Assembly: GCF_000423665.1 (NCBI RefSeq)
Contig: NZ_KE384074.1
Location: 62,001 to 126,000 of the forward strand
Direction: 5' to 3'
Origin: Solirubrobacter soli DSM 22325
GTDB taxonomy: Bacteria; Actinomycetota; Thermoleophilia; Solirubrobacterales; Solirubrobacteraceae
Length of the DNA: 64,000 nucleotides
Positions 1 to 64,000 of this stretch are shown here, one piece after another (position 1 is the first letter of the stretch; each line of letters starts with the position of its first letter). Made by a program: the position numbers and the translations under genes. The notes under the pieces were generated by a model. It saw only the letters and a program-made list of their open reading frames with translations, was not told the origin of the DNA and ran no database searches.

Positions 1-51
1 GACGCGCGCAAGCTCGATCTCCTCGCACTCGATGCAGCGAATCTTGTCCAC
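1..51 (-). CDS. DUF1501 family protein, 5' end only (second copy)
   Basis: Only the first 17 codons lie in the window; the gene continues past the left edge. Read on the minus strand from a GTG at 51, one base after the TGA of the upstream DUF1800 gene, it starts VDKIRCIECEEIELARV. The segment RCIECEEIELARV is identical to residues 2-14 of the complete DUF1501 protein at 2505-4043, and the DUF1800-DUF1501 order is the same, so this is the partner in a duplicated two-gene unit. Function is unknown beyond the usual DUF1501/DUF1800 pairing. The start is firm because the complete copy starts at the equivalent position, three bases after its neighbour's stop. Confidence 0.8.
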   Translation of the reverse strand, partial: MDKIRCIECEEIELARV

Positions 52-52
52 G

Positions 53-2434
53 TCACATCACCTGTCCGTCGGGCCCGCCCAGGATCAGGGCCTGGACCGT
101 GTAGTAGCGCTGGCGCCGCAGCGTGGCGCTCGTCGTCGCGAGCGTCCCGGCGAAGCTGATGATCGCCGCCTTCGTCGCCGCCGAGACCCACGGCTTGTTG
201 CAGTCCGTCCAGGCGCGGTCGTAGAGCGCTTCCTTGGTCTCCGTGGCGATGTCGACCGGATAGTTGACGGCCGCGGGTGGGACCGGAGTCTCGGTGTTGC
301 GGTAGTAGTTGGAGAAGCGGAGGAACTGCGCCTTGACGACGAGGTCGAAGCGCCCCTGGACCGTGTTGGTGTTCAGCCAGGACATGCCGCCCTCCCAGCC
401 CGCGACGTTGGGCGGCCGGTAGATCCGCTGCTGCATGTTGATCATCGCCGTCTGCATGTAGTTGTGCTTGAGCGGCGCGCCGAGCTGGCGGACGACGCCG
501 ACCAGTTGCACGATCGGCGGTTTGATCAGGTTGGGCTCGTCGATCGACTCGAAGATCAGCGGGTTGATCAGGATGCCGCGGATCACCGGCCGGAGCTGGT
601 AGTTGGAGCTCTTGTAGGTGCTGACGAGGCTGTCGAGCGTCGCCTGCGGGATCGGGCTGGCGATGAACTCCGCCCACAGCTTGCGGATCAGGAACTGGGC
701 GTGGTTGGCGTGCTGGAGCACGCGGTCGACCGCCTCGGCGATCCGCGCGGGCCCGAAGCCCGCCGCGTTGGCCTGGGTCTGCGTGTACGCCGGCACGGTG
801 AAGCCGAGGAACGTCTTCGTCGTCAGCTCGTACCGGCTGGGCGAGAACGTGATCTTCCCGTAGTCCGGGCTCGTGCTGGTGCCGTTCAGCGACCAGCCGG
901 TGAACGCCTTGGCCAGGCCGGCGACGTCGTCCTGCGAGTAGTTCGGCGTCCCGTCGGGGCCGTTCGGGCCGAGGCAGAAGAGCTCCATGAACTCGCGCGC
1001 ATAGTTCTCGTTCGGCTTGCCGCGCACGTTCTGGTTCATGTTCAGGTACATGGACATCGCCGAGTCGGCGGTGGTCATCTCGTACGCGAGGTCTCTGAAC
1101 GTGAGGCCCGGGGTGACGCCGAAGTCGGCGTAGCGGAGCAGCCGGTTGCGGTAGTTGATGACCCACGGGTAGTCGATGCCGTCGTCGCGGCTGATCGCCC
1201 AGTGGCGGTGCCAGAAGAAGGCGAGCCTGTCCGGCAGCGGGTTGATCGCCCGCTGCATCCGGTCGATCCAGTCGAGCTCGAGCTCGATGTCCGAGACCAT
1301 CGGGTCGATCGGCAGACCGCCCGAGGTCAGCGGCTTGGGCTTTGTGTCGTCGAGCGCGCTCGGCGTGTCGAGGAACCAGTCGACGAGCTCCGCGTGCCGC
1401 TTGCCGCGCCACTGGTCGCGTTGCGCCTGGGACGGGCCGAAGCCGGCACGCCAGAAGAGCCGGTCGACCATCGCGTCGGTCAGCTGGTCCGGCGGCGGCG
1501 TGGGGGTCGGCGTCGCGGTCTGGGTGGGTGTCGCGGTCGCGGTCTGGGTGGGTGTGGCGGTCGCGGTCTGGGTGGGTGTGGCGGTCGCGGTCGCGGTGGG
1601 CGTCGCGGTCGCCGTCGCCGTCGCCGTCGCGGTCGCCGTCGCCGTGGCGGTGGCGGTGGCGGTGGCGGTCGCCGTGGCCGTCGCGGTCGGGGTCGCCGTG
1701 GCCGTCGCGGTCGCCGTCGGGGTCGCGGTCGCGGTGGGCGTCGCCGTGGCGGTCGCGGTCGCCGTCGGGGTCGCGGTCGCGGTGGGCGTCGCCGTCGCGG
1801 TCGCCGTCGGCGTCGCCGTGGCGGTGGGCGTGGCGGTGGGCGTGGCCGTCGCGGTGGCGGTCGGCGTCGCGGTCGCGGTGGGAGTCGGCGTCGCAGTCGC
1901 GGTCGGGGTGGCCGTGGGCGTCGCCGTCGGCGTCGGCGTGGGGTTCGGTGTCGGTGTCGCCGTCGGGTTGGGCGTCGCCGTCGGGGTCGGATCGGGCGTC
2001 GCCGTCGGGGTGGGCGTCGGCTCCGGCTCCGGGTCGGCCTTCGTCGACCCGAGCGGGGTCGGCGTGACCGTGGCGATCGGCGGCGAGGTGTTCGTGGTGG
2101 GCGTCGGCGCGGGCGGGCCGAGCACCTCCTTCTTGGGCACCTTGACCCGCACGCTGGACGACAGCGCGCCGCCGCGGTTGCGCTCGTCGAGCGCGCGGAC
2201 GGTGTAGCGATATGTCGTTCCCGGCGTGACCTTGTTGTCGGTGAACGTGTTACGGGTGGTCCGGCCGAGGCTCTTGCCGTCGCGCAGGACCAGATAGTGC
2301 TTCGGCTTCGCGCCCTTGGGCGCGGCCCACTTCAGCGTTACGCCACCCCAGGCGACGTTGGTCGCCTTCAGCGACCTGGGCGCGGACAGCCGCTTGGCAG
2401 CGGCGACCCGCCCCTTCCCCGACCCACCCTCCAT
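53..2434 (-). CDS. DUF1800 family protein with FN3 domain and long Thr/Pro/Ala linker
   Basis: 793 residues. Residues about 15-105 form a fibronectin type III-like domain ([19 protein letters not shown], then [20 protein letters not shown]). Residues about 135-313 are a low-complexity stretch of TP, TA and AT units. The rest is a DUF1800 domain opening [20 protein letters not shown] and carrying the family stretches [28 protein letters not shown] and [13 protein letters not shown]1800 proteins are usually paired with DUF1501 proteins and tend to be extracytoplasmic; their biochemical role is not established. No signal peptide is visible and no upstream in-frame start exists, so export, if it happens, may depend on the Tat-like signal of the DUF1501 partner (inference). 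The ATG lines up with the equivalent ATG of the paralogue at 5887. Confidence 0.9.
1495..2030. repeat. Low-complexity coding repeat (Thr-Pro / Thr-Ala codons)
   Basis: About 535 bases built from GGT/GGC/GTC-rich hexamer and dodecamer units on the plus strand (gcggtcgcggtgggcgtc-like), encoding an almost pure Thr/Pro/Ala linker on the minus strand. The paralogue at 4046-5887 has only a short Pro/Ala linker at this point, so the tract has expanded in this copy. Slipped-strand length variation between strains is likely. Not a CRISPR array: there are no unique spacers. Confidence 0.85.
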
Positions 2435-2504
2435 GAGAGGGCACTTTTTCAGCCTTTAGGCCCGGTTTACAACCCTTGAGCGAAAACGTTTGCCTGCAGC
2501 CGAT
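2435..2504 (-). promoter_or_regulatory. Probable promoter/leader of DUF1800 copy 2 (conserved with copy 1)
   Basis: Read on the minus strand, this 70-base gap shares three blocks, in order, with the region before the other DUF1800 gene: AGGCAAA, then AAGGGTTG (minus strand, 2477-2470), then TGAAAAAGTGCCC just before the start. AAGGGTTG lies 36 bases from the start here and 35 in the other copy. Conservation of sequence and spacing where nothing is encoded points to promoter and leader elements. I cannot assign a sigma factor. Confidence 0.45.
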
Positions 2505-4043
2505 TTACGAGTTCTTACCGAATAGTCCGATCTGTCCGTCTCCGCGGTGCAGCGGGTCCACGGGCGCCCCGTCGATCAGGCTCTCCGGGTCATCCCCGCC
2601 GAGCCAGTCGCGGAGCACGCTGAGGTAGACCGACCGGAAATCCGTCGGCACCTGGAGGTTGCCCTGATTGGGGTTGTTGGGCGGGCTCGGCGGCACCAGC
2701 TTGGACGGGATGCAGCCCGGCCAGTCGGCCGCGAAACCGCCCTTGACGCCGGTCCCCATCACGAGCATCAGCCCGCCGGCGCCGTGGTCCGTACCCGCGT
2801 CGGCGGCGGTCGCGCCCGGGGTCTCCATCACCCGCCGGCCGAACTCGGAGAACACGAGCGTGCATACGCGCTGGTCGATGCCGCGGCTCTTGAGGTCGCC
2901 CTGGAACGCGGCGAGCGCGATCGAGAGCTCCTTCAGCTGGCGGTCCTGGCTCGCGAGCTGGCCGGTGTGCGTGTCGAACCCGCCCCAGTGGATCGTCACG
3001 ACCTGAGTACCGAGATTTCCGATCAGGTGCGCGGCGGTCTGCAGGCGCTTGGAGAGCGTGTTCGCGTTCGGGTAGCCGGCCGGGCGCAGGTCGGCCGCCC
3101 CGCCGGCCTGCTTGGCGGTCGCGTACGTGAGGTTGTACGCCGCCCGCGAGCGCGCGAGGTAGTCGTTGCCGGCCGCGGCGACGGTGAGCTTGCGGACCTC
3201 CTCGTTGTAGTCCGGCACCGCGCCGCCCGCCGTGACCGTCGTCGCCCCCATCGGCGGCAGGCTTCCGGTCGGCTTGAAGCCGTTCATCGGCAGCGAGTTG
3301 ATCGCGCACACGGGCTTGGACACCGTGCGGATCGCCTTGGACAGGGCCGTGTCGATCGAGACCGCCTGCAGCGGGTTGTCGGGCGACCCGTTGCGGTCGA
3401 TCCAGCGGCCCAGCCAGCCGGTCTTGTTGTTGAGGTCGGCGCTCGCCTCGAACCACAGGTCGCTGTTGTCGAAGTGGCTGAGTGAGTACTTCTTGGCGTC
3501 GACCGCCGGCAGCACGGCCAGGTCGGACCCGGGCCCGCCGGTCCCGGGGCCGTAGAGCGTGTCGAAGCCGATCGTCCCGCCGTTGTTGTCGGTGCCGGAG
3601 ACGACCGAGTTGGCGAACGCGAGGGCGTTGCCCGGCCCCGGGAGCTGCATCGAGCCCACCCGGCCGCCGGCGTTCGCCCCCTGCACGCGCTTGATGTTGG
3701 CCCGCACGGACGCGTAGTAGTCGTAGTCCGCGCCGCCGCTCGGGAGCACGACGTTCAGCCCGTCGTTGCCGCCCGCGAGGTAGAGCATCACGACGGCTCG
3801 CTTGTCGGCCTCGGCCGCCTCGGCGACCGACTCCCAGACCTGCTCGAACCCGAGCGCCTTGGCGCCGTAGACCGACGCGAACCCGGCGACGCCCCACTGC
3901 ATCAGCCGCCGCCGCGTGAGCCGGCCCGGCTCCGTGCCGGCCGGGAAGCCGTCGAGGGCCTGGTACGGGATCGGGAGCATCTGGCCCGGCCGCCGGTCGC
4001 GGACGCGGGCGAGCTCGATCTCCTCGCACTCGATGCAGCGCAT
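2505..4043 (-). CDS. DUF1501 family protein with Tat-like signal
   Basis: 512 residues. Residues about 42-66 carry a twin-arginine-like stretch (TRRRLMQWGVAGFASVYGA) after a Cys-containing head (MRCIECEEIELARV). The mature part has the family features AVVMLYLAGGNDGLN near the start, HWGGFDTHTGQLASQDRQL in the middle and VFSEFGRRVMETPGA further on, a fold related to the sulfatase/alkaline phosphatase group. DUF1501 proteins are typically Tat-exported and encoded next to DUF1800 partners; the substrate is unknown. The ATG at 4043, two bases after the DUF1800 stop, is chosen over a longer frame because the truncated second copy at 1-51 begins at the same place. The tight spacing shows co-transcription with the DUF1800 gene. 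Confidence 0.9.
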   Translation of the reverse strand: MRCIECEEIELARVRDRRPGQMLPIPYQALDGFPAGTEPGRLTRRRLMQWGVAGFASVYGAKALGFEQVWESVAEAAEADKRAVVMLYLAGGNDGLNVVLPSGGADYDYYASVRANIKRVQGANAGGRVGSMQLPGPGNALAFANSVVSGTDNNGGTIGFDTLYGPGTGGPGSDLAVLPAVDAKKYSLSHFDNSDLWFEASADLNNKTGWLGRWIDRNGSPDNPLQAVSIDTALSKAIRTVSKPVCAINSLPMNGFKPTGSLPPMGATTVTAGGAVPDYNEEVRKLTVAAAGNDYLARSRAAYNLTYATAKQAGGAADLRPAGYPNANTLSKRLQTAAHLIGNLGTQVVTIHWGGFDTHTGQLASQDRQLKELSIALAAFQGDLKSRGIDQRVCTLVFSEFGRRVMETPGATAADAGTDHGAGGLMLVMGTGVKGGFAADWPGCIPSKLVPPSPPNNPNQGNLQVPTDFRSVYLSVLRDWLGGDDPESLIDGAPVDPLHRGDGQIGLFGKNS

Positions 4044-4045
4044 GG

Positions 4046-5887
4046 TCACATCACCTGTCCGTCGGGTCCGCCGAGCATCAGCGCCTGCAGCGTGTAGATG
4101 CGCTGGCGCCGCTGGTTCTGCTGCGCCGCCGCCGTGCCGTTGGTGTTGGCCGCGTTGAGGGTGCGGGCGTAGGCCAGCAGGCTCTCGCGGGTGGCGTCGG
4201 AGAGCCAGGGGCGGCCGACGAGCCCGTACGCGCGCTCGAACGCCGCCTCCGCCGTCTCGCCCACGACGTCGGGCGGCACCGGGTTCGGTGCGCTGCCGCC
4301 GCCGGCGTAGTAGTTGGAGTACTTCAGATACTGCACGCGGGTGATCAGGTCCCACCGCCCCTGCACGGTGTTCGTGTTCAGCCACGACAGCCCGCCCTCC
4401 CAGCCGGCGACGTTCGGCGGCCGGTAGACGCGCTGCTGCATGTTGTTCATCGCGCCCTGGATCGAGGAGCCGCGCAGCGGCGCCCCGAACGAGCGCAGCA
4501 CGCCGACCAGATAGACGATCGGCGGCTTGATCAGGTTCGGCTCACCCGGCGACTCGAAGATCAGCGGGTCCGTCAGGATCGCGCGGACCAGCGGCTTGAG
4601 CTTGTAGCCGCTGGAGCGGTAGGTCTCGATCAGCGCGTCCAAGGTCGCCTGCGGGACCGGGCTCGCGATGAACTCGCCCCAGAGCTTGCGGATCAGGAAC
4701 TGCGCGTGGTTCGGGTGGGCGAGGACGGTGTCGCACGCGAGGTTGATCGCCTGCGGGCCCATCTCCGGCTTCGCGTCCGCGGCCTTGGCCAGCTTCGGCA
4801 GCGACGCGCCGAGGAACGCCTTCTCCGCGAGGTCGAAGCGGTCCTTGTTGAACGTGATCGTCCCGTAGGCGGGCTTGGTGTCGTTCGTCTCCAGCTGCCA
4901 GCCCGTGAACGCCTTGGCGAGCCCCGCGACGTCGTCCTGCGAGTAGTTCGGCGTCCCGTCGGGACCGGTCGGCCCGAGGCAGAACAGCTCCATGAACTCG
5001 CGCGCGTAGTTCTCGTTCGGCTTGCCGCGGACGTTCTGGTTCATGTTCAGATACAGCGACATCGCGGCGTCGCGCGTGGTCATGGCGTAGGCCAGCTGGC
5101 GGAACGTCGCGTCGGGGTGGCGCCCGAAGTCCGCGTGCTCGAGCAGCAGGTCGCGGTAGCGGACGACCCAGGGCAGCGGGATCGTGCCCTCCTCCCGGCT
5201 GATCGCCCAGTGGCGGTGCCAGAAGAACGCGAGCCGATCGGGCAGCGGGTTGATCGCGCGCTGCATCGCGTCGATCCACTCGAGCTCGACCTCGGTGTCG
5301 GAGGCGTTCGGATCGATCGGCTTCGGCGGCGTGTCCCCGGTCAGCGGCGGCGTCGCGGTCGGAGCGAGCTCCCGCGGCGTGTCCAGGAACCAGTCGACGA
5401 GCTCAGCCTGCGTGCGGCCCGCCCACGCCTCGCGCTGCGCGGGCGTGGCGCCGAAGCCCGCCCGCCAGAACAGTCGGTCGACCATCTCGGGGGTCAGCGG
5501 CGGCGGGGGCGCGGCCGGGACGGGCGCGGGCGCGACCGGCGCCAGCGGCGGCGCCGGGTTGGTCGTCGGCCCCGGTGGGAGCGCGACCAGCTTGGGCACC
5601 TTGACGCGCACGCTCGCCGACAACGCGCCGGCCCGCTTGCGCGAGTCCAGACCGCGCACCGTGTAGCGATACGTCTTGCCCGCCTTGACCTTGGCGTCCG
5701 TGAATGTCGTCCGCTTCGTCTTGCCGATCGCCTTGCCATCCCGCAACACGACGTACTGCTTCGGCTTCGCGCCCTTGGGCGCGGCCCACTTCAGCGTCAC
5801 CCCGTTGGCGAGCACCTTCGTCGCCTTCAACGACCGCGGCGCGCGCAAGCGCTTCACCGCGGCCGCGTACACCCCAGTCCCGACCAT
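4046..5887 (-). CDS. DUF1800 family protein with FN3 domain (first copy)
   Basis: 613 residues from the ATG at 5887. An in-frame GTG lies nine bases upstream, but it is not in frame in the paralogue, so the ATG is preferred. The FN3-like N-terminus ([19 protein letters not shown]) is followed by a short Pro/Ala linker and a DUF1800 domain ([58 protein letters not shown]). It closely parallels the copy at 53-2434, the main difference being the linker length. It is followed two bases later by its DUF1501 partner. No signal peptide is visible. The exact activity is unknown for the family. Confidence 0.9.
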   Translation of the reverse strand: MVGTGVYAAAVKRLRAPRSLKATKVLANGVTLKWAAPKGAKPKQYVVLRDGKAIGKTKRTTFTDAKVKAGKTYRYTVRGLDSRKRAGALSASVRVKVPKLVALPPGPTTNPAPPLAPVAPAPVPAAPPPPLTPEMVDRLFWRAGFGATPAQREAWAGRTQAELVDWFLDTPRELAPTATPPLTGDTPPKPIDPNASDTEVELEWIDAMQRAINPLPDRLAFFWHRHWAISREEGTIPLPWVVRYRDLLLEHADFGRHPDATFRQLAYAMTTRDAAMSLYLNMNQNVRGKPNENYAREFMELFCLGPTGPDGTPNYSQDDVAGLAKAFTGWQLETNDTKPAYGTITFNKDRFDLAEKAFLGASLPKLAKAADAKPEMGPQAINLACDTVLAHPNHAQFLIRKLWGEFIASPVPQATLDALIETYRSSGYKLKPLVRAILTDPLIFESPGEPNLIKPPIVYLVGVLRSFGAPLRGSSIQGAMNNMQQRVYRPPNVAGWEGGLSWLNTNTVQGRWDLITRVQYLKYSNYYAGGGSAPNPVPPDVVGETAEAAFERAYGLVGRPWLSDATRESLLAYARTLNAANTNGTAAAQQNQRRQRIYTLQALMLGGPDGQVM

Positions 5888-5960
5888 GTCGGGCACTCTT
5901 TCACCCGCAACGACCGATCATCAACCCTTAATCGAAGCTTTGCCTTCGACTTGCCGGTCG
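5888..5960 (-). promoter_or_regulatory. Probable promoter/leader of DUF1800 copy 1
   Basis: Counterpart of the block at 2435-2504. On the minus strand it contains AGGCAAA, AAGGGTTG (5929-5922) and GTGAAAGAGTGCCC before the ATG at 5887. It shares the 5890-5990 intergenic space with the divergently transcribed DUF5666 gene. Confidence 0.45.
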
Positions 5961-5989
5961 TTTCCGGCGTCCGCGTCAATGTCGACGCC

Positions 5990-6319
5990 ATGAAGAGACT
6001 GATCTGCGCCACCGCCATCGCCGTCGCCACGCTGACCGCCCCCGCCGTCGCCTCCGCGGCCCAGTTCGAGGGCACCGTCGTGTCCGTCAACCGCGATGCG
6101 CGCAGCTTCCGCCTGCACGACTCCGAGCGCGGCACGGTCACGATCCGGGTGACCCGCAACACGCGCTTCGAGCGTGTGACGTTCTCCTCGCTGCGCGCGG
6201 GGCTGAAGAAGATCGAGGCCACCGTCCGCCGCTCCAACGGGCGCTGGATCGCTAGCGCGGTCGAGCGCTCGGGTGGCGGCGGCCACCACGGTGGCGACGA
6301 CCGCGGATCCGACGATTGA
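5990..6319 (+). CDS. Small secreted DUF5666-like protein
   Basis: 109 residues. A clear Sec signal peptide (MKRLICATAIAVATLTAPA, cleavage near ASA-AQ) precedes a single small beta-rich domain: GTVVSVNRDARSFRLHDSER, then TVTIRVTRNTRFERV, then LKKIEATVRRSNGRWIASAV. This pattern of 'GTV-SV-, -F-V-, T-I-VT--T-' matches DUF5666, an OB-like extracytoplasmic domain of unknown function. The C-terminus is Gly/His/Asp-rich (GGGGHHGGDDRGSDD), which could bind metal. It is transcribed divergently from the DUF1800 unit and convergently with the ROK regulator gene. Confidence 0.8.
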   Translation: MKRLICATAIAVATLTAPAVASAAQFEGTVVSVNRDARSFRLHDSERGTVTIRVTRNTRFERVTFSSLRAGLKKIEATVRRSNGRWIASAVERSGGGGHHGGDDRGSDD

Positions 6320-6351
6320 CCGCAGCGCGCTCAGCACGGTCAACGTGACGT

Positions 6352-6367
6352 GCGAGCGCGCGCTCGC
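6352..6367. terminator. Perfect 16-base palindrome between convergent genes
   Basis: gcgagcgcgcgctcgc reads the same on both strands and can form a 6-bp stem with a 4-base loop. It lies in the 90-base gap between the convergent DUF5666 (+) and ROK (-) genes, where a bidirectional terminator would be expected. There is no T-tract, so the call is weak. Confidence 0.3.
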
Positions 6368-6409
6368 CGGCGTCAGCGCCGCGCTCGCGCACGCGGCCTT
6401 CAGACGCGG

Positions 6410-7633
6410 CTAGCTGACGAGCGTCGGGTCGGCGAGCACGTAGCGCAGCTGCGTCGCCGCGGCGCCGCGCATCGCCGCCTCCGCCCCCAGGCCGGAGGGG
6501 ATGACCGGCGGCACCGCGCCGTTGCCGCCGAGCACGCGCGAGCTGAGCTCGGACGCGATCACCGGCGACAGCCACTCCGACATCGGGGCGAAGTACCCGC
6601 CGAGCACGATCGCCTGCGGGCTCAGGAGGTTGACCACGGTGCCGAGCGCGACGCCCAGCCAGCGGCCGCACTCCGCGAGCGCGCTCAACGCGGCCGGGTC
6701 GCCGTCCTCGGCGCGCCGGCGCAGCTCGGCGACGGGCTTGCCCGCGCCACGGGTGGTGACCATCTCGCCGCTGAGGCCCGCCGCCGCGAGCAGCGGCTCA
6801 AGGCCCGCCCGCGTCTCCAGGCACCCGCGCGAGCCGCAGGCGCACGGGAGCCCGTCGACCTCGACGGTCGTGTGCCCGAACTCGCCGCCGAACCCGCGAT
6901 AGCCGCGGAAGAGCTCGCCGCCGAGGACGATGCCGCCGCCCACGCCGATCTCGCCTGACACGTACACGAAGTCGCTGTAGCCCGTCGCCGCGCCCTCCCA
7001 CAGCTCCGCCAGCGCTGCCAGGTTGGCCTCGTTGTCGGCGCTGATCGGCAGCGCGGTGGCGTCGATGTGCTCGCGCAGCAGCTCGACCACGGGCACGTCG
7101 ACCCAGTGCAGGTTCGGGGCGACGAGCAGCGCGCCCTTCTGGATGTCGACCAGCCCGGGCAGGGCGACGGTGGCGCCGATCGGCCGCAGACCCTGGGCCT
7201 GGACCTCGTTCAGCGCCCCCTGGGTGAGCGCGCCGAGGGCTTCGAAGACCTCGCCCACGCCGCGCCCGCGATTGTCGACGGCCTCCATTGCCTTGTAACG
7301 CGAGCCGCCCGCGAGGTCGGTCGCCTGAACGCCGAGGTAGTCGACGTTGACCTCCAGCCCGAGCGCGATCACGCCGTCGCGCGCGACGTCGACGACAAGG
7401 CCCGGCCGACCGGCCGTGCCGCGATGCTCGGCGCCACGCTCGACGAGGAGTCCGAAGTCCATCAATTCGGACACCAACGAGGACACCGTGCTCTTGTTCA
7501 GGCCGGTGTCCTGCGCGATGGTCGCGCGTGAGCGCGGGCCGCGTTCCACCACCTGCCGGAGCACGATGCTCAGGTTGTGGCGCCGGACGGCCCGCTGACT
7601 CGAGAGCTCGATTGCCGGCTTAGGGGTCCACAT
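6410..7633 (-). CDS. ROK-family transcriptional regulator (XylR/NagC type)
   Basis: 407 residues from the ATG at 7633. An N-terminal winged helix (residues about 12-70; RSRATIAQDTGLNKSTVSSL) is followed by a ROK sugar-kinase-like domain: VIALGLEVNVDYLGVQATDL, ADNEANLAALAELW, and the zinc-binding signature GEFGHTT...CACGSRGCLETRAG. Regulators of this architecture bind a sugar or sugar phosphate and repress sugar-uptake or catabolic genes. It is encoded directly downstream of the thuA-domain, xylA and xylB genes, so the xylose genes are the obvious targets. A GTG at 7705 would overlap the upstream stop and add 24 residues of low-quality sequence; neither start has a convincing ribosome site. 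Confidence 0.85.
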   Translation of the reverse strand: MWTPKPAIELSSQRAVRRHNLSIVLRQVVERGPRSRATIAQDTGLNKSTVSSLVSELMDFGLLVERGAEHRGTAGRPGLVVDVARDGVIALGLEVNVDYLGVQATDLAGGSRYKAMEAVDNRGRGVGEVFEALGALTQGALNEVQAQGLRPIGATVALPGLVDIQKGALLVAPNLHWVDVPVVELLREHIDATALPISADNEANLAALAELWEGAATGYSDFVYVSGEIGVGGGIVLGGELFRGYRGFGGEFGHTTVEVDGLPCACGSRGCLETRAGLEPLLAAAGLSGEMVTTRGAGKPVAELRRRAEDGDPAALSALAECGRWLGVALGTVVNLLSPQAIVLGGYFAPMSEWLSPVIASELSSRVLGGNGAVPPVIPSGLGAEAAMRGAAATQLRYVLADPTLVS

Positions 7634-7701
7634 GAGTGGACTGAGCCTATCGACGCCGGCCGCCACGGCGCCCCCGGAGGGGCGCCGCGGCGTGGCCTGA
7701 C

Positions 7702-10527
7702 TCACGGAGTCGTGGTGGACAGCGTGAACGTCAGCGTCTTGCTGTACGTACCGGTGCGCAGCGCCTCGTTGGCGCCGACGGCCTGCGAGAACGAGATCGC
7801 GACCGGGTCGTTGGCGACCGGGCCGGAGTACGTCAGCAGGTTCGTCGGAGCGCTCGAGCCGCCCACGTTCGCCAACGCGCCACCCGCGCCGAGCGGGCTC
7901 GTCGCGGCCGCCTGGAGCGCCGCCGCCAGGGAGAACGTGCCGTTGACCAGACGGCCCGTGGCGGTGTTGCTCGGGTCCGAGACGCTCAGCGTCGCGTCAC
8001 CGGCGGACGAGATGACGGTGGCGGACGTGCTCGCCGTGTACGTCTTGCCGACGCCCGGGGTCAGGCCGCCGAACGAGGCCGGCGCCCCCAGCGTGAGCGA
8101 CAGCGTCGCCGGCACGGTGCCGTTCGCGGAGCCAGGGGTGGAGACGGCGCCGAGCAGCACCAGCATCCAGTCCTTGAGCTCCTGGGCCTTGACCTGGACC
8201 TTCGCCCGCGACGCGGCGTCGCCGCTCGCGGGATCCTGCGCGATGGCGCGCAGCGCGTCGATGTCGCTCAGCGACGAGCTGTAGCCGCCCTGCGTGAGCG
8301 TCATGTACTTGGTGAACGCCGCGTCCACGGCGGCGGTGCCGGCCGTGACGGCGCCGGCGGTCAGGCCGCCGGAGGTGCCGAGCGAGGCCAGCAGGCGCTT
8401 GACCTCGATGTGCGTGACGCAGTTGGCCGGCTTCATCCCGGCCGCGGTGAGGATGCCCTGGTAGATGCTCTCGCGGAACCACGGGACGTTCCGGTAGAGC
8501 TCCCAGTTGTGGCCGAGGACCTGCGACCACTCACGGCCGCCGTCGAAGTTCGAGCACCAGACGATCGGGTGATCGCCGCCTTCGATGTTGCCCGAGTTCG
8601 TGCCGACGCCCATCGCGCCCACGTAGGTGGACTCGTTCAGGAGCTGCAGCGGGTGGATGTACCCGCGCGGCTTGCGGTCGAAGTGGTAGAGCTCGTCCGC
8701 GACCGGCACCTTCGTCGCAACGACCGCGGGGGACGTCGACGGATGCGACGGATCCTCGGTGACGACCTCGGCCCAGTAGCAGGAGCCGCAGTCGGTGCCG
8801 AACCCGTTCTGGTTGGCCGGGTGCGAGACGAACAGGCCGCCCAGCAGGTCCTGGTACCAGAGCGGACCGCCGGTCGGGAACTGCCACGTGTGCATCGAGT
8901 CGTTGGCGGCGTGCAACGCGACGTAGCCGCCGCCGTTGTTGATGTAGCCCTTGAACGCCGCGCGCTCGTCGACGACGGTGCCGTCCTTCATCGTGTAGGC
9001 GGCGTTGAAGGTGTTGTTGCCGACCGAGGAGTCGCCGATGATCACGGCGTACTTGGCCAGGTTGGCGGCGCTGGTGAACGGAGTGTCCGGCAGCGACTGG
9101 GTCGGCCAGGACGGGTCCCACAGGTCGACGTCGAAGCCCTTGGCCGCGCCGAGCTCCTGGAGCGTGACCTCGGCGTCCTCGATCGCCGGGTGGCGGAACG
9201 AGCCGTCGTTCTTGTTGGCGATCACGAGCACCTTGAACTTCGCGCCCGGGTTCGCGGTCGGCATCGCCGGCGTCAGGTACGGGTGGCGCGGCTGGCCGGG
9301 GTAGCGCTCGGTGGTGATGCCGAGGCCGTCGACCGTCGGGGCCGGAAGCCCGCGCTGCTGGCGGATGACGTCCTGCGCGTCGGTGACGAACAGGTTGCTG
9401 AGGCTGGTGGTGGTGACCGTCGAGCGGACCTGGGAGACGAAGGCCTCCAGGCCGGCGACGGCGCCGACGGCGTCATTCGCGTCGGCCTTGGCCTTGGCGG
9501 CCGCCAGCGTGGCCTTCAGCGCGGTGGCGTTGGCGGCACCGATCGCCGAGGAGTTGCGGGTGAGCAGCGCGTCGATGTCGGCGAAGGACGTCACGACGTT
9601 GAACGTGAAGGCGACCTTGTTGCCGTTGCCCGCGACATCGGTGAGGCCGAGCGTCCAGGTGTGCTTGCCGAGCGAGAGCTTGGACGGATCGAGCGGCAGC
9701 GGGTAGACCCACGTGCCGTCGAGCCACGTGTCGCGGACCGCGGGCGAGCCCGAGCCGCCGGTGTCGGTGCGGGTCGGCGTGATCGCCGCCGCGCCGTGCC
9801 CGATCTGGTTGTTCGCGCCCACGCCGCTCGGCCAGGCACCGGTCGGCGCCGTGCGATCGATGCGGACGTTGATCACGCGGTAGGGCGGGATCGCCTGGAT
9901 CGCCGCGTTGGCAGCGTGCGCCTTCGTCAGCGGCGACGCGAGCGTCACGTTCGGGTTCGGCGAAGCCGGGTTGCCCGCGATGATCGTCGCGATCTTCACG
10001 GTCTCCTGGTTGTCGCCCGTGTCGATCACGAGCGTGTCACCGGCGGCACGGCCGTTGGTGCTCGACAGGCGGATCGAGGTCGCCCCGACGGCGGCGGCCT
10101 GGTTGAGCGTGGCCGTGGCCGCGACGCCGTTGGCGGCGTTGCCCGCGGCATCCAGCGCGCGGTAGCGGACCGTGGTGTTGCCCTCGGTGTTGAACGACGC
10201 AGTGCCGCTCACCGACTTCCCGGGCGTGATGGCGATGTCCGTCCACGTCGCGCCGTTGTCGGTGGAGTACTGCAGCTTGTCGACACCCACGTCATCGGTG
10301 GCCGTCAGGTTCAGGACCGTTGGCGCGGCCTGCGTGAACCAATCGCTGTTGCCGGTGGACGTGGACGGCGCCGCGGGCGGATTGCCGTTGCGCTGCGCCG
10401 CCGCCGTCGGTGTGAGCGTTCCGACGTTCAACACTGGCGCTGTGGTGTCCGTGCTCTGCGCGAACGCCGATGGAACGACAGCGAGCGCGGCTCCAACCGC
10501 GGCCGCCATCGCGAGCTTGCGATGCAC
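7702..10527 (-). CDS. Secreted ThuA-domain protein with shared C-terminal module
   Basis: 941 residues from a GTG preceded by a strong AGGAGGGGAG site. A signal peptide (MHRKLAMAAAVGAALAVVPS) is followed by a bacterial Ig-like region (residues about 30-310; APVLNVG, VDKLQYSTDNGATWTDIAI, DVAGNGNKVAFTFNV), a helical Ala-rich segment, and a ThuA/trehalose-utilisation-like domain at about 430-690 (FKVLVIANKNDGSFRHPAI; YVALHAANDSMHTWQFPTGG; LLGGLFVSHPANQ). The last ~137 residues are a module shared with three other secreted proteins here, ending KTLTFTLSTTTP. ThuA domains have a class I glutamine-amidotransferase-like fold and are often found on secreted sugar-related proteins. Its position between xylA and a ROK regulator suggests extracellular saccharide handling (inference). 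Confidence 0.85.
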   Translation of the reverse strand: MHRKLAMAAAVGAALAVVPSAFAQSTDTTAPVLNVGTLTPTAAAQRNGNPPAAPSTSTGNSDWFTQAAPTVLNLTATDDVGVDKLQYSTDNGATWTDIAITPGKSVSGTASFNTEGNTTVRYRALDAAGNAANGVAATATLNQAAAVGATSIRLSSTNGRAAGDTLVIDTGDNQETVKIATIIAGNPASPNPNVTLASPLTKAHAANAAIQAIPPYRVINVRIDRTAPTGAWPSGVGANNQIGHGAAAITPTRTDTGGSGSPAVRDTWLDGTWVYPLPLDPSKLSLGKHTWTLGLTDVAGNGNKVAFTFNVVTSFADIDALLTRNSSAIGAANATALKATLAAAKAKADANDAVGAVAGLEAFVSQVRSTVTTTSLSNLFVTDAQDVIRQQRGLPAPTVDGLGITTERYPGQPRHPYLTPAMPTANPGAKFKVLVIANKNDGSFRHPAIEDAEVTLQELGAAKGFDVDLWDPSWPTQSLPDTPFTSAANLAKYAVIIGDSSVGNNTFNAAYTMKDGTVVDERAAFKGYINNGGGYVALHAANDSMHTWQFPTGGPLWYQDLLGGLFVSHPANQNGFGTDCGSCYWAEVVTEDPSHPSTSPAVVATKVPVADELYHFDRKPRGYIHPLQLLNESTYVGAMGVGTNSGNIEGGDHPIVWCSNFDGGREWSQVLGHNWELYRNVPWFRESIYQGILTAAGMKPANCVTHIEVKRLLASLGTSGGLTAGAVTAGTAAVDAAFTKYMTLTQGGYSSSLSDIDALRAIAQDPASGDAASRAKVQVKAQELKDWMLVLLGAVSTPGSANGTVPATLSLTLGAPASFGGLTPGVGKTYTASTSATVISSAGDATLSVSDPSNTATGRLVNGTFSLAAALQAAATSPLGAGGALANVGGSSAPTNLLTYSGPVANDPVAISFSQAVGANEALRTGTYSKTLTFTLSTTTP

Positions 10528-10565
10528 CCTCTCTCCCCTCCTGGAAAAACTGACCCTCGAAATTC

Positions 10566-10599
10566 GACCGGCGCGCCAACTAAATACGGCGCGCCGGTC
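10566..10599. repeat. Perfect 12-bp inverted repeat (xylA terminator or operator)
   Basis: Arms gaccggcgcgcc (10566-10577) and ggcgcgccggtc (10588-10599) flank a 10-base A/T-rich loop. The element lies 13 bases after the xylA stop and 39 bases before the ThuA-domain start, both on the minus strand. It could terminate the xylBA transcript, or act as an operator, since the candidate -10 of the next gene falls in the loop. Confidence 0.6.
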
Positions 10600-10607
10600 T
10601 CTGTCAA
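10579..10607 (-). promoter_or_regulatory. Candidate promoter of the ThuA-domain gene
   Basis: On the minus strand, TTGACA (10607-10602) is separated by 17 bases from TTTAGT (10584-10579), a good -35 and a moderate -10. The start codon lies 51 bases further on. The spacer is largely one arm of the inverted repeat, so a protein bound there would block RNA polymerase. Confidence 0.4.
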
Positions 10608-10611
10608 GCGT

Positions 10612-11790
10612 TTACCGCACGCCGAGGAGCACATCGACGAGAAGCTGGTCGAGCTTCTCGTTGAAATACCCCCGTTCGGCCAGGGCGTCGAGCTCCCAGG
10701 CCTCGTTCTTGAGCGCCTCGGCCTCGTCACCCTCGACGGACGCGAGCGCGAGCTCGGGTGTCGAGGCGGCCGCGAAGGCCTCCTGGACCTCGGGCAGCGA
10801 GTCGAAGTGGCGCGCCAGCTCGGCGAGCCGGCGGTAGGTCGACATGCAGCCGCGGGCGAAGTCCCAGACGCCGTCGGCGTTCTCGTTGCGGTACGAGTGC
10901 GCATCGAAGTGCAGCGGGCCGGCGTAGCCCGCGCGCTCGAGCAGCCGGACCAGGAGGAAGTTCTCCTTCAGGTCCTCGGCGCCGAAGCGGAAATCCTGGT
11001 CGTAGCGGCCGATCCGCTGCCCGTTGAGGTCGATGTGGAAGAGCTTCCCGGCCCACAGCGCCTGGCCGATCGCGTGGTGGAAGCTGAGCCCCGCCATCGT
11101 CTCGTGCGCGACCTCGGGGTTCACGCCGACCATCTCAGGACGGTCGAGCGTCTCGATGAAGTGCAGCGCGTGCCCGACCGTCGGCAGGAAGATGTCCCCG
11201 CGCGGCTCGTTGGGCTTGGGCTCCATCGCGAAGCGCAGGTCGTAGTCGTTGGCGACGACGTAGTCCGAGAGGACGTTGATCGCCTCGCGGTAGCGCTCGA
11301 GCGCGTCGCGCGGGTCCTTCGCGACACCCGCCTCGGTGCCCTCGCGGCCGCCCCAGAAGACGTAGACCTCGGCGCCCAGCTCGGCGGCGATGTCGATGAA
11401 GTTCATCGCCTTGCCGATCGCCGCGCGACGGACCTTCCTGTCATTGGACGTGAAGGCTCCGTCCTTAAATGCCGGGTGACCGAACAAATTCGTCGTCGCC
11501 ATTCCCACACCCATGCCCGTGGACTCGAGTGCGGCCTTGAAACGGTCCACGATCTGACGACGTTCAGCCGCCGACACGCCCCACGGGATCAGGTCGTCGT
11601 CGTGCAGCGAGACGCCCCAGGCGCCGAGCTCCGCCAGCTTGTGCACGGAGTCGACCGGGTCGACCGGCTCGCGGGTGGGGCCGCCGAACGGGTCACGGCC
11701 AGGGTTCCCGACGGTCCACAGCCCGAAGGTAAATCGATGCGCTGGCCGGTCGTGCTCCACCGGGGCGGTCTGATCCAGCGTGGCCGTCAT
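10612..11790 (-). CDS. xylA: Xylose isomerase
   Basis: 392 residues. Interconverts D-xylose and D-xylulose (and D-glucose/D-fructose). The sequence has the family's [17 protein letters not shown] opening, the metal- and substrate-site segments [12 protein letters not shown] and [20 protein letters not shown] (metal-ligand Glu), [21 protein letters not shown] and [11 protein letters not shown]. The length suits the actinobacterial type. The start is the ATG at 11790, preceded by AGAGGAGA; it overlaps the xylB stop by four bases (ATGA), so the two are translationally coupled. xylB is transcribed first. A large inverted repeat follows the stop. Confidence 0.96.
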
Positions 11791-13232
11791 CGGGATGTCT
11801 CCTCTGTATTTGCCTGCAAAGCCGGGTAAAGCGCCCGGTAGCGCTCCCGCAACTCTCGGTACGGGTCGATCCATTCGGCGACGGGCTGCACCTCGGAATG
11901 GGTGCGCACGCACGCCGCGACGGCCTCGTGGACGTCGCTCCAGAGCCCGCCGGCCACGCCGCCGAGCAGCGCGGCGCCGTAGGCCGCGCCCTCCTCCACC
12001 GCGAGCCGCTCCAGCGGGATCTCGAGCACCGAGGCCACGATCTTCAGCCACAGCTCCGAACGCGCCCCGCCGCCGGACACGCGCCCGCGCTCGCCGCCGC
12101 CCACCAGGTCGAAGGAGTCGCGCAGCCCGCACGCGACGCCCTCCAGCACGGCACGCGTCAGCGCGCCGCGGTCGTGACGGATCTCCAACCCCGTGAACGC
12201 GCCGCGAGCGTCGGGGTCGGCGTGCGGCGTGCGCTCGCCCGTGAGGTAGGGCAGGAACGTCAGACCCTCCGTCCCCGGTCCCCACTTCTCGGCCTCGGCC
12301 GTCAGCTCGGGGTACGTCCCGCCGACGACGTTGCGCAGCCACGCCAGCGAGCCCGCCGCCGACAGCATCACGCCCATCTGGTGCCAGGCACCCGGGACGG
12401 CGTGACAGAACGCGTGGACACGCGCCTGCGGGTCGGCCCGGTACTCGGGTAGCGCCGCGAAGACGACGCCGGACGTGCCCATCGCCACTGACAGCGGCCC
12501 GGGGCGGTCGACGCCGACGCCCAACCCGCCCGCGGCCTGATCGCCCGCGCCCGCCGCGACCGCGACGCCGCCCGGCGTCCGCCCGGAGACGTCCGGCGAC
12601 TCGAGCACGGTCGGCAGCCAGGCGGGATCGACCTCGAGGATGTCCAGCACCTCGTCGCTCCAGCGCCGCTGCGCGACGTCCAGCCACAACGTCCCGGACG
12701 CGTCGGCGACGTCGATCGCGTGCTCGCCCGTGAGCTTCAGGCGTACGTAGTCCTTGGGCAGCATCACGTGCGCGATCTGCCTGTAGGTCTCGGGCTCGTG
12801 CTTTTGCAGCCACAGCAGCTTCGGGGCGGTGAAGCCCGTCAGCGCGCGGTTGCCGGTCAGCTCGACCAGGCGGTCGAAGCCGACGCGCTCCTCGATCTCA
12901 GCGCACTCGGCACCCGTGCGCTGGTCGTTCCAGAGGATCGCGGGACGGATGGGCCGATCGCTCGAATCGAGCGTGACCAGGCCGTGCATCTGGCCTGAAA
13001 GGCCGATTCCGGCGACGCCGTCGGTGAGACCGTCAAGCGCCTTCTCAGTCGCTTCCCACCAATCGTCAGGATTCTGTTCCGACCAGCCCGGCTTAGGTGT
13101 CGAGAGCGGGTACGGCACTTCGCGGCGCTCGAGGACCTCGCCGTCTTCGGCCACTGCGATGACCTTCACCGCGGAGGTTCCGACGTCGATGCCAACGGCC
13201 ACGCGTGACAAGTTTTGAAGAGTCTTCGTCAT
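11787..13232 (-). CDS. xylB: Xylulokinase
   Basis: 481 residues, FGGY carbohydrate kinase. Phosphorylates D-xylulose to xylulose 5-phosphate for the pentose phosphate pathway. N-terminal ATPase motif [52 protein letters not shown]; the C-terminal lobe has [14 protein letters not shown] and [19 protein letters not shown]. The ATG at 13232 ([16 protein letters not shown]) is preferred over an upstream ATG that would extend into the divergent promoter region. First gene of the xylBA unit, divergent from the flavin-oxidase operon. Confidence 0.95.
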
Positions 13233-13278
13233 GCCCTTGACAGCAATTGAAGGGTAATGCAAGCTCCGTTGTCAATAG
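13233..13278. promoter_or_regulatory. Divergent control region between xylB and the oxidase operon
   Basis: Only 46 bases separate the two starts. TTGACA occurs on each strand, at 13237-13242 (+) and 13275-13270 (-), forming an inverted pair facing each other. Each could be a -35 hexamer or half of an operator. Convincing -10 boxes are not seen (TTCAAT on the minus strand is the nearest). The same 8-mer CTTGACAG recurs upstream of the ThuA-domain gene. A shared operator for the ROK or DeoR regulator is plausible. Confidence 0.45.
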
Positions 13279-14703
13279 ATGAAGTCTTCTGTTACGCAGC
13301 TGGTCGAGCTTGCGCCCGCGCTCGCCGCGGTCCTCGGTGCTGACTCGGTTCACACGAGTGATGCACAGCTTGACGCCTACACCGCCGACACGTATTGGCC
13401 GGCCATCTCGGCGCGGGCGAACGGCACCCCGCTGGGGCGCCCGGACGTGGTCGCGATCCCGCGTACGGAGGACGACGTCGCCGCGGCTCTCCGGGTCGCG
13501 GCCGCCTACAACGTGCCGGTCGTCGCCTGGGGCGGCGGGTCCGGCACCCAGGGCGGGTCCGTCCCGGTCCACGGCGGCCTGGTGATCGACCTGCGCGCGC
13601 TCGACCAGATCATCGAGATCGACGAGCGCTCGATGACGGTCACCGCGCAGGCGGGCGTGAACGGGCGCCGGCTCGAGCAGGAGCTCAACGCACGCGGTCT
13701 GATGCTCCCCCACTATCCGGCCTCGTCGGAGTGGGCGACCGTCGGCGGCTACGTCGCCGCGCGCGGCTCGGGGGTGCTCTCGACCCGGTACGGCAAGATC
13801 GAGGATCTCGTGCTCTCGCTGCGGGTCGCGCTGGCCGGCGGCGAGCTGATCGACACCGTCTCGGTCCCGCGCCACGCGGTCGGGCCTGAGCTCACGCAGC
13901 TGTTCGTCGGCAGCGAGGGGACGCTGGGGATCATCACGCGAGCGACCCTCGAGATCGTCCCGCTGCCGCCCGAGCGGCGCTTCCTGACGCTGCAGTTCCC
14001 GAATGTCGCAGCCGGCATCGAGGCCTTCCGGTCCGCTTTGGCCGCCGGCTACCGGCCGTCCGTCATCCGCATGTACGACGAGGAGGCGACGGCACGCACG
14101 TTCGCCCCCGTCGTCGGCGAAGACCTCGCCGGGGTCTGCGCCGTCGTGTGCTGCGAGGGCGAGGCGGCCGCGGTTTCCGTGGAGGGGTCCCGCACAGTCG
14201 AGCTCGCACGCGCGGTGGGCGCGCGCGAGCTCGACCCTGCGCTCGCGCAGCGCTGGTGGGACCGCCGCTACGAGTTCTACAAGCCGCCCCACCACCCGGA
14301 GCTGCCGTCGATCTGGGGCACGATCGACGTGGTCGCGACGTACACGAACATCATCGGCGTCCACGAGGCGCTCAAGACCGCCGTGCGCGACCGCTACGCC
14401 GACCGCGGGCTCCAGCTGCGGATGCACTTCTCGCACTGGTACCGCTGGGGCACGATGATCTACGCGCGGTTCCTGATCCCGGACGGCGGCGACGACGCGC
14501 TGACGTTGCACGATCAGATCTGGGAGGACGGCATCACCTCCGTCCTGGCCGCGGGCGGCGTGATGAACGATCACCACGGCGTCGGCCTCAAGCTCGCTCC
14601 CTACATGGCCGCCCAACACGGCCCTGCGCTGGATGTCCTGAGACGCGTCAAGACGGCGCTCGATCCGACCGGCATCATGAACCCAGGCAAGCTGGGTCTC
14701 TGA
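13279..14703 (+). CDS. FAD-linked oxidase (glycolate oxidase / D-lactate dehydrogenase type)
   Basis: 474 residues. An N-terminal PCMH-type FAD-binding domain (VVAWGGGSGTQGGSVPVHGG; LEQELNARGLMLPHYPASSE; GPELTQLFVGSEGTLGIITR) is followed by an FAD-oxidase C-terminal domain ending DPTGIMNPGKLGL. The family oxidises 2-hydroxy acids or related alcohols; an alkyl-DHAP-synthase-like member is also possible (FYKPPHHPELPSIWGTID). No Fe-S or membrane domain is present. It opens an operon of sugar-metabolism genes, which suggests oxidation of a sugar acid or polyol, but the substrate cannot be read from the sequence. It starts 47 bases from xylB on the other strand. Confidence 0.85.
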   Translation: MKSSVTQLVELAPALAAVLGADSVHTSDAQLDAYTADTYWPAISARANGTPLGRPDVVAIPRTEDDVAAALRVAAAYNVPVVAWGGGSGTQGGSVPVHGGLVIDLRALDQIIEIDERSMTVTAQAGVNGRRLEQELNARGLMLPHYPASSEWATVGGYVAARGSGVLSTRYGKIEDLVLSLRVALAGGELIDTVSVPRHAVGPELTQLFVGSEGTLGIITRATLEIVPLPPERRFLTLQFPNVAAGIEAFRSALAAGYRPSVIRMYDEEATARTFAPVVGEDLAGVCAVVCCEGEAAAVSVEGSRTVELARAVGARELDPALAQRWWDRRYEFYKPPHHPELPSIWGTIDVVATYTNIIGVHEALKTAVRDRYADRGLQLRMHFSHWYRWGTMIYARFLIPDGGDDALTLHDQIWEDGITSVLAAGGVMNDHHGVGLKLAPYMAAQHGPALDVLRRVKTALDPTGIMNPGKLGL

Positions 14704-14717
14704 TGGAGGAGAGAGCG

Positions 14718-15632
14718 ATGGCGATCAAGGTGTCCATGCACAACTGGATGCGGCCTGAGCCGCTCGAGCACACGATCAAGCGGCTCGCGCGGCTCGGCTA
14801 CGACGGGATCGAGATCTCGGGCGAGCCGCAGGCGTACGACGTCGCCGAGGTCCGCGGCATGCTCGATGCCAACGGGCTCGACTGCTGGGGCGCGGTGACG
14901 CTGATGACCGCGGGCCGCGACCTGCTCGACCAGGACCCATACGTACGCATGGGCTCGGTCGAGTACGTGAAGGACTGCCTGAGCTTCGTCGCCGAGCTCG
15001 GCGGCAAGATCGTCACCGTGGTCCCGTCGACGGTCGGCAAGACCGTCCCGATGGCCTCGCCCGCCGAGGAATGGACCTGGGCCGTGGAGTCGCTCAAGCG
15101 CTGCCAGGAGCACGCCGAGTCCGTCGGCGTGCGGATCGCGCTCGAGCCGCTCAACCGCTTCGAGACCTACTTCCTGAACCGCTGCGAGCAGGCCGTCGCG
15201 CTGGCCGACGCCGTCGGCGGCGACATCGGGATCGCGCTCGACGCGTTCCATATGAACATCGAGGAGTCCGACCTGCTGGGCGCGATCCGCGCCGCGGGCG
15301 ACCGCCTCGCCGACTTCCACGTCGCCGACAACAACCGCATGCCGCCGGGCTACGGCGCGCTCGACTGGGACGCGATCGTCCGCGAGCTGGTCGGGATCGG
15401 CTACGACGGTCACATGACGGTCGAGTTCGTCGCCTCCGTCGACCGCAGCATCATCTCCGAGCGCACCGAGATCGGCGACGCGTCCGAGGCCGGTGGCGGC
15501 GTCGCGATGGAGAAGTTCCTGCGCGATCACTCGACCGGCGCCGTGCCGGAGTCCTACTACGACCGCTACGCAGAGGACTCCGTGGCGCGCCTGCGCGCGG
15601 CGTTCGCGGCCAACGCGGCGCCGGCGGTCTGA
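14718..15632 (+). CDS. Sugar phosphate isomerase/epimerase (TIM barrel, AP-endonuclease-2 fold)
   Basis: 304 residues. A xylose-isomerase-like TIM barrel: LARLGYDGIEISGE near the start, ALEPLNRFETYFLNRCEQA (metal-ligand Glu), IALDAFHMNIEE, FHVADNNRMPPGYGALDW and MTVEFVASVDR. This pattern resembles D-psicose/D-tagatose 3-epimerases and related keto-sugar isomerases. The ATG at 14718 has GGAGGAG five bases upstream; an earlier ATG at 14703 overlaps the previous stop (TGATG) and lacks a site. Co-directional with the oxidase. Exact sugar unknown. Confidence 0.85.
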   Translation: MAIKVSMHNWMRPEPLEHTIKRLARLGYDGIEISGEPQAYDVAEVRGMLDANGLDCWGAVTLMTAGRDLLDQDPYVRMGSVEYVKDCLSFVAELGGKIVTVVPSTVGKTVPMASPAEEWTWAVESLKRCQEHAESVGVRIALEPLNRFETYFLNRCEQAVALADAVGGDIGIALDAFHMNIEESDLLGAIRAAGDRLADFHVADNNRMPPGYGALDWDAIVRELVGIGYDGHMTVEFVASVDRSIISERTEIGDASEAGGGVAMEKFLRDHSTGAVPESYYDRYAEDSVARLRAAFAANAAPAV

Positions 15633-15633
15633 T

Positions 15634-15791
15634 GACCGGCTACGAAGCTACGGCGGATCGTCCGGCGGAGGCAACGGTCGTCGCTGCCCGCGGCGGTCGC
15701 CGCTGGCGTACTGGTGGTCCGGGGGCGGCGGCCGCCGCCCGGCAGCGGCGGGCGGGGCACGGCGGAATCCGTCGTAGCGCCGGAGGCGGTC
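15634..15791. repeat. Long imperfect hairpin element between operon genes
   Basis: The 163-base gap between two tightly spaced operon genes is one large imperfect inverted repeat. Outer pairs are gaccg (15634-15638) with cggtc (15787-15791); gctacggcggat (15647-15658) with atccgtcgtagc (15767-15778), 11 of 12 matching; and cgctgcc (15682-15688) with ggcagcg (15741-15747), continuing inward through GC-rich pairing. It could be a REP/MITE-like insertion or an mRNA-processing structure setting relative expression inside the operon. A 54-codon frame across it looks non-coding. Confidence 0.55.
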
Positions 15792-15795
15792 ATTG

Positions 15796-17025
15796 ATGCC
15801 GAAGGTCGCGCTCATCGGCACGCTCGACACCAAGGGTGACGAGATCGCATACGTGCGCGACCGGCTGGCGGCGCTCGGGGTGGGCGCCGTCGTCATCGAC
15901 TCCGGCATCCTCGGCGAGGGCACGATCACCGCCGACATCAGCCGCCGCGCGGTCGCGCGCGCGGGCGGCCACGACCTCGACGACGTGCGGGCCGCGGGCT
16001 CGCGCGGGGCCGCGGTCGCGCTCATGCGCGAGGGCGTGCGCGAGGTCGTCGTCCGCGAGTTCGCCGCAGGGCGCGTCCACGGGGTGCTGTGCCTCGGCGG
16101 GGCCGAGGGCGGCCTGCTCGGCGCGCCGGCGATGCAGGCGCTGCCGGTCGGGGTGCCGAAGCTGCTGGTCTCCCCCGTCGCGTCCGGCCGCCGCCGGTTC
16201 GGCGACTTCGTGGGCGAGAGCGACGTCTGCGTGATGCACTCGGTGGTCGACATCCTCGGCCTGAACGGGATCTCGCGACCGATCTTCGACAACGCCGCAG
16301 CAGCGATGGCCGGCATGGTCAAGGACGCCGGGTCCGCGCTCGGCACGCTCGGCGAGCACTGCGTGGGGATCACGATGCTCGGCCAGACCACGCCCGGCGT
16401 CATGCGCCTGCGCGAGCGGCTGATCGAGGCGGGGCACGAGCCGGTCGTCTTCCACGCCAACGGCGTCGGCGGACCCGCGATGGAGCACCTCTGCGAGGAG
16501 GGCGCGATCCAAGGCGTCGTCGACTACACGCTCTCCGAGCTCGCCAACTCGCTGCTGAACGGCATCCACTCGACCGGCCCGGACCGGCTGCGCGTCGCCG
16601 GCCGCCTCGGTCTCCCGCAGGTGGTCGTCCCCGGCTGCGTGGACTTCTTCAACCAGGGGCCGCGCGACACCGTCCCCGAGCGCTACCGCGACCGCAAGAG
16701 CTACTTCCACAACCCGGTGGCGACGCTCGTGCGGCTCACGCGCGACGAGGAGGCCGAGCTCGGCGCGCTCGTCGCCGAGCGGCTGAACGAGTCGACCGGG
16801 CCGGTCCGCGTGGTCGCGCCCACGCGCGGGTTCTCACTGGCCGACGCGGAAGGCGGGGACCTGTGGGACCCCGTCGCCGACGGCGCCTTCCTGGACGCGC
16901 TGGCCGGCGGCCTGCGCCCGGGCATCCCGTTCGAAGCCCTCGACGCCCACGTCGACGACGACGCGTTCGCCGACGTCGTCGCGGAGCGTTACCTGTCCCT
17001 CGTCTCGGAGACCGCCGATGTCTGA
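15796..17025 (+). CDS. Tm-1-like / UPF0261 family protein
   Basis: 409 residues from the ATG at 15796, with GGAGG nine bases upstream. The N-terminus KVALIGTLDTKGDEIAYVRD and the segments VLCLGGAEGGLLGAPAM, LLVSPVASGRRRFGDFVGES, FHANGVGGPAMEHLCEEGAI, VVPGCVDFFNQGPRDTVPER and KSYFHNPVATLVRLTRDE are characteristic of UPF0261, the family that includes the ATP-binding domain of the tomato Tm-1 resistance protein. Bacterial members have no settled reaction, but they recur in carbohydrate-catabolic operons. It overlaps the creatininase gene by eight bases. Confidence 0.88.
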   Translation: MPKVALIGTLDTKGDEIAYVRDRLAALGVGAVVIDSGILGEGTITADISRRAVARAGGHDLDDVRAAGSRGAAVALMREGVREVVVREFAAGRVHGVLCLGGAEGGLLGAPAMQALPVGVPKLLVSPVASGRRRFGDFVGESDVCVMHSVVDILGLNGISRPIFDNAAAAMAGMVKDAGSALGTLGEHCVGITMLGQTTPGVMRLRERLIEAGHEPVVFHANGVGGPAMEHLCEEGAIQGVVDYTLSELANSLLNGIHSTGPDRLRVAGRLGLPQVVVPGCVDFFNQGPRDTVPERYRDRKSYFHNPVATLVRLTRDEEAELGALVAERLNESTGPVRVVAPTRGFSLADAEGGDLWDPVADGAFLDALAGGLRPGIPFEALDAHVDDDAFADVVAERYLSLVSETADV

Positions 17026-17881
17026 CGGCCGCCCCTTCTCGAACTGCATCCTCGACCTCGCGCCGCCGGACATCGCGTGGTTCCAGGAGCGCTCCGACAT
17101 CATCCTCGTCCCGATCGGCTCCTGCGAGCAGCACGGCGCGCACCTCCCGATCGGCACCGACACGATCACCGCCCTCGAGGTCTCGCGGCGCGCCGCGGCG
17201 AAGGCGGACGTGCCGTACACGGCGCCCTTCTGGGCCGGCTACTCGCCGCAGCACATGCGCGAGACCGAATCGTCGGTGGGGACGATCACGCTTCGCGCGG
17301 AGACGCTGAACGCGGTGCTCTACGACATCCTGCGGTCACTGATCCACCACGGGTGGAACAAGCTGATCCTGGTCAACGGCCACGGCTCCAACGTCAAGGT
17401 GCTCGACCCGCTGCTGCGGCGGATCAAGTACGAGACCGGCGCGCTGGTCGCGCTCTACAAGCCGTACGCCGAGCGCTACATCGGGATCCTCGAGGGCCTG
17501 CTCGAGAACCCGCCGGAGGAGACGCCCGGCTGGCACGCCTCAGAGCTCGAGACGTCGCAGGTGATGGCCCACGACGCCCGCATGGTCCACATGGACCGCG
17601 CGGCCGACGACCGCGCCCAGGCCCCGTCGTGGCTGCCGAAGTCCTTCCTGAAGTCCGACGGCGCGCCCGACGTGCAGTTCGAGGGCTACCAGTACTTCAG
17701 CTTCCCGATGGACCACGGCGAGTTCTCGCGCACGGGCGTGATCGGCAACCCGATGACGGCCACGCCGGCGAAGGGCGAGGAGGCGCTGGAGCGCTTCTCC
17801 AACCACCTGGCGCGCGCGATCGACGAGTTCCGTGGGCTGGACGTCGAGGTAAAGAAGCGAGCGTTTGAGGACCGCGTGTGA
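17018..17881 (+). CDS. Creatininase-family amidohydrolase
   Basis: 287 residues. The creatininase fold is shown by VPIGSCEQHGAHLPIGTD (metal-binding Glu/His/Asp), ETESSVGTITLRAETL, LILVNGHGSNVKVLDPL (His ligand), WHASELETSQVMAHD (Glu ligand) and a C-terminal FSRTGVIGNPMTATPAKGEE. The family holds creatininases, formamide hydrolases and enzymes acting on cyclic amides or lactones; in this sugar operon a lactone- or amide-hydrolysing step is more likely than creatinine turnover (inference). Translationally coupled to the UPF0261 gene by an 8-base overlap, which suggests the two act in one step or complex. Confidence 0.88.
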   Translation: MSDGRPFSNCILDLAPPDIAWFQERSDIILVPIGSCEQHGAHLPIGTDTITALEVSRRAAAKADVPYTAPFWAGYSPQHMRETESSVGTITLRAETLNAVLYDILRSLIHHGWNKLILVNGHGSNVKVLDPLLRRIKYETGALVALYKPYAERYIGILEGLLENPPEETPGWHASELETSQVMAHDARMVHMDRAADDRAQAPSWLPKSFLKSDGAPDVQFEGYQYFSFPMDHGEFSRTGVIGNPMTATPAKGEEALERFSNHLARAIDEFRGLDVEVKKRAFEDRV

Positions 17882-17882
17882 A

Positions 17883-18677
17883 ATGAGTTCCGTGCCCCCG
17901 GCGATGCGCCGGCAGCAGATCCTGGAGCGCATCCAGCGCGAAGGCGGCGTCTCGGTCGCCGACCTCGCGCGTGAGATGACGGTCTCATCGATCACGGTCC
18001 ACCGCGATCTCGAGCAGCTGTCCAAGGACGGGCTGGTCGAGCGCGTCCACGGCGGCGCGCGCTCGATGCCGGCCGCGGGGCCGCCGAACGCGATCCCGCC
18101 GACCGGCTGGGAGCAGCGTGCCGCGGTCGCTCGCGGAGCGAAGGCCACGATCGCCGCGCACGCCGCGCGCGAGGTCCGCTCCGGCTCGACGATCTTCCTC
18201 GACTCGTCCTCGTCCTGCCTGGCGCTGGCGCGACAGCTCGTCTCCGAGCCCGCGACGGACCTGACGCTGGTCACCAACTCGCCCGCGATCGCCTACGAGC
18301 TGGTCGACGAGCGGATCCTGGTGATCGTCACGCCGGGCGAGCTGGACCAGCACATGCGGCTGCTGGCCGGGCGCTGGACGACCGACTTCCTCGCCGGGCT
18401 CAACTTCGAGCTGGCGTTCTGCTCTTCAGCCGGGATCACGCTGGATGCCGGTCTGACGACCTCGCGCCGCGCGCTGGCCGACGTGATCAACGTCGCCAGC
18501 GCCAACGCGGCGCGCACGATCGGGCTGATCGACTCGAACAAGTTCGGGCGGGCCTCGCTGCTGTCGATCGCCCGGGCGGAGGAGCTCGACGCGATCGTCA
18601 CCGACGACGGTCTCGACGAGCAGACGGCGCAGGAATACCGGGCGGCCGGCGTGCAGCTCGAGATCGTCAAAACCTAG
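17883..18677 (+). CDS. DeoR-family transcriptional regulator
   Basis: 264 residues. N-terminal DeoR helix-turn-helix at residues about 8-60 ([40 protein letters not shown]), then a phosphosugar-sensing DeoR C-terminal domain with [30 protein letters not shown] and [17 protein letters not shown]. Such regulators repress sugar operons and are relieved by a sugar phosphate. Its position inside the operon suggests autoregulation of these genes. The ATG at 17883, one base after the previous stop, is used; an ATG at 17904 is an alternative. Confidence 0.9.
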
Positions 18678-18690
18678 GAGGAGGAAAGGG

Positions 18691-19692
18691 ATGGCACGAC
18701 CCGTCACGTTGTTCACCGGCCAATGGGCCGACCTTCCGCTCGAGCAGTTGGCCGCCAAGGTCGGCGAGTGGGAGTACGACGGCCTGGAGCTCGCCTGCTG
18801 GGGCGACCACTTCGACGTCGCGGAGGCGCTGTCGGACCCGTCGTACGTCACTGGGCGCCGGGAGATCCTCGAGCGCAACGGGCTCAATTGCTGGGCGATC
18901 GGCAACCACCTCGTGGGTCAGGCGGTGTGCGATCCGATCGATTCGCGTCATGCAGGCGTGCTGCCGCCGGAGGTGTGGGGCGACGGAGAGCCCGAGGGCG
19001 TGCGCCGGCGCGCGGCGGAACGGATGAAGGACACGGCGCGCGCGGCCGCCCAGCTCGGCGTCGAGGTCGTGACCGGCTTCAGCGGCTCCGCCGTGTGGCA
19101 CATGCTCTATTCGTTCCCGCCGAACGACTTCGCCGAGGTCGAGCGCGGCTATGAGGACTTCGCCGAGCGCTGGTCGCCGATCATCGACGTCTTCGACGCC
19201 GAGGGCGTGCGCTTCGCGCTCGAGGTCCATCCAACCGAGATCGCCTACGACTTCGTCACGACGCGCAAGACGCTCGCGGCGATCGACCACCGCGAGGGCT
19301 TCGGGATCAACTTCGACCCGTCGCACTTCGAGCACCAGTTCCTGGACTCCGCGGCGTTCGTCACCGAGTTCGCCGACCGGATCTACCACGTGCACATCAA
19401 GGACTCGATCCGGCGGCTGGACGGCCGCTCGTCGATCCTCGGCGGGCACCTGAACTTCGGCGAGGCGGGCCGCGGCTGGGACTTCGTCTCCCCCGGCCAC
19501 GGCGACGTGGACTTCGAGGCGCTGCTGCGGGCCTTGAACCGGATCGGCTACCAGGGACCGCTGTCGGTCGAATGGGAGGACTCAGGGATGGACAGGGATT
19601 GGGGCGCGCCTGACGCGCTCGCGTTCGTGCGCGCGTCGGACTTCGCTCCGTCGACGTTGGCCTTCGACGCCGCATTCGCTCGGGAGGGCTAG
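18691..19692 (+). CDS. Sugar phosphate isomerase/epimerase (second TIM-barrel enzyme)
   Basis: 333 residues. AP-endonuclease-2/xylose-isomerase-like TIM barrel: [57 protein letters not shown] (Glu ligand), [21 protein letters not shown] and [15 protein letters not shown]. It is longer than, and only distantly like, the isomerase at 14718-15632, so the operon holds two different barrel enzymes. AGGAGGAAAG precedes the ATG. The next gene, three bases later, is an NAD(P)-dependent sugar dehydrogenase, a very common pairing in polyol and rare-sugar catabolism. Confidence 0.88.
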
Positions 19693-19695
19693 TTC

Positions 19696-20877
19696 GTGAG
19701 CAAGGTCGGTTTCGTCACGATGGGCCAGTCCGAGGGCGGGGACGACATCCCCACCATCGGGGTCGGCATGCTCGGGTACGGGTTCATGGGCAAGGCCCAC
19801 TCGAACGCGTACAAGACGCTCGCCTACATGACCTGGCCTCCGCCGCTGATGCCGGAGTTGGTCTCGATCGCCGGACGCAACGAGGAGGCCGTGGCGGGCG
19901 CGGCCCGCCGCTACGGCTTCTCCGATCACGTGACCGACTGGAAGAAGATCATCAGCGATCCGCGGATCGGCGTCTTCGACAACTCAGGTCCGAACAACTT
20001 CCACGCCGAGCCGACGATCGCCGCCGCCGAGGCGGGCAAGCACGTCATCTGCGAGAAGCCCCTCGGGCGCACGGCGGATGAGGCGTACGAGACGTTCAAG
20101 CGCGTGCAGGCGACCGGCGTGAAGGCGATGTGCGCCTTCAACTACCGCTTCGTCCCGGCAGTGCGACTGGCGCGCGAGATCATCGCGTCCGGCGACCTCG
20201 GCGAGATCTTCCACTTCCGCGGGCGCTACCTGCAGGAGTGGATCATCGACGCCGATTTCCCGATGGTCTGGCGCCTGGACAAGAACGTCGCCGGCTCGGG
20301 CGCGCTCGGCGACCTGGGCGCGCACGTGATCGACCTCGCGCGCTACCTCGTGGGTGAGATCGACGCGGTCTCGGCGCAGACGCGCACGTTCGTCAAGGAG
20401 CGCGAAGGCGAGGCGGTGACCGTCGACGACGCGGTCGAGTCGATCGTCGACTTCTCCAACGGCGCGGTCGGGACCATCGAGGCCACGCGGTTCGCCTCCG
20501 GTCGCAAGAACGCGCTGCAGTTCGAGATCAACGGGTCCAAGGGCTCGCTCTCGTTCGACATCGAGCGGCTCAACGAGCTGCAGGTCCACTACACGAACAC
20601 CACGCCCGGCCAGCTCTCCCAGGGCTTCCGGACCGTGCTCGTCTCCGAGGCCGACCACCCGTTCTGGCAGTGGTGGTGGCCGCAGGGTCACATGATCGGC
20701 TGGGAGCACACCTTCGTCCACGAGATCCACCACTTCCTCTCGGCGATCCGCGAGGACACCGACATCGCTCCCCACGGGGCGACGTTCGAGGACGGGTACC
20801 GCGCGGCCGAGATCTGCGACGCGATGCTGCGTTCCGCCGATACCGGCTGCCGCGAGACCGTCGCCTACCGGTCCTAG
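19696..20877 (+). CDS. Gfo/Idh/MocA-family oxidoreductase
   Basis: 393 residues from a GTG with GGAGGG upstream. NAD(P)-binding Rossmann domain (IGVGMLGYGFMGKAHSNAYK), then the family's EKPLGRTADEAYETFK with the catalytic-lysine context and the C-terminal substrate domain (GDLGAHVIDLARYLVGEID; ATRFASGRKNALQFEINGSK). Members oxidise inositols, sugars or sugar derivatives with NAD(P)+. Last gene of the operon before a strong hairpin. Together with two barrel isomerases, a flavin oxidase, a kinase and a DeoR regulator it fits rare-sugar or polyol degradation. Confidence 0.9.
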   Translation: MSKVGFVTMGQSEGGDDIPTIGVGMLGYGFMGKAHSNAYKTLAYMTWPPPLMPELVSIAGRNEEAVAGAARRYGFSDHVTDWKKIISDPRIGVFDNSGPNNFHAEPTIAAAEAGKHVICEKPLGRTADEAYETFKRVQATGVKAMCAFNYRFVPAVRLAREIIASGDLGEIFHFRGRYLQEWIIDADFPMVWRLDKNVAGSGALGDLGAHVIDLARYLVGEIDAVSAQTRTFVKEREGEAVTVDDAVESIVDFSNGAVGTIEATRFASGRKNALQFEINGSKGSLSFDIERLNELQVHYTNTTPGQLSQGFRTVLVSEADHPFWQWWWPQGHMIGWEHTFVHEIHHFLSAIREDTDIAPHGATFEDGYRAAEICDAMLRSADTGCRETVAYRS

Positions 20878-20892
20878 GACCAATTGCCAATG

Positions 20893-20922
20893 GGAATGGT
20901 CCGCGTTTGCGCGGACCATTCC
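20893..20922 (+). terminator. Perfect 13-bp hairpin, probable operon terminator
   Basis: ggaatggtccgcg (20893-20905), loop tttg, cgcggaccattcc (20910-20922). It lies 15 bases after the stop of the Gfo/Idh/MocA gene. No T-tract follows, as is common in high-GC actinobacteria. Its 3' end is only three bases before the ATG of the next gene. Confidence 0.75.
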
Positions 20923-20925
20923 TGT

Positions 20926-21243
20926 ATGACAGCCGACGAGATCATCACCCTCGAGGTGGCCTCCTGGCCCGGCGTGACCGCCGGGGCGGGCAGCCGCGGC
21001 GAGTTCTCCTTCAAGGTCGGCCGGCGGGAGATCGGGCACCTCCACGGCGCGCGGGTCGCCCACTTCGGCTTTCCGAAGGCGGTCTGGCAGGAGCTCTATG
21101 ACGCCGGCCGGATCGACTACCACCCCGTCTTTCCGGACAAGAAGGGCTGGGGAGCGCGGCAGATCGCCACGACCGACGACGTCGAGGACGTGATCGCGAT
21201 GCTGCGGCTCAACTATGACCGTGCGCGCGATCTGGTTGCGTGA
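20926..21243 (+). CDS. DUF5519 (luciferase-domain) family protein
   Basis: 105 residues. Contains FSFKVGRREIGHLHGARVAH, YHPVFPDKKGWGARQIATTD and a C-terminal VEDVIAMLRLNYDRA, the pattern of DUF5519, annotated as a luciferase-family domain in actinobacteria and distantly related to a luciferase regulatory region. Biochemical role unknown. The ATG at 20926 directly follows the 13-bp hairpin, leaving no room for a normal ribosome site, so it may be read from a leaderless transcript. It overlaps the next gene by 29 bases. Confidence 0.75.
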   Translation: MTADEIITLEVASWPGVTAGAGSRGEFSFKVGRREIGHLHGARVAHFGFPKAVWQELYDAGRIDYHPVFPDKKGWGARQIATTDDVEDVIAMLRLNYDRARDLVA

Positions 21244-22090
21244 GTTCGGGCCGCCCTCGGCGCTGACGCCGGGGGAGGCGCCCGAACCGGTCGGCGAGGC
21301 CGTGATCGAGGTGCGGTTCTCGAACATCACGTTCGTCGAGACGCAGATGCGGGCGGGGCGCGGCCCGTTCCCCGTCCAGTTGCCGATGATCCCCGGCAAC
21401 GGGGTCGGCGGCGTGGTGGGCGCTCGGCGGGTGATCGCGTCGCTGGGCGGGTCCGGCGGGTACGCCGAGCGGGTGGCGGTGCCGGCGGCGGCGCTGATCG
21501 AGGTGCCGGAGGCGATGGCCTTGGACGACGCGGTCGCGCTGCTGGCCGACGGGCGGACGGCGACGATGCTGGCCGACGCGGCGGCGGTGGGCGCGGGCGA
21601 GCGCGTGCTGGTCCTGGCCGCGGCGGGCGGCGTCGGCACGCTCTTGACGCAGCTGGCACTGCGGGCGGGCGCGTCGGTCGTGGGGGCGGTCGGCGCGCCC
21701 GCCAAGCGGACGGTGGTGGAGGCGCTGGGCGGGTCGGGGGTGCTGTACGACGAGGTGGCAGGCCCGTTCGACGTGGTCTTCGACGGCGTCGGCGGGGAGG
21801 TCGCGCGGGCGGCATTCGCGTGCCTGGCGCGCGGCGGACGGATGCTCTCCTACGGCCTGGCGAGCGGCTCGTGGGCGAAGATCGCGCCCGAGGAGGCGGC
21901 CGCGCGCGGCGTCACGCTCGTCTCCCCCGACCGCGACCCGGCCAAGCTGCGCGGCTACACGGAACGGGCGCTCGCGAGCGGGCTGCGCCCGTTGATCGGG
22001 CAGCGCTTTCCCCTGGAAAACGCCGCAGACGCGCACGCGGCGATCGAAGCGCGCACGACAACAGGAAAGACACTTCTCGAGGTGCGCTGA
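21215..22090 (+). CDS. Zinc-type alcohol dehydrogenase-like / quinone oxidoreductase (MDR family)
   Basis: 291 residues. Medium-chain dehydrogenase/reductase without structural or catalytic zinc ligands: WLREFGPPSALTPGEAPEP, IPGNGVGGVVGARRV, then a Rossmann motif VLVLAAAGGVGTLLTQLALR and the C-terminal GKTLLEVR. This matches NADPH:quinone oxidoreductase-like members. It is shorter than the usual 320-340 residues. The ATG at 21215 overlaps the DUF5519 gene by 29 bases, so the two are probably co-expressed. Confidence 0.85.
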   Translation: MTVRAIWLREFGPPSALTPGEAPEPVGEAVIEVRFSNITFVETQMRAGRGPFPVQLPMIPGNGVGGVVGARRVIASLGGSGGYAERVAVPAAALIEVPEAMALDDAVALLADGRTATMLADAAAVGAGERVLVLAAAGGVGTLLTQLALRAGASVVGAVGAPAKRTVVEALGGSGVLYDEVAGPFDVVFDGVGGEVARAAFACLARGGRMLSYGLASGSWAKIAPEEAAARGVTLVSPDRDPAKLRGYTERALASGLRPLIGQRFPLENAADAHAAIEARTTTGKTLLEVR

Positions 22091-22110
22091 TTCGTACGCT
22101 CGCCCGCACG

Positions 22111-22491
22111 ATGCCCGTGCCACACCTTCCCACCGCGCTGTACCGGATGCAGATCGCGCTCGCCGACGTGCCGTCCGGCCCTGCCCGCTCCGACCTCGAG
22201 CACGCGGTCGCGATCGCGACGTTCGACGCCGACGGAGCGGGTGACGGCGGCCCGTTGCACGACGCGCACTTCGGGCAGGTCCCGCAGGTCCCCGTGGGAC
22301 CGATGTTCCCGGGCCTGCCCGCCGGTCCGCTGACCGAGGCGATGGACGAGCTGCAGCGAGCGCTGATCTGGGAGGCCGACAACGCCGAGTTCCTGGACGC
22401 GAACCTCAACAGCTCGGTCTATCTGCGCGCCGCGGGACATCTCGACCGCGCGGCCGCGACGCTCGCATTGAGCGTCGACGCGCCAGCTTGA
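22111..22491 (+). CDS. Hypothetical protein
   Basis: 126 residues, 20 bases after the MDR gene. Soluble, no signal peptide or membrane segment. I do not recognise the family. Visible features are a central Gly/Pro-rich loop (QVPQVPVGPMFPGLPAGPL) between two helical parts (YRMQIALADVPSGPARSDLE; LTEAMDELQRALIWEADNAE). Frame and codon use look genuine. The GTG at 22117 is an alternative start. Confidence 0.55.
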   Translation: MPVPHLPTALYRMQIALADVPSGPARSDLEHAVAIATFDADGAGDGGPLHDAHFGQVPQVPVGPMFPGLPAGPLTEAMDELQRALIWEADNAEFLDANLNSSVYLRAAGHLDRAAATLALSVDAPA

Positions 22492-22573
22492 GCGGACAAG
22501 CGGCCAACCTGCGCCGCCTGGAGGGGGTCACACCTCGCGTCCCCCTCCCCACCGCTCTCGAAGGAGCTCCCCG

Positions 22574-22792
22574 ATGTTCAAGCGCATCGCCCTCGCCGCC
22601 GTCACGGCCGGCATCCTCGTCCTGCCCGCCGCCGCCGCGCACGCCGCGCCGCTGCCGCCCATCGCCCCGCTGAAGCCGATCCAGGTCAAGTGGATCTACG
22701 GCCCGAGCGGTTCCGACGGCACCGCCGAGGCCGCGGGCTACGAGACCACCAGCTGGGACGACCTCACCTACCCGGGGTCGCGCCTTCCCTGA
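22574..22792 (+). CDS. Small secreted hypothetical protein
   Basis: 72 residues with a clear signal peptide (MFKRIALAAVTAGILVLPAA, cleavage near AHA-AP) and a strong GAAGGAG site upstream. The mature part is about 45 residues (VKWIYGPSGSDGTAEAAGYE). No family recognised. Its TGA ends at 22792, immediately before the stop triplet of the convergent M1 peptidase, so there is no intergenic base between them. Confidence 0.6.
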   Translation: MFKRIALAAVTAGILVLPAAAAHAAPLPPIAPLKPIQVKWIYGPSGSDGTAEAAGYETTSWDDLTYPGSRLP

Positions 22793-24817
22793 CTAGACGG
22801 ACGGCTTCTTCTTCGTATAGAGCCACGCGTCGAAGAAGCCGTCCAGCTGCTTGCCGGAGACCCGCTCGGCCAGCGCGATGAAGCGCTTGGTCGTCACCGT
22901 GCCGCCCGCGTTGTCGCGCACCCACTGCTTGAGCAGCCTGAAGAAGGCGTCGTCGCCGATCCGGACCCGCAGGGCGTGCAGGGTCATCGCCCCTCGCTGG
23001 TAGACCGGCGGGTCGAACAGGTGCGCGCGGCCGGGGTCGCCGATCTTCAGCGACCAGAACCCGCTCCCGGGCGTGTATGTCCGCAGCTTCTCGTCGAATT
23101 CGGCCTGCGCCGTCCGACGCCCTTGCTGCTCGGCCCAGAGCCATTCGGCGTAGGTCGCGAAGCCTTCGTTGAGCCAGATGTCGCGCCAGTTGTGCACCGA
23201 GAGGCTGTCGCCCGCCCACTGGTGCGCGAGCTCGTGGACGATCACCGTGTCGGCCTCGGGGTCGGCGCGGTCCTCGAAGAACACGCGCGAGTAGATCGGG
23301 CGGGTCTGGTTCTCGAGCGCGAACGAGATCAGCCGGTCGTCGATGATCGAGCCGGCCGCGGAGAACGGGTACGGGCCGAAGATGCCGGCGAGGAAGTCGA
23401 TGATCTGCGGCTCCTTGGCCACCGCCGCCTCGGCGACGTCGCCGGCGGTGCGCGGGCCCTGGTCCTGCGTGGCGGACGTCCAGTCGGCGGTGTTCGGCTT
23501 GCTGCCCGGCGGGGCACCGGCGACGGTCCAGCCGTCCATCGTGTCGCCGTCGTCCTCGAAGGACGTCGATCCGCCCGCGCCGGTGACGACGACGTCGTCG
23601 ACCGCGACCCCGCCCAGCTGGAACGCCTCGTCGGTCAAGTAGCTGAGCGATATCTCGATCGTGCGGCCGGCGTAGCGGGAAAGGTCGACCGTCCATTCCT
23701 CGTCGGTCCCGGTCGGGAACGTCGCCGCGCGCCAGATGCCGGTGGTGCCGCGCGGTGTGCACTCGCGGCCGCCCGCGGCCAGATAGTGGGCGAGGAACGG
23801 GTTCGCCTTCAGCGCCGCGGCGCAGTCGAACGGCGTCGCCGCGGAGGTGTTGCCCCCCGCGTCGCGCAGCGTCGTCCAGTCGTCCGCGCCCGCGGTGTGG
23901 GCCTCCACGAAGAAGAAGTCGCCGCCGGGCTGGGTGTCGCGGCGGACGTGGAAGGAGAGCTTCGCGCCGCCCGCCGGGACCGCGATCGTGTGCATCAGCC
24001 GCTGGTAGCCGGGCTGCGAGATGCCGGTGACCGCGTAGCGCGCGCCGGTCCGCGGCTTCGGGTGCTCGAGCAGGTCCGGGTCGATCGCGTCGACGTACGG
24101 GATGCCGTCGACGGTCCGCGTGGAGATCTCGAACTGCCCGATCGTGGCCGTCGACAGATACGCGGCCATCGGCTCCTTCGCCTCCCAGCGCCAGATGGAC
24201 TTCGTGCCCTTGGTCTCGCTGCCGACGAGGATGCCGTTGGCGATCGCCTCCACCCCGCGCGGGACGCTGATCCGGAACGAGTAGCTCGCCTTGTCGCGCG
24301 GGTGCTCGTTCACCGGATACCAGGTCGAGGCGCCGTGCGGCTCCCCCGCGACGAGCGCGCCGTCGTCGGTCGGCATCCAGCCGTCCGCGCCGCCCAACGC
24401 GCCCTCGCTGACGGGCTTCGGGTATCCCTCGTAGCGGACCACGGTCACGAACGTGCGCCCGCGGCGCAGCGCGGAACGTGGCGTGATCGCCAGCTCGCCG
24501 CGTCGGTGGTGGTACTTGGCGGGCCGCCCGCCGACGCTCACCGAGCGCACGGTCAGTGACTGGAGGTCGAGGTTGAAGCGCGACAGGTCCTGCGTGGCCT
24601 TGGCCGTGATCCGCGCCACGCCCTTCAGGTACTTCGTCTTCGGCGTGTAATCGATGAACAGGCCGTAGTGGGCGACGTCGTAGCCGCCGTTGCCATCCTT
24701 GGGGAAGTACGGATCGCCGATCCCGGCCGCGCCGGGGCGCGGCGCGGCGGAGGCGGCGGCGGGCAGGAGCAGGGTGACGGCGATCGCCACCGTCCACGAT
24801 CGGAGCAGGTGCTTCAC
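22793..24817 (-). CDS. Secreted M1-family zinc metallopeptidase with inserted domain
   Basis: 674 residues. Signal peptide (RSWTVAIAVTLLLPAAASA), an M1 N-terminal beta domain (residues about 35-245), and the catalytic domain with HELAHQWAGDSL followed by WLNEGFATYAEWLW at about 525-550, giving the HExxH-18-E zinc site. Between these, at about 250-465, is an extra beta-rich segment (FHVRRDTQPGGDFFFVEAHT; WTVDLSRYAGRTIEISLSYL; FEDDGDTMDGWTVAGAPPGS) resembling the jelly-roll accessory domain of immune-inhibitor-A-type peptidases. M1 enzymes remove N-terminal residues from peptides. This one acts outside the cell, probably in nutrient acquisition. Confidence 0.88.
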   Translation of the reverse strand: MKHLLRSWTVAIAVTLLLPAAASAAPRPGAAGIGDPYFPKDGNGGYDVAHYGLFIDYTPKTKYLKGVARITAKATQDLSRFNLDLQSLTVRSVSVGGRPAKYHHRRGELAITPRSALRRGRTFVTVVRYEGYPKPVSEGALGGADGWMPTDDGALVAGEPHGASTWYPVNEHPRDKASYSFRISVPRGVEAIANGILVGSETKGTKSIWRWEAKEPMAAYLSTATIGQFEISTRTVDGIPYVDAIDPDLLEHPKPRTGARYAVTGISQPGYQRLMHTIAVPAGGAKLSFHVRRDTQPGGDFFFVEAHTAGADDWTTLRDAGGNTSAATPFDCAAALKANPFLAHYLAAGGRECTPRGTTGIWRAATFPTGTDEEWTVDLSRYAGRTIEISLSYLTDEAFQLGGVAVDDVVVTGAGGSTSFEDDGDTMDGWTVAGAPPGSKPNTADWTSATQDQGPRTAGDVAEAAVAKEPQIIDFLAGIFGPYPFSAAGSIIDDRLISFALENQTRPIYSRVFFEDRADPEADTVIVHELAHQWAGDSLSVHNWRDIWLNEGFATYAEWLWAEQQGRRTAQAEFDEKLRTYTPGSGFWSLKIGDPGRAHLFDPPVYQRGAMTLHALRVRIGDDAFFRLLKQWVRDNAGGTVTTKRFIALAERVSGKQLDGFFDAWLYTKKKPSV

Positions 24818-24842
24818 GCCGCGGACGGTAGACGACGGCGTC

Positions 24843-25499
24843 TCAAGCCGAGGTGAGCAGCTTCGCGATCTCGCTGTTGCGATCGTCCGAGATCCCGTTG
24901 CGCCTGCTCTCGGCGGCCGCGCCCTTGAAGTCCTTCTTCTTGATCAGGCCGACGAACGTGGGGAACTTCGTCATCAAGCCGTGCAGCCCGAGGTTGAAGG
25001 CCATGTCGATCAGCGCGCCCTGGACGTTCTCCGGATAGCTCGCGTAGTCCGGGAACTTCGATTGCAGGCCGGTGACGACGTTGGTCAGGTCGTCGGTGAG
25101 CAGCGCGTCGATCGTGGCGGCCGTCACGTGCAGCGTCGTCGAGGCCTTGTAGACGCTGGCCACCTTGCCGGCCTCCTTGGCCTTGATCGCCGCGAACTCG
25201 TCCGCGATCTCCTGCTGGCTCGCGGCGGCCGAGTCCGCGTTGCGCACGAACGCGATCTTCTGCGCCGCCGCCGCGTCGGGCAGCATCCGGCCGACGCCGA
25301 CCGTGACCTTGCCGACGGTGTCCAGGTACATGTGCGTGATCGCGCCCTCGAAGCGCTTCGTGCGCTCCAGCGTTCCCGCCGGGAGCGTCACGCTGCGGGC
25401 GTAGGACATGCGGGTGAACGGGCGGTTCATCAGCGCGGTGGCCTTCAGCCCGCGCTTGCCCTCAAGCGCCTTCTCGAGTTCCAGCAGACGGTTGGCCAT
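24843..25499 (-). CDS. T4-type lysozyme (GH24-like) with N-terminal NRLLELE tag
   Basis: 218 residues, last gene of the eleven-gene operon, eight bases after the amidase gene. RFEGAITHMYLDTVGKVTVG matches the catalytic face of T4 lysozyme: Glu51, Asp60 and Thr66 have the same spacing (9 and 6) as Glu11/Asp20/Thr26. Such enzymes cut the MurNAc-GlcNAc bond in peptidoglycan. There is no signal peptide and no nearby holin. The first 14 residues (MANRLLELEKALEG) match the N-termini of the amidase and the DUF4056 protein of the same operon. The ATG at 25499 is chosen because a longer frame would run into the amidase gene. Confidence 0.8.
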   Translation of the reverse strand: MANRLLELEKALEGKRGLKATALMNRPFTRMSYARSVTLPAGTLERTKRFEGAITHMYLDTVGKVTVGVGRMLPDAAAAQKIAFVRNADSAAASQQEIADEFAAIKAKEAGKVASVYKASTTLHVTAATIDALLTDDLTNVVTGLQSKFPDYASYPENVQGALIDMAFNLGLHGLMTKFPTFVGLIKKKDFKGAAAESRRNGISDDRNSEIAKLLTSA

Positions 25500-25507
25500 C
25501 TCACTCC

Positions 25508-27619
25508 TCACGCGACGTCGGTGATGTCGAGCAACTGCAGGGATGCGCCGGACTTCGCGTCGTGGTGCGTCTGGCGCCGGTGGCCGCCCGGGTCCTCGGC
25601 GATCTGCTTGGCCATCGCGTACGCGGCGTCCGCCGCCATCGCCTTGTGCAGGCGCAGGTAGCAGTAGAGCGTCTCGAAGGCGCCATCCTCGTGGTCGCGC
25701 AGCGCCGAGTGCGACGCGATCCAGGGGTCGCCGGCGACGTTGTCGAAGTACAGGTGCCCGCCGGTGCTCATCACGAAGAACGTGCGGTCCTTGAACTCGG
25801 CCGCGGCCTTCGCCGGGTCCGGGTGCGGGATCACCTGCAGCCAGTTGTCCGCGATGCCGAGCTCGCTCCGCAAGCCGGAGACGGTCTGGGCGAGGGCCTC
25901 CAACTGCACGAGGGGCGGAACGACGTAGTGGCTGCCGAGCTTGCCGCCCCATGCGACGGGGATCCGCTCACCGGGGCTCGCCTCGCCCGCGTTCGGCTGG
26001 TTGTCCGTGTCGAACACGAGGTTGACGACCTCGATGCCGACGCTGTGCTCCGAGAAGCTGCGGATGTGGTGGAGCATGTCGACGGCGTCGTTGTGCTGCA
26101 CGAGCGTGCCGTCGCGATCGAGATGGAACTGCACGCCGAGCGCAGGGTCGCGCACGCCCTGCCAGGTCGGCGAGACCGTCTCGTGGATCACGATCTGCCG
26201 CACCTCGGACTTCGCCCGCGTGCGCTGCTGGGGCTTGCCGACGAACTGGCTGACGCCGGCCGCGGACCAGTTCTTCAGCGTCACGCCACCCGGCGCGGGC
26301 CGCTCCACGCCGTCGATCACGAGCGTCTCCGCGGCCGCGGGCGTGAAGCTGCGCCAGGTCGGCGCCGACATCGCCTGCACCTGCGGCATCAGCGCGAAGT
26401 CCTCCACGACGTCCAGGTTCGCGAGCGCGGGCGGGGCGGGAGCCGGTTGCGGGACCGGCGCCGGGCGCACGGCGCGGTCCATCGCCCGCTCGATCGCGTC
26501 GAACGCCGCCTGGACCGGCACCTCGCCGAGGTCGAAGGTCCGCGGCGGCGCGAGCGCGTCGCCGATCTGGTCGAAGACGCCGTAGCGGCTCGCCTCGACG
26601 GGCGCCGCCGCGGGGTCCGGGGCCGGCGCGGGCGGCTCGGCCGAGGCCTGGGGGCTCACGGGGTTCATCAGCGCCTGCAGGCGGCGAGCGAACGCATCGT
26701 CGTCCTCGTCGAGCGCGTCGAGCTGCGAGAACGTCGCCTCCTCCGCGGGCGGCGCGAACGGCGATGGGACGCCCGGCGGCATCGGGGGCGCGGGGACGCC
26801 CGGAGGAAGCGGCGGAACCCCGGGCAGCTGGCCCGCCCCGGGCAGCCCGGGCGGGACGGGCACGCCCGGTGGGAACATCCCGTTCTGGCCGCCGGGAAAC
26901 CCGGGCGGGGTCGGGACGCCTGGCGGAAGCGGGATGCCGGGCGGGGTCGGCAAGCCCGGCGGGAAGAAGTTCGTGGCGGCGGCGAGCTCGGTCGGGTGGG
27001 CCGCGGTCGCGCCCTGCGCGGGCGCCGTGTGGCCGGCCGGCGAGGTCGCGAGGTGCGGCGCGAGGCCGTCGGCGGGCGCGGTGCCGGACACGCCGGCGCC
27101 GGCCGGCGCGAAGATGCCGGCGGGCGCGAAGATGCCGTCGGGCGCGGCGGCGCCGGCCACCGGCGCGAAGCCAGGCGCGGCGGCGCCGGCTACGGGCGCC
27201 GTGCCGGACACGGCGGACCCGGCCACCGGCGCGAAGCCAGGCGCGGCGGCGCCGGCCACCGGCGCGAAGCCAGGCGCGGCGGCGCCGGCCACGGGCGCCG
27301 TGCCGGACACGGCGGACCCGGCCACCGGCGCGACGCCGGGCGCCGCCGCGCCCGCCGCCGGCGCGGTCAGCGGCGCCGGGGCGCCATGGTGGGGCGGGCA
27401 CTGGTAGTCGTGCCGCAGGTCGATCGGGCGGCCGTCGTCGAACGCGCGCACGGCCGGGGCGACCGAGGTCGCCATGCTCGCCGGCGTGCTCTCGGCGGGC
27501 GGCACGCGGTCGGCGGTGCCGATCCACTCCTCCCCCGGTCGCAGGCAGGGTGGCGCCGCCGCTTCGGTGCCGCGGCGCAGGCGGTTCTCCAGATCCAGGT
27601 AGCGGCTGCGCTCACGCAT
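25508..27619 (-). CDS. N-acetylmuramoyl-L-alanine amidase-like protein with repeat-rich linker and N-terminal tag
   Basis: 703 residues. N-terminal tag RSRYLDLENRLRRG (residues 4-17); a degenerate 10-12-residue Ala/Pro/Gly repeat region at about 83-183; a PPG-rich collagen-like stretch at about 218-288; then a type-2 amidase-like domain at about 465-620 (VRQIVIHETVSPTWQG, FHLDRDGTLVQHNDAVDML, HSVGIEVVNLVFD), with His and Glu residues placed as in zinc amidases that cut the MurNAc-L-Ala bond. No signal peptide. It overlaps the upstream gene by eight bases. The extended linker suggests a surface- or particle-tethered hydrolase. Confidence 0.75.
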   Translation of the reverse strand: MRERSRYLDLENRLRRGTEAAAPPCLRPGEEWIGTADRVPPAESTPASMATSVAPAVRAFDDGRPIDLRHDYQCPPHHGAPAPLTAPAAGAAAPGVAPVAGSAVSGTAPVAGAAAPGFAPVAGAAAPGFAPVAGSAVSGTAPVAGAAAPGFAPVAGAAAPDGIFAPAGIFAPAGAGVSGTAPADGLAPHLATSPAGHTAPAQGATAAHPTELAAATNFFPPGLPTPPGIPLPPGVPTPPGFPGGQNGMFPPGVPVPPGLPGAGQLPGVPPLPPGVPAPPMPPGVPSPFAPPAEEATFSQLDALDEDDDAFARRLQALMNPVSPQASAEPPAPAPDPAAAPVEASRYGVFDQIGDALAPPRTFDLGEVPVQAAFDAIERAMDRAVRPAPVPQPAPAPPALANLDVVEDFALMPQVQAMSAPTWRSFTPAAAETLVIDGVERPAPGGVTLKNWSAAGVSQFVGKPQQRTRAKSEVRQIVIHETVSPTWQGVRDPALGVQFHLDRDGTLVQHNDAVDMLHHIRSFSEHSVGIEVVNLVFDTDNQPNAGEASPGERIPVAWGGKLGSHYVVPPLVQLEALAQTVSGLRSELGIADNWLQVIPHPDPAKAAAEFKDRTFFVMSTGGHLYFDNVAGDPWIASHSALRDHEDGAFETLYCYLRLHKAMAADAAYAMAKQIAEDPGGHRRQTHHDAKSGASLQLLDITDVA
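26755..26965. repeat. PPG-type collagen-like coding repeat
   Basis: Encodes about 70 residues in the amidase-like protein made of (L/V/T)PPG(V/I/L)P units such as PPGIPLPPGVPTPPGFPG. The DNA shows a matching short-period pattern of ccgggcgggg-like units. Confidence 0.75.
27070..27370. repeat. Tandem 10-12-residue Ala/Pro/Gly coding repeats
   Basis: Roughly 33-base units (gccaccggcgcgaagccagg-like on the plus strand) encode repeats of the form APVAGAAAPGF and APVAGSAVSGT. Two unit types alternate in blocks, and near-identical copies (27157-27195 and 27217-27300) show recent duplication. The encoded region should be extended and flexible. Confidence 0.8.
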
Positions 27620-28412
27620 CGAGTCCCTCCGCTTCGTAGTGGTCGGCGCTTCCGAGGCGGAGGCGCATCGTGATCTCGGCGTCGCGGTCGAGCGCCACGG
27701 TCAAGGACTGGTCGTGGAGCTCCGGACCGACGTCGTGCGGAACCGCGACGTAGAGGCGGACGCCATCCGCCGAGGCGCGGACGGGCACGGCGCGCCCGGC
27801 GAGCGTCGCGCGCGGGAACTGCGCGGAGACCTCGGCGACGGGCGCGAGGTTGGAGCCCGAGACCTCGAGCACGCTCAGACCGGGCGTCCCGGCGGGCTCG
27901 AGGCTGAGGCCGTCCACGCGCGGCGCGCCCGGGCCGGTGCGCCGGGCGCGGCGCAGGACGTCCGCGAGCTTGCCGTAGTCCACCTTCTTGCCCGTCAGGC
28001 GCTCGACGTCGAGCTTGCTCTCCCCGACGGTCCGGACGAGGTCGTTCCCCGAGCGAATGCCGAGCTTCTCGAGCTCGCGCCGCTCCTCGTGCGGGATCGC
28101 CATCTCCTCGAGCCCCACGTCGTCGTGCTCGACGGGGCGCCGGGCGATCTCCCGGATCTGCGTGTCGCGGATCGAGCCGAGCTGCACCTTGACGGTGGAG
28201 GCCCCGGCCTCGTCGGGCTTGGCCGTGACGAACTTCACGACCTCCCCGTCGTAGACCGGGAAGACCTGCAGCGAGAGCTCGAGGTCCTGCACCGTGTAGG
28301 TCATCCGGACGTTGTCCTTCTTCACCGACAGCGCGTCCACGGCGCGGTCGAGATCGAGGATCACCGAGTCCAGGAACGTCTCCAGCACCCAGGGCTTGTT
28401 CTCATCGGCCAT
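27612..28412 (-). CDS. Unrecognised operon protein with beta N-domain and IPT/TIG-like C-domain
   Basis: 266 residues. Residues about 8-85: a helix (LDSVILDLDRAVDAL) and beta strands (VRMTYTVQDLELSLQVFPVY; STVKVQLGSI). Residues about 105-165: a helical segment resembling a helix-hairpin-helix (LEKLGIRSGNDLVRTVGE). Residues about 170-260: a beta domain whose LSVLEVSGSNLAPVAEVSAQ and DGVRLYVAVP pattern looks IPT/TIG-like. No signal peptide. The first domain resembles the 90-residue product of the preceding gene in strand order. Overlaps its neighbours by 11 and 8 bases. Family and function unknown. Confidence 0.65.
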   Translation of the reverse strand: MADENKPWVLETFLDSVILDLDRAVDALSVKKDNVRMTYTVQDLELSLQVFPVYDGEVVKFVTAKPDEAGASTVKVQLGSIRDTQIREIARRPVEHDDVGLEEMAIPHEERRELEKLGIRSGNDLVRTVGESKLDVERLTGKKVDYGKLADVLRRARRTGPGAPRVDGLSLEPAGTPGLSVLEVSGSNLAPVAEVSAQFPRATLAGRAVPVRASADGVRLYVAVPHDVGPELHDQSLTVALDRDAEITMRLRLGSADHYEAEGLDA

Positions 28413-28674
28413 GGTCGGGGGCGTCCTCGAGCTCGATCCGCAAGGTCAGCCGGTGGAACACCGGCAGGAAAGTGGTCGCGACGCGCTGGGTCGGCGGCGA
28501 CGCCATCAGGCGAGGGAACCCGGTCTCGTCGTGCTCGACGGCGAGCTCCACCGGCAGGTCCAGCCGCAGCGCGCGGACGTACATCTGCCCGTCGAGCTCC
28601 GGGTCCTCGACGCGCGCGGCCTCGCAGAGCTCCGCGACGAGAGCCCCGAGCGGCTGCTTGAGCGAGTCGGTCAT
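28402..28674 (-). CDS. Small unrecognised operon protein (possible trypco2-like)
   Basis: 90 residues: an N-terminal helix (LGALVAELCEAARVEDPELD) followed by beta strands (VRALRLDLPVELAVEHDETG; HRLTLRIELED). This helix-plus-sheet layout recalls the small 'trypsin-co-occurring' domain 2 found beside proteases in bacterial conflict loci, but I cannot confirm homology by eye. A protease is encoded in the same operon. Overlaps the previous gene by 4 bases and the next by 11. Confidence 0.6.
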   Translation of the reverse strand: MTDSLKQPLGALVAELCEAARVEDPELDGQMYVRALRLDLPVELAVEHDETGFPRLMASPPTQRVATTFLPVFHRLTLRIELEDAPDHGR

Positions 28675-28829
28675 CGCGCCCGCTCCGGCTGCGGCTCGTC
28701 GACGTGTTCGAGGTCGACCGGATACAGCGGGACGCGCTCGGAGAACTCGACGCGCATGCCGTTGAGCAGCACCGGCGCCTCCGAGGCGGCGAGCGAGAGT
28801 CCGGCGGGGAATTGGCTCTGGCGGGTCAT
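28671..28829 (-). CDS. 52-residue operon protein
   Basis: Residues begin MTRQSQFPAGLSLAASEAPV and continue LLNGMRVEFSERVPLYPVDL before an acidic tail (EHVDEPQPERAR). No family recognised, no signal peptide, no transmembrane segment. Reality is supported by packing: its ATG lies two bases after the upstream stop, and its stop overlaps the next ATG by four bases (ATGA). Confidence 0.6.
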   Translation of the reverse strand: MTRQSQFPAGLSLAASEAPVLLNGMRVEFSERVPLYPVDLEHVDEPQPERAR

Positions 28830-28831
28830 CG

Positions 28832-30787
28832 CTAGGTCTCCGTGGTCACGCCGACGAACGTGACTGCCGCCGGCACCGGGAACACGACGGTCCGGTCGCT
28901 CGCGCGCGTGACGCGACCGGCGGCGTCGACGTCCTCGCAGTGCTTGAGCGTCACGGAGGCGAGCTTGAGCTCGGGGTACACCCACAGCGCGACGCTCGAG
29001 CCGACACGGCCGCCGAACCGCGCCTCGTAGCGCCCCGCGCTGTCGAAGCGCTTCACGAACGCGGGGTTGCGGAGCGCGTCGAGCTCGGGGTCCCCCAGCG
29101 CGACGAGGCCGTTGCCGAGCCGCGACAGCAGGACGTTGAGCCCGCGCAGGCTGAGACGCATCGAGGACTCGAGCCGCCCGCTCTGCGTGTGCAGCTCCTT
29201 CGGATCGTCCTGGATGCGGGTCACGCCGCGAGCGGCCTCGTCGGCCGTGGGGTCGAGCGCGTAGTAGTACTTGCACTCGTACTGGTAGCGGAACGTCTCG
29301 TCGCTCAGCGTGCCCTGCCACACCTTGTGCCAGTACTCGCGGTGGGCGTCGACGTCGTTGAGCGCGAAGGTGCGCCCCTCATCCGTCCCCGTGACGCCGT
29401 CGAACGCGTACTCGCCCACCGGCGTGAACGGCAGCATCGCGTTCAGGCCGAGCGTCCGGCCGGAGCCGGTGTCGAAGAGCAGGTAGACGCACAGCACGTG
29501 CTCCTCCCCGGGTGTCAACGTCGCCAGCTCGGCCGCGGTGAGCACCACGGGGACGGTCAGCGGCCCCGATGCGGCGACCGAGTCGAGCGTGCGCTGCTCG
29601 TCGATCAGCACGTCGGCGCTGGTCGCCCGTTTGACCTGCCAGCGCAGCCGCGGCCGCGGGATCGCCCGCGGGGTCTGGACGACGAGCCCGAAGCTGCAGG
29701 CGCGGTCGTTGCGGTACAGCCGCCGCGGCCGGCCGCCCAGCGCCAACCCGGCCTGCAGCGTGTCGGCGTCGAACGCCAGCGCGGCGCCGGGCGCGGGCTT
29801 GAATGCCGGCATGACCGCGCTGAGCGAGTGGACGGACTCCTGCGTCGCCAGCAACGCCAGCAGCTGGTAGATCTGCGAGGTGTCCGAGGACGGAAGGATC
29901 CGCTCCAGGTGCTGGCGGACAGCCTCGTTGGCGGCATTGGCCTGGCCCGTCGGCGTGATCTGACCGATCGCCTTCAGCGTGTCGGGATTCAGCGCCTTCT
30001 CGACGAGCGGGATCAGCGCCGGGAGCGCGGCGATCAGGGCGGGCGCGATGGCCGCCTGGGCGTACTGTCCGTCCCCGCCCCACGAGAGCGACTTCGAAGC
30101 GGCCGCGGGCGGCGTCTTGTTGAACACGCCGATCAGCTGCTCGACCGTGCTGATCAGCTTCTGGAGCGACGCCGCGTCCACCCCACCGCCGGCCGGCGGG
30201 GCTGCACCGCCGGGCGGTGCCGTCGCGCCGGGCGCCGCCGGTGCGCCACCGCCGCCGGTGACGGCGCCCAGCAGGTTGCCGACCATCGGCGCGAGCTGGC
30301 CGATGATCGGCAGCGCGTTCTTGAGCATCGGGAGGATCGACTCCCAGAACATCGGCTCGGAGAAGTGCCGCTCTTCGAGCGCGAAGGACGCGACGGGCGG
30401 TCGCGGAACGGTCAGGGTCGCAGTCATCGCGGGGACTCCCTCGTGACGCCGGGGTCGCACGCCGGCCGCGGAGCCGGCGTGGACCAGTGCGGAGACCGCG
30501 GGGCCGACATCCGGCGCCGCGCGGTAGCTGATGAGCTGGATGTAGGCGTTGTCGCGGTCGAAGCGGTCGGACGGCACGTCGAGCGTGGTCCGGCCGAGCC
30601 GCTCGGGCGCGAGCGGACCGGTGAGCGGCGCGACGTAGGACGGGTCCGCCAGCAGCTCGAAACCGTCTTCGTCGACCAGCTCGCCCGGCCCGATGCGGTA
30701 GCTGAAGTAGCGGCTGGAGCCGATGTCGGCACGGAAGCGCACGACGCCGGGCCGCGACTCCGCGCGCTGGAGGAATGCGAGTGCCAC
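28832..30787 (-). CDS. Large unrecognised operon protein, probable structural component
   Basis: 651 residues from a GTG. Residues about 10-105 look like a beta sandwich (VVRFRADIGSSRYFSYRIGP; AYIQLISYRAAPDVG). An amphipathic helical segment follows (FWESILPMLKNALPIIGQLA), then a Gly/Ala/Pro linker, another hydrophobic helical stretch (AIAPALIAALPALIPLVEKA), and from about 355 a beta-rich region (LYRNDRACSFGLVVQTPRAI; VLCVYLLFDTGSG) with a 'WHKVWQGTLSDETFRYQYEC' block. No signal peptide, no enzyme motif. The mix of hydrophobic helices and beta domains could mean a membrane-interacting or oligomeric structural protein (inference). Confidence 0.6.
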   Translation of the reverse strand: MALAFLQRAESRPGVVRFRADIGSSRYFSYRIGPGELVDEDGFELLADPSYVAPLTGPLAPERLGRTTLDVPSDRFDRDNAYIQLISYRAAPDVGPAVSALVHAGSAAGVRPRRHEGVPAMTATLTVPRPPVASFALEERHFSEPMFWESILPMLKNALPIIGQLAPMVGNLLGAVTGGGGAPAAPGATAPPGGAAPPAGGGVDAASLQKLISTVEQLIGVFNKTPPAAASKSLSWGGDGQYAQAAIAPALIAALPALIPLVEKALNPDTLKAIGQITPTGQANAANEAVRQHLERILPSSDTSQIYQLLALLATQESVHSLSAVMPAFKPAPGAALAFDADTLQAGLALGGRPRRLYRNDRACSFGLVVQTPRAIPRPRLRWQVKRATSADVLIDEQRTLDSVAASGPLTVPVVLTAAELATLTPGEEHVLCVYLLFDTGSGRTLGLNAMLPFTPVGEYAFDGVTGTDEGRTFALNDVDAHREYWHKVWQGTLSDETFRYQYECKYYYALDPTADEAARGVTRIQDDPKELHTQSGRLESSMRLSLRGLNVLLSRLGNGLVALGDPELDALRNPAFVKRFDSAGRYEARFGGRVGSSVALWVYPELKLASVTLKHCEDVDAAGRVTRASDRTVVFPVPAAVTFVGVTTET

Positions 30788-30814
30788 GGCTGGCCGCCCA
30801 TCGCCTCTACCGCA

Positions 30815-31915
30815 TCAGGCGCGGGCGCCGTTGGGCGCGCCGATCGCGGGCTGGGCGGGCGGGGCACCGGGCGCCAGGGCGCCGGCCGCGGGCGGCGCCG
30901 CGATCTGCTTGTACATCTCGGCGAACTGGTCCATCTTGAAGAAGTCCGACTCGATCTCCAGTGACACCGAACCGGTGATCTTGGCGGTCAGGTCCGTGCT
31001 CGTCTTGCCCGACGCCGAGGACACCGAGATCTGCGTGTTGCGCCCGGTCGAGGAGTGCCCGCCCCCGAAGGAGAACGGGCCCAGGTTCACGCCGCCGCCG
31101 AGGTTGCCGCCGCTCGTGTTGACCTTCTCGCTCTGGTTGGCCGCCTGCCGCGCCGAGCTCTCCTTGGCCTTGATGTCGAACACGCAGGCGGCTTCGATCT
31201 TGCCCTTGCGGATGATCATCCGCGTGACGCCCATCAGCAGGACCTCGCGCAGCAGCGCGCGGCTCTCCTGGGCCATCGCCACCTTGGTGTCGAGGATCTT
31301 CGCCCGGATCGCGTTGTTGGAGAGGTCGACCGCGTTGCCCTGGCGGTCGAGCAGGGTCGGCGTCTGGTTCTGCTTGGGCGGCGCGCCGTCCTCGTCCTCG
31401 TCGGCGAGCGGGGGCGGCAGCGCGATCTGAAAGCTGTCGGGCTCGTCCTCGGCCAGCTTCGCGTAGGCGTCGAAGTCGTTGACCTCGTTGACGAACTTGG
31501 ACAGCGACCCGGTCGCGGCCTTGAGCAGCCGGATGAAGTCGTCCGTCTGCGCGTGCTGAACCTCGAGGTTGCCCTGGAAGACCGCGTGGGTGAGGTCGCG
31601 GACGAAGCCCGGGAAGTCGATCGAGTCGATGAACTCGCCCGCGAGCTTGCCCGCCTGCTCGATCCGCCGGTTCTCGAAGTTGGCCGGGTCGGTCGCGTCC
31701 TTCGGGTTGTACGCCGTCTGGTGCGCCAGCGGCGCACCGTTCGGCGCGGCCCGGCGCTCGAGCCGCTGGTAGTTGGCCTCGTACACGTCGCGGTACAGCG
31801 ACTGCTGCTCCGCGTACGGCATCGACAGGAACGCCGCGCTCTCGCCCAGCACCGATCGGGTCTGGCGGCGCGCGCGCTCCTTGAGGTCGGCCTGGATCGT
31901 CGCCGGCAGGGTCAT
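30815..31915 (-). CDS. Unrecognised operon protein, possibly DUF2589-like in its C-terminal part
   Basis: 366 residues from the ATG at 31915, which overlaps the previous stop (ATGA); a GTG nine bases upstream is less likely. N-terminal half helical (KERARRQTRSVLGESAAFLS; FIDSIDFPGFVRDLTHAVFQ). From about residue 200: VAMAQESRALLREVLLMGV, IEAACVFDIKAKESS, a Gly/Ser-rich stretch (GGGVNLGPFSFGGGHSSTG) and a final strand SVSLEIESDFFKMDQFAEMY, then an Ala/Pro tail. That order (beta strand, Gly/Ser loop, beta strand, short helix) recalls DUF2589 proteins, a weak visual match only. No signal peptide. Confidence 0.6.
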   Translation of the reverse strand: MTLPATIQADLKERARRQTRSVLGESAAFLSMPYAEQQSLYRDVYEANYQRLERRAAPNGAPLAHQTAYNPKDATDPANFENRRIEQAGKLAGEFIDSIDFPGFVRDLTHAVFQGNLEVQHAQTDDFIRLLKAATGSLSKFVNEVNDFDAYAKLAEDEPDSFQIALPPPLADEDEDGAPPKQNQTPTLLDRQGNAVDLSNNAIRAKILDTKVAMAQESRALLREVLLMGVTRMIIRKGKIEAACVFDIKAKESSARQAANQSEKVNTSGGNLGGGVNLGPFSFGGGHSSTGRNTQISVSSASGKTSTDLTAKITGSVSLEIESDFFKMDQFAEMYKQIAAPPAAGALAPGAPPAQPAIGAPNGARA

Positions 31916-33831
31916 CGATCCCACTCGTCGATCGCGCCGGCCGGGACCTTGCCGTTGACGCCGGAGTCCGGGGCGTCGTCGTCGCGGTGACGCCGGCGTC
32001 GGCGGCGCCAGCGGTCACGGTCGTGGTCGGAGGGCTGCCACGCGGTGTCGTCGACCGCGGCGCGGGCGATGATCGTCTGCTGGGCCGCGTCGAGGAAGTC
32101 CTGGAACGGCTCCTCGCGCAGGTTCCCGCGGGTGAAGCCCCCGATGAAGTTGAAGACGTCGTTGCCGCGCTCGGCGAGCTCGACGAGGTCCTCGACCGGG
32201 AGGCTGGCGTCCAGGAACGTCATCCCCATGTTCTTGATCGCCGAGGTCACCGACTGCTCGGTGCCGCCGTAACGGGAGACGATCGGCTCGCTCGTGATCA
32301 GCTCCTGGCACTCGTTGAGGTAGCTGATCAGCTCCTCGATCTTCAGGAACGCGGAGCCCGTGACGAACTGGCTGAGGTTGTGCTGGACCGAGGTGAGTGC
32401 GGACACGACGCCGGCGCGCGAGATCTGCCGCGGGTCGTTGAACGCGCGGTCCTGGAGGTCGACGAGCCGCGTGACCTCGTACATCAGGCGGTCGAAGTGC
32501 TCGCCGAAGCGCTCGTTGACGAGCGCGCCGGACAGCATCTCGGCCTCGCCGTAGTTGAACAGCCGGCGGTAGAGCATCCCGCGCTCGGAGTCGTCGGGAC
32601 GGTCGTTGCGCAGATGCTCGATGCGGTTAAGCAGCGAGGCGACGTCGCCCTCGGACACGTCGAGCCCACCGCGGTGCCATTCGAGGCTGAGCGCGTCGGC
32701 GATGTCGAACATGCGCATGAGCTCGCCCTCGACGAAGATCGTGAACAGCGCGCCGGCGGCGTAGATCGCCTTCGGCCGCACGACCGTCGTCTTGTCGAGC
32801 TGGCTGATCCGGCGGATGGTGAAGTCCGACTGGACGCCCTTGCGGCGTCCGCTGCGGGCGATGTCGATCGGGTCGTCGCTGTCGGCCCGCTGGCGGCGCG
32901 CGGCGTCGTAGGCGAGCGCGAAGTACTCGTCGAACTCGCCGGCGACGACGCGCTCGTACGTCATCGAGAGCTCGAGCTCGACCAGGTAGTCGATCATCCC
33001 CTGGCGGATCCGCTCGTCGGCGGCCTCGGGCTTGATCTCGTTCTTGGCGAGATAGACGTCGACCAACCGCGGGACGCTGCCCTGGCGGCGGCGGACGTCG
33101 ACCAGCGCGAGCACCGCCGCGGTCAGCTTGCCGATCCGCAGGTCGATGCCGCGGGTGAGTGCCAGGCGCGCGAGGTCGTCCCGCTCGGCTGGCTCGAGCA
33201 CGATCAGCTGTGCGGCGAGGACCGCGTCGATCGCGCGGCGCAGGAACTTCAGGAGCGCCTCGTCGTCGAGGTGCGTGAGGATCCAGTCGACGATGCCGGC
33301 GTCGTCGGACTTCTCCACCTGGCCTTCGTCGAGCGCCTGCAGGAAGAGCCACTCGTAGATCGCGGGCTGGGCGAGCGCGAGCCGGCGCGCGTCCTCGAGG
33401 TCGAGCGAGTCCAGCCGGCCCGTCACCTTCTCGACGGTCCCGGTGATCCCACGCTTCGACAGGCGGATGCCTGGATACGCGGCGAGCTTCGCGTCGAACT
33501 CGATCCGCGTCTCCTTGACCGCGTTGAGCGCGATCGGGTCCATGCCGCTGGGCGCGCGGATCTGCAACAGCGGCGTGAGCGCGCCGTCCGCCGCCGCCTC
33601 GACGCCCTCCTGCACGACCGCGGCCGAGACGCCCGCGGCCGCCGCCAGCGTCTGCACCTCGGGCGCGGTCAGCGTCGGCGGGATCTCCTTGCGTTCGAGC
33701 AGATCGAGCAGGACCGGCCGCTGCTCGGCCGCCGGAAGCCCGCCGATGAAATTCAGCAGCACCGGCTTGCGCTGGGCGAGATCCAGATGGCGGATCGCCC
33801 GCGCGTCGATGATGAGGTCGTTCAGGGCCAT
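31912..33831 (-). CDS. Large mostly helical operon protein, family unknown
   Basis: 639 residues from the ATG at 33831. Nearly all predicted helix: LIIDARAIRHLDLAQRKPVL, TAPEVQTLAAAAGVSAAVVQ, LTHLDDEALLKFLRRAIDAV, MIDYLVELELSMTYERVVAG, FGEHFDRLMYEVTRLVDLQD. It ends in a strongly basic, then acidic, tail (RDRWRRRRRRHRDDDAPDS). No signal peptide, P-loop or catalytic motif noticed. Its size and central place suggest a scaffold or adaptor. Two bases after the coiled-coil gene, four-base overlap with the next. Confidence 0.6.
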   Translation of the reverse strand: MALNDLIIDARAIRHLDLAQRKPVLLNFIGGLPAAEQRPVLLDLLERKEIPPTLTAPEVQTLAAAAGVSAAVVQEGVEAAADGALTPLLQIRAPSGMDPIALNAVKETRIEFDAKLAAYPGIRLSKRGITGTVEKVTGRLDSLDLEDARRLALAQPAIYEWLFLQALDEGQVEKSDDAGIVDWILTHLDDEALLKFLRRAIDAVLAAQLIVLEPAERDDLARLALTRGIDLRIGKLTAAVLALVDVRRRQGSVPRLVDVYLAKNEIKPEAADERIRQGMIDYLVELELSMTYERVVAGEFDEYFALAYDAARRQRADSDDPIDIARSGRRKGVQSDFTIRRISQLDKTTVVRPKAIYAAGALFTIFVEGELMRMFDIADALSLEWHRGGLDVSEGDVASLLNRIEHLRNDRPDDSERGMLYRRLFNYGEAEMLSGALVNERFGEHFDRLMYEVTRLVDLQDRAFNDPRQISRAGVVSALTSVQHNLSQFVTGSAFLKIEELISYLNECQELITSEPIVSRYGGTEQSVTSAIKNMGMTFLDASLPVEDLVELAERGNDVFNFIGGFTRGNLREEPFQDFLDAAQQTIIARAAVDDTAWQPSDHDRDRWRRRRRRHRDDDAPDSGVNGKVPAGAIDEWDR

Positions 33832-33833
33832 CG

Positions 33834-34574
33834 TCAGCTCCCTACGGCGCCCGCGCCCGCGCGCCGTTCGAGGTACAGGGCGAGTTCTTGCGGGTTGAGC
33901 TCGGCGACGAGCTTGATCCGGAACGCCGGGTCGGTTTGGTCGAGGACGGCCTGGACCTTGTCCTCGAGCGCTTCCTCGGTCTCGAGGTCGTCGACATGCT
34001 GCTCGCTGGCGGCGAGCTCCTGCTGGAGCGCCACGATCGCGCTCGCCTTCGCGGCGTTCTGCTCGGTCAGCGTCGCGATCTCGGCGGCCTTGGCCGCGTT
34101 CTGCTGTGTGAGCGCCGCGATCTCGATCGCCTGGGCGCCGATCGTCTGGTTCGCGTCTTCGAGCGCGGCGGACTTGGCGGCCAGTGCCGCCTCGGCCGCG
34201 TTCAGCGCGGCGGTCTTGGCGGCCAGTGCCGCCTCGGCCGCGTCGAGCGCGGCGGACTTGGCGGCGAGTGCGGTCTCCGCCGCATCCAGCGCCGCGGTCT
34301 TCTCGGCGAGCTGGGCCTCGGCCGCGGCGAGCGCCGCCGTCGCGTCGGCGAGCTGTGCCTCGAGCTCGGCGATCTGCCGGTTGGCCGCCGCCAGCGCTTG
34401 CGCCTGCTCGTCGATCGTGCACTTCTGCACGGCGTTGATCTTCTTGAGGTCCGCGAGCTGCTTCTTCAGCCGCCGGATCTCCGCCTTCAGGCGTTCGACC
34501 GTGCCCCCGTGCTCGTTGCCCCCGGAGGTGTCCAACGTCCGATCCGCGTCGTTCGCGGAGGCTGGACTGCTCAT
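33834..34574 (-). CDS. Alanine-rich coiled-coil protein
   Basis: 246 residues. A polar N-terminus is followed by a long coiled coil at residues about 25-200: RLKAEIRRLKKQLADLKKI, then 14-residue tandem repeats of the type KSAALDAAEAALAA (residues about 92-140), then TQQNAAKAAEIATLTEQNAA. The C-terminal ~45 residues (DQTDPAFRIKLVAELNPQEL) form a small separate domain. Likely an elongated dimer acting as rod or spacer. No signal peptide. The start at 34574 overlaps the protease stop by four bases. Confidence 0.75.
   Translation of the reverse strand: MSSPASANDADRTLDTSGGNEHGGTVERLKAEIRRLKKQLADLKKINAVQKCTIDEQAQALAAANRQIAELEAQLADATAALAAAEAQLAEKTAALDAAETALAAKSAALDAAEAALAAKTAALNAAEAALAAKSAALEDANQTIGAQAIEIAALTQQNAAKAAEIATLTEQNAAKASAIVALQQELAASEQHVDDLETEEALEDKVQAVLDQTDPAFRIKLVAELNPQELALYLERRAGAGAVGS
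34155..34301. repeat. 42-base tandem repeat encoding two-heptad units
   Basis: About three and a half copies of a 42-base unit encode K(S/T)AAL(D/N)AAE(T/A)ALAA in the coiled-coil gene. Copies are nearly identical at DNA level, so the rod may change length by unequal exchange. Confidence 0.75.
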
Positions 34575-35893
34575 GCGGTTGTCCTTTCGGGTGTGAGGTC
34601 GGTCTGGGCGGACATCAGGTCCAGAAGCCGCAGGGCGTCGGCGACGTTCACGCGCCCGTGGCCGCCGCGCACGGTGCGGAAGGCGGCGTCCGTGCGATCG
34701 GCGGTGGCGACCAACAGGCGCCGGAGGTCGCCCACGCCGAGACGCCGGCGACCGTGCTCGAGCGCGGCGGACTGCAGAAGAGCGGCGGCGCCGGTCACGA
34801 ACGGCGCGGCCTGCGAGGTCCCGCTCGCGAACGCGTAGCCGGCGTCCGGGAAGCTGCTGTAGATGTCCGTTCCGGGCGCGGTCAGCAGCACCTGCGGGCC
34901 GTACGTCGAGAACGCCGCGACCGCGTCCTGGGGATCGGACGCGCCGACGGCGATCACGCCCGGGAGCGAGCCGGGGTAGTACAGCTTCTCGTGGCCGTCG
35001 TTGCCCGCCGCGGCGACCATCACGACGCCGCGGCGCAGGCCGTACTCGACGACCTCCGCGTGGGGCAGCCCGCTGCCGGTGCGCGGCAGGCCGAAGCTCA
35101 TGTTGATGACGTGGGCGCCCTGGTCGATCGCCCACTTGAGCCCGGTGTTGATGTTGTCCACCAGGCCCGCGCCGACGGGCCGTCCGCCTTGGCGCATCGC
35201 CCCGAGCACCCGCACGGGGAGGAGGCGGCACCCGGGTGCGACGCCCGTCGGCATCCGCTCGCCCGCTCCGGCGATGATCCCGGAGACGTGGGTGCCGTGG
35301 CCGACGGGGTCCTCGGGGTCCGTGTCGGCGTCGAGGAAGTCCCCGAGGAAGGTTCCCGCGCCGTCGAGGATGTCGACGAAGTCGTGGCCGGGCACGACCG
35401 CCTTCGCGAGCTCGGGGTGGCGCACGTCGACGCCCGTGTCCAGCACGGCGACCGTGATCTCGGGCCGCCCCGTTCCCCAGCGGTGCGCGTCCGGGAGGCC
35501 GATGGCCTCGCGCGACCAGCTGTCGGTGCGGACGCTCTGGGCCGCGGCCGGGGCGAGGTCGGTCACGCCCACGCGACCCGCCCGCGCGTACTCGACCTCG
35601 GGCACCAGCGAGATGTCCTCCACGAGCCCGGCCGGGATCGCGCTCTGCTCGCGCAGGATCAGCCGGTAGATCCGGTCGAGCTTGGCGGTGAGCTCGTCAC
35701 TGGTCCAGCGTTCGCCCGCCGGCGCGTACTCGCGCGTGACCCACACCGGGACGCCGTGCCGGCGCAGGACCGCGTCGATCGCCGGGGTCAGAGACGCCTG
35801 AGCGCCGCCCTTGTCGGCGATGCTCTCCTGCCACGAGGCGACGTCCGGCGCCTGGGCTCCGTCGCGCAGCCGGATGATGACGTGCGGCTTCAC
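34571..35893 (-). CDS. Subtilisin-like (S8) serine protease without signal peptide
   Basis: 440 residues from a GTG three bases after the upstream stop. Complete S8 active site: Asp152 (AVLDTGVDVRHPE), His199 (VGHGTHVSGIIAG), oxyanion Asn298 (AAAGNDG) and Ser360 (FASGTSQAAPFVTGAAALL). The first ~125 residues are a distinctive pro-like region (KPHVIIRLRDGAQAPDV; LDRIYRLILREQSAIPAGLV) and there is no signal peptide, so the enzyme is probably made and active in the cytoplasm or within a particle. In this operon it could mature the tagged proteins or structural subunits (inference). Confidence 0.9.
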   Translation of the reverse strand: MKPHVIIRLRDGAQAPDVASWQESIADKGGAQASLTPAIDAVLRRHGVPVWVTREYAPAGERWTSDELTAKLDRIYRLILREQSAIPAGLVEDISLVPEVEYARAGRVGVTDLAPAAAQSVRTDSWSREAIGLPDAHRWGTGRPEITVAVLDTGVDVRHPELAKAVVPGHDFVDILDGAGTFLGDFLDADTDPEDPVGHGTHVSGIIAGAGERMPTGVAPGCRLLPVRVLGAMRQGGRPVGAGLVDNINTGLKWAIDQGAHVINMSFGLPRTGSGLPHAEVVEYGLRRGVVMVAAAGNDGHEKLYYPGSLPGVIAVGASDPQDAVAAFSTYGPQVLLTAPGTDIYSSFPDAGYAFASGTSQAAPFVTGAAALLQSAALEHGRRRLGVGDLRRLLVATADRTDAAFRTVRGGHGRVNVADALRLLDLMSAQTDLTPERTTA

Positions 35894-35896
35894 CGC

Positions 35897-36781
35897 TCAG
35901 GGCCGGTCCTTGCCGGGGTTGGCGGCGACCCACGCGCTGCGGAGCGCGTTCGTCGTCGCCTGCATCGTGGCCAGGGTCACGCCGGCGGTCCCGTTGACGG
36001 GCGAGCGCATCGTGAAGGTGAATGCCGAGAACTGGGGCGCGAACACCAACGGCGAGAGCCACGGCAGGCTCACGAAGGCGTCGTACGGCATGCCCGCCGG
36101 CCATCCGAAGCCGTCGAAGTTGCGACGGAGCAGCTTGAGCCCCGTGATGCCGCCCGAGTACCAGTCGTTCTCGATCTTGGCCAGCACGGCCTTGGTCTCG
36201 GCGAGCGAACGTCCGCCGAGCTCTGTGGTGAGCATGCTGCCGATCTCGGCGTCGAGCGCGGCGTCGAGCGGCCCACCCGCCAGCAGCGCGCGCTTGCCGG
36301 CCTCGATCCCGCAGATGTTGGACACGATGTCCTCGGGCGAGAACGCCGAGTAGTCGGGCCACGTGGCCAGCTCGTGCGCCCAGGACTCGACGTAGGTGAT
36401 GGCCGCGGCCAGTGCGAGCCGCGCGGCGCGATCCGCCGGCGGGGTCGTGATCGTCGCGCGGCCCTCGTAGAGCTCGAGCGTGCTCGCTCCCGACGCGAGC
36501 TCGCGGTCGATGTAGACGACCATGTCGGCCGTGTCGCGCAGGTGCCCGAGGTCGATCAGGCCGGACGTCGACGTGTAGACGAAGCCGTTGACCCCGGACG
36601 CGCCGTAGTGATGTCCCGCGAGTTTGGCCGGATCGACTGCTCCCGCCAGGCCCGGGATGTGCCATTGGCCGAGCGCGCAGCACGGTCGTCGCCCCGGGAG
36701 GGGAGCCGACGTCGCGACCGCGATCGCCGGGAAGTGCGCGCGATGGACCTTACGGTCCAGTTCCAGATAGCGATTGCCCAC
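35897..36781 (-). CDS. DUF4056 family protein with N-terminal NRYLELD tag
   Basis: 294 residues, first gene of the operon. After the head MGNRYLELDRKVHR it has RRPCCALGQWHIPGLAG, GHHYGASGVNGFVYTSTSG and GLIDLGHLRDTADMVVYIDR, the conserved Cys-Cys, His and Asp pattern of DUF4056, a family of unknown function that may bind metal (HLRD and HHYG histidines). No signal peptide. The GTG start has no clear ribosome site. The first 14 residues align with those of the amidase and lysozyme at the far end of the operon. Confidence 0.8.
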   Translation of the reverse strand: MGNRYLELDRKVHRAHFPAIAVATSAPLPGRRPCCALGQWHIPGLAGAVDPAKLAGHHYGASGVNGFVYTSTSGLIDLGHLRDTADMVVYIDRELASGASTLELYEGRATITTPPADRAARLALAAAITYVESWAHELATWPDYSAFSPEDIVSNICGIEAGKRALLAGGPLDAALDAEIGSMLTTELGGRSLAETKAVLAKIENDWYSGGITGLKLLRRNFDGFGWPAGMPYDAFVSLPWLSPLVFAPQFSAFTFTMRSPVNGTAGVTLATMQATTNALRSAWVAANPGKDRP

Positions 36782-36847
36782 TGGTTGAGTGAGCGATCGC
36801 GCGACGCGGGAAATACATCAATTTCTCACGCCGGCCCCAGCCGGGGT

Positions 36848-37036
36848 TCAGGCCACGTCGTACCCGGCCAGGTCGAGGCAGACCACGCAGAACGGCCACG
36901 GCGGGTTCCACGGCCAGCCGGTGACGTCCTTGCCGCAGAGGGCGGTGTCGGGGTCGTCCTCCGGGACGATGTGGCAGATCTTCTCGCCGTCGTGGGTCGG
37001 GCCGTAGACCTTCTCTTTTTGCGGAGCGGTCGCCAT
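36848..37036 (-). CDS. Small zinc-ribbon-like protein
   Basis: 62 residues with one His/Cys pattern, EKICHIVPEDDPDTALCGKD then WPFCVVCLDLAGYDVA, i.e. C-H, C, then CxxC, resembling the short DUF3039-type zinc proteins of actinobacteria. Soluble. It lies 21 bases after the peroxidase stop and 66 bases before the DUF4056 gene, all on the minus strand, so it could be co-transcribed with either or be independent. Function unknown. Confidence 0.6.
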   Translation of the reverse strand: MATAPQKEKVYGPTHDGEKICHIVPEDDPDTALCGKDVTGWPWNPPWPFCVVCLDLAGYDVA

Positions 37037-37057
37037 GGGCACAGGTTGTAGCTCACT

Positions 37058-39292
37058 TCACGGCGTGGTTGTGGACAAGGTGAAGAGGACTGTCTTGGAA
37101 TAGGCGCCGGTCCGGAGCGCCTCGGTGGCGCCGATGTGCTGCGTGAACGACATCGTCACGGCGTCGTTGGACGTCGGGGCGGTCCAGGCTGCGCGCGAGA
37201 AGCCCACGACGAGCGGTGAAACCAGTGCGGCGGACCCGTTGGTGAGGTGGCCGGGATCGCCGGCGCCGAGGGTGGCGTCGCCGGCGGTCGAGGTGACCGT
37301 GGCCGTGGTGGTCGCGACGTAGTCGCGTGCCACGCCGGGGGTGAACGGGCCGAACGTCGCCGGCGCGCCCAGCGCGAGCGACAGCACGGGCGGGACGCTC
37401 GCCGAGGCGGTGCCGCCCTGCTCGAGGTGCACAGGGGCGTCCGCGAGCTTGAAGACGTCGGCGCGGGTCGCGATCCCGGTGTTGTCGGCGATGATCTGGC
37501 CGAGCGTCCGGTGGGCCGTGACGCCGTACTCGCGCTCGATCGCGGCGAGCTCGGGGTCGGCGAGGTAGAAGAAGCGGTCACCGTCGCGGAGCGCCTCGAA
37601 CTGGCGCTTCCAGATCGCCAGCTGCAGCTCACCGAACTCGGCGTGAGGCAGGTGGCGCTCGGAGAGCATGCCGGTGAACGCGTCGACTTGGTCCACGGAC
37701 CCGAAGATCGCCTTCAATCGCGCGGCGAGCGTGGTGCGGCGGGTGCCCGAGACCGCGTTCGCCTCGTCACCGAGCGGGAGCGGGTCGCCGTGGATGTCGC
37801 GCAGCTCGGTGAACTCCAGCGAGGCCGGATCGTCGATCCCGAGGCCTTGCGGGAACGCGTCCGTCGCCTCGCCGGTGATCGCGGTGAACGAGGCCTTCGG
37901 GGCGAGACCGTAGGCGCGGCGCAGGTCGTCGTAGCGCGGGATGCCGTGGTCGCGACCGCGCTCGACGTCGATCGCGCCGAGGTCGACGACGCCGTTGAAG
38001 CAGTCCGGCAACGGCGGCCCGTCGAGGCAGGCGCCGGGCGAGAACGGGACCTGGAAGAGCACGCTGCGCAGCTGGTTGTCGATCATCTCGTCGTTGCGGT
38101 ACTCGGACTCGTTGCCGGCGGCGGCGAGCACGGGGCCGATGCCGACGCGCGCGAGCAGGTCCGGGTTGGCGAACGTCAGGTTCAGCGGGATGGCGAGCTC
38201 GACGCCGTCCTCGTCCTGCTCGACCTCGACGCCCTCGTCCTCGAAGGCGTCGAGCTCGTCCGCGCTGTACGTCCCGGCGGGGACGGACGGCTCGATCTCG
38301 CCGTGGACCATGCTGTGGGCGCGGTAGCCGGTCGTCGCGAACTCGTTGGTCAGCGTGGCGTCGACGGTCGGGTCGTAGCCGCGGTACGGGGCGAGCTTGA
38401 CGCCGAGCGCCGGGAGGAACTCCTCGTAGGTGATGACCTGCTGCTCGGCGCCGACGACCCGGCGCGCGATGTCGAACTTGCGCTGCTCCGACAGGGACGC
38501 GGGGAGCGCGTCGACGATCCGGTTGTGCTCGCGCGCGAACAGCGTGTGGGTGGCGGCGAGCGCCATGTTCTCGTTGGCGCGCACGTCGCCGGCGACCATC
38601 GCCTTGGCGGGCGTGCCCGCGAGCCGTCCCTGGAGCGCCATCGTGGGTGCGGCGGCGGTGTCGCCGCGGCTCGAGCGGCGCGGGAGGAGGCCGCCGGGAT
38701 CGAGCAGGAGGTGCGCGCCGTTGTCCCGGAGATCCCCGTTGACCGGACCCTCGCGCAACCACTCCAGCCGCTCCGGCGTTCCGCCGTAGACCGTCCAGCC
38801 GTCGATATAGCTCGAGACCGTGTTGACCTGCTCGCGCGGGACGCCCGTCGTCCCGGTCGCGGGCGCGGCCGGCGTGCGGGTGAAGTCGATCGCGCCGAAG
38901 TCGTTGCGGAACGTCTCGAGCGGATCGTGCGCGTCGAAGGCGATCGGCGCCGCCTCTCCCCCGGTCTCCTCGCGCAGGCCGAAGGTGTGGTCCATGAACT
39001 GGCCCCAGACGAAGCCCCACTGGGTCACGCCGTTCTCGGAGAACAGGTTCTGGTGCGTGTCGTTGAAGACGCGGTTGCTGAGGGCGCGCGACGGCGGGCC
39101 CGCGAGCGGCTTCGCGATCCCATCGGCGTAGACCGCGGGCGTGACCCGCGCGTACGGGCGCCCGACCTGTCCCCAGGACGGGTGCGCGAGGTTGTTCGAG
39201 CTGCCGTCGAGCGATCGCTCCTCGGCACGACTTGGACCAGCGGACAGCACCAGCACGGCGGCCGCAGCCGCCCCGACCACAGCCGCGCGCAT
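37058..39292 (-). CDS. Secreted animal-type haem peroxidase with shared C-terminal module
   Basis: 744 residues. Signal peptide (MRAAVVGAAAAAVLVLSAG, cleavage after SRA), then a peroxidase domain of the animal/cyclooxygenase superfamily at about 40-620: distal His in WGQFMDHTFGL, catalytic Arg region TGYRAHSMVHGEI with the likely proximal His, and IDVERGRDHGIPRYDDLR. Enzymes of this family oxidise halides or organic substrates with hydrogen peroxide. The last ~112 residues are the C-terminal module common to four secreted proteins here, ending KTVLFTLSTTTP. GAGGAGAGGGG precedes the ATG. Confidence 0.9.
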   Translation of the reverse strand: MRAAVVGAAAAAVLVLSAGPSRAEERSLDGSSNNLAHPSWGQVGRPYARVTPAVYADGIAKPLAGPPSRALSNRVFNDTHQNLFSENGVTQWGFVWGQFMDHTFGLREETGGEAAPIAFDAHDPLETFRNDFGAIDFTRTPAAPATGTTGVPREQVNTVSSYIDGWTVYGGTPERLEWLREGPVNGDLRDNGAHLLLDPGGLLPRRSSRGDTAAAPTMALQGRLAGTPAKAMVAGDVRANENMALAATHTLFAREHNRIVDALPASLSEQRKFDIARRVVGAEQQVITYEEFLPALGVKLAPYRGYDPTVDATLTNEFATTGYRAHSMVHGEIEPSVPAGTYSADELDAFEDEGVEVEQDEDGVELAIPLNLTFANPDLLARVGIGPVLAAAGNESEYRNDEMIDNQLRSVLFQVPFSPGACLDGPPLPDCFNGVVDLGAIDVERGRDHGIPRYDDLRRAYGLAPKASFTAITGEATDAFPQGLGIDDPASLEFTELRDIHGDPLPLGDEANAVSGTRRTTLAARLKAIFGSVDQVDAFTGMLSERHLPHAEFGELQLAIWKRQFEALRDGDRFFYLADPELAAIEREYGVTAHRTLGQIIADNTGIATRADVFKLADAPVHLEQGGTASASVPPVLSLALGAPATFGPFTPGVARDYVATTTATVTSTAGDATLGAGDPGHLTNGSAALVSPLVVGFSRAAWTAPTSNDAVTMSFTQHIGATEALRTGAYSKTVLFTLSTTTP

Positions 39293-39370
39293 GGCGCAAC
39301 CCCTCTCCTCAGACCGGAACCGGACCCCCGGTCGCGATTCTTACAGAAATGTGAAGGGCTTTTGGAGGGT

Positions 39371-40903
39371 CTACATGCGAAAGATTCCGTAAGAAACGTC
39401 GTCGAGGGGCGCGCCGGCGCAGGCGCTCAGGGCGAGGCCGAGGACGTCGCGGGTGTCGCGCGGGTCGATCACGCCGTCGTCCCAGAGGCGGGCGGTGGCG
39501 TAGTACGGGTGGCCCTGGCGCTCGTACTGGTCGCGCAGCGACGCTCCGACCTCGGGCTGGCCGACCGTCTCCATCACGGTCGCCGCCTGGACGCCACCCA
39601 TGACGGAGATGCGGGCGTTCGGCCACATGAACAGGAAGCGCGGCGAGTACGCGCGGCCGCACATGCCGTAGTTGCCGGCGCCGAACGAGCCGCCGACGAT
39701 CACGGTCAGCTTCGGCACGCGGGCGCAGGCGACCGCGGTGACCAGCTTCGCGCCGTGCTTGGCGATGCCGCCCGCCTCGTACTCGCGCCCGACCATGAAC
39801 CCGCTGATGTTCTGCAGGAAGACGAGCGGGATCTTCCGCCGGTCGCAGAGCTCGATGAAGTGCGCGCCCTTGAGCGCCGACTCGCTGAAGAGGATGCCGT
39901 TGTTGGCCAGGATTCCCACCGGGTGGCCGTGCAGGCGGGCGAAGCCGCAGACGAGCGTCGTGCCGTAGAGCGCCTTGAACTCGTGGAAGTGCGAGCCGTC
40001 GACGAGCCGCTCGATCAGCGCGTGCGGGTCGTAGGGCTTGCGCACGTCGGCGGGGACGACGCCGAAGATCGAGTCCGGGTCGTGCACGGGCGGCTCGACC
40101 GCGGTGCGCTCCCAAGCCCGCGGGTCCTTCGGGAGCGTGGCGACGATGTTGCGGACGATCTCGAGCGCGTGCTCGTCGTCGTCGGCGAGGTGGTCGGTGA
40201 CGCCGGAGGTGCGCGAGTGCAGGTCGCCGCCGCCGAGGTCCTCCGCTGAGACCTCCTCGCCGGTCGCGGCCTTCACCAGCGGCGGGCCGCCGAGGAAGAT
40301 CGTGCCCTGCTCGCGGACGATCACGCACTCGTCGCTCATCGCGGGCACGTAGGCACCTCCGGCCGTGCACGAGCCCATCACGGACGCGATCTGCGGGATG
40401 CCCCGCTGCGACATCGTCGCCTGGTTGAAGAAGATCCGGCCGAAGTGCTCGCGGTCGGGGAAGACCTCGTCCTGCAGCGGCAGGAACGCGCCGCCGGAGT
40501 CGACGAGATAGATGCACGGCAGGCGGTTCTGGAGCGCCACCTCCTGCGCGCGCAGGTGCTTCTTGACCGTCATCGGGTAGTAGGTCCCGCCCTTGACGGT
40601 CGCGTCGTTGGCGACGATCACGCACTCGCGGCCGCTCACCCGCCCGACGCCGGTGATCATGCCCGCGCCCGGCGCGTCGCCGTCATACATGCCGTGCGCG
40701 GCCAGCGGCGAGAGCTCGAGGAACGGCGCGCCCTTGTCGAGCAGCCGGTCGACCCGCTCGCGCGGGAGCAGCTTGCCGCGCGACGTGTGCCGCGCACGGG
40801 CCTTCTCCCCGCCGCCCAGGCGGACCTGCTCGAGCTGCGCGTTGAGGTCGGCGACGAGCGCCTCGTGGTCGGCGGTGTTCGCCCTGAACTCATCCGTCGT
40901 CAT
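39371..40903 (-). CDS. mccB: Methylcrotonyl-CoA carboxylase-type carboxyltransferase (beta) subunit
   Basis: 510 residues. Carboxyltransferase of a biotin-dependent acyl-CoA carboxylase: [98 protein letters not shown] and [19 protein letters not shown]. The closest match by eye is 3-methylcrotonyl-CoA carboxylase (leucine degradation), though a geranyl-CoA or related substrate cannot be excluded. The ATG at 40903 overlaps the alpha-subunit stop by four bases, so subunits are made in balance. Last gene of the operon. Confidence 0.9.
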
Positions 40904-42678
40904 GCGACCCTCGCAACCGTCTCGTCGCGCGCGACCTTGTCCCCGACGGCCACGGTGAGCTCGGTCACCGTGCCGTCGACGGGCGCGGCCAGCGCCAGCT
41001 CCATCTTCATCGACTCCAGCACCACCACGGTCTGCCCGGCCTCGACCTCGTCGCCGACCTTCACGGGCACCAGCAACACGCTCCCGGGCATCGGCGCCCG
41101 CAGCTCCCCATCCCCATGCGCGTGATGCGCCTCCTCGACCGTCGCCTCGGTCACGTGCCAAGCCCAGCCCTGATAACCCACCCACCCACCCACGAACCTA
41201 AAGGGGCCTGACCCCTTTATGTTCGTGAGCGCCAGGTCCATCGGTTCGCCGCCGTCAACCGAGAGCTTCCAGAACGACGGGGCGCGGAGGCCGCCGAGGC
41301 GCCAGCCGTCGCGGCGGGCGAACGGGTCGTCGCTCTCGGGGGTGCCGAGGGCGTGGGACGCGTAGGCGCGGGCGACCTGCTCGTCGGTGAGCGGCGGGGT
41401 GACCGGGTCCATGCGGCCGATCAGGCCCGTGTCCATCTCGCCCGCGCGGACGTCGTCGCGGCCGATCAGCGTGCGCAGGAAGCCGACGTTGGTCGTGAGG
41501 CCGAGGATCGCGGTGTCGGCCAGCGCGCGATCGAGGCGCGCGAGCGCGGTGGCGCGGTCCGGGCCGTGGGCGATGACCTTGGCGATCATCGAGTCGTAGT
41601 CGGTGCCGACGACGCTGCCGGTCTCGACCGCCGCGTCCACCCGGACATCGCGGGGGTAGGAAGCCAGCAGCACCGGGCCGGCGGAGGGGAAGAACTGCGC
41701 GTCCTCGGCGTTGATGCGGGCCTCGATCGCGTGGCCGCGCAGGGCGACGTCGGCAGCGAGCGGCTCACCCGCGGCGACCCGCAGCTGCAGCTCGACGAGG
41801 TCGAGACCGGTGACCAGCTCGGTGACCGGGTGCTCGACCTGCAGCCGCGCGTTCATCTCCAGGAAGAAGTGGACCGACGGGTCGTCGGCGTCGGCGATGA
41901 ACTCCACCGTGCCCGCCCCGTGGTAGCCGGCGGCCGAAGCCAGCGCGACCGCCTCCTCCCCCAGCCGGGCCCGCAGCTCATCCGACACGACCGGCGACGG
42001 CGACTCCTCGAGCACCTTCTGGTGGCGACGCTGCAGCGAGCACTCGCGCTCGCCCAGCGACAGCACCGTGCCGTGGGTGTCGCCGATCACCTGCACCTCG
42101 ATGTGCCGCGCGCGCGGCAGGAAGCGCTCGATGAACACGCGGTCGTCGCCGAACCCGGCGGCGGCCTCACGCTGGGCGGCCGCGATCGCCTCGTCCAGGC
42201 CCGCGGGCGAGTCGACGACCCGCATCCCGCGCCCGCCGCCGCCCGCCGCGGCCTTGACCAGCAGCGGGTACGCGTCGGAGACCCGCGCCTCCTCGACGCT
42301 CAACGACTCGACGACCGGCACACCCGCCGCAGCGGCGGCGGCCTTGGCGCGCACCTTGTCGCCCATCAGCTCGATCGCCTCCGGCGGCGGCCCTACGAAG
42401 ACGATCCCCGCGTCGGCGCACGCGGCCGCGAACGCCGCGTTCTCGCTCAGGAAGCCGTAGCCCGGGTGCAGCGCGTCGCAGCCGCGCGCGGCCTCGACGA
42501 CCTCCTCGATCGAGAGGTAGGAGCCGATGCGGATGGCCTCGTCGGCCTCGCGCACGTGCGGCGCGCCCGCGTCCGCGTCGGTGTAGACCGCGACCGAGCG
42601 GATGCCGAGCGAATGCAGCGTCCGGATGACGCGCCGCGCGATCTCGCCGCGGTTGGCGACGAGGACGGACGAGAACAT
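40900..42678 (-). CDS. mccA: Acyl-CoA carboxylase alpha subunit (biotin carboxylase + biotin carrier)
   Basis: 592 residues. Biotin carboxylase domain at 1-445 ([51 protein letters not shown]-grasp loop; [20 protein letters not shown]), a linker region, and a biotinyl domain with the acceptor Lys in [17 protein letters not shown]. It carboxylates biotin for transfer by the beta subunit. It is shorter than typical alpha subunits (about 650-670), mainly between the carboxylase and carrier. A palindrome at 41191-41227 lies in frame in that linker, using ATA, TCA and AGG codons that are rare in the neighbourhood. Confidence 0.9.
41191..41227. repeat. REP-like palindrome inside the carboxylase gene
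   Basis: cacgaac (41191-41197) pairs with gttcgtg (41221-41227) and taaagggg (41199-41206) with cccctttat's cccctta arm (41212-41219), with one mismatch and a 5-base loop. The core aaaggggcctgacccctttresembles widespread REP elements of the type GGGGTCAGGCCCC. It encodes [12 protein letters not shown] in the alpha-subunit linker. Confidence 0.7.
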
Positions 42679-43811
42679 CAGGCGCCGAGCGCCCGCGCGA
42701 TGACCATCTGCTGCACCTCGTCGGTGCCCTCGCCGATGGTGAGGATCTTCGCGTCCCGGTACATGCGGCAGACCGGGTACTCCTCGATGTAGCCATAGCC
42801 GCCGTGGATCTGGACGGCCTCCTCGGCGCAGCGCACCGCGAGGCGGCCGGTCTTGAGCTTGGCCTGGGCGGCGGTCAGCGAGAAGTTGCGGCCCTGGTCC
42901 TTCAGGAACGCGGCGCGATACACCAGCAGGCGGGCGGCCTCGATCTCGGTCGCCATGTCGGCGAGCTTGCCCTGGATCGCCTGGTACTTGGAGATCGGCT
43001 TGCCGAACGCGCGCCGCTCCTTCGCGTATGCCAGCGCCTGATCCAAGGCGCCCTGGGCCAGGCCGACGCCCATCGCCGCGACGCCGATGCGCCCGATGTC
43101 GAGCACCTGCAGGAACTGCTTGAAGCCGCCGCCGCGCGGACCGAGCAGGTTCTCCTCGGGCACGATGCAGTCCTCGAAGGTCAGCGGCCGCGTGTCGGAC
43201 GCGTTCCAGCCCATCTTGCGGTAGGGCTCGCCCTGCGAGTAGCCCGGCGTGCCGTTCGGGACGATCAGGTTGGAGATCTCGTCGTCACCGGTGCGGGCCG
43301 TGATGCAGACGAGGCCGGAGATGTCCGTGCCGGCGTTGGTGATGAACTGCTTGGCGCCGTTGATCGTCCACTCGCCGTCCTCGAGGCGAGCCCGCGTCCG
43401 GACGTTGCCCGCGTCCGAGCCCGCCTCGGGCTCGGTCAGGCCGAAGGCGCCGAGGATCTCGCCCGACGTGAGCTTCGGCATCCATTCCTGCTTCTGCTCC
43501 TCCGAGCCGAACAGGTAGATCGGCTGCGTGCCGAGCGACGTGTGCGCGCACAGCGTGATCGCGACGCTCGAATCGACGCGCGTGAGCTCCTCGACCGCGA
43601 GCGCGTAGGCGAGCGAGTCGCCGCCGCCTCCGCCGTACTCCTCCGGGAACGGAATCCCCATCAGCCCGAGCTCTCCGAGCTGCTTGACGATCGCGTACGG
43701 GAACGACTTGGTCCGGTCGAGCTCCTCCGCAACCGGAGCGACCTCCTGCTCGGCGAAGTCGCGCACCGTGCGCCGGATCAGCTCGTGGTCGTCGGGGAGA
43801 TCGAAGTTCAT
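42678..43811 (-). CDS. Acyl-CoA dehydrogenase
   Basis: 377 residues; first gene of the acyl-CoA operon. Flavin-dependent alpha,beta-dehydrogenation of an acyl-CoA. Family signatures: GAFGLTEPEAGSDAGNVRT, EWTINGAKQFITNAG, QVLDIGRIGVAAMGVGLAQG, and QIHGGYGYIEEYPVCRMYRD followed by IGEGTDEVQ. The Glu in GEGTDE is the base position of short- and medium-chain enzymes; true isovaleryl-CoA dehydrogenases use a different Glu, so despite the carboxylase neighbours an exact isovaleryl assignment is unsafe. Its stop overlaps the next start by one base (TGATG order on the minus strand). Confidence 0.9.
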   Translation of the reverse strand: MNFDLPDDHELIRRTVRDFAEQEVAPVAEELDRTKSFPYAIVKQLGELGLMGIPFPEEYGGGGGDSLAYALAVEELTRVDSSVAITLCAHTSLGTQPIYLFGSEEQKQEWMPKLTSGEILGAFGLTEPEAGSDAGNVRTRARLEDGEWTINGAKQFITNAGTDISGLVCITARTGDDEISNLIVPNGTPGYSQGEPYRKMGWNASDTRPLTFEDCIVPEENLLGPRGGGFKQFLQVLDIGRIGVAAMGVGLAQGALDQALAYAKERRAFGKPISKYQAIQGKLADMATEIEAARLLVYRAAFLKDQGRNFSLTAAQAKLKTGRLAVRCAEEAVQIHGGYGYIEEYPVCRMYRDAKILTIGEGTDEVQQMVIARALGA

Positions 43812-43841
43812 GCGGTAATTTATACCGAACGCCCGTTACAA
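43812..43841. promoter_or_regulatory. Divergent operator/promoter for the acyl-CoA operon and tetR
   Basis: Thirty bases separate the two starts. They contain cggta-attta-taccg (43813-43827), a palindrome with 5-base arms, and aacg-cc-cgtt (43828-43837). On the minus strand TATAAAT inside the first palindrome resembles a -10 box very close to the start, suggesting a leaderless transcript. The TetR encoded alongside is the likely ligand-responsive repressor. Confidence 0.55.
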
Positions 43842-44420
43842 ATGTCACAGCCGCCTACATCCCCCGCGCTCCGCGAGCGCTATGACCGCCGCCAGCAGGA
43901 CGTGATCGCCACGGCCGCGGCGCTGTTCGCGCGCCGCGGCTTCCAGGCGACGACCATGGACGAGCTCTCCGACGCCACCGGGTTGCGCAGCGGCGGCCTC
44001 TACCACTACATCGGCTCCAAGCAGAACCTGCTGCTGCTGATCTTCGAGCAGCTGATGGACCCGTTGCTCGAGCGCGCCGCGGAGATCGAGGCGTCCGGCG
44101 GCGACCCCGAGACGCAGCTGCGCGAGCTCGTCCGCGCCTGGCTCGCCCACATCGAGACGCGCCTCGACCACATGGCGGTGTTCGCGCAGGAGCGCCACGC
44201 GATCGAGCACGGGCCGGAGTGGGAGCAGGTGCGCGCGAGCCGCGACGCGTTCGAGGCGATCCTCGCCCGCCGGCTCGCCGCGGTCGGCCTCACCGACCGG
44301 CTCGCGCTGTTCGCCCTGCTCGGGATGGTCAACCACACCGCCACCTGGCTGAAGCCCGGGGGACGCCTGACCTCCACGCAGATCGCCGACGGCTACTGCA
44401 ACATGCTGCTCGCACGGTGA
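43842..44420 (+). CDS. TetR-family regulator of the acyl-CoA operon
   Basis: 192 residues from the ATG at 43842. N-terminal TetR helix-turn-helix (RRQQDVIATAAALFARRGFQ; TTMDELSDATGLRSGGLYHY) and a helical ligand domain (LVRAWLAHIETRLDHMAVFA). Divergent from the acyl-CoA dehydrogenase/carboxylase operon across a 30-base palindromic gap, so it most likely represses that operon and itself, released by an acyl-CoA. Similar arrangements control branched-chain and fatty acid degradation in actinobacteria. Overlaps the GNAT gene by four bases. Confidence 0.9.
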   Translation: MSQPPTSPALRERYDRRQQDVIATAAALFARRGFQATTMDELSDATGLRSGGLYHYIGSKQNLLLLIFEQLMDPLLERAAEIEASGGDPETQLRELVRAWLAHIETRLDHMAVFAQERHAIEHGPEWEQVRASRDAFEAILARRLAAVGLTDRLALFALLGMVNHTATWLKPGGRLTSTQIADGYCNMLLAR

Positions 44421-44914
44421 TCCGCTCGGCCACGCCAGACGACGAAAGCGCCCTGCGCCGACTGGACCTGGAGACCTGGTCCTCGGTCTCCAGCCCGGCG
44501 CCGCCGCCTCCCCCGGACCGCCCGTTCGACATCGACGGCGTGCTCGTCGCCGAGCTCGCGGACGGGATCGCGGGCTACGTGAAGCTCGGGCCGGTCCTGC
44601 CGATCCCCGCGAGCGCCCACGTGCTCGAGATCAAAGGACTCAGCGTCTCCCCCGCGCACCGCCGTCGCGGGGTGGCGAGAGCGTTGCTGCACGCCGCGCT
44701 CGCGCAGGCGCGCGTGGCGGGCGCCTGCCGCGTGACGCTGCGGGTGCTCGCCCACAACCAGGCCGCCCGCGACCTCTATACCGCCTGCGGCTTCGAGATC
44801 GAGGGCGTCCTGCGCGGGTTCTTCAGGCTCGACGGCCGCTACGTCGACGACGTGTTGATGGCGCTGCCGCTCAGCACGGATCGACCCGCACGGTCCCGCC
44901 GCGCGCGACCGTGA
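44417..44914 (+). CDS. GNAT-family N-acetyltransferase
   Basis: 165 residues from a GTG overlapping the tetR stop (GTGA). Acetyl-CoA-binding core EIKGLSVSPAHRRRGVARALLHAAL (the Q/RxxGxG/A loop is RRRGVA) and the C-terminal HNQAARDLYTACGFEIEGVL typical of GNAT enzymes acting on amines or protein N-termini. The substrate cannot be deduced. The last 44 bases overlap the 3' end of the convergent M14 peptidase gene. Confidence 0.85.
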   Translation: MIRSATPDDESALRRLDLETWSSVSSPAPPPPPDRPFDIDGVLVAELADGIAGYVKLGPVLPIPASAHVLEIKGLSVSPAHRRRGVARALLHAALAQARVAGACRVTLRVLAHNQAARDLYTACGFEIEGVLRGFFRLDGRYVDDVLMALPLSTDRPARSRRARP

Positions 44915-46724
44915 CGGGCGTCGTCGCGGCGCCGCACGACAGCGTGTACGCCTCGCTGCCGCCGGCCTTCTCGACGATCGGGCGCGTCGATGGGTTGACG
45001 TGCCAGCGGAACGTGCCCGACGGGCCGACCACCAGCGTGGTCTCGAGGTGGTCGTCGACCGTGGTCGACGGGTCGAACGCCGCCGTCTTGAAGTCCTTCG
45101 TCAGCGTCAGGGTCGTGCCGGCGGGCGCGGAGCCCTCGATGATCGAGTGGCGCGCCTCGTCGATGGTCGACTCGGCGGCCAGGTAGTACGCCTCGCGGTT
45201 GCCCTTGCCGCCGACGTGCCGCGCCTGCGCGCTCGTGCCGTCCCACTCGGCGGCCATCGTCGCGTAGCGCGGGTGGAAGGACGGCGCGTCGCAGTCGCCG
45301 GTCTCGTAGTTGGGCGCGCCGCAGTAGAGCTCGAACGTGAACCCGTAGCCGCCGGTGGCGTTGTAGCTCCAGTCCTCGGTGGTGCCGGTGGTGTCGTAGA
45401 GCTCGTAGCCCTTCTGGCTGAAGTAGCCGTTCTGGGCGGCCATCGCGTCGCCGAGCGCCTTGTAGCCGCGTCCCTCATCGACCGGGTCGCCGACCGCCGC
45501 CAGGCCGGGCGCGCGCAGCACCAGCCCCGCGGTGGTGTGGTTGGTGATCAGCGTCGTCACCTGGTTGTGCGAGACCAGCCACTGGATGTTGCGCGACTCG
45601 GGCTCGGAGAACGGTGCCGGCCCGCGGTAGGTCTGGGTCAGCGGGTTCGTGTCGGACCCTGGCCCGCCCCAGAACTGGGCGTAGTTGCGGTTGACGTCGA
45701 CGCCGTTCTCGGCGAGCCCGATCGAGAGCGGGCAGAAGGCGGTGGTCGTCGACCCGACACGGCAGTTCTTGCGCCGGTACTCGCCGGGCGAGGTGGCGAT
45801 GTAGACCTCGTCGGGGAGTGTCTCGTCGCGGCCGTCGTCGCCCAGCGCGGCTGAACGCGAGCCGTTGAAGCCGTCGGGGTTGACGATCGGGACGACGAGG
45901 TTGCGGCTGTGACGGACGATGTTCGTGGCGCGCTCCTCGCCCGCCTTGTACCCGTCGATCAGCTCGTACGCCCACTCCATCGTCAGCTCGCCCGCCGGCC
46001 ACTCGCGGGCGTGGTGCACGCCCATGTTCAGGAACGCGGGCCGGCCGTCCTGGGCGGCGACGTCCTCGGCGATCTCGATCCCGAGCACCTCGCGGCCCTC
46101 GAACGTGCGGTTCGGAAGGACGAACAGGCGCACGAGCGACGGGTTCTCCGCGGCCAGCGCCTTCAGCTCGCGCTCGTAGTCGGCGAGCGTGCGGTAGCTC
46201 GTCCGGCCGCTGGGCAGGTTCGCGACGGCGGCGGTCCGCGGCGCGGCGGTGACCGCGTGGTACGTGAACCCGCGCAGCGCGGCCTGGTCAGCGGCGTCGT
46301 GCAGCACCACGCCGACCGACCTCGGCCCGCCGTGCTCGCTCAGATCGAGCCCGAGTGCGAGCAGCCGCGCCTTGTCGGCGCGGGTGGGCGTGTCGACCGT
46401 CACCAACCGCGGCGCCTCGGTCGTCAGCGCGACCGGCTCGCGGGCGACGACGAGCGTCGCGGTCCCAGGTCCGCACCCGGTCGCCGTCACGCGCCCGTTC
46501 TTCACGTAGCCGGACGCCACCTCGTGTGCGTCCGGCGACGCGCCGCCCGCGATCTCGCGTCCGCCCGCGTGCACGGTCAGGTCCCAGTCGCCGCGGGTCC
46601 CGTCCAACCGCGCCTCGATCCGGCTCGGGCCGCCGACGTCCACCTCTTTGCTCACGCACGCGGCCGCGGCGGCGTCGGGGACGGCGAGGACGAGCACCAG
46701 CGGGAGGAGGGCAACGAGGCGCAT
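44871..46724 (-). CDS. Secreted M14 zinc carboxypeptidase
   Basis: 617 residues from the ATG at 46724 (MRLVALLPLVLVLAVPDAA signal peptide); an ATG at 46763 would give a longer n-region. After a ~150-residue N-domain comes the M14 domain: SYRTLADYERELKALAAENP, zinc ligands His and Glu in NMGVHHAREWPAGE, PIVNPDGFNGS, GVDVNRNYAQFWGG, FSEPESRNIQWLVSHNQ, the third His in ITNHTTAGLVLRAPG, and the catalytic Glu in GFTFELYCGAPN. Removes C-terminal residues from peptides outside the cell. The last ~100 residues are a beta-rich extension. Convergent overlap with the GNAT gene. Confidence 0.88.
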   Translation of the reverse strand: MRLVALLPLVLVLAVPDAAAAACVSKEVDVGGPSRIEARLDGTRGDWDLTVHAGGREIAGGASPDAHEVASGYVKNGRVTATGCGPGTATLVVAREPVALTTEAPRLVTVDTPTRADKARLLALGLDLSEHGGPRSVGVVLHDAADQAALRGFTYHAVTAAPRTAAVANLPSGRTSYRTLADYERELKALAAENPSLVRLFVLPNRTFEGREVLGIEIAEDVAAQDGRPAFLNMGVHHAREWPAGELTMEWAYELIDGYKAGEERATNIVRHSRNLVVPIVNPDGFNGSRSAALGDDGRDETLPDEVYIATSPGEYRRKNCRVGSTTTAFCPLSIGLAENGVDVNRNYAQFWGGPGSDTNPLTQTYRGPAPFSEPESRNIQWLVSHNQVTTLITNHTTAGLVLRAPGLAAVGDPVDEGRGYKALGDAMAAQNGYFSQKGYELYDTTGTTEDWSYNATGGYGFTFELYCGAPNYETGDCDAPSFHPRYATMAAEWDGTSAQARHVGGKGNREAYYLAAESTIDEARHSIIEGSAPAGTTLTLTKDFKTAAFDPSTTVDDHLETTLVVGPSGTFRWHVNPSTRPIVEKAGGSEAYTLSCGAATTPVTVARGGTVRVDPC

Positions 46725-46859
46725 GAAGCTCCGAACGACGCGCCGCGCGAAAACTTTCGACATCGCGGCGCCCCGCTTCCGACCGGCGGGCCACACGCTC
46801 GGGCGCCGGGCGTTGGCAGGATCGCGCGCGGTCAATTACGTAGGGAGGGAACCCGCTCC

Positions 46860-49652
46860 ATGAGACGCTCAATGGCGGCGCTGCTCGCCGGCACCGCCGT
46901 GCTCGCCGCCGCCGTGCCGGCCCGTGCCGTCACCACGGTCACGTCGGCCAATGGCCTGAACTGGCAGATCCACGACATCGCGCCGCCCAAGCTCGACACG
47001 GGCTCGATCCGCGCGATCACCGACAACGCCTTCTACGGCTTCGGCGGCATCCGGGTCCGGGTGTCCGGCATCCCGGCCACCGACACCACCGCGCGGTTCA
47101 ACGGTGAGCTGATGCGCGGCTTCAACCTCACCTACGACGGTGACGAGTCGTTTGCCACGACGCAGCCCGTCGTGCTCGGCGGGGTCGCGCTCAGCCGCGC
47201 GGTGAAGGTGAGCAAGGCCGGCAACTACACCCGCTGGCTGGACACATTCGCCAACACCACGCAGCGGACGATCACCGTCGACATCGCCTTCGGCGGCACC
47301 GCGGGCCAGAACTCCGGCACCAACCAGAGCAAGGTCGTGGACTCCTCGAGCGGCGACACGCTGATCGGCGCCGACGACAAGTGGGTCGAGGTCGCCAACC
47401 CGAGCGCCGCGGGCGTCAGCTCCCGCGGCCCGTCAGCCGTCGTCAACGGCACCCAGGACGGGACCGGCAACTTCCAGCGTGACCCGTTCGGCAACGCGCT
47501 CCCGGTCACCGGCCTGGAGGCGAACTTCTACGGCTACAAGAACACGCTCACGCTCGCCCCGGGCCAGACGAAGTCGCTCCTGCGCTACGTCGTCGCCGGC
47601 CGCGCGGAGACGACCGCGACCGCCGGCCAGCAGACCGCCGCGGTCAAGACCGGCGCCACGACCCTCGCCGCCACGCCCGACATCGCCGGCATCCCCGCCG
47701 GCCTCGGCTGCACGATCGCCAACTGGGCGAGCCTCTTCACCAACTGCGCCGCCACCCCCGCGCCGCCCGTCACGCCCGAGCAGCCGACCAAGCTGGCCGT
47801 CACCACGTCGGGCTATGACGTCTTCGACAAGTCGGTCACGCAGCTTGCCGCCGACATGAAGTCCGGCCTGACGACCTCGCAGGCGATCACGCGCGCGTAT
47901 CTGGACCGGATCGAGGCCTACGACAAGGGCCCGTTCGGCTTCCACGCGTTCATCACGGTCGCCGACGACGCGATGGCGCAGGCCAAGGCGGCCGACGACG
48001 CGCGCAAGGCCGGGAACACGAGCGAGCTGCTCGGCATCCCGGTCGCGATCAAGGACCTCTACGACACCAAGGACATGCCGACGACCGACGGCTCACTGGC
48101 CTTCGAGGGCTGGCGCCCGAAGCGCGACGCCTTCCAGGTCAAGAAGCTGCGCGAGGCCGGCGCGGTGATCCTCGGCAAGGCCAACCTGTCCGAGTTCGCC
48201 AACTCCGGCTCCTACAGCGACTCCGGGTACGGCATGGTCTGGAACGCCTTCAAGCCCTCCAAGACCTCGCTCGGATCGTCCGGCGGCTCCGCGGTCGCGA
48301 CCGCCCTGAGCCTCGCGGCGTTCGGCATGGGCACGCAGACCGGCGTGTCGCTCTACGCGCCCTCGACCGGCGCCTCGCTGGTCTCGCTGCGCGGCACCGA
48401 CGGCATCTCCTCCGGCGCGGGCGTGATGCCGCTGACCTGGCTGCAGGACTTCGAGGGCCCGATCGCCCGCACCACGTCGGACATCGCGCGCATCCTCAAT
48501 GTCACCACGGGCACCGACCCGGACGACATCGCCACCGTCCACGCCGACGCCGACCACAAGCGCCCGGCCGACTGGAAGGTCGCGCTCGATCCCAAGGCGC
48601 TGCAGGGCAAGAAGATCGGCTACGTGCCGTCCGCGTTCGAGGGCTCGCTCAGCTACGGGCAGGACGACGGGACCGTCGCGGCGCTTCAGGCCCGCTTCGC
48701 CGACATCGTCGCCGCCGGCGCCACCATGGTGCCGATCACCGCCGCGGCGCCGTCCGCGCCGGCCACGGGCACGCTGACGGGGAGCCGCACGGAGGAGGGC
48801 TGGCAGCGCTACTTCGACCTGCACGACAACCCGCCGTACCACACGGCCTCGGAGATCCTGTCCTCGCCGAAGGTGCTCCCGTACAACCGCGGGACCCAGA
48901 ACCCGGCCGCCCGCCTGACGAGCGCGGACATCGACAAGATCTTCGCCCAGCGCGACGAGTACAAGGCCCGCTGGAAGACCTACATGGACACGGCGGGCGT
49001 CGACGCGATCGTCTACCCGGGCTTCCGCAGCGACGTCTACGACAACGACGGCGCCCAGACGATCTCCAGCGACCGCAACAGCGGCGTCCCGACGTCCAAC
49101 GTCGGTCTGCCGACGCTGATCCTGCCGGTCGGCGCGAACCCGCACGGCGATCCGATGTCGCTGCAGTTCGTCGGCCGCGCCTGGGACGACGAGAAAGTGC
49201 TCGGCTTCGGCTACGCGCTCGAGCAGCAGCTCGGCGGGAAGGGGCACCTCGCCCCCGCCACCGCGCCGCGGCTGGAGTACGTGACGACGGCGACCGCGCC
49301 CGTCGGCGGCCAGGTCCCGGCGACGCTCGCGCTGACGCTCGGAGCGAACGCCTCCTTCGGGGCCTTCACGCCCGGCGTGGCGAAGGACTACACGGCGTCG
49401 AGCACCGCCAACGTGATCAGCACCGCCGGTGACGCCGCGCTCAGCGTGTCCGATCCTGGACACCTGACCAACGGCACGTTCGCGTTGCCGTCCCCCCTGG
49501 AGGTCGCCTTCAGCAAGGCGAGCTGGACCGCGCCGGTCTCCAATGACGTGGTCACGATCGCCTTCAAGCAGCACGTCGGCGCCACCGACGCGCTCCGCAC
49601 CGGCACCTATTCGAAGACGCTGACCTTCACGCTCAGCACGACGACCCCGTAG
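46860..49652 (+). CDS. Secreted amidase-signature enzyme with shared C-terminal module
   Basis: 930 residues. Signal peptide (MRRSMAALLAGTAVLAAAVP), an N-terminal beta domain to about residue 300, an amidase-signature domain at about 315-800 and the shared C-terminal module (last ~112 residues, ending KTLTFTLSTTTP). The catalytic triad is intact by spacing: Lys398 (PVAIKDLYDT), Ser473 (SLGSSGGSAV) and Ser497 (GTQTGVSLYAPS), 75 and 24 residues apart as in fatty-acid amide hydrolase. The nucleophile motif departs from the usual GTDTGGSIRxPA, so the acyl pocket may be unusual. Amide or ester substrate unknown. AGGGAGGGAA precedes the ATG. Confidence 0.9.
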   Translation: MRRSMAALLAGTAVLAAAVPARAVTTVTSANGLNWQIHDIAPPKLDTGSIRAITDNAFYGFGGIRVRVSGIPATDTTARFNGELMRGFNLTYDGDESFATTQPVVLGGVALSRAVKVSKAGNYTRWLDTFANTTQRTITVDIAFGGTAGQNSGTNQSKVVDSSSGDTLIGADDKWVEVANPSAAGVSSRGPSAVVNGTQDGTGNFQRDPFGNALPVTGLEANFYGYKNTLTLAPGQTKSLLRYVVAGRAETTATAGQQTAAVKTGATTLAATPDIAGIPAGLGCTIANWASLFTNCAATPAPPVTPEQPTKLAVTTSGYDVFDKSVTQLAADMKSGLTTSQAITRAYLDRIEAYDKGPFGFHAFITVADDAMAQAKAADDARKAGNTSELLGIPVAIKDLYDTKDMPTTDGSLAFEGWRPKRDAFQVKKLREAGAVILGKANLSEFANSGSYSDSGYGMVWNAFKPSKTSLGSSGGSAVATALSLAAFGMGTQTGVSLYAPSTGASLVSLRGTDGISSGAGVMPLTWLQDFEGPIARTTSDIARILNVTTGTDPDDIATVHADADHKRPADWKVALDPKALQGKKIGYVPSAFEGSLSYGQDDGTVAALQARFADIVAAGATMVPITAAAPSAPATGTLTGSRTEEGWQRYFDLHDNPPYHTASEILSSPKVLPYNRGTQNPAARLTSADIDKIFAQRDEYKARWKTYMDTAGVDAIVYPGFRSDVYDNDGAQTISSDRNSGVPTSNVGLPTLILPVGANPHGDPMSLQFVGRAWDDEKVLGFGYALEQQLGGKGHLAPATAPRLEYVTTATAPVGGQVPATLALTLGANASFGAFTPGVAKDYTASSTANVISTAGDAALSVSDPGHLTNGTFALPSPLEVAFSKASWTAPVSNDVVTIAFKQHVGATDALRTGTYSKTLTFTLSTTTP

Positions 49653-49682
49653 ACGCGCGTTGGACCGCCGGTGCCCGCGGAT

Positions 49683-50378
49683 CTACGCGGCGCCGGCGGT
49701 CGCGCGCGCGTCCTTGAGGTAGGCCAGGACGGCGAGCACCCGCCGATGCGCCTCCGGCTCGGCGGGGAGGCTGAGCTTGGACAGGATCGACGTCACGTGC
49801 TTCTCGACCGCGCGCTCAGAGACGACGATCCTGCGGGCGACGCCCTGGTTGGAATAGCCCTCGGCGAGCAGGCCCAGCACCTCGCGCTCACGGGCGGTCA
49901 GCTCGGCCAGCGGCGAGGCGTCGCGCGAACGGCCGAGCATCCAGCGCACCACCTCCGGGTCCAGCGCGGATCCGCCGGCGGCCACGCGCCGGAGCGCATT
50001 GGCGAACTCGTCGAAGTCGGTGATCCGGTCCTTGAGCATGTAGCCCACGCCGCGCGCGTCGTCGCCGATCAGCTCGAGCGCGTAGGTCGCCTCGACGTAC
50101 TGGCTGACTACCAGCACCCCCACCTCGGGGTGCGTCCGCCGGATCGTGACCGCCGCGCGGAGGCCGTCGTCGGTGTTGGTGGGCGGCATTCGGATATCGA
50201 TGACCGCGGCGTCGGGCCGATGGCCGCCGACCTTGCGGACCAGATCCTCGGCGTCCCCGGCCTGCGCGACGACGTCGAACCCCTGCGCCTCGAGCATGGT
50301 CGCCAGACCTTGGCGTAGCAGCGCATGATCGTCCGCGATGACCACGCGGAGCCTGCGGTCGCGCTCCTCGGACTGCAT
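49683..50378 (-). CDS. LuxR/NarL-type response regulator (orphan)
   Basis: 231 residues. Receiver domain at 10-130 with the acidic pair and phospho-acceptor Asp (VVIADDHALLRQG; AAVIDIRMPPTNTDD) and Lys (GYMLKDRITDFDEF), then a LuxR HTH (LTAREREVLGLLAEGYSNQG; SERAVEKHVTSILSKL). No histidine kinase gene is adjacent, so its partner must be elsewhere. Divergent from the MMPL transporter across 239 bases. It ends 30 bases from the convergent amidase gene. Confidence 0.92.
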   Translation of the reverse strand: MQSEERDRRLRVVIADDHALLRQGLATMLEAQGFDVVAQAGDAEDLVRKVGGHRPDAAVIDIRMPPTNTDDGLRAAVTIRRTHPEVGVLVVSQYVEATYALELIGDDARGVGYMLKDRITDFDEFANALRRVAAGGSALDPEVVRWMLGRSRDASPLAELTAREREVLGLLAEGYSNQGVARRIVVSERAVEKHVTSILSKLSLPAEPEAHRRVLAVLAYLKDARATAGAA

Positions 50379-50617
50379 TGGCCGGGCCTTCCTTCCCCCT
50401 CTGGGGCAGACGCACGAAGCAAGAAGGGAACCGAGAGACCTCGAGCGGTACTGCCCTGAAGGCTACTCCCCGGGGCCAGCACCCGGGGCGTGAGGGGCCA
50501 CCTCTCGTCCTTCCGGCGCCAGTGTCCCTCCGAGACGCCTGCCTGCCCCCAACGCCGCCGGCCCGCGCGCTGGGAGGCTGCAGGCAGTCCCCTCCGCCCT
50601 TGAAGGAGCACAAGCCT
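50379..50617. other. 239-base intergenic/leader region before the MMPL gene
   Basis: No gene seen. A plus-strand frame is open across it but has atypical composition. An 8-bp inverted repeat, ctgcctgc (50539-50546) and gcaggcag (50580-50587), encloses GC-rich pairing segments and ends 15 bases before the AAGGAG ribosome site, so it may structure the transporter mRNA leader. Promoters for both divergent genes should lie here, but I cannot place them. No riboswitch class recognised. Confidence 0.35.
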
Positions 50618-52816
50618 TTGCCTCAGTCCCGCAATCTCGCCGCGCGAGCCGGTCAATGGAGCGCGCAGCATCGCAAGACGGCCATCCTCGGTTGGATCCT
50701 GTTCGTCGTGCTCGCCACCGTCGTCGGCGGGCGCGTCGGGTTGAACGAGATCGACGAGTCGGCGTCCGGCAGCGGCGAGTCCAAGCGCGGCGACCTGCTG
50801 ATCGCGGCGGCCGGCTTCCCCGACCAGGCCGGCGAGCAGGTGCTCATCCAGGGCAAAGGTGCCGCAGACCCGCAGGTCACCGCGGCGGTCAAGGACGTCG
50901 TGAGCCGCCTGGACGCGATCCCGGGGATCACCGACATCGAGAGCCCGCTCAACGCGTCCGACCGTGCCAACACCGTCTCGGAGGACGGTCGCTCGGTCGC
51001 GGTCAACTTCACGCTGCGCGGCACCGACGACCAGGTCGAGCAGCTCGTCGACGCGCCGCTCGCGGCCGTTGCCGCCGTGCAGAAGGCCCACGCCGGCGTC
51101 CGCGTCGAGCAGTTCGGCGAGGCCTCGGCCACCAAGGAGATCGCCGCCCAGGACGCCAAGGACGGCCAGAAGGCGCACTTCATCTCCTATGGCCTGATGC
51201 TGATCATCCTGCTCGTCGCCTTCGGAGCGTTCGTCGCCGCCGGCGTCCCGCTCGTGCTCGGCGCCACCGCCGTCGCGGGCACCGTCGGGCTGCTCGGCCC
51301 GCTCAGCCAGATCCAGGCCCTCGCGCCCGACGTCTCCGAGCTCGTCGTGATCATCGGCCTCGCCGTCGGGGTCGACTACGCGATGTTCTATTCGCGCCGC
51401 ATGATGGAAGAGCGCGACAAGGGCCATTCGTCCGAGGCCGCAATCGAGATCGCGGCCGCCACGTCCGGGCGTGCGGTGCTCATCTCGGGTCTGACGGTGA
51501 TGACCGCGATGGCCGGGCTGCTGTTCGCCGGCAACCCGATCTTCTCCGCCTTCGGCATCGGCACGATGCTCGTCGTCGCCGTCACCGTGATCGGCTCGCT
51601 CACCTTCCTGCCCGCGATCCTGTCGTTCCTCGGTGAGAAGAACTGGCTCGAGAAGGGCCGCGTGCCCTACGTGACCAAGCGCCGGCACCAGACCAAGGGC
51701 GAATCGCGCGTCTGGGGTGCCGTGCTGACCCGCGTGCTGAAGCGCCCGCTGGTGTCGGCGCTGATCGCCGGCGGCGTGCTCGTCGCCCTGTGCGTCCCGG
51801 CTCTCGGCCTGCAGTTCAAGGAACCGGGCTTCGACGGCTACTCGCGCAGCCAGCCGGTGATCCAGACCTACGACCGCGTCCAGGACGCCTTCCCCGGCGG
51901 CGCGGTCCCCGCCATGACCGTGATCAAGGCCGCCGACGTCACCGCGGCGCCCGTCCAGGCCGCGATCCGTCAGCTCCACGATCAGGCGCTGGCCACCGGC
52001 CGGCTCTCCGAGCCGTCCGGCGTCGAGATCAGCCCCGACCGGACCGTCGCCGTGGTGGCGCTCTCCGTCAAGGGCAGCGGAACCGACGCCGCGTCCGATC
52101 GCTCGCTGGCGGTGCTGCGCACAGAGGTCGTCCCCGCGACCGTCGGCAAGCTGGCCGGCGCCGAGGTCGCCGTGACCGGCCTGACCGCGGGCTCGAAGGA
52201 CTTCATCGACGTCACGACGTCGCGGCTGCCGATCGTGTTCGGCTTCGTGCTCAGCCTCGCCTTCATCCTGCTGCTGGTCACGTTCCGCTCGATCGTGGTG
52301 CCGCTGAAGGCGATCGTCCTCAACCTGCTCTCGGTCGGAGCGGCCTACGGCGTGCTCGTGCTGATCTTCCAGGACGGACACGGTGAGCGGCTCCTGCACT
52401 TCGAGTCGGTCGGCGGCATCGCGCCGTGGATCCCCCTGTTCCTGTTCGTGATCCTCTTCGGCCTCTCGATGGACTACCACGTGTTCATCCTCAGCCGCAT
52501 CCGCGAAGCGGTCGATCGCGGCATGACCACCGACGACGCGGTCGCCCACGGGATCAAGAGCACAGCCGGCGTCGTGACCAGCGCGGCCCTCGTGATGGTC
52601 GCGGTGTTCGGCTCCTTCGCGCTCGGCTCGGACCAGGTGGTCAAGCAGATCGGCATCGGTCTCGCCGCCGCGATCCTGATCGACGCGACGATCATCCGCG
52701 CCGTCCTGCTGCCGGCGACCATGAAGCTCCTCGGGGCGCGCAACTGGTATCTGCCCAAGGGACTGGGCTGGCTGCCGAGGTTCGAGCACGAGCCGCAGGT
52801 CGCCCCCGCCCGATGA
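50618..52816 (+). CDS. MMPL-family (RND superfamily) transporter
   Basis: 732 residues from a TTG at 50618 with AAGGAG nine bases upstream; upstream in-frame starts give a non-typical N-terminus. Two MMPL halves: a first transmembrane helix (KTAILGWILFVVLATVVGGR), a periplasmic loop, five helices including VVIIGLAVGVDYAMFYSRRM, a second loop from about 390 and the second helix set with ILFGLSMDYHVFILSRIREA. The DYAMFYSRR and DYHVFILSR motifs hold the proton-relay Asp-Tyr pairs. Such pumps export lipids or hydrophobic compounds using the proton gradient. Confidence 0.92.
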   Translation: MPQSRNLAARAGQWSAQHRKTAILGWILFVVLATVVGGRVGLNEIDESASGSGESKRGDLLIAAAGFPDQAGEQVLIQGKGAADPQVTAAVKDVVSRLDAIPGITDIESPLNASDRANTVSEDGRSVAVNFTLRGTDDQVEQLVDAPLAAVAAVQKAHAGVRVEQFGEASATKEIAAQDAKDGQKAHFISYGLMLIILLVAFGAFVAAGVPLVLGATAVAGTVGLLGPLSQIQALAPDVSELVVIIGLAVGVDYAMFYSRRMMEERDKGHSSEAAIEIAAATSGRAVLISGLTVMTAMAGLLFAGNPIFSAFGIGTMLVVAVTVIGSLTFLPAILSFLGEKNWLEKGRVPYVTKRRHQTKGESRVWGAVLTRVLKRPLVSALIAGGVLVALCVPALGLQFKEPGFDGYSRSQPVIQTYDRVQDAFPGGAVPAMTVIKAADVTAAPVQAAIRQLHDQALATGRLSEPSGVEISPDRTVAVVALSVKGSGTDAASDRSLAVLRTEVVPATVGKLAGAEVAVTGLTAGSKDFIDVTTSRLPIVFGFVLSLAFILLLVTFRSIVVPLKAIVLNLLSVGAAYGVLVLIFQDGHGERLLHFESVGGIAPWIPLFLFVILFGLSMDYHVFILSRIREAVDRGMTTDDAVAHGIKSTAGVVTSAALVMVAVFGSFALGSDQVVKQIGIGLAAAILIDATIIRAVLLPATMKLLGARNWYLPKGLGWLPRFEHEPQVAPAR

Positions 52817-52840
52817 GTTCCGAGGTTGGGTGTGGTCTTC

Positions 52841-53350
52841 ATGGGCATGCCGAACCGCGAACCCATCGACATCACGAACCGCTCCGACTTCGCGCCGCTT
52901 CCCTGGAGCCGCGCGCGCGACGTCCTGGCCGCCGGCAGCTTCGCGCCGTGCTTCCTCGGCACGGTGCGGCCCGACGGCCGGCCGCACGCTGCGTCCGTCG
53001 GCGCCGCCTTCCACGACGGCGACCTCTACTTCCAGACCGGGCTGAACACCCAGAAGGCGCGCAACGTCGCCGTCAACCCGGCGTGCACGATGTCCGCGAG
53101 CTTGGACGGGATCGACCTGGTCTTCGAGGGCGAGGCCGAGCGCGTCACCGACCCACAGACGGTCGAGGCCGTGGCCGCGGTGTACCGCGAGGGCGGCTGG
53201 CCCGTGGAGGCGGACGGCGCCGGGTTCACCGCGCCCTACAACGCGCCTGGCACCGGCCCGGCGCCGTGGACCGTGTTCCGGGTCAGGTTCCACACCGTCT
53301 TCGGCGTCGCGACCGCGGAGCCGCACGGCGCAACACGCTGGCGCTTTTAA
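52841..53350 (+). CDS. Pyridoxamine 5'-phosphate oxidase-like (FMN-binding split barrel) protein
   Basis: 169 residues from the ATG at 52841 (an ATG two codons later and a TTG at 52826 are alternatives). FMN-binding split-barrel pattern: FLGTVRPDGRPHAASVGAAF, LYFQTGLNTQKARNVAVNPA, IDLVFEGEAERVTDPQTVEA and a final FRVRFHTVFGVATAE. Members bind FMN or F420 and reduce small molecules, or detoxify. The 24-base gap after the MMPL gene suggests co-transcription. Confidence 0.8.
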   Translation: MGMPNREPIDITNRSDFAPLPWSRARDVLAAGSFAPCFLGTVRPDGRPHAASVGAAFHDGDLYFQTGLNTQKARNVAVNPACTMSASLDGIDLVFEGEAERVTDPQTVEAVAAVYREGGWPVEADGAGFTAPYNAPGTGPAPWTVFRVRFHTVFGVATAEPHGATRWRF

Positions 53351-53377
53351 GCCCTGGCGAAGTAGGGTTTGTCGGCA

Positions 53378-55168
53378 ATGGCCGACACCGCCCAACGTCC
53401 CACCTCCACCGCCGTCCGCTCGCTCGGTGAGCTCGCGCTCACCGCCGCCGACCGAAACTCGGGAGACGCGATGCGTGCGCCTGGGCGGCCGACGGTCACC
53501 TTCGCCGACTTCGGGCTCGCGATCCGCGAGATCGCGGGCGGGCTGGCCTCGCTGGGCGTGGCCGTGGGCGACAAGGTCGGGATCCTGTGCGGGACCGTCC
53601 CGGAGTGGCCGATGGCGGACTTCGGGGCGTTCTGCGCCGGGGCGACGGTCGTGCCCGTCTACCACACGAACTCGCCCGAGGAATGCGAGTACGTGCTCTC
53701 GCACGCGGGCGTGAAGGTGCTGTTCGTCGAGGACGCCGCACAGGCCGCGAAGATCGCCAAGGTCCGCGGGAACCTGGCCGAGCTCGAGCAGGTGATCGTG
53801 CTGCTCGGCGAGGCCGAGGGCGCGATGACGCTCGCCGACCTGCGCTCCCGCGGCGCCGCGGACGGCGACGCGATCGCTCGCGAGCGCACCGCTGCCGTCG
53901 CGCCCGAGGACACGGCGACGATCGTCTACACCTCCGGCACCACCGGCCCACCGAAGGGCTGCGTGCTCTCGCACGGCAACCTGCTCTACACGGCCAACGC
54001 CTACATCGACCGGCTCGACCTGCGCGAGTCGCCGCCGGTGATCTTCCAGTACCTCCCGCTCGCCCACGTGCTCGCGCGAATGGTCGCGTTCGTGGCGATC
54101 GAGGTCGGCGGCGTGCTCGCGTTCTCCAGCGGCGACACGAAGAAGCTCGCCGAGGAGATCAAGGAGTTCAACCCGACCCACATCCCGACGGTCCCGCGCC
54201 TGCTGGAGAAGATCCACACGCGCGTGGTCGGGCAGGCGGCCGCGGCCGGCGGCATGAAGGCGACGATCTTCAAGCGCGCGCTCCGGACCGGCGAGAAGGT
54301 CGCCAAGGCCAAGCGCGAGGGCGGCAAGGTCGGCCTGGTCGACCAGCTGCGCCACCAGGTCGGCGACAAGCTCGCGCTGAGCAAGGTCCGCGACGCGCTC
54401 GGCACCGGCAACCCGGTGCTGATCACCGGCGCGGCGCCGATCGGCACCGAGGTGATCGAGTTCTTCTACGCCTGCGGCGTGCCGGTCCTCGAGGGCTACG
54501 GCATGACCGAGACGTGCGCGGCGGCGACGCTGAACATCGTCTCCGAGGTCAAGGTCGGCAGCGTCGGGCGCCCGCTCCCGGGCACCGAGGTCTCGCTCGG
54601 CGAGGACGGCGAGGTCCTGATGCGCGGCCCGCTGGTCTTCAAGGGCTACCACAAGATGCCGGAGGAGACCGAGGCGCTGATGGAGGGCGGCTGGCTGCAC
54701 TCCGGCGACCTCGGCGAGATCACCGACGGCTACGTCACGATCACCGGGCGCAAGAAGGACCTGATCATCACCTCCTCGGGCAAGAACGTCTCCCCCGAGA
54801 TGCTCGAGAGCGCGATGCGCGAGACCCGCTGGATCTCGCAGGCGATCGCCGCCGGCGACCGCCGCTCCTACCTCGTCGCGCTGGTCACGCTCGACCCCGA
54901 CGAGGCCCCGAAGCTGGCCGCCGAGCTCGGCGTTCCCGCCGACCCGGAGTCGATGGCCACCAACGACCGCGTGCGCGAGGCCGTCTGGAAGGACATCGAC
55001 GCGGTCAACCAGCGCTTCGCCCGGATCGAGCAGATCAAGCGCTTCGCGATCCTCCCGCGCGACCTGTCGCAGGAGGAGGGCGAGCTGACGCCGACGCTGA
55101 AGGTCAAGCGGTCGGTGGTCTACAAGAAGTTCTCACCGCAGGTCGACGCCCTGTACGAGACCGACTAG
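53378..55168 (+). CDS. fadD: Long-chain acyl-CoA synthetase (AMP-forming, FadD15-like)
   Basis: 596 residues from the ATG at 53378. Adenylate-forming enzyme: P-loop TIVYTSGTTGPPKGCVLSHG, A5-like GYGMTETCAAATLN, A7 GWLHSGDLGEITDGYVTITG, A8 RKKDLIITSSGKNVSPEMLE and a C-terminal Lys in TPTLKVKRSVVYKKF. Activates long-chain fatty acids to acyl-CoA for degradation or lipid synthesis; the MMPL exporter two genes upstream may be functionally linked. Its TAG is shared in the palindrome CTAG with the stop of the convergent chemoreceptor gene. Confidence 0.92.
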   Translation: MADTAQRPTSTAVRSLGELALTAADRNSGDAMRAPGRPTVTFADFGLAIREIAGGLASLGVAVGDKVGILCGTVPEWPMADFGAFCAGATVVPVYHTNSPEECEYVLSHAGVKVLFVEDAAQAAKIAKVRGNLAELEQVIVLLGEAEGAMTLADLRSRGAADGDAIARERTAAVAPEDTATIVYTSGTTGPPKGCVLSHGNLLYTANAYIDRLDLRESPPVIFQYLPLAHVLARMVAFVAIEVGGVLAFSSGDTKKLAEEIKEFNPTHIPTVPRLLEKIHTRVVGQAAAAGGMKATIFKRALRTGEKVAKAKREGGKVGLVDQLRHQVGDKLALSKVRDALGTGNPVLITGAAPIGTEVIEFFYACGVPVLEGYGMTETCAAATLNIVSEVKVGSVGRPLPGTEVSLGEDGEVLMRGPLVFKGYHKMPEETEALMEGGWLHSGDLGEITDGYVTITGRKKDLIITSSGKNVSPEMLESAMRETRWISQAIAAGDRRSYLVALVTLDPDEAPKLAAELGVPADPESMATNDRVREAVWKDIDAVNQRFARIEQIKRFAILPRDLSQEEGELTPTLKVKRSVVYKKFSPQVDALYETD

Positions 55169-56931
55169 GCGGAGACCTTGAAGCGGCTCACGAGCGCGTG
55201 CAGCTCCTGCGCGGTGCTCGAGAGCGACTGGGCGGACGCGGCGATCTCCTGAGCGGAGGCGCTCGTCTGCTGGGTGGACGCCGAGACCTGCTCGACGGAG
55301 GCCGAGGACTGCTCGGCGACGAGCGCGACCTCGTTGATGTCGGTCTCGGCCCGGCCGGACTCGGCGGCGATCTGGCCGACGGCGGTGACGATCTCGCCGA
55401 CGCGGCCGGACATCTGCTCGACGACCGTGCCGATGTGCTCGAACGCCTCGCGGGTCTGCCCGACGGTCGCGACGCCGTCCTCGGTGCGCCGGGTGCCCTC
55501 GGCGACGAAGCCGACGACCTCCTGCGTCTCGTGCTGGATCTCGGCGACGAGGCGCGAGATCTCCTTGGTCGCGACCGAGGACTCCTCGGCCAGCTTGCGG
55601 ACCTCCTCGGCGACGACCGCGAAGCCCTTGCCCTGCTCGCCCGCCCGGGCGGCCTCGATGGCGGCGTTCAAGGCGAGCAGGTTGGTCTGCTCCGCGAGCC
55701 CGGCGATCGTGGTGACGATGCCGCCGATCTGATCGGAGCGCTCGTGCAGCCCGCGGATCGCGGCGTCGACCTGCGCCGATGACTCGGCGACCTGACGGAT
55801 CGCCTCCGTGGCATTGACCGCCGCGGCGACGCCCTCGCGGGCGACCCCGCTGGCCTCGAGCGCGGCGTCGGCGGTCTCGCCGGCCATCTCGGCGCTCGCC
55901 CCGGCGGCGCGGGCGGCCTCCTGGAAGGCCTCGCTGGTGGACTCGACCATCCGCACCTGGCGCTCGGCGCCGTGCGCGACGTCGCCGACGGCTTCGGCGA
56001 TCTCGCTCACCGCGCGACCGGACTCCTCGGAGGTGGCGGCCATCTGCTCGGACGCCGCCGACACCGAGCCGGCACCGCGGGTGACCTGGGCCATCACGTC
56101 GTTGAGCTGGTCGCGCATGCCGTTGTAGCTGTCCAGGCCACCGTGGATCTTGGCCAGCATCGCGTTGAAGGTCTCCGACAGGACGCCGATCTCGTCGGTC
56201 CCGTACTTCTCGATCGGCCCGGTGGTGCGGGTCACGGGAACCGTCAGGTCACCTTCGGCGACCGCGCCGAGGCCGTTCGCGAGCACGGTCAGGTCGTGCT
56301 CGTCGAGGCTGTGGAAGCGGGAGACGAGCTGATCGACGCCGCGCTTGATGCCGCGGGCGATCAGCGTGGCGATCGCGGCGCCGGCGAGCAGCGCCAGGAT
56401 CAGCGCGAGCAGCGTCACCGTGCGGGCGGAGTGGAAGTCGTCGGTGATCTGCTCGTCGAGCGCGAGCGACTCGGATTCCTCGTGGCGCGACAACTCGGCC
56501 AAGTCGGAGTCCACCGTGGCGTAGGCCTTCTCGGCCGCCGCGTACGCCGCGTCGGCCGCGCCCGTGTCGGACGCCTTGAGCACCGCGCCGTAGGCCGTCT
56601 TGTACGCGTCCCAGTGGGCCTGGACGTCGCCGGGCGCGTCGAGGGCGTTCAGCTCGGCCTCGACCTCGGCGCTCGCCTTCTCGACGGCGGCGACCGCCTC
56701 CTGGCGGCGCGTGGGGTCCGTCGCGGCGAGTAACACGCGCCCGTCGATGTCGCCGGTCAACGCGCGGGCGTTGCCGATCTGGACGAGCGGTACGACCTGG
56801 TCGTCGTACATGGTCTCGCCCAGTGCATGGACGGCGCCGAGGTTCTTGATGGCGAGCACGCCGACGCCGGCGAGGAACAGCAGCAACAGGCCGGCCAGCG
56901 CGTACAGCTTGCCCTGCACGTTCAAACGCAC
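55165..56931 (-). CDS. Methyl-accepting chemotaxis protein
   Basis: 588 residues from a GTG. Transmembrane helix 1 (LYALAGLLLLFLAGVGVLAI), a four-helix periplasmic sensor (residues about 35-170; MYDDQVVPLVQIGNARALTG, an MCP four-helix-bundle type), helix 2 (TVTLLALILALLAGAAIATL), HAMP, then the signalling domain with hairpin tip LAEQTNLLALNAAIEAARAG and EQGKGFAVVAEEVRKLAEES. It relays ligand state to CheA/CheW, which are not in this window. Probably senses small organic ligands. Confidence 0.93.
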   Translation of the reverse strand: MRLNVQGKLYALAGLLLLFLAGVGVLAIKNLGAVHALGETMYDDQVVPLVQIGNARALTGDIDGRVLLAATDPTRRQEAVAAVEKASAEVEAELNALDAPGDVQAHWDAYKTAYGAVLKASDTGAADAAYAAAEKAYATVDSDLAELSRHEESESLALDEQITDDFHSARTVTLLALILALLAGAAIATLIARGIKRGVDQLVSRFHSLDEHDLTVLANGLGAVAEGDLTVPVTRTTGPIEKYGTDEIGVLSETFNAMLAKIHGGLDSYNGMRDQLNDVMAQVTRGAGSVSAASEQMAATSEESGRAVSEIAEAVGDVAHGAERQVRMVESTSEAFQEAARAAGASAEMAGETADAALEASGVAREGVAAAVNATEAIRQVAESSAQVDAAIRGLHERSDQIGGIVTTIAGLAEQTNLLALNAAIEAARAGEQGKGFAVVAEEVRKLAEESSVATKEISRLVAEIQHETQEVVGFVAEGTRRTEDGVATVGQTREAFEHIGTVVEQMSGRVGEIVTAVGQIAAESGRAETDINEVALVAEQSSASVEQVSASTQQTSASAQEIAASAQSLSSTAQELHALVSRFKVSA

Positions 56932-57084
56932 GTAGATCGAGCTCCCGAGGTGGATCGCATTTCTCCACCGTTTGTCGGCACGTAGCAGGTACGAGTTGAT
57001 CAGCTCTCATTAAGCAAACATGAGAGTGCCCCGCATTACCGGCGCATTACCGTCGCGTTGCCGCGCCGGCCGAGGATGCGGCCC
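56932..57084. other. Divergent intergenic region, no gene seen
   Basis: 153 bases between the divergent chemoreceptor and MFS genes. No inverted repeat or convincing promoter pair stands out; the central part (ttaagcaaacatgagagtg) is locally A/T-rich and likely holds the promoters. Confidence 0.3.
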
Positions 57085-58305
57085 ATGCAGTCGACCGGAG
57101 ATCAGCGAAGCCTCAGCGGCGTGTGGCGCACCGAGCGCCGGGCGCGCTGGTTCTTCGCCGCGCACCTCCAGGGCGCGCTCGGCACCGGCGCCGGCTACGT
57201 CGCGCTCCTCCTGCTCGCCTACGAACAGCTGGGATCGGCGTGGGGCGCGACCGCGGTGCTGATCGCGGATCTCGCTCCGGCGATGCTGCTCGGTCCGCTG
57301 CTCGGCGGGCTGATCGACCGCACCAGCCGCCTCGGCTGCGCGATCGCCGCCGAGCTGATCGGCGCGCTCGCCTTCGCCGGCCTGGTCTTCGCCCACGGGG
57401 CGGTCCCGCTGATCGCGCTTGCCCTCGCCGCGGGCGTCGGGAGCGCGCTGCTGCGCCCCGCGACGTGCGCGCTGCTGCCCGCGGTCGTCGCGCCGCAATC
57501 GCTCGGCGCCGCGAACGGCCTGTTCGGCGCGGTCCGCGAGATCGGCCAGCTGATCGGCCCGGCGGTCGCCGCGGGCGTCCTGCTGATCGCCGAGCCCGAG
57601 CTCGTGCTCGCGCTCAACGCGGTGACCTTCGCCGCCTCCGCGCTGCTGATGACCCGGCTGCGCGGCCACGTGGCCGACACGCCGGTCGAGGACGACGAGG
57701 TCCCGTCGAACCTGCTCGGCGTCCTCAAGGACCGGTTCGTCCGCTCGCTGGTGCTGACCTCCGGCGCGGTGATGCTCGTCGCGGGCGCCACCAACGTGGC
57801 CGAGCTCGTGCTCGCCAACGACCAGCTCGGCGGCGGCCGCTCCGGCTTCGCCCTGCTCGTCGCCGCCTTCGGCTGCGGAATGCTCACCGGCTCGCTGCTC
57901 GGCGGCCGCGACGACGACACCCTCCGCCACCGCTACCTGCTGGCGATCGCGCTGCTCGGCACCGGCCTCCTGGCCACCGCCGCCTCCCCCGTCCTGCCGC
58001 TGGCGATGATCGCCTTCAGCGTCGCCGGGGTCGGCAACGGCCTCTTCCTGGTCACCGTCCGCGTGCTGATGCAGAAGCTGATCCCCGACGCCGCCCACGG
58101 CCGCGCGTTCGGCCTGCTCGACGCGATCGACTCCTGGGGCTTCGGAGCCGCGATCGTCGGCGGCGGCGCGCTGGCCGCGAGCCTCGGCGGCCGCGCGACC
58201 TTCGCGATCGCCGGCGCCCTCGCCCTGATCGTCCTCTTCTTCGCACATCGCACCACGGCACGGAAGGAGGTGCACCATGGGTCGCAAGTGGTAATCCCCG
58301 CGTAG
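57085..58305 (+). CDS. MFS transporter
   Basis: 406 residues from the ATG at 57085, with GAGG ten bases upstream; an ATG at 57076 has no room for a site. About twelve hydrophobic helices, with the conserved cytoplasmic loop LLGGLIDRTSRLGCAIAAEL between helices 2 and 3 and VGNGLFLVTVRVLMQKLIPD plus GRAFGLLDAIDSWGFGAAIV in the second half, as in drug-efflux-type MFS permeases of the MFS_3/EntS group. Substrate unknown. The end of the gene contains a five-codon frame with a perfect ribosome site. Confidence 0.88.
   Translation: MQSTGDQRSLSGVWRTERRARWFFAAHLQGALGTGAGYVALLLLAYEQLGSAWGATAVLIADLAPAMLLGPLLGGLIDRTSRLGCAIAAELIGALAFAGLVFAHGAVPLIALALAAGVGSALLRPATCALLPAVVAPQSLGAANGLFGAVREIGQLIGPAVAAGVLLIAEPELVLALNAVTFAASALLMTRLRGHVADTPVEDDEVPSNLLGVLKDRFVRSLVLTSGAVMLVAGATNVAELVLANDQLGGGRSGFALLVAAFGCGMLTGSLLGGRDDDTLRHRYLLAIALLGTGLLATAASPVLPLAMIAFSVAGVGNGLFLVTVRVLMQKLIPDAAHGRAFGLLDAIDSWGFGAAIVGGGALAASLGGRATFAIAGALALIVLFFAHRTTARKEVHHGSQVVIPA
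58277..58294 (+). other. Micro-ORF MGRKW with perfect Shine-Dalgarno
   Basis: ATG GGT CGC AAG TGG TAA, in a different frame inside the 3' end of the MFS gene. AAGGAGGTG (58264-58272), a nine-base match to the 16S rRNA 3' end, lies four bases upstream. It could be a translated leader for the downstream EAL gene or a chance feature of the MFS coding sequence (Lys-Glu-Val codons). Confidence 0.3.
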
Positions 58306-58321
58306 ATCAACCGTTCGCGCC

Positions 58322-58343
58322 CCGCCGGAACCTGCTCCGGCGG
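58322..58343 (+). terminator. 7-bp hairpin after the MFS gene
   Basis: ccgccgg (58322-58328), 8-base loop, ccggcgg (58337-58343), 16 bases after the MFS stop. No T-tract. Either a weak terminator or part of the EAL leader. Confidence 0.35.
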
Positions 58344-58398
58344 CCGCGAAATCTTCCGGGACCTTTAGAAAGCGGTTCCCGAGCCGAAGACGACAGGT

Positions 58399-60183
58399 GT
58401 GGGTCTCCGTCTTCCCAAGCCCCTCGTCATCGGATATGCAGCGGTAGCGGTCTACTGGACCGCGCTCGTGGCCGGCGTGAGCACGCCGCTGGTCACCCGC
58501 TGGGGACTGATCGCTCTCCTCGTCGCACCCGCCGCGCTGATCGTGCTGCGCGCCGTCCGCGAGCGACGCGTGGCCTGGGCCGCCCTCGGCGCCGGCCTGC
58601 TCTCCTCGTCGTTCGGTTGGGTCCTGCAGAAGCAGTCCGGAACGTCGCCCACCCTGGGCATCGCCGACGTCTTCTGGCTCGGGCTCTACCCGGGCATGCT
58701 CGTCGCCTTCGCGGCGCTGGCGCGGCCGTGGGTCCGCCGCGCCCCGGGCACGGTCGCGCTCGACGCCGCAACGATCATGCTCGCGACGGCCGCCCTGCTG
58801 AGCGCGGCCGCGCTCCCCGTGGCGCTGAAGAACACCGGGAACCTGAGCGGGTTCGAGCAGGTCATCAGCTTCGCCTACCCCGCCTTCGATTGCATCCTGC
58901 TCACCGTCGCGCTGATCGGCGCGGCCGTCGTCGGCTGGCGCGGCGGGCCGTCGTGGACGTTCCTGGCGGCGGCGATCGTCGTGCTCGTGATCGGCGACAC
59001 GTTGTGGGCGATGCAGGCCGCGTCCGGGACGTGGGCGCTCGTGATGGGCTCCAACGCGATCTACCCGCTGGTGCACTGGCTCGCCCTGACCGCCGTCGCC
59101 GTCCGCCGCTCGCCGCGCATCGTCACCCCCAGCGTCGTGCGCACGCACGCCGCGGCGCTGACGGCCGGGGTCGCGGCGCTCGCGCTGCTGGTCGCGAACG
59201 AGTGGATCGAGGTGCCGGCGTTCTCGGTGATCCTCGCCGGCTTCGCCCTGTTGGGCGCGATCCACCGGTCCGCGCTCGCCCTGGCCACGAGCGTGCGCGC
59301 GTCGCTCGCCGCCGCGCGCGAGCGCGAGCTGGTCGACGACGTGCGCGAGGCGATGGCGCGCGGCGAGCTCGACCTGCACTTCCAGCCGCTCGTCGACGCC
59401 CGCACGGGCGCCGTCCGGGGCGCCGAGGCGCTGCTGCGCTGGACGCGCGACGGCGTCAACGTGCCGCCGGACCAGTTCCTCCCGGCGGTCGAGGCCAGCG
59501 AGCTGATGGGCCCCCTGACCGATCACATCCTCGACAAGGCGCTCGCCGTGGCCGCCACCTGGGACGGCCTGGACGTCTCCGTCAACCTCGCCACGGCCAA
59601 CTTGTCAGAGCCCGACCTCCCGACCCGCGTGCTCGACGCGCTGCGGCGCCACGGCCTCCCGCCGTCGCGGCTGACGCTCGAGATCACCGAGACCGCCGCG
59701 ATCGCCGACAGCGTGATGGCCGAGACGGTGCTCGCCGAGCTCGACCGGCTGGGCGTCGCCCTCTCGGTCGACGACTTCGGCACCGGCCACTCCTCGATGA
59801 TCCGCCTCTCCCGCTTCCCGATCTGCGAGGTCAAGATCGACCGCAGCTTCGTGCGCGAGATGCACACGTCGCAGCGGCCGATCGTGGCGACGACCATCGA
59901 GATGGCCCACTCGCTGGGGTTGCGCGTCGTCGCGGAGGGAATCGAGGACCTCGAGACGCTGCTCGCCCTGCGCGAGCTCGGGTGCGACCTCGCGCAGGGC
60001 TACTACATCTCCCGACCGTTGACCGCGGCCGGGTTCGCCGCGTGGCTAGCGGCTGACGACAGCCGTGCTGGTCACCTTGGCCTTGTCGATCTTGACCGTG
60101 ACCGAGAAGGTCTTGGCGCGGTCGTAGACGTGCCGGCCCCGGACTTCGAAGCCACCACCCGCGCGCCGCACCCAGCCCGCTGA
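58399..60183 (+). CDS. Membrane-anchored EAL-domain c-di-GMP phosphodiesterase
   Basis: 594 residues from a GTG. N-terminal ~290 residues: eight or so transmembrane helices (VIGYAAVAVYWTALVAGVST; FLAAAIVVLVIGDTLWAMQA). EAL domain at about 310-560 with LHFQPLVDARTGAVRGAEAL, EALLRW, NLATANL, LEITETA, DDFGTGHSS, EVKIDRSFV and VAEGIED, the complete metal and catalytic set, so probably active. No GGDEF domain. The last ~45 residues (from DDSRAGHLGLVDLDRD) follow the EAL domain and are encoded antisense to the end of the convergent propeller gene, a 138-base overlap, suggesting loss of an earlier stop. Confidence 0.9.
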   Translation: MGLRLPKPLVIGYAAVAVYWTALVAGVSTPLVTRWGLIALLVAPAALIVLRAVRERRVAWAALGAGLLSSSFGWVLQKQSGTSPTLGIADVFWLGLYPGMLVAFAALARPWVRRAPGTVALDAATIMLATAALLSAAALPVALKNTGNLSGFEQVISFAYPAFDCILLTVALIGAAVVGWRGGPSWTFLAAAIVVLVIGDTLWAMQAASGTWALVMGSNAIYPLVHWLALTAVAVRRSPRIVTPSVVRTHAAALTAGVAALALLVANEWIEVPAFSVILAGFALLGAIHRSALALATSVRASLAAARERELVDDVREAMARGELDLHFQPLVDARTGAVRGAEALLRWTRDGVNVPPDQFLPAVEASELMGPLTDHILDKALAVAATWDGLDVSVNLATANLSEPDLPTRVLDALRRHGLPPSRLTLEITETAAIADSVMAETVLAELDRLGVALSVDDFGTGHSSMIRLSRFPICEVKIDRSFVREMHTSQRPIVATTIEMAHSLGLRVVAEGIEDLETLLALRELGCDLAQGYYISRPLTAAGFAAWLAADDSRAGHLGLVDLDRDREGLGAVVDVPAPDFEATTRAPHPAR

Positions 60184-61281
60184 CGACGAGCCGTCGCCCC
60201 ACTTGATCGTCACGTCGTAGTCGCTCGGACGCGCGTCGGGGTCCGGGTCGGTGAACGTCGCCACCGTGCGCTCGGCGCTCACGCCGGCGCGCAGGGTGAA
60301 CGTCGCGCCGCTCGCGCTGATCGGCGGGTCCCACTTGAGATCGACCTCGCCGACCTGGCCGAGGTTGCCCTGCGTGAACCAGAGGTCGCCCTGCGCGTCG
60401 ACCGTCAGCCCGTCCGGGGCGCCGCTCGGGACGCGGAACTGCTTGGTCACGACGCCGCTGTAGGTCAACCGGGTGATGTACCCGTCGGAGTGGTTCGTGA
60501 AGTACAGGTTGCCGTCCGGTGCGGCGACGAGCGCGAGCGGGCCGGCGCCGCCGCCGGGGACCGAGTACTCGTTCGTGATCGTCCCGTCGGTCGTCATGCG
60601 GGCGATCGTGTTGGTGTTGCGCTCGGCGAACCAGAGCGCGCCGTCGAGGCCGGCGACGATCGGGCCGGGAAGGCTGTCGGACGTGGGGAGCGTGAACTCC
60701 GTGATCACTCCGGCGGTCGTGATCCGGCCGACCTTGTTGCCCGAGGACTCGGTGAACCACAGCGCGCCGTCCGGGCCGGGCGTGATATCCGCGGCGAACG
60801 CGTCCGCCGTCGGGATCGGGTACTCGGTGAGCTTGCCGGAGACGTCCAGGCGACCGATCGCGTTCCCGCGCAGCTCGGTGAACCACAGCGCGCCGTCCGA
60901 GCCGACCGTGATGTCGGACGGGAACGCGCCGTCCGCGACCGGATACGTCGCGAGCTGCTGCCCGCTCGGGGCGAGCTTGACGATCCGGGAGCCGTCGCGG
61001 TCGGAGACCCACAGCGCGCCGTGGGCGGACGCGATGCCGGTGGCGCCGCCGCCGACGTCGAAGCCGCGGACGCGGTTGTTCTCGCCGATCCGCCAGACCT
61101 TGCCGAGGCTGGAGTCGGACGTGTAGATCGCGCCATCGGGACCGGCGACGATCTCGTTCGGGACCGCGTACTGGGCGCGCAGCGGGATCTCTGAGACCCG
61201 TGGGGAGGCCTGCGCGGCAGCGGCGGAGACGGCGAACGCCGCGACCATGGTCGCGGCGCCCGTTTTAGTTGCGGAGAGCAT
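60046..61281 (-). CDS. Secreted Vgb-like beta-propeller protein with PKD-like domain
   Basis: 411 residues from the ATG at 61281. Signal peptide (residues 1-25, ending AAAAQA). Residues 30-310 are six to seven blades of the streptogramin-lyase-like type, each with a PDGAxWFTE-type motif (GSDGALWFTELRGNAIGRL; GPDGALWFTESSGNKVGRI). Residues about 320-411 form a PKD-like domain (VATFTDPDPDARPSDYDVTI; KWGDGSSSAGW). The lyase active-site His residues are not obvious, so a binding role is as likely as enzymatic activity. Convergent overlap with the EAL gene. Confidence 0.8.
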   Translation of the reverse strand: MLSATKTGAATMVAAFAVSAAAAQASPRVSEIPLRAQYAVPNEIVAGPDGAIYTSDSSLGKVWRIGENNRVRGFDVGGGATGIASAHGALWVSDRDGSRIVKLAPSGQQLATYPVADGAFPSDITVGSDGALWFTELRGNAIGRLDVSGKLTEYPIPTADAFAADITPGPDGALWFTESSGNKVGRITTAGVITEFTLPTSDSLPGPIVAGLDGALWFAERNTNTIARMTTDGTITNEYSVPGGGAGPLALVAAPDGNLYFTNHSDGYITRLTYSGVVTKQFRVPSGAPDGLTVDAQGDLWFTQGNLGQVGEVDLKWDPPISASGATFTLRAGVSAERTVATFTDPDPDARPSDYDVTIKWGDGSSSAGWVRRAGGGFEVRGRHVYDRAKTFSVTVKIDKAKVTSTAVVSR

Positions 61282-61288
61282 TACCCGA

Positions 61289-61318
61289 TGATGTGCGCCG
61301 CATGAGCGGCGCACATCA
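61289..61318 (-). terminator. Perfect 13-bp hairpin after the LVIVD gene
   Basis: tgatgtgcgccgc (61289-61301), loop atga, gcggcgcacatca (61306-61318). It lies ten bases past the stop of the LVIVD gene on the minus strand and just before the propeller gene, so it should separate the two transcripts. No T-tract. Confidence 0.75.
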
Positions 61319-61327
61319 GGGAAACGC

Positions 61328-63628
61328 CTAAGGAGCGGTGGTGCTCAGCGTGAACGTCAGCGTCTTGCCGTAGCTGCCGCTGCGCAGCGTCTCGGTGGCG
61401 GTGATGTTCTGGCGGAACGTGAGCGTCGTGTTCCGGTTGGTCTGCGGAGCCGCGAACGAGATCAGCTGCGTCGGAGCGGCCGAGCCGCCCACGTTGCCGC
61501 CGCCCAGGGCCGTGCCCTGCGTCGCCGTCGCGTAGACCTGCAGCGCGTTGGTCAGCGTCGCGGTGCCGTTGACGAGCCGGCCGGTGCCGGTCGTCGCCGC
61601 ATCCGAGACCGCCACCGTCGCGTCGCCGGCCGTCGAGGTGATCTGCGCGGTGGCGGACGCCAGGTACTCGCGCGCCACGCCGGGCACGAAGGCGCCGAAG
61701 CTCGCGCCCGCTGCCGGGAGGGTCAGCGCCATCGTCGAGTCGACGCTGCCGGTGGCGATGCTGCCGGTGACGTCGACGCTGTTGACCGCGTACGCGATCT
61801 CCTTCGTGGTGATGTTGCCCGCGCTGTCGATCGCGGTGACCTTGAACGTCTTGTTGCCGAGGGAGCTCATGGTCATCGCCTCGCCGCTCGGGGAGCTGCC
61901 CACGCACGAGTCGACGCCGCCGGCGTCCGTGCAGGTGAAGGTCGGCGTCGCGGTCGAGCCGATCTTGAACTTCTGGCCGTCCGTCAGGCCGGTCAGCTCG
62001 ATCGTCGCGCCCTCGGTGTCAGGCGCGTAGGACGCGGCCTGCGTCTGCGGGTTCGACGTGGCGAACGTGTTCGTGCGCTTGAGGTGCTCGTTGGCCTGCG
62101 CCGCGGAGGCGTCGGCACCGAGGTTCAGCTGCCACGTGGTGACGCCGCGCTTGATGTCGGACTCGTAGATGTAGCCGTTGTGCCAGTAGGTCGACCAGTC
62201 GCCGCCGAGGACGATGCCCGTGCCGGCCGGGGTGTCGGTCAGCGGGGCCGGGTCGGCGTAGGCGATCTCCCGCGGCGCGGCCGGGTTCGAGAAGTCGAAG
62301 ATCGAGATGCCGGACTGGTAGGAGCCGACCGTCGCGTAGTAGCCGGCCTTGGTCGGGATGACGTTGAAGTTGTGCCACGTGCAGTTCTCGCGGCTGTTCT
62401 GCGGGCGCGGATGCAGCATCTCGCCCTTGACGTCGCCCGTGAGCGGATCCATGAAGTACAGGGTGCGCTCGACGATCGTGCTCGTCGCCTGGCAGCGCGC
62501 GGCCGAGCCGCCGCCCGGCTCATGGCCGTAGACGAGGTACTTGCCGTCGTAGGTGAAGGAGCCGGAGTGGCCCGTGGTGACGCCCGTCATCTGCTTGGAC
62601 CACAGCAGGGTCGGGGTCTCGACGCCGCCCTCGGCATCCGCCGGGAGCGAGAGGTCGAACTTGTACATGGCGAGGCCGTTGCCGCCCGCGCACATGGCGT
62701 AGCTGGTCGACGTGCCGCCCACGTTGAGCAGGACGTTGTTGTCGTGGCAGGAGCTGCCGCTGCGACCGTGCGAGACCCGCTTGAGGAACTTCGCGTCGGT
62801 CGGGTCCGACAGCTTGATGCGGACGATGTCGATGCCGTTGCAGGTACCGCTCGAGCCGCCGTTGTAGATGTACAGGTAGCCGCGGGCCTTGTCCGGGACG
62901 GCGGTCGCGGTGTGCGAGCCGCAGCCGTTCGGGGCGCCGGCCTCGTTGCCGGTGGAGGCCATGCGGAGCTGACGCACCATCTTCGGCGCGGTCGGGTCCG
63001 TGATGTCGAAGATGTGGATGCCCTCGAAGCCCTGACCCACGGCCTGGCCGGCGCAGAGGGTCGAAGCGCCCGCGGGCGCGTCCCACGAACGGATCAGCAG
63101 GTTCTCGTAGACGATCACGTCGCCCTGACCCACGTCGCAGCCCGTGTAGTTCAGAAGCTGAACCGGGTTGGACTTGTTGGTGACGTCGATGACCCGGAAG
63201 CCCTCATAGGTGCCTGCGAAGACCAGGTTGTCCTTGAAGGCGAGGTCCGAGTTGTAGACGCCGTTGCCCGTGCCCGAGAACGGGACGTTGCGGGCCGAGT
63301 GGCCGAGCGCCGTCAGGTTCTTGATCTGGAAGCCGGCGGCGGACACGATCGGGCCGGCGGGAACGCCGGGAACCGGGTCGGCGAGCGTCTCGGCGTCCGA
63401 CTGGTAGACGTACGAGTTCAGGTCATCCGCGCACTCATGCGACAGATCGCTGAAGGACGGCATGTAGCCGGCCCAGTTGCCGCCGGTGTGGAGCGACAGG
63501 CTCTTGCCCATCGTCGACTCGACCTCGGACAGACATGGGTGCGCCATCGCCGCGGACGGCGCGAACGCGCCTACGGCGAGTACGGCACCTACGCTCGCCA
63601 GACCGGCGAGTCCCCTCTTGAGATGCAA
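61328..63628 (-). CDS. Secreted LVIVD-repeat protein with shared C-terminal module
   Basis: 766 residues from a TTG preceded by GAGAGGGG (no in-frame ATG nearby). Signal peptide (LKRGLAGLASVGAVLAVGAF to AMA). Residues about 95-520 are LVIVD-like propeller repeats (LVFAGTYEGFRVIDVTNKSN; FEGIHIFDITDPTAPKMVRQ; GISIFDFSNPAAPREIAYAD) with interspersed Cys residues. A short Ig-like part (about 545-620; KTFKVTAIDSAGNITTKEIA) precedes the shared C-terminal module (last ~137 residues), ending KTLTFTLSTTAP. Function unknown; probably cell-surface. A 13-bp hairpin follows. Confidence 0.87.
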   Translation of the reverse strand: MHLKRGLAGLASVGAVLAVGAFAPSAAMAHPCLSEVESTMGKSLSLHTGGNWAGYMPSFSDLSHECADDLNSYVYQSDAETLADPVPGVPAGPIVSAAGFQIKNLTALGHSARNVPFSGTGNGVYNSDLAFKDNLVFAGTYEGFRVIDVTNKSNPVQLLNYTGCDVGQGDVIVYENLLIRSWDAPAGASTLCAGQAVGQGFEGIHIFDITDPTAPKMVRQLRMASTGNEAGAPNGCGSHTATAVPDKARGYLYIYNGGSSGTCNGIDIVRIKLSDPTDAKFLKRVSHGRSGSSCHDNNVLLNVGGTSTSYAMCAGGNGLAMYKFDLSLPADAEGGVETPTLLWSKQMTGVTTGHSGSFTYDGKYLVYGHEPGGGSAARCQATSTIVERTLYFMDPLTGDVKGEMLHPRPQNSRENCTWHNFNVIPTKAGYYATVGSYQSGISIFDFSNPAAPREIAYADPAPLTDTPAGTGIVLGGDWSTYWHNGYIYESDIKRGVTTWQLNLGADASAAQANEHLKRTNTFATSNPQTQAASYAPDTEGATIELTGLTDGQKFKIGSTATPTFTCTDAGGVDSCVGSSPSGEAMTMSSLGNKTFKVTAIDSAGNITTKEIAYAVNSVDVTGSIATGSVDSTMALTLPAAGASFGAFVPGVAREYLASATAQITSTAGDATVAVSDAATTGTGRLVNGTATLTNALQVYATATQGTALGGGNVGGSAAPTQLISFAAPQTNRNTTLTFRQNITATETLRSGSYGKTLTFTLSTTAP

Positions 63629-63652
63629 ATCCCACCCCTCTCGTTCACGGTC

Positions 63653-63698
63653 CCCTCATGGACCTAAGATGAGAATAAGCCTCAGAGCTGCATGAGGG
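63653..63698. promoter_or_regulatory. Inverted repeat in the LVIVD/zwf divergent region
   Basis: ccctcatg (63653-63660) and catgaggg (63691-63698) are perfect 8-base inverted repeats, 30 bases apart, in the 121-base space between the divergent LVIVD and zwf genes. Spacing suits a dimeric regulator or looping operator. Weak call. Confidence 0.3.
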
Positions 63699-63749
63699 TG
63701 AAGGGCGAGCGTTGAGTTCTCTCCACGGTCGGATCGGCATACTCGTCGC

Positions 63750-64000
63750 GTGACCCGCTCTGACGGCGCCTCCACCCCTGACGACCACATCATCGTCCTC
63801 TACGGCGCGCTCGGCGATCTGTCGACGCGCAAGCTCCTCCCGGGGCTCTTCCACCTCGATCGCGCCGGGCTGATGCCGGCCAACTACCGCATCATCGGCA
63901 CCTCCCGCAAGGGCGGCACGGTCGATGCGTTCCGCGACGTCGCGCGCAAGGCGGTCGGCACGGCCGCCGGCGACACGTGGGAGCACTTCGCGTCGCATCT
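63750..64000 (+). CDS. zwf: Glucose-6-phosphate dehydrogenase, N-terminal part
   Basis: First 83 codons; the gene runs off the right edge. From a GTG the protein reads TRSDGASTPDDHIIVLYGAL then GDLSTRKLLPGLFHL, the NADP-binding GxxGDLxxRKLLPxLxxL signature of glucose-6-phosphate dehydrogenase, followed by RIIGTSRKGGTVDAFRDVAR. It oxidises glucose 6-phosphate to 6-phosphogluconolactone, feeding NADPH and pentose phosphates. The usual GATGDL is GALGDL here. No good ribosome site is seen upstream of the GTG. Confidence 0.88.
   Translation, partial: MTRSDGASTPDDHIIVLYGALGDLSTRKLLPGLFHLDRAGLMPANYRIIGTSRKGGTVDAFRDVARKAVGTAAGDTWEHFASH

What the first reader, a model, noticed from the sequence alone, without database searches (positions are those of the whole stretch)
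24843..36781. Shared N-terminal tag on three unrelated proteins of one operon
The lysozyme (MANRLLELEKALEG), the amidase (RSRYLDLENRLRRG, residues 4-17) and the DUF4056 protein (MGNRYLELDRKVHR) begin with one pattern, [NS]R[YL]L[ED]L[ED]xx[LV]. Their remaining sequences are unrelated, they sit at opposite ends of the operon, and none has a signal peptide. A common short amphipathic head on different catalytic domains is what a cargo-docking or sorting tag looks like, as with short N-terminal leaders of injection-system or compartment cargo. I know of no described system using this motif. A similar LDLDRAV string near the start of the 266-residue protein may be a variant.
Basis: partly seen in the sequence, partly recalled or inferred. 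Interest (0 to 1): 0.88.

Follow-up and report, generated by a model that had tools for sequence, protein, structure and literature searches.

The report
Shared docking tag on bacterial toxins
Three unrelated enzymes from one bacterial gene cluster begin with the same 12-residue tag, and cyanobacteria put that tag on different, partly toxin-like proteins in the matching cluster, so it is probably an address label for an undescribed protein assembly.

Summary
The tag is real and conserved. Lysozyme, amidase and the DUF4056 protein carry [NS]R[LY]L.L[ED]..[LV] within their first 16 residues. The operon has homologues in cyanobacteria (34-47% identity in matched core proteins). There, genes after the 266-residue gene carry the tag again: 28 of 36 in ten loci, against 0 of 57 genes before it; in four loci not used to build the motif, 9 of 12 against 0 of 17. 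A motif built only from cyanobacteria scores all three window proteins above every one of 732 other gene starts of the same genome. In 60 cyanobacterial genomes all 12 hits at E<=0.05 lie in this operon. Of 15 tagged proteins scanned against Pfam, five match a family, all effector-type: lysozyme, amidase, DUF4056, Ntox11, EndoU. The tag occurs at the N-terminus, internally in repeats, and once at the C-terminus, which suits a portable docking motif better than a cleaved leader. Two further motifs (NWxxLQxxF, LNGMxIxF) mark seven of the eight untagged proteins. The binding partner and the fate of the complex are unknown. Five core proteins match no known family. A link to contractile injection systems was tested and is inconclusive.

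The parts
36740..36775 (-). tag of the DUF4056 protein, NRYLELDRKVHR (residues 3-14)
   Evidence: 12.3 bits with the cyanobacterial matrix
35897..36781 (-). DUF4056 (lipocone) protein, 294 aa, GTG start: tagged cargo at the head of the operon
   Evidence: Pfam PF13265 E 7.3e-12; lipocone assignment of the family from PMC12419801
34571..35893 (-). S8 (subtilisin-like) protease, 440 aa
   Evidence: Pfam E 5.8e-48; homologue in the same order in Tolypothrix
33834..34577 (-). coiled-coil protein, about 247 aa, start uncertain
   Evidence: coiled-coil matches only, all below cut-off
31912..33831 (-). core protein 639
   Evidence: 34.5% over 68% in Tolypothrix; no family above cut-off
30815..31924 (-). 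core protein 369
   Evidence: 35% over 88% in Tolypothrix; no family
28832..30787 (-). core protein 651
   Evidence: 41% over 59% in Tolypothrix; six cyanobacterial loci; no family
28671..28829 (-). 52-aa ORF holding the LNGMxIxF element
   Evidence: same element in 10 cyanobacterial loci
28402..28674 (-). core protein 90
   Evidence: small homologues at the same place in cyanobacteria
27612..28412 (-). core protein 266
   Evidence: 46.7% over 95% in Tolypothrix; alignment A7
27572..27607 (-). tag of the amidase, SRYLDLENRLRR (residues 5-16)
   Evidence: 11.8 bits with the cyanobacterial matrix
25508..27619 (-). amidase, 703 aa: tag, low-complexity linker, Amidase_2 domain; tagged cargo
   Evidence: Pfam Amidase_2 E 7.8e-8
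26474..26584 (-). VFDQIG..FDLG..FDAIERAMDR element of the amidase (residues 346-382), shared with the cyanobacterial Ntox11 carrier
   Evidence: BLASTP E 1e-5 and 5e-5 in two pairwise comparisons
24843..25499 (-). lysozyme, 218 aa; tagged cargo
   Evidence: Pfam Phage_lysozyme E 1.1e-10; start set at 25499
25458..25493 (-). tag of the lysozyme, NRLLELEKALEG (residues 3-14)
   Evidence: 24.6 bits; best hit of the cyanobacterial profile in the whole genome, E 0.131

Best explanation
The 12-residue element N-R-[LY]-L-x-L-E-x-x-L is a portable docking tag. It recruits effector proteins that lack evident secretion signals to a complex built by the conserved core proteins of the same operon (639, 369, 651, 90, 266, with an S8 protease). 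In this bacterium the three cargoes look like a set that attacks the cell envelope: a lysozyme, an N-acetylmuramoyl-L-alanine amidase, and a DUF4056 lipocone that may act on lipid or lipid-linked wall substrates. In cyanobacteria the same tag sits on an Ntox11 and an EndoU toxin-type protein, among others. Shown by sequence: the tag, its conservation, its near-restriction to this operon, its presence on effector-type proteins. Inferred: a receptor among the core proteins, loading of the cargo, and use against other cells.
For: 28 of 36 genes after 266 tagged against 0 of 57 before it; 9 of 12 against 0 of 17 in loci outside the training set. 12 of 12 hits at E<=0.05 in 60 genomes lie in the operon. 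0 of 732 background gene starts score as high as the window's weakest tag. Tags at N-terminal, internal, repeated (G857, G1113) and C-terminal (G1068, residues 447-458 of 460) positions. Five of five tagged proteins with a Pfam match are effector-type. The catalytic parts differ while the tag stays.
Against: No binding was tested and no receptor identified. 10 of the 15 tagged proteins scanned against Pfam have no family above cut-off, and several look like low-complexity proteins without an enzyme domain, so the tag is not limited to recognisable toxins. The amidase and DUF4056 tags are weaker than the cyanobacterial ones and fall below the 13-bit threshold used for the tally. The Tolypothrix plasmid keeps the core without any tag hit; an IS701 transposase follows its 266 gene. 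G1064 has a remote 266 homologue and no tag hit. In 11 of 298 other genomes of the window's class the tag profile has a hit as good as or better than the lysozyme's, none clearly at a protein start. Structure models of 369 and 651 are too poor to use.
Confidence: 0.65

Rival explanations
1. The tag is a recognition or leader sequence for the operon's S8 protease: tagged proteins are matured or released by cleavage, as leader peptides are.
For: A S8 protease lies in the same operon in the window and in nearly all complete cyanobacterial loci seen. Most tags are near the N-terminus.
Against: Tags also occur internally, in two or three copies in one protein, and once at the very C-terminus, which does not suit a cleaved leader. 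The protease is also kept on the Tolypothrix plasmid, which has no tag hit.
Confidence: 0.12
2. The tag is a loading signal for a contractile injection system encoded elsewhere in the genome; the operon is an accessory cargo-packing set for it.
For: All 10 operon genomes have a sheath match (9 above the curated cut-off). Ntox11 was listed with the PVC pathway in 2012 (PMC3482391, passage). An eCIS_core protein gene lies next to the Adonisia operon L012, on the other strand.
Against: Sheath matches are common anyway: 42 of 60 genomes of one cyanobacterial order; the rate in the window's class was not tested. The operon has no sheath, tube or baseplate gene. The eCIS_core protein and three sheath regions of the window's genome show no tag hit. 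Published eCIS leaders have no conserved sequence (PMC11297309, passages).
Confidence: 0.12
3. The tag is the remnant of a longer shared N-terminal domain spread by gene fusion and has no docking role of its own.
For: The amidase and the cyanobacterial Ntox11 carrier share a second element, so parts of their N-terminal halves are related.
Against: Lysozyme and DUF4056 share nothing beyond the first ten residues. The tag recurs within single proteins and is restricted to operon genes.
Confidence: 0.06
4. The three N-termini resemble each other by chance, as short charged leucine-rich helices often do.
For: NRLxxLE-like strings do occur by chance inside other proteins of the class (11 of 298 other genomes at E<=0.14), and the amidase and DUF4056 scores are moderate.
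Against: Held-out matrix, genome background, shuffles, and conservation in operons of another phylum.
Confidence: 0.02

Closest known systems
[quoted passage not shown] 2012, PMC3482391; passages seen)
   Same: Exchangeable toxin-type domains (Ntox11, EndoU, peptidoglycan enzymes) behind a constant part that is thought to set trafficking.
   Different: The constant part is a 12-residue motif that may be N-terminal, internal, repeated or C-terminal; no listed trafficking domain was found; the neighbouring core genes match no family.
N-terminal leaders of extracellular contractile injection system effectors (PMC11495950, abstract in listing; PMC11297309, passages)
   Same: A short N-terminal peptide on unrelated effectors without Sec signals is used for loading.
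   Different: Those leaders are reported to have no conserved sequence; here the sequence is conserved. The operon has no injection-system parts.
Broken-hairpin trafficking domain of lipocone and other toxins (PMC12419801, passages)
   Same: A short constant element shared by lysozyme, lipocone and nuclease toxins that lack signal peptides, proposed as a trafficking element.
   Different: That is a C-terminal beta-hairpin domain; this is a short leucine-rich motif, mostly N-terminal, tied to one operon.
Encapsulin and microcompartment cargo peptides (recalled, no paper read)
   Same: A short terminal peptide directs unrelated enzymes to one assembly.
   Different: No shell-protein family was found by sequence among the core proteins.

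Membership tests
Polymorphic toxin system | Different toxin-type C-terminal domains behind a shared N-terminal part | tested here: met
   Amidase_2, Ntox11 and EndoU behind tagged N-terminal parts; second shared element between amidase and Ntox11 carrier
Polymorphic toxin system | Known trafficking domain (such as PAAR, WXG/LXG, RHS) on the toxin | tested here: not met
   None in the Pfam scans of 15 tagged proteins
Polymorphic toxin system | Immunity gene next to the toxin | not tested
   No search for immunity families was made beyond the Pfam scans
Contractile injection system (eCIS) | Sheath, tube and baseplate genes in the locus | tested here: not met
   10 of the 11 window operon proteins scanned against Pfam and PHROGs: no structural tail family above cut-off
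Contractile injection system (eCIS) | A system elsewhere in the genome that could carry the cargo | tested here: inconclusive
   Sheath match in 10 of 10 operon genomes, but in 42 of 60 genomes of one order
Type VII secretion | Mycosin equivalog protease | tested here: not met
   S8 protease scores 196.5 bits against a curated cut-off of 278.75
Encapsulin or bacterial microcompartment | Shell-protein family in the operon | tested here: not met
   No such Pfam family in the window proteins or in the L013 representatives; remote fold similarity could not be judged because the models are poor
Phage or prophage module | Relatives in phage genomes | tested here: not met
   No relative of 266 or 369 in viral contigs, none of 369 in the phage records; the other core proteins were not searched there
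Lipocone superfamily, CapCone-DUF4056 (DUF4056 cargo) | Pfam DUF4056 match above cut-off | tested here: met
   45.6 bits against 23.6; family placement from PMC12419801, which lists CapCone-1 and CapCone-2, not CapCone-DUF4056, among families recruited as toxin tips

The most novel reading that the evidence does not exclude
The operon encodes an undescribed toxin-carrying particle or surface complex. It is built from core families with no known relatives and assembled through three short address motifs: NRLLxLE on toxins, NWxxLQxxF on anchor and coiled-coil proteins, and LNGMxIxF on a second set of exchangeable effectors. It has moved between cyanobacteria and actinobacteria with its cargo exchanged.
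Probability: 0.45. Interest if true: 0.93.

Novelty: new variant of a known kind. Interest (0 to 1): 0.8.

Why it matters
A cargo tag that can be read from sequence lets the effectors of an unknown assembly be found by motif search, gives a direct handle for finding the receptor, and draws attention to a conserved set of core proteins that no family library used here names. If docking is confirmed it adds a sorting principle for bacterial effectors: a short, repeatable, position-independent motif with conserved sequence.

Tried and rejected
LDLDRAV of the 266 protein as a tag variant: rejected (score -0.3; part of a family-wide helix).

Chance: rejected. The first ranking allowed the tag anywhere in the first 31 residues; one unrelated gene (13.3 bits, at residue 20) ranked above DUF4056 and amidase, and the lysozyme was not called as its own gene. 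I then limited the test to residues 1-6, where the lysozyme was first scored with a wrong, longer start (-11.5), and re-scored it from the right start. The 11.8-bit threshold is the observed score of the weakest window tag.

Contractile injection system: sheath in 10 of 10 operon genomes against 42 of 60 in one order: inconclusive.

Phage origin: nothing for 266 and 369 in viral contigs, nothing for 369 in phages.

Structure: AlphaFold2 models of 369 (mean pLDDT 48.8) and 651 (43.1) are poor. One fold search, with the 651 model, gave scattered beta-sandwich matches that I do not interpret. Sequence search of solved structures gave only weak matches, among them RNA polymerase alpha C-terminal domain for the middle of 266 (E 0.007).

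Amphipathic or membrane-binding helix: hydrophobic moments not clearly above shuffles.

A first NW-motif pattern was badly written and found none of the intended sites; the corrected one gave 12 hits in operon loci and 1 in 675 background genes. It was written after seeing most of these sites, so the count is partly circular. An N-terminal look-alike in the Tolypothrix alpha/beta hydrolase was seen by eye only.

The lysozyme's plasmid relative in Pseudoalteromonas lies in a type VI secretion locus, not in this operon. G356 of the same family holds only a fragment of the 639 protein.

Literature: nine searches listed no paper that I could recognise as describing this tag or operon; the library holds open-licence papers only and I read passages, not whole papers.
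Full report
Observation. On the minus strand from 36781 to 24843 lie eleven genes that overlap or are at most 27 bp apart: DUF4056 protein, S8 protease, coiled-coil protein, 639, 369, 651, a 52-aa ORF, 90, 266, amidase, lysozyme. Of the ten proteins scanned (the 52-aa ORF was not), Pfam recognises only DUF4056, Peptidase_S8, Amidase_2 and Phage_lysozyme above cut-off. For 639, 369, 651, 90 and 266 NCBIfam, PHROGs and PADLOC give nothing. The three quoted N-termini are correct. BLASTP finds no similarity among the three proteins apart from residues 1-10 of lysozyme and DUF4056, and their tag codons differ.

Relatives. tblastn found 639, 369, 651 and 266 together on plasmids of Tolypothrix and Microchaete (34.5%, 35%, 41% and 47% identity in matched parts). 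In the one of these records that I opened, an S8 protease lies in the same order. A more distant set, with four proteins of the 369 family, lies on a Burkholderia pyrrocinia plasmid and showed no tag by eye. A scan of genome contigs with the 651 alignment gave six loci, all from cyanobacteria: Adonisia (two), Calothrix (two), Dulcicalothrix, Leptolyngbya PCC 7375. Further searches gave G857, G1068, G1081 and G1113. The operon is sporadic: 651 in 2 of 386 cyanobacterial genomes, the centre included; 266 in 7 of 63 genomes of one order, one of them remote and one cut by a contig end. In the window's own phylum or class the only full matches are the window's genome: 651 there plus two weak local hits in 296 genomes, 266 there plus five weak hits in 396, 639 there plus one fragment in 399. 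Its stated contamination is 8% (onwards), but the operon lies inside a 342 kb contig and its GC is like its surroundings apart from one GC-rich bin in the amidase gene.

The tag in the relatives. In ten cyanobacterial loci with a close 266 homologue and sequence after it, one or more of the following genes carry the same element, for example MRNRLLELERKVYTS, MKNRLLTLEHNL, MSNYFSQNRLLALEKELY. Exceptions: on the Tolypothrix plasmid an IS701 transposase follows 266 and no tag is found; G1064, with a remote 266 homologue, has none. I built a matrix from 12 tags of L012-L016 and counted genes with a hit of at least 13 bits. After 266: 28 of 36. From the protease to 266: 0 of 57. In the four loci outside the training set: 9 of 12 against 0 of 17 (L017 is close to L016 and is counted only in the first figures). 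Of the eight untagged genes, four carry NWxxLQxxF near the N-terminus, three are the 71-aa LNGM protein, and one (469 aa, G1113) has only a look-alike below threshold. Gene calls come from a simple script, so counts may shift by a gene or two. By the same 13-bit threshold only the lysozyme of the window would count; amidase and DUF4056 score 11.8 and 12.3, mainly because of Tyr for Leu and Ser for Asn.

Specificity. With the same matrix, free of window sequence, none of 732 other genes in 800 kb of the window's genome reaches 11.8 at residues 1-6 over all start codons; the best is 9.8. As a profile through 60 genomes of one cyanobacterial order, 19 genomes have a match at E<=0.5, but all 12 hits at E<=0.05 lie in the operons of four genomes, two of which (G1081, G1113) were not in the training set; the best hit elsewhere has E 0.077. 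In 299 genomes of the window's class, 12 have a hit at E<=0.14; the lysozyme tag, E 0.131, is the weakest of these. Of the other 11, nine have no start codon within 12 residues upstream and two lie 113 and 501 residues into their open frames. So the lysozyme hit alone would not be decisive. Three tags in one operon, together with the conserved use of the tag in cyanobacteria, are.

What is tagged. Of 15 tagged proteins scanned against Pfam, five match a family above cut-off: lysozyme, amidase and DUF4056 in the window, Ntox11 in Calothrix HK-06 (E 9.8e-29), EndoU nuclease in G857 (E 5e-6, 27.4 bits against 25.3). A 1050-aa tagged protein has a sub-threshold match to the membrane localisation domain of large toxins. 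The other nine match nothing above cut-off, and some look like low-complexity proteins without an enzyme. DUF4056 belongs to the lipocone superfamily, whose CapCone-1, CapCone-2, TelC and other families are described as toxins, though CapCone-DUF4056 itself is not in that list (PMC12419801, passages). It has been called a possible T6SS effector in Salmonella (PMC11669294, one passage). So the window's three cargoes may attack glycan strands, stem peptides and lipid intermediates of a cell wall (inference). The amidase is built like the Ntox11 carrier: tag, an AFDxxxxIDL element (by eye, and a 13-residue BLAST piece without significance), linker, a VFDQxG..FDLG element (E 1e-5; 5e-5 with L016), catalytic domain.

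Two further constant elements. LNGMxIxF is the core of the window's 52-aa ORF and of 71-aa proteins in L016, L017 and G1068, but the C-terminus of otherwise different larger proteins in L008, L013, L014, L015 and G857; it was also found in L012 and G1113, and not in the short G1081 contig. This looks like a second docking module on exchangeable proteins. NWxxLQxxF occurs on proteins with a hydrophobic C-terminal tail (by eye, L013) or S-layer homology domains (G857), and near the C-termini of two proteins upstream of 639 (L016, G857); 12 hits in operon loci, none in the window, 1 in 675 background genes, with a pattern written after seeing most of them.

Mechanism. Best reading (0.65): the tag is bound by a core protein and brings effectors onto a complex made in the cytoplasm, since no member has an evident signal peptide (by eye). 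Position independence and repetition favour docking over a cleaved leader. The receptor, the shape of the complex and its route to a target are unknown; the two structure models made here are too poor to help. An injection system elsewhere in the genome could be the route, but the sheath association is at base rate as far as tested.

Comparison with what is known. It works like polymorphic toxin systems and like injection-system leaders. The features tested for eCIS, type VII secretion, phage modules and microcompartments were not met or were inconclusive. Published eCIS leaders are said to have no conserved sequence (PMC11297309, passages), which is a clear contrast. I found no description of this tag or operon in nine searches of the open-licence library.

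Noticed in passing
window 28671-28829; L008, L012-L017, G857 (L090), G1068 (L101), G1113 (L104): A conserved LLNGMxIxF..PV.L element stands alone as a very small protein in some loci and forms the C-terminus of different larger proteins in others, like a second exchangeable docking module.
   Followed up: partly
L013 19701-20588; L014 19270-20304; L015 19588-20547; L016 3538-4599 and 6139-6975; L017 6085-6969; L090 2528-4375 and 17672-19117; L104 8697-9200: An NWxxLQxxF motif, once or twice per protein, on proteins with a hydrophobic tail, S-layer homology domains or coiled-coil-like sequence.
   Followed up: partly
L009 9428-25168 (Burkholderia pyrrocinia plasmid): A diverged relative of the operon with four proteins of the 369 family, an S8 protease, and a 1254-aa protein that combines Amidase_2, a C70 and a C92 papain-like domain; no tag seen by eye.
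   Followed up: partly
L012 19071-20441: A gene with an eCIS_core domain (E 2e-25) lies next to one Adonisia operon on the opposite strand, without the tag.
   Followed up: partly
window 26000-28000 (amidase gene): GC rises to 0.776 here; the amidase linker holds repeated GAAAPGFAPVA-like and PPGVPxPPG-like low-complexity stretches.
   Followed up: no
L106/L107 (G1064:C15, about 124823-126716): A 502-aa protein with a remote 266-family N-terminus and a 120-aa small neighbour lie beside a large NRPS-like gene, without 639, 369 or 651 recognised nearby.
   Followed up: no
L010 10417-11580 (G356, same family as the window's genome): A fragment of the 639 family (30% identity over residues 312-596) without the rest of the operon.
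   Followed up: partly
window 27612-28412 and its homologues: The 266 family has a weak TIG match (L013 copy, E 0.0027, below cut-off) and a weak match to the RNA polymerase alpha C-terminal domain in its middle (E 0.007).
   Followed up: partly
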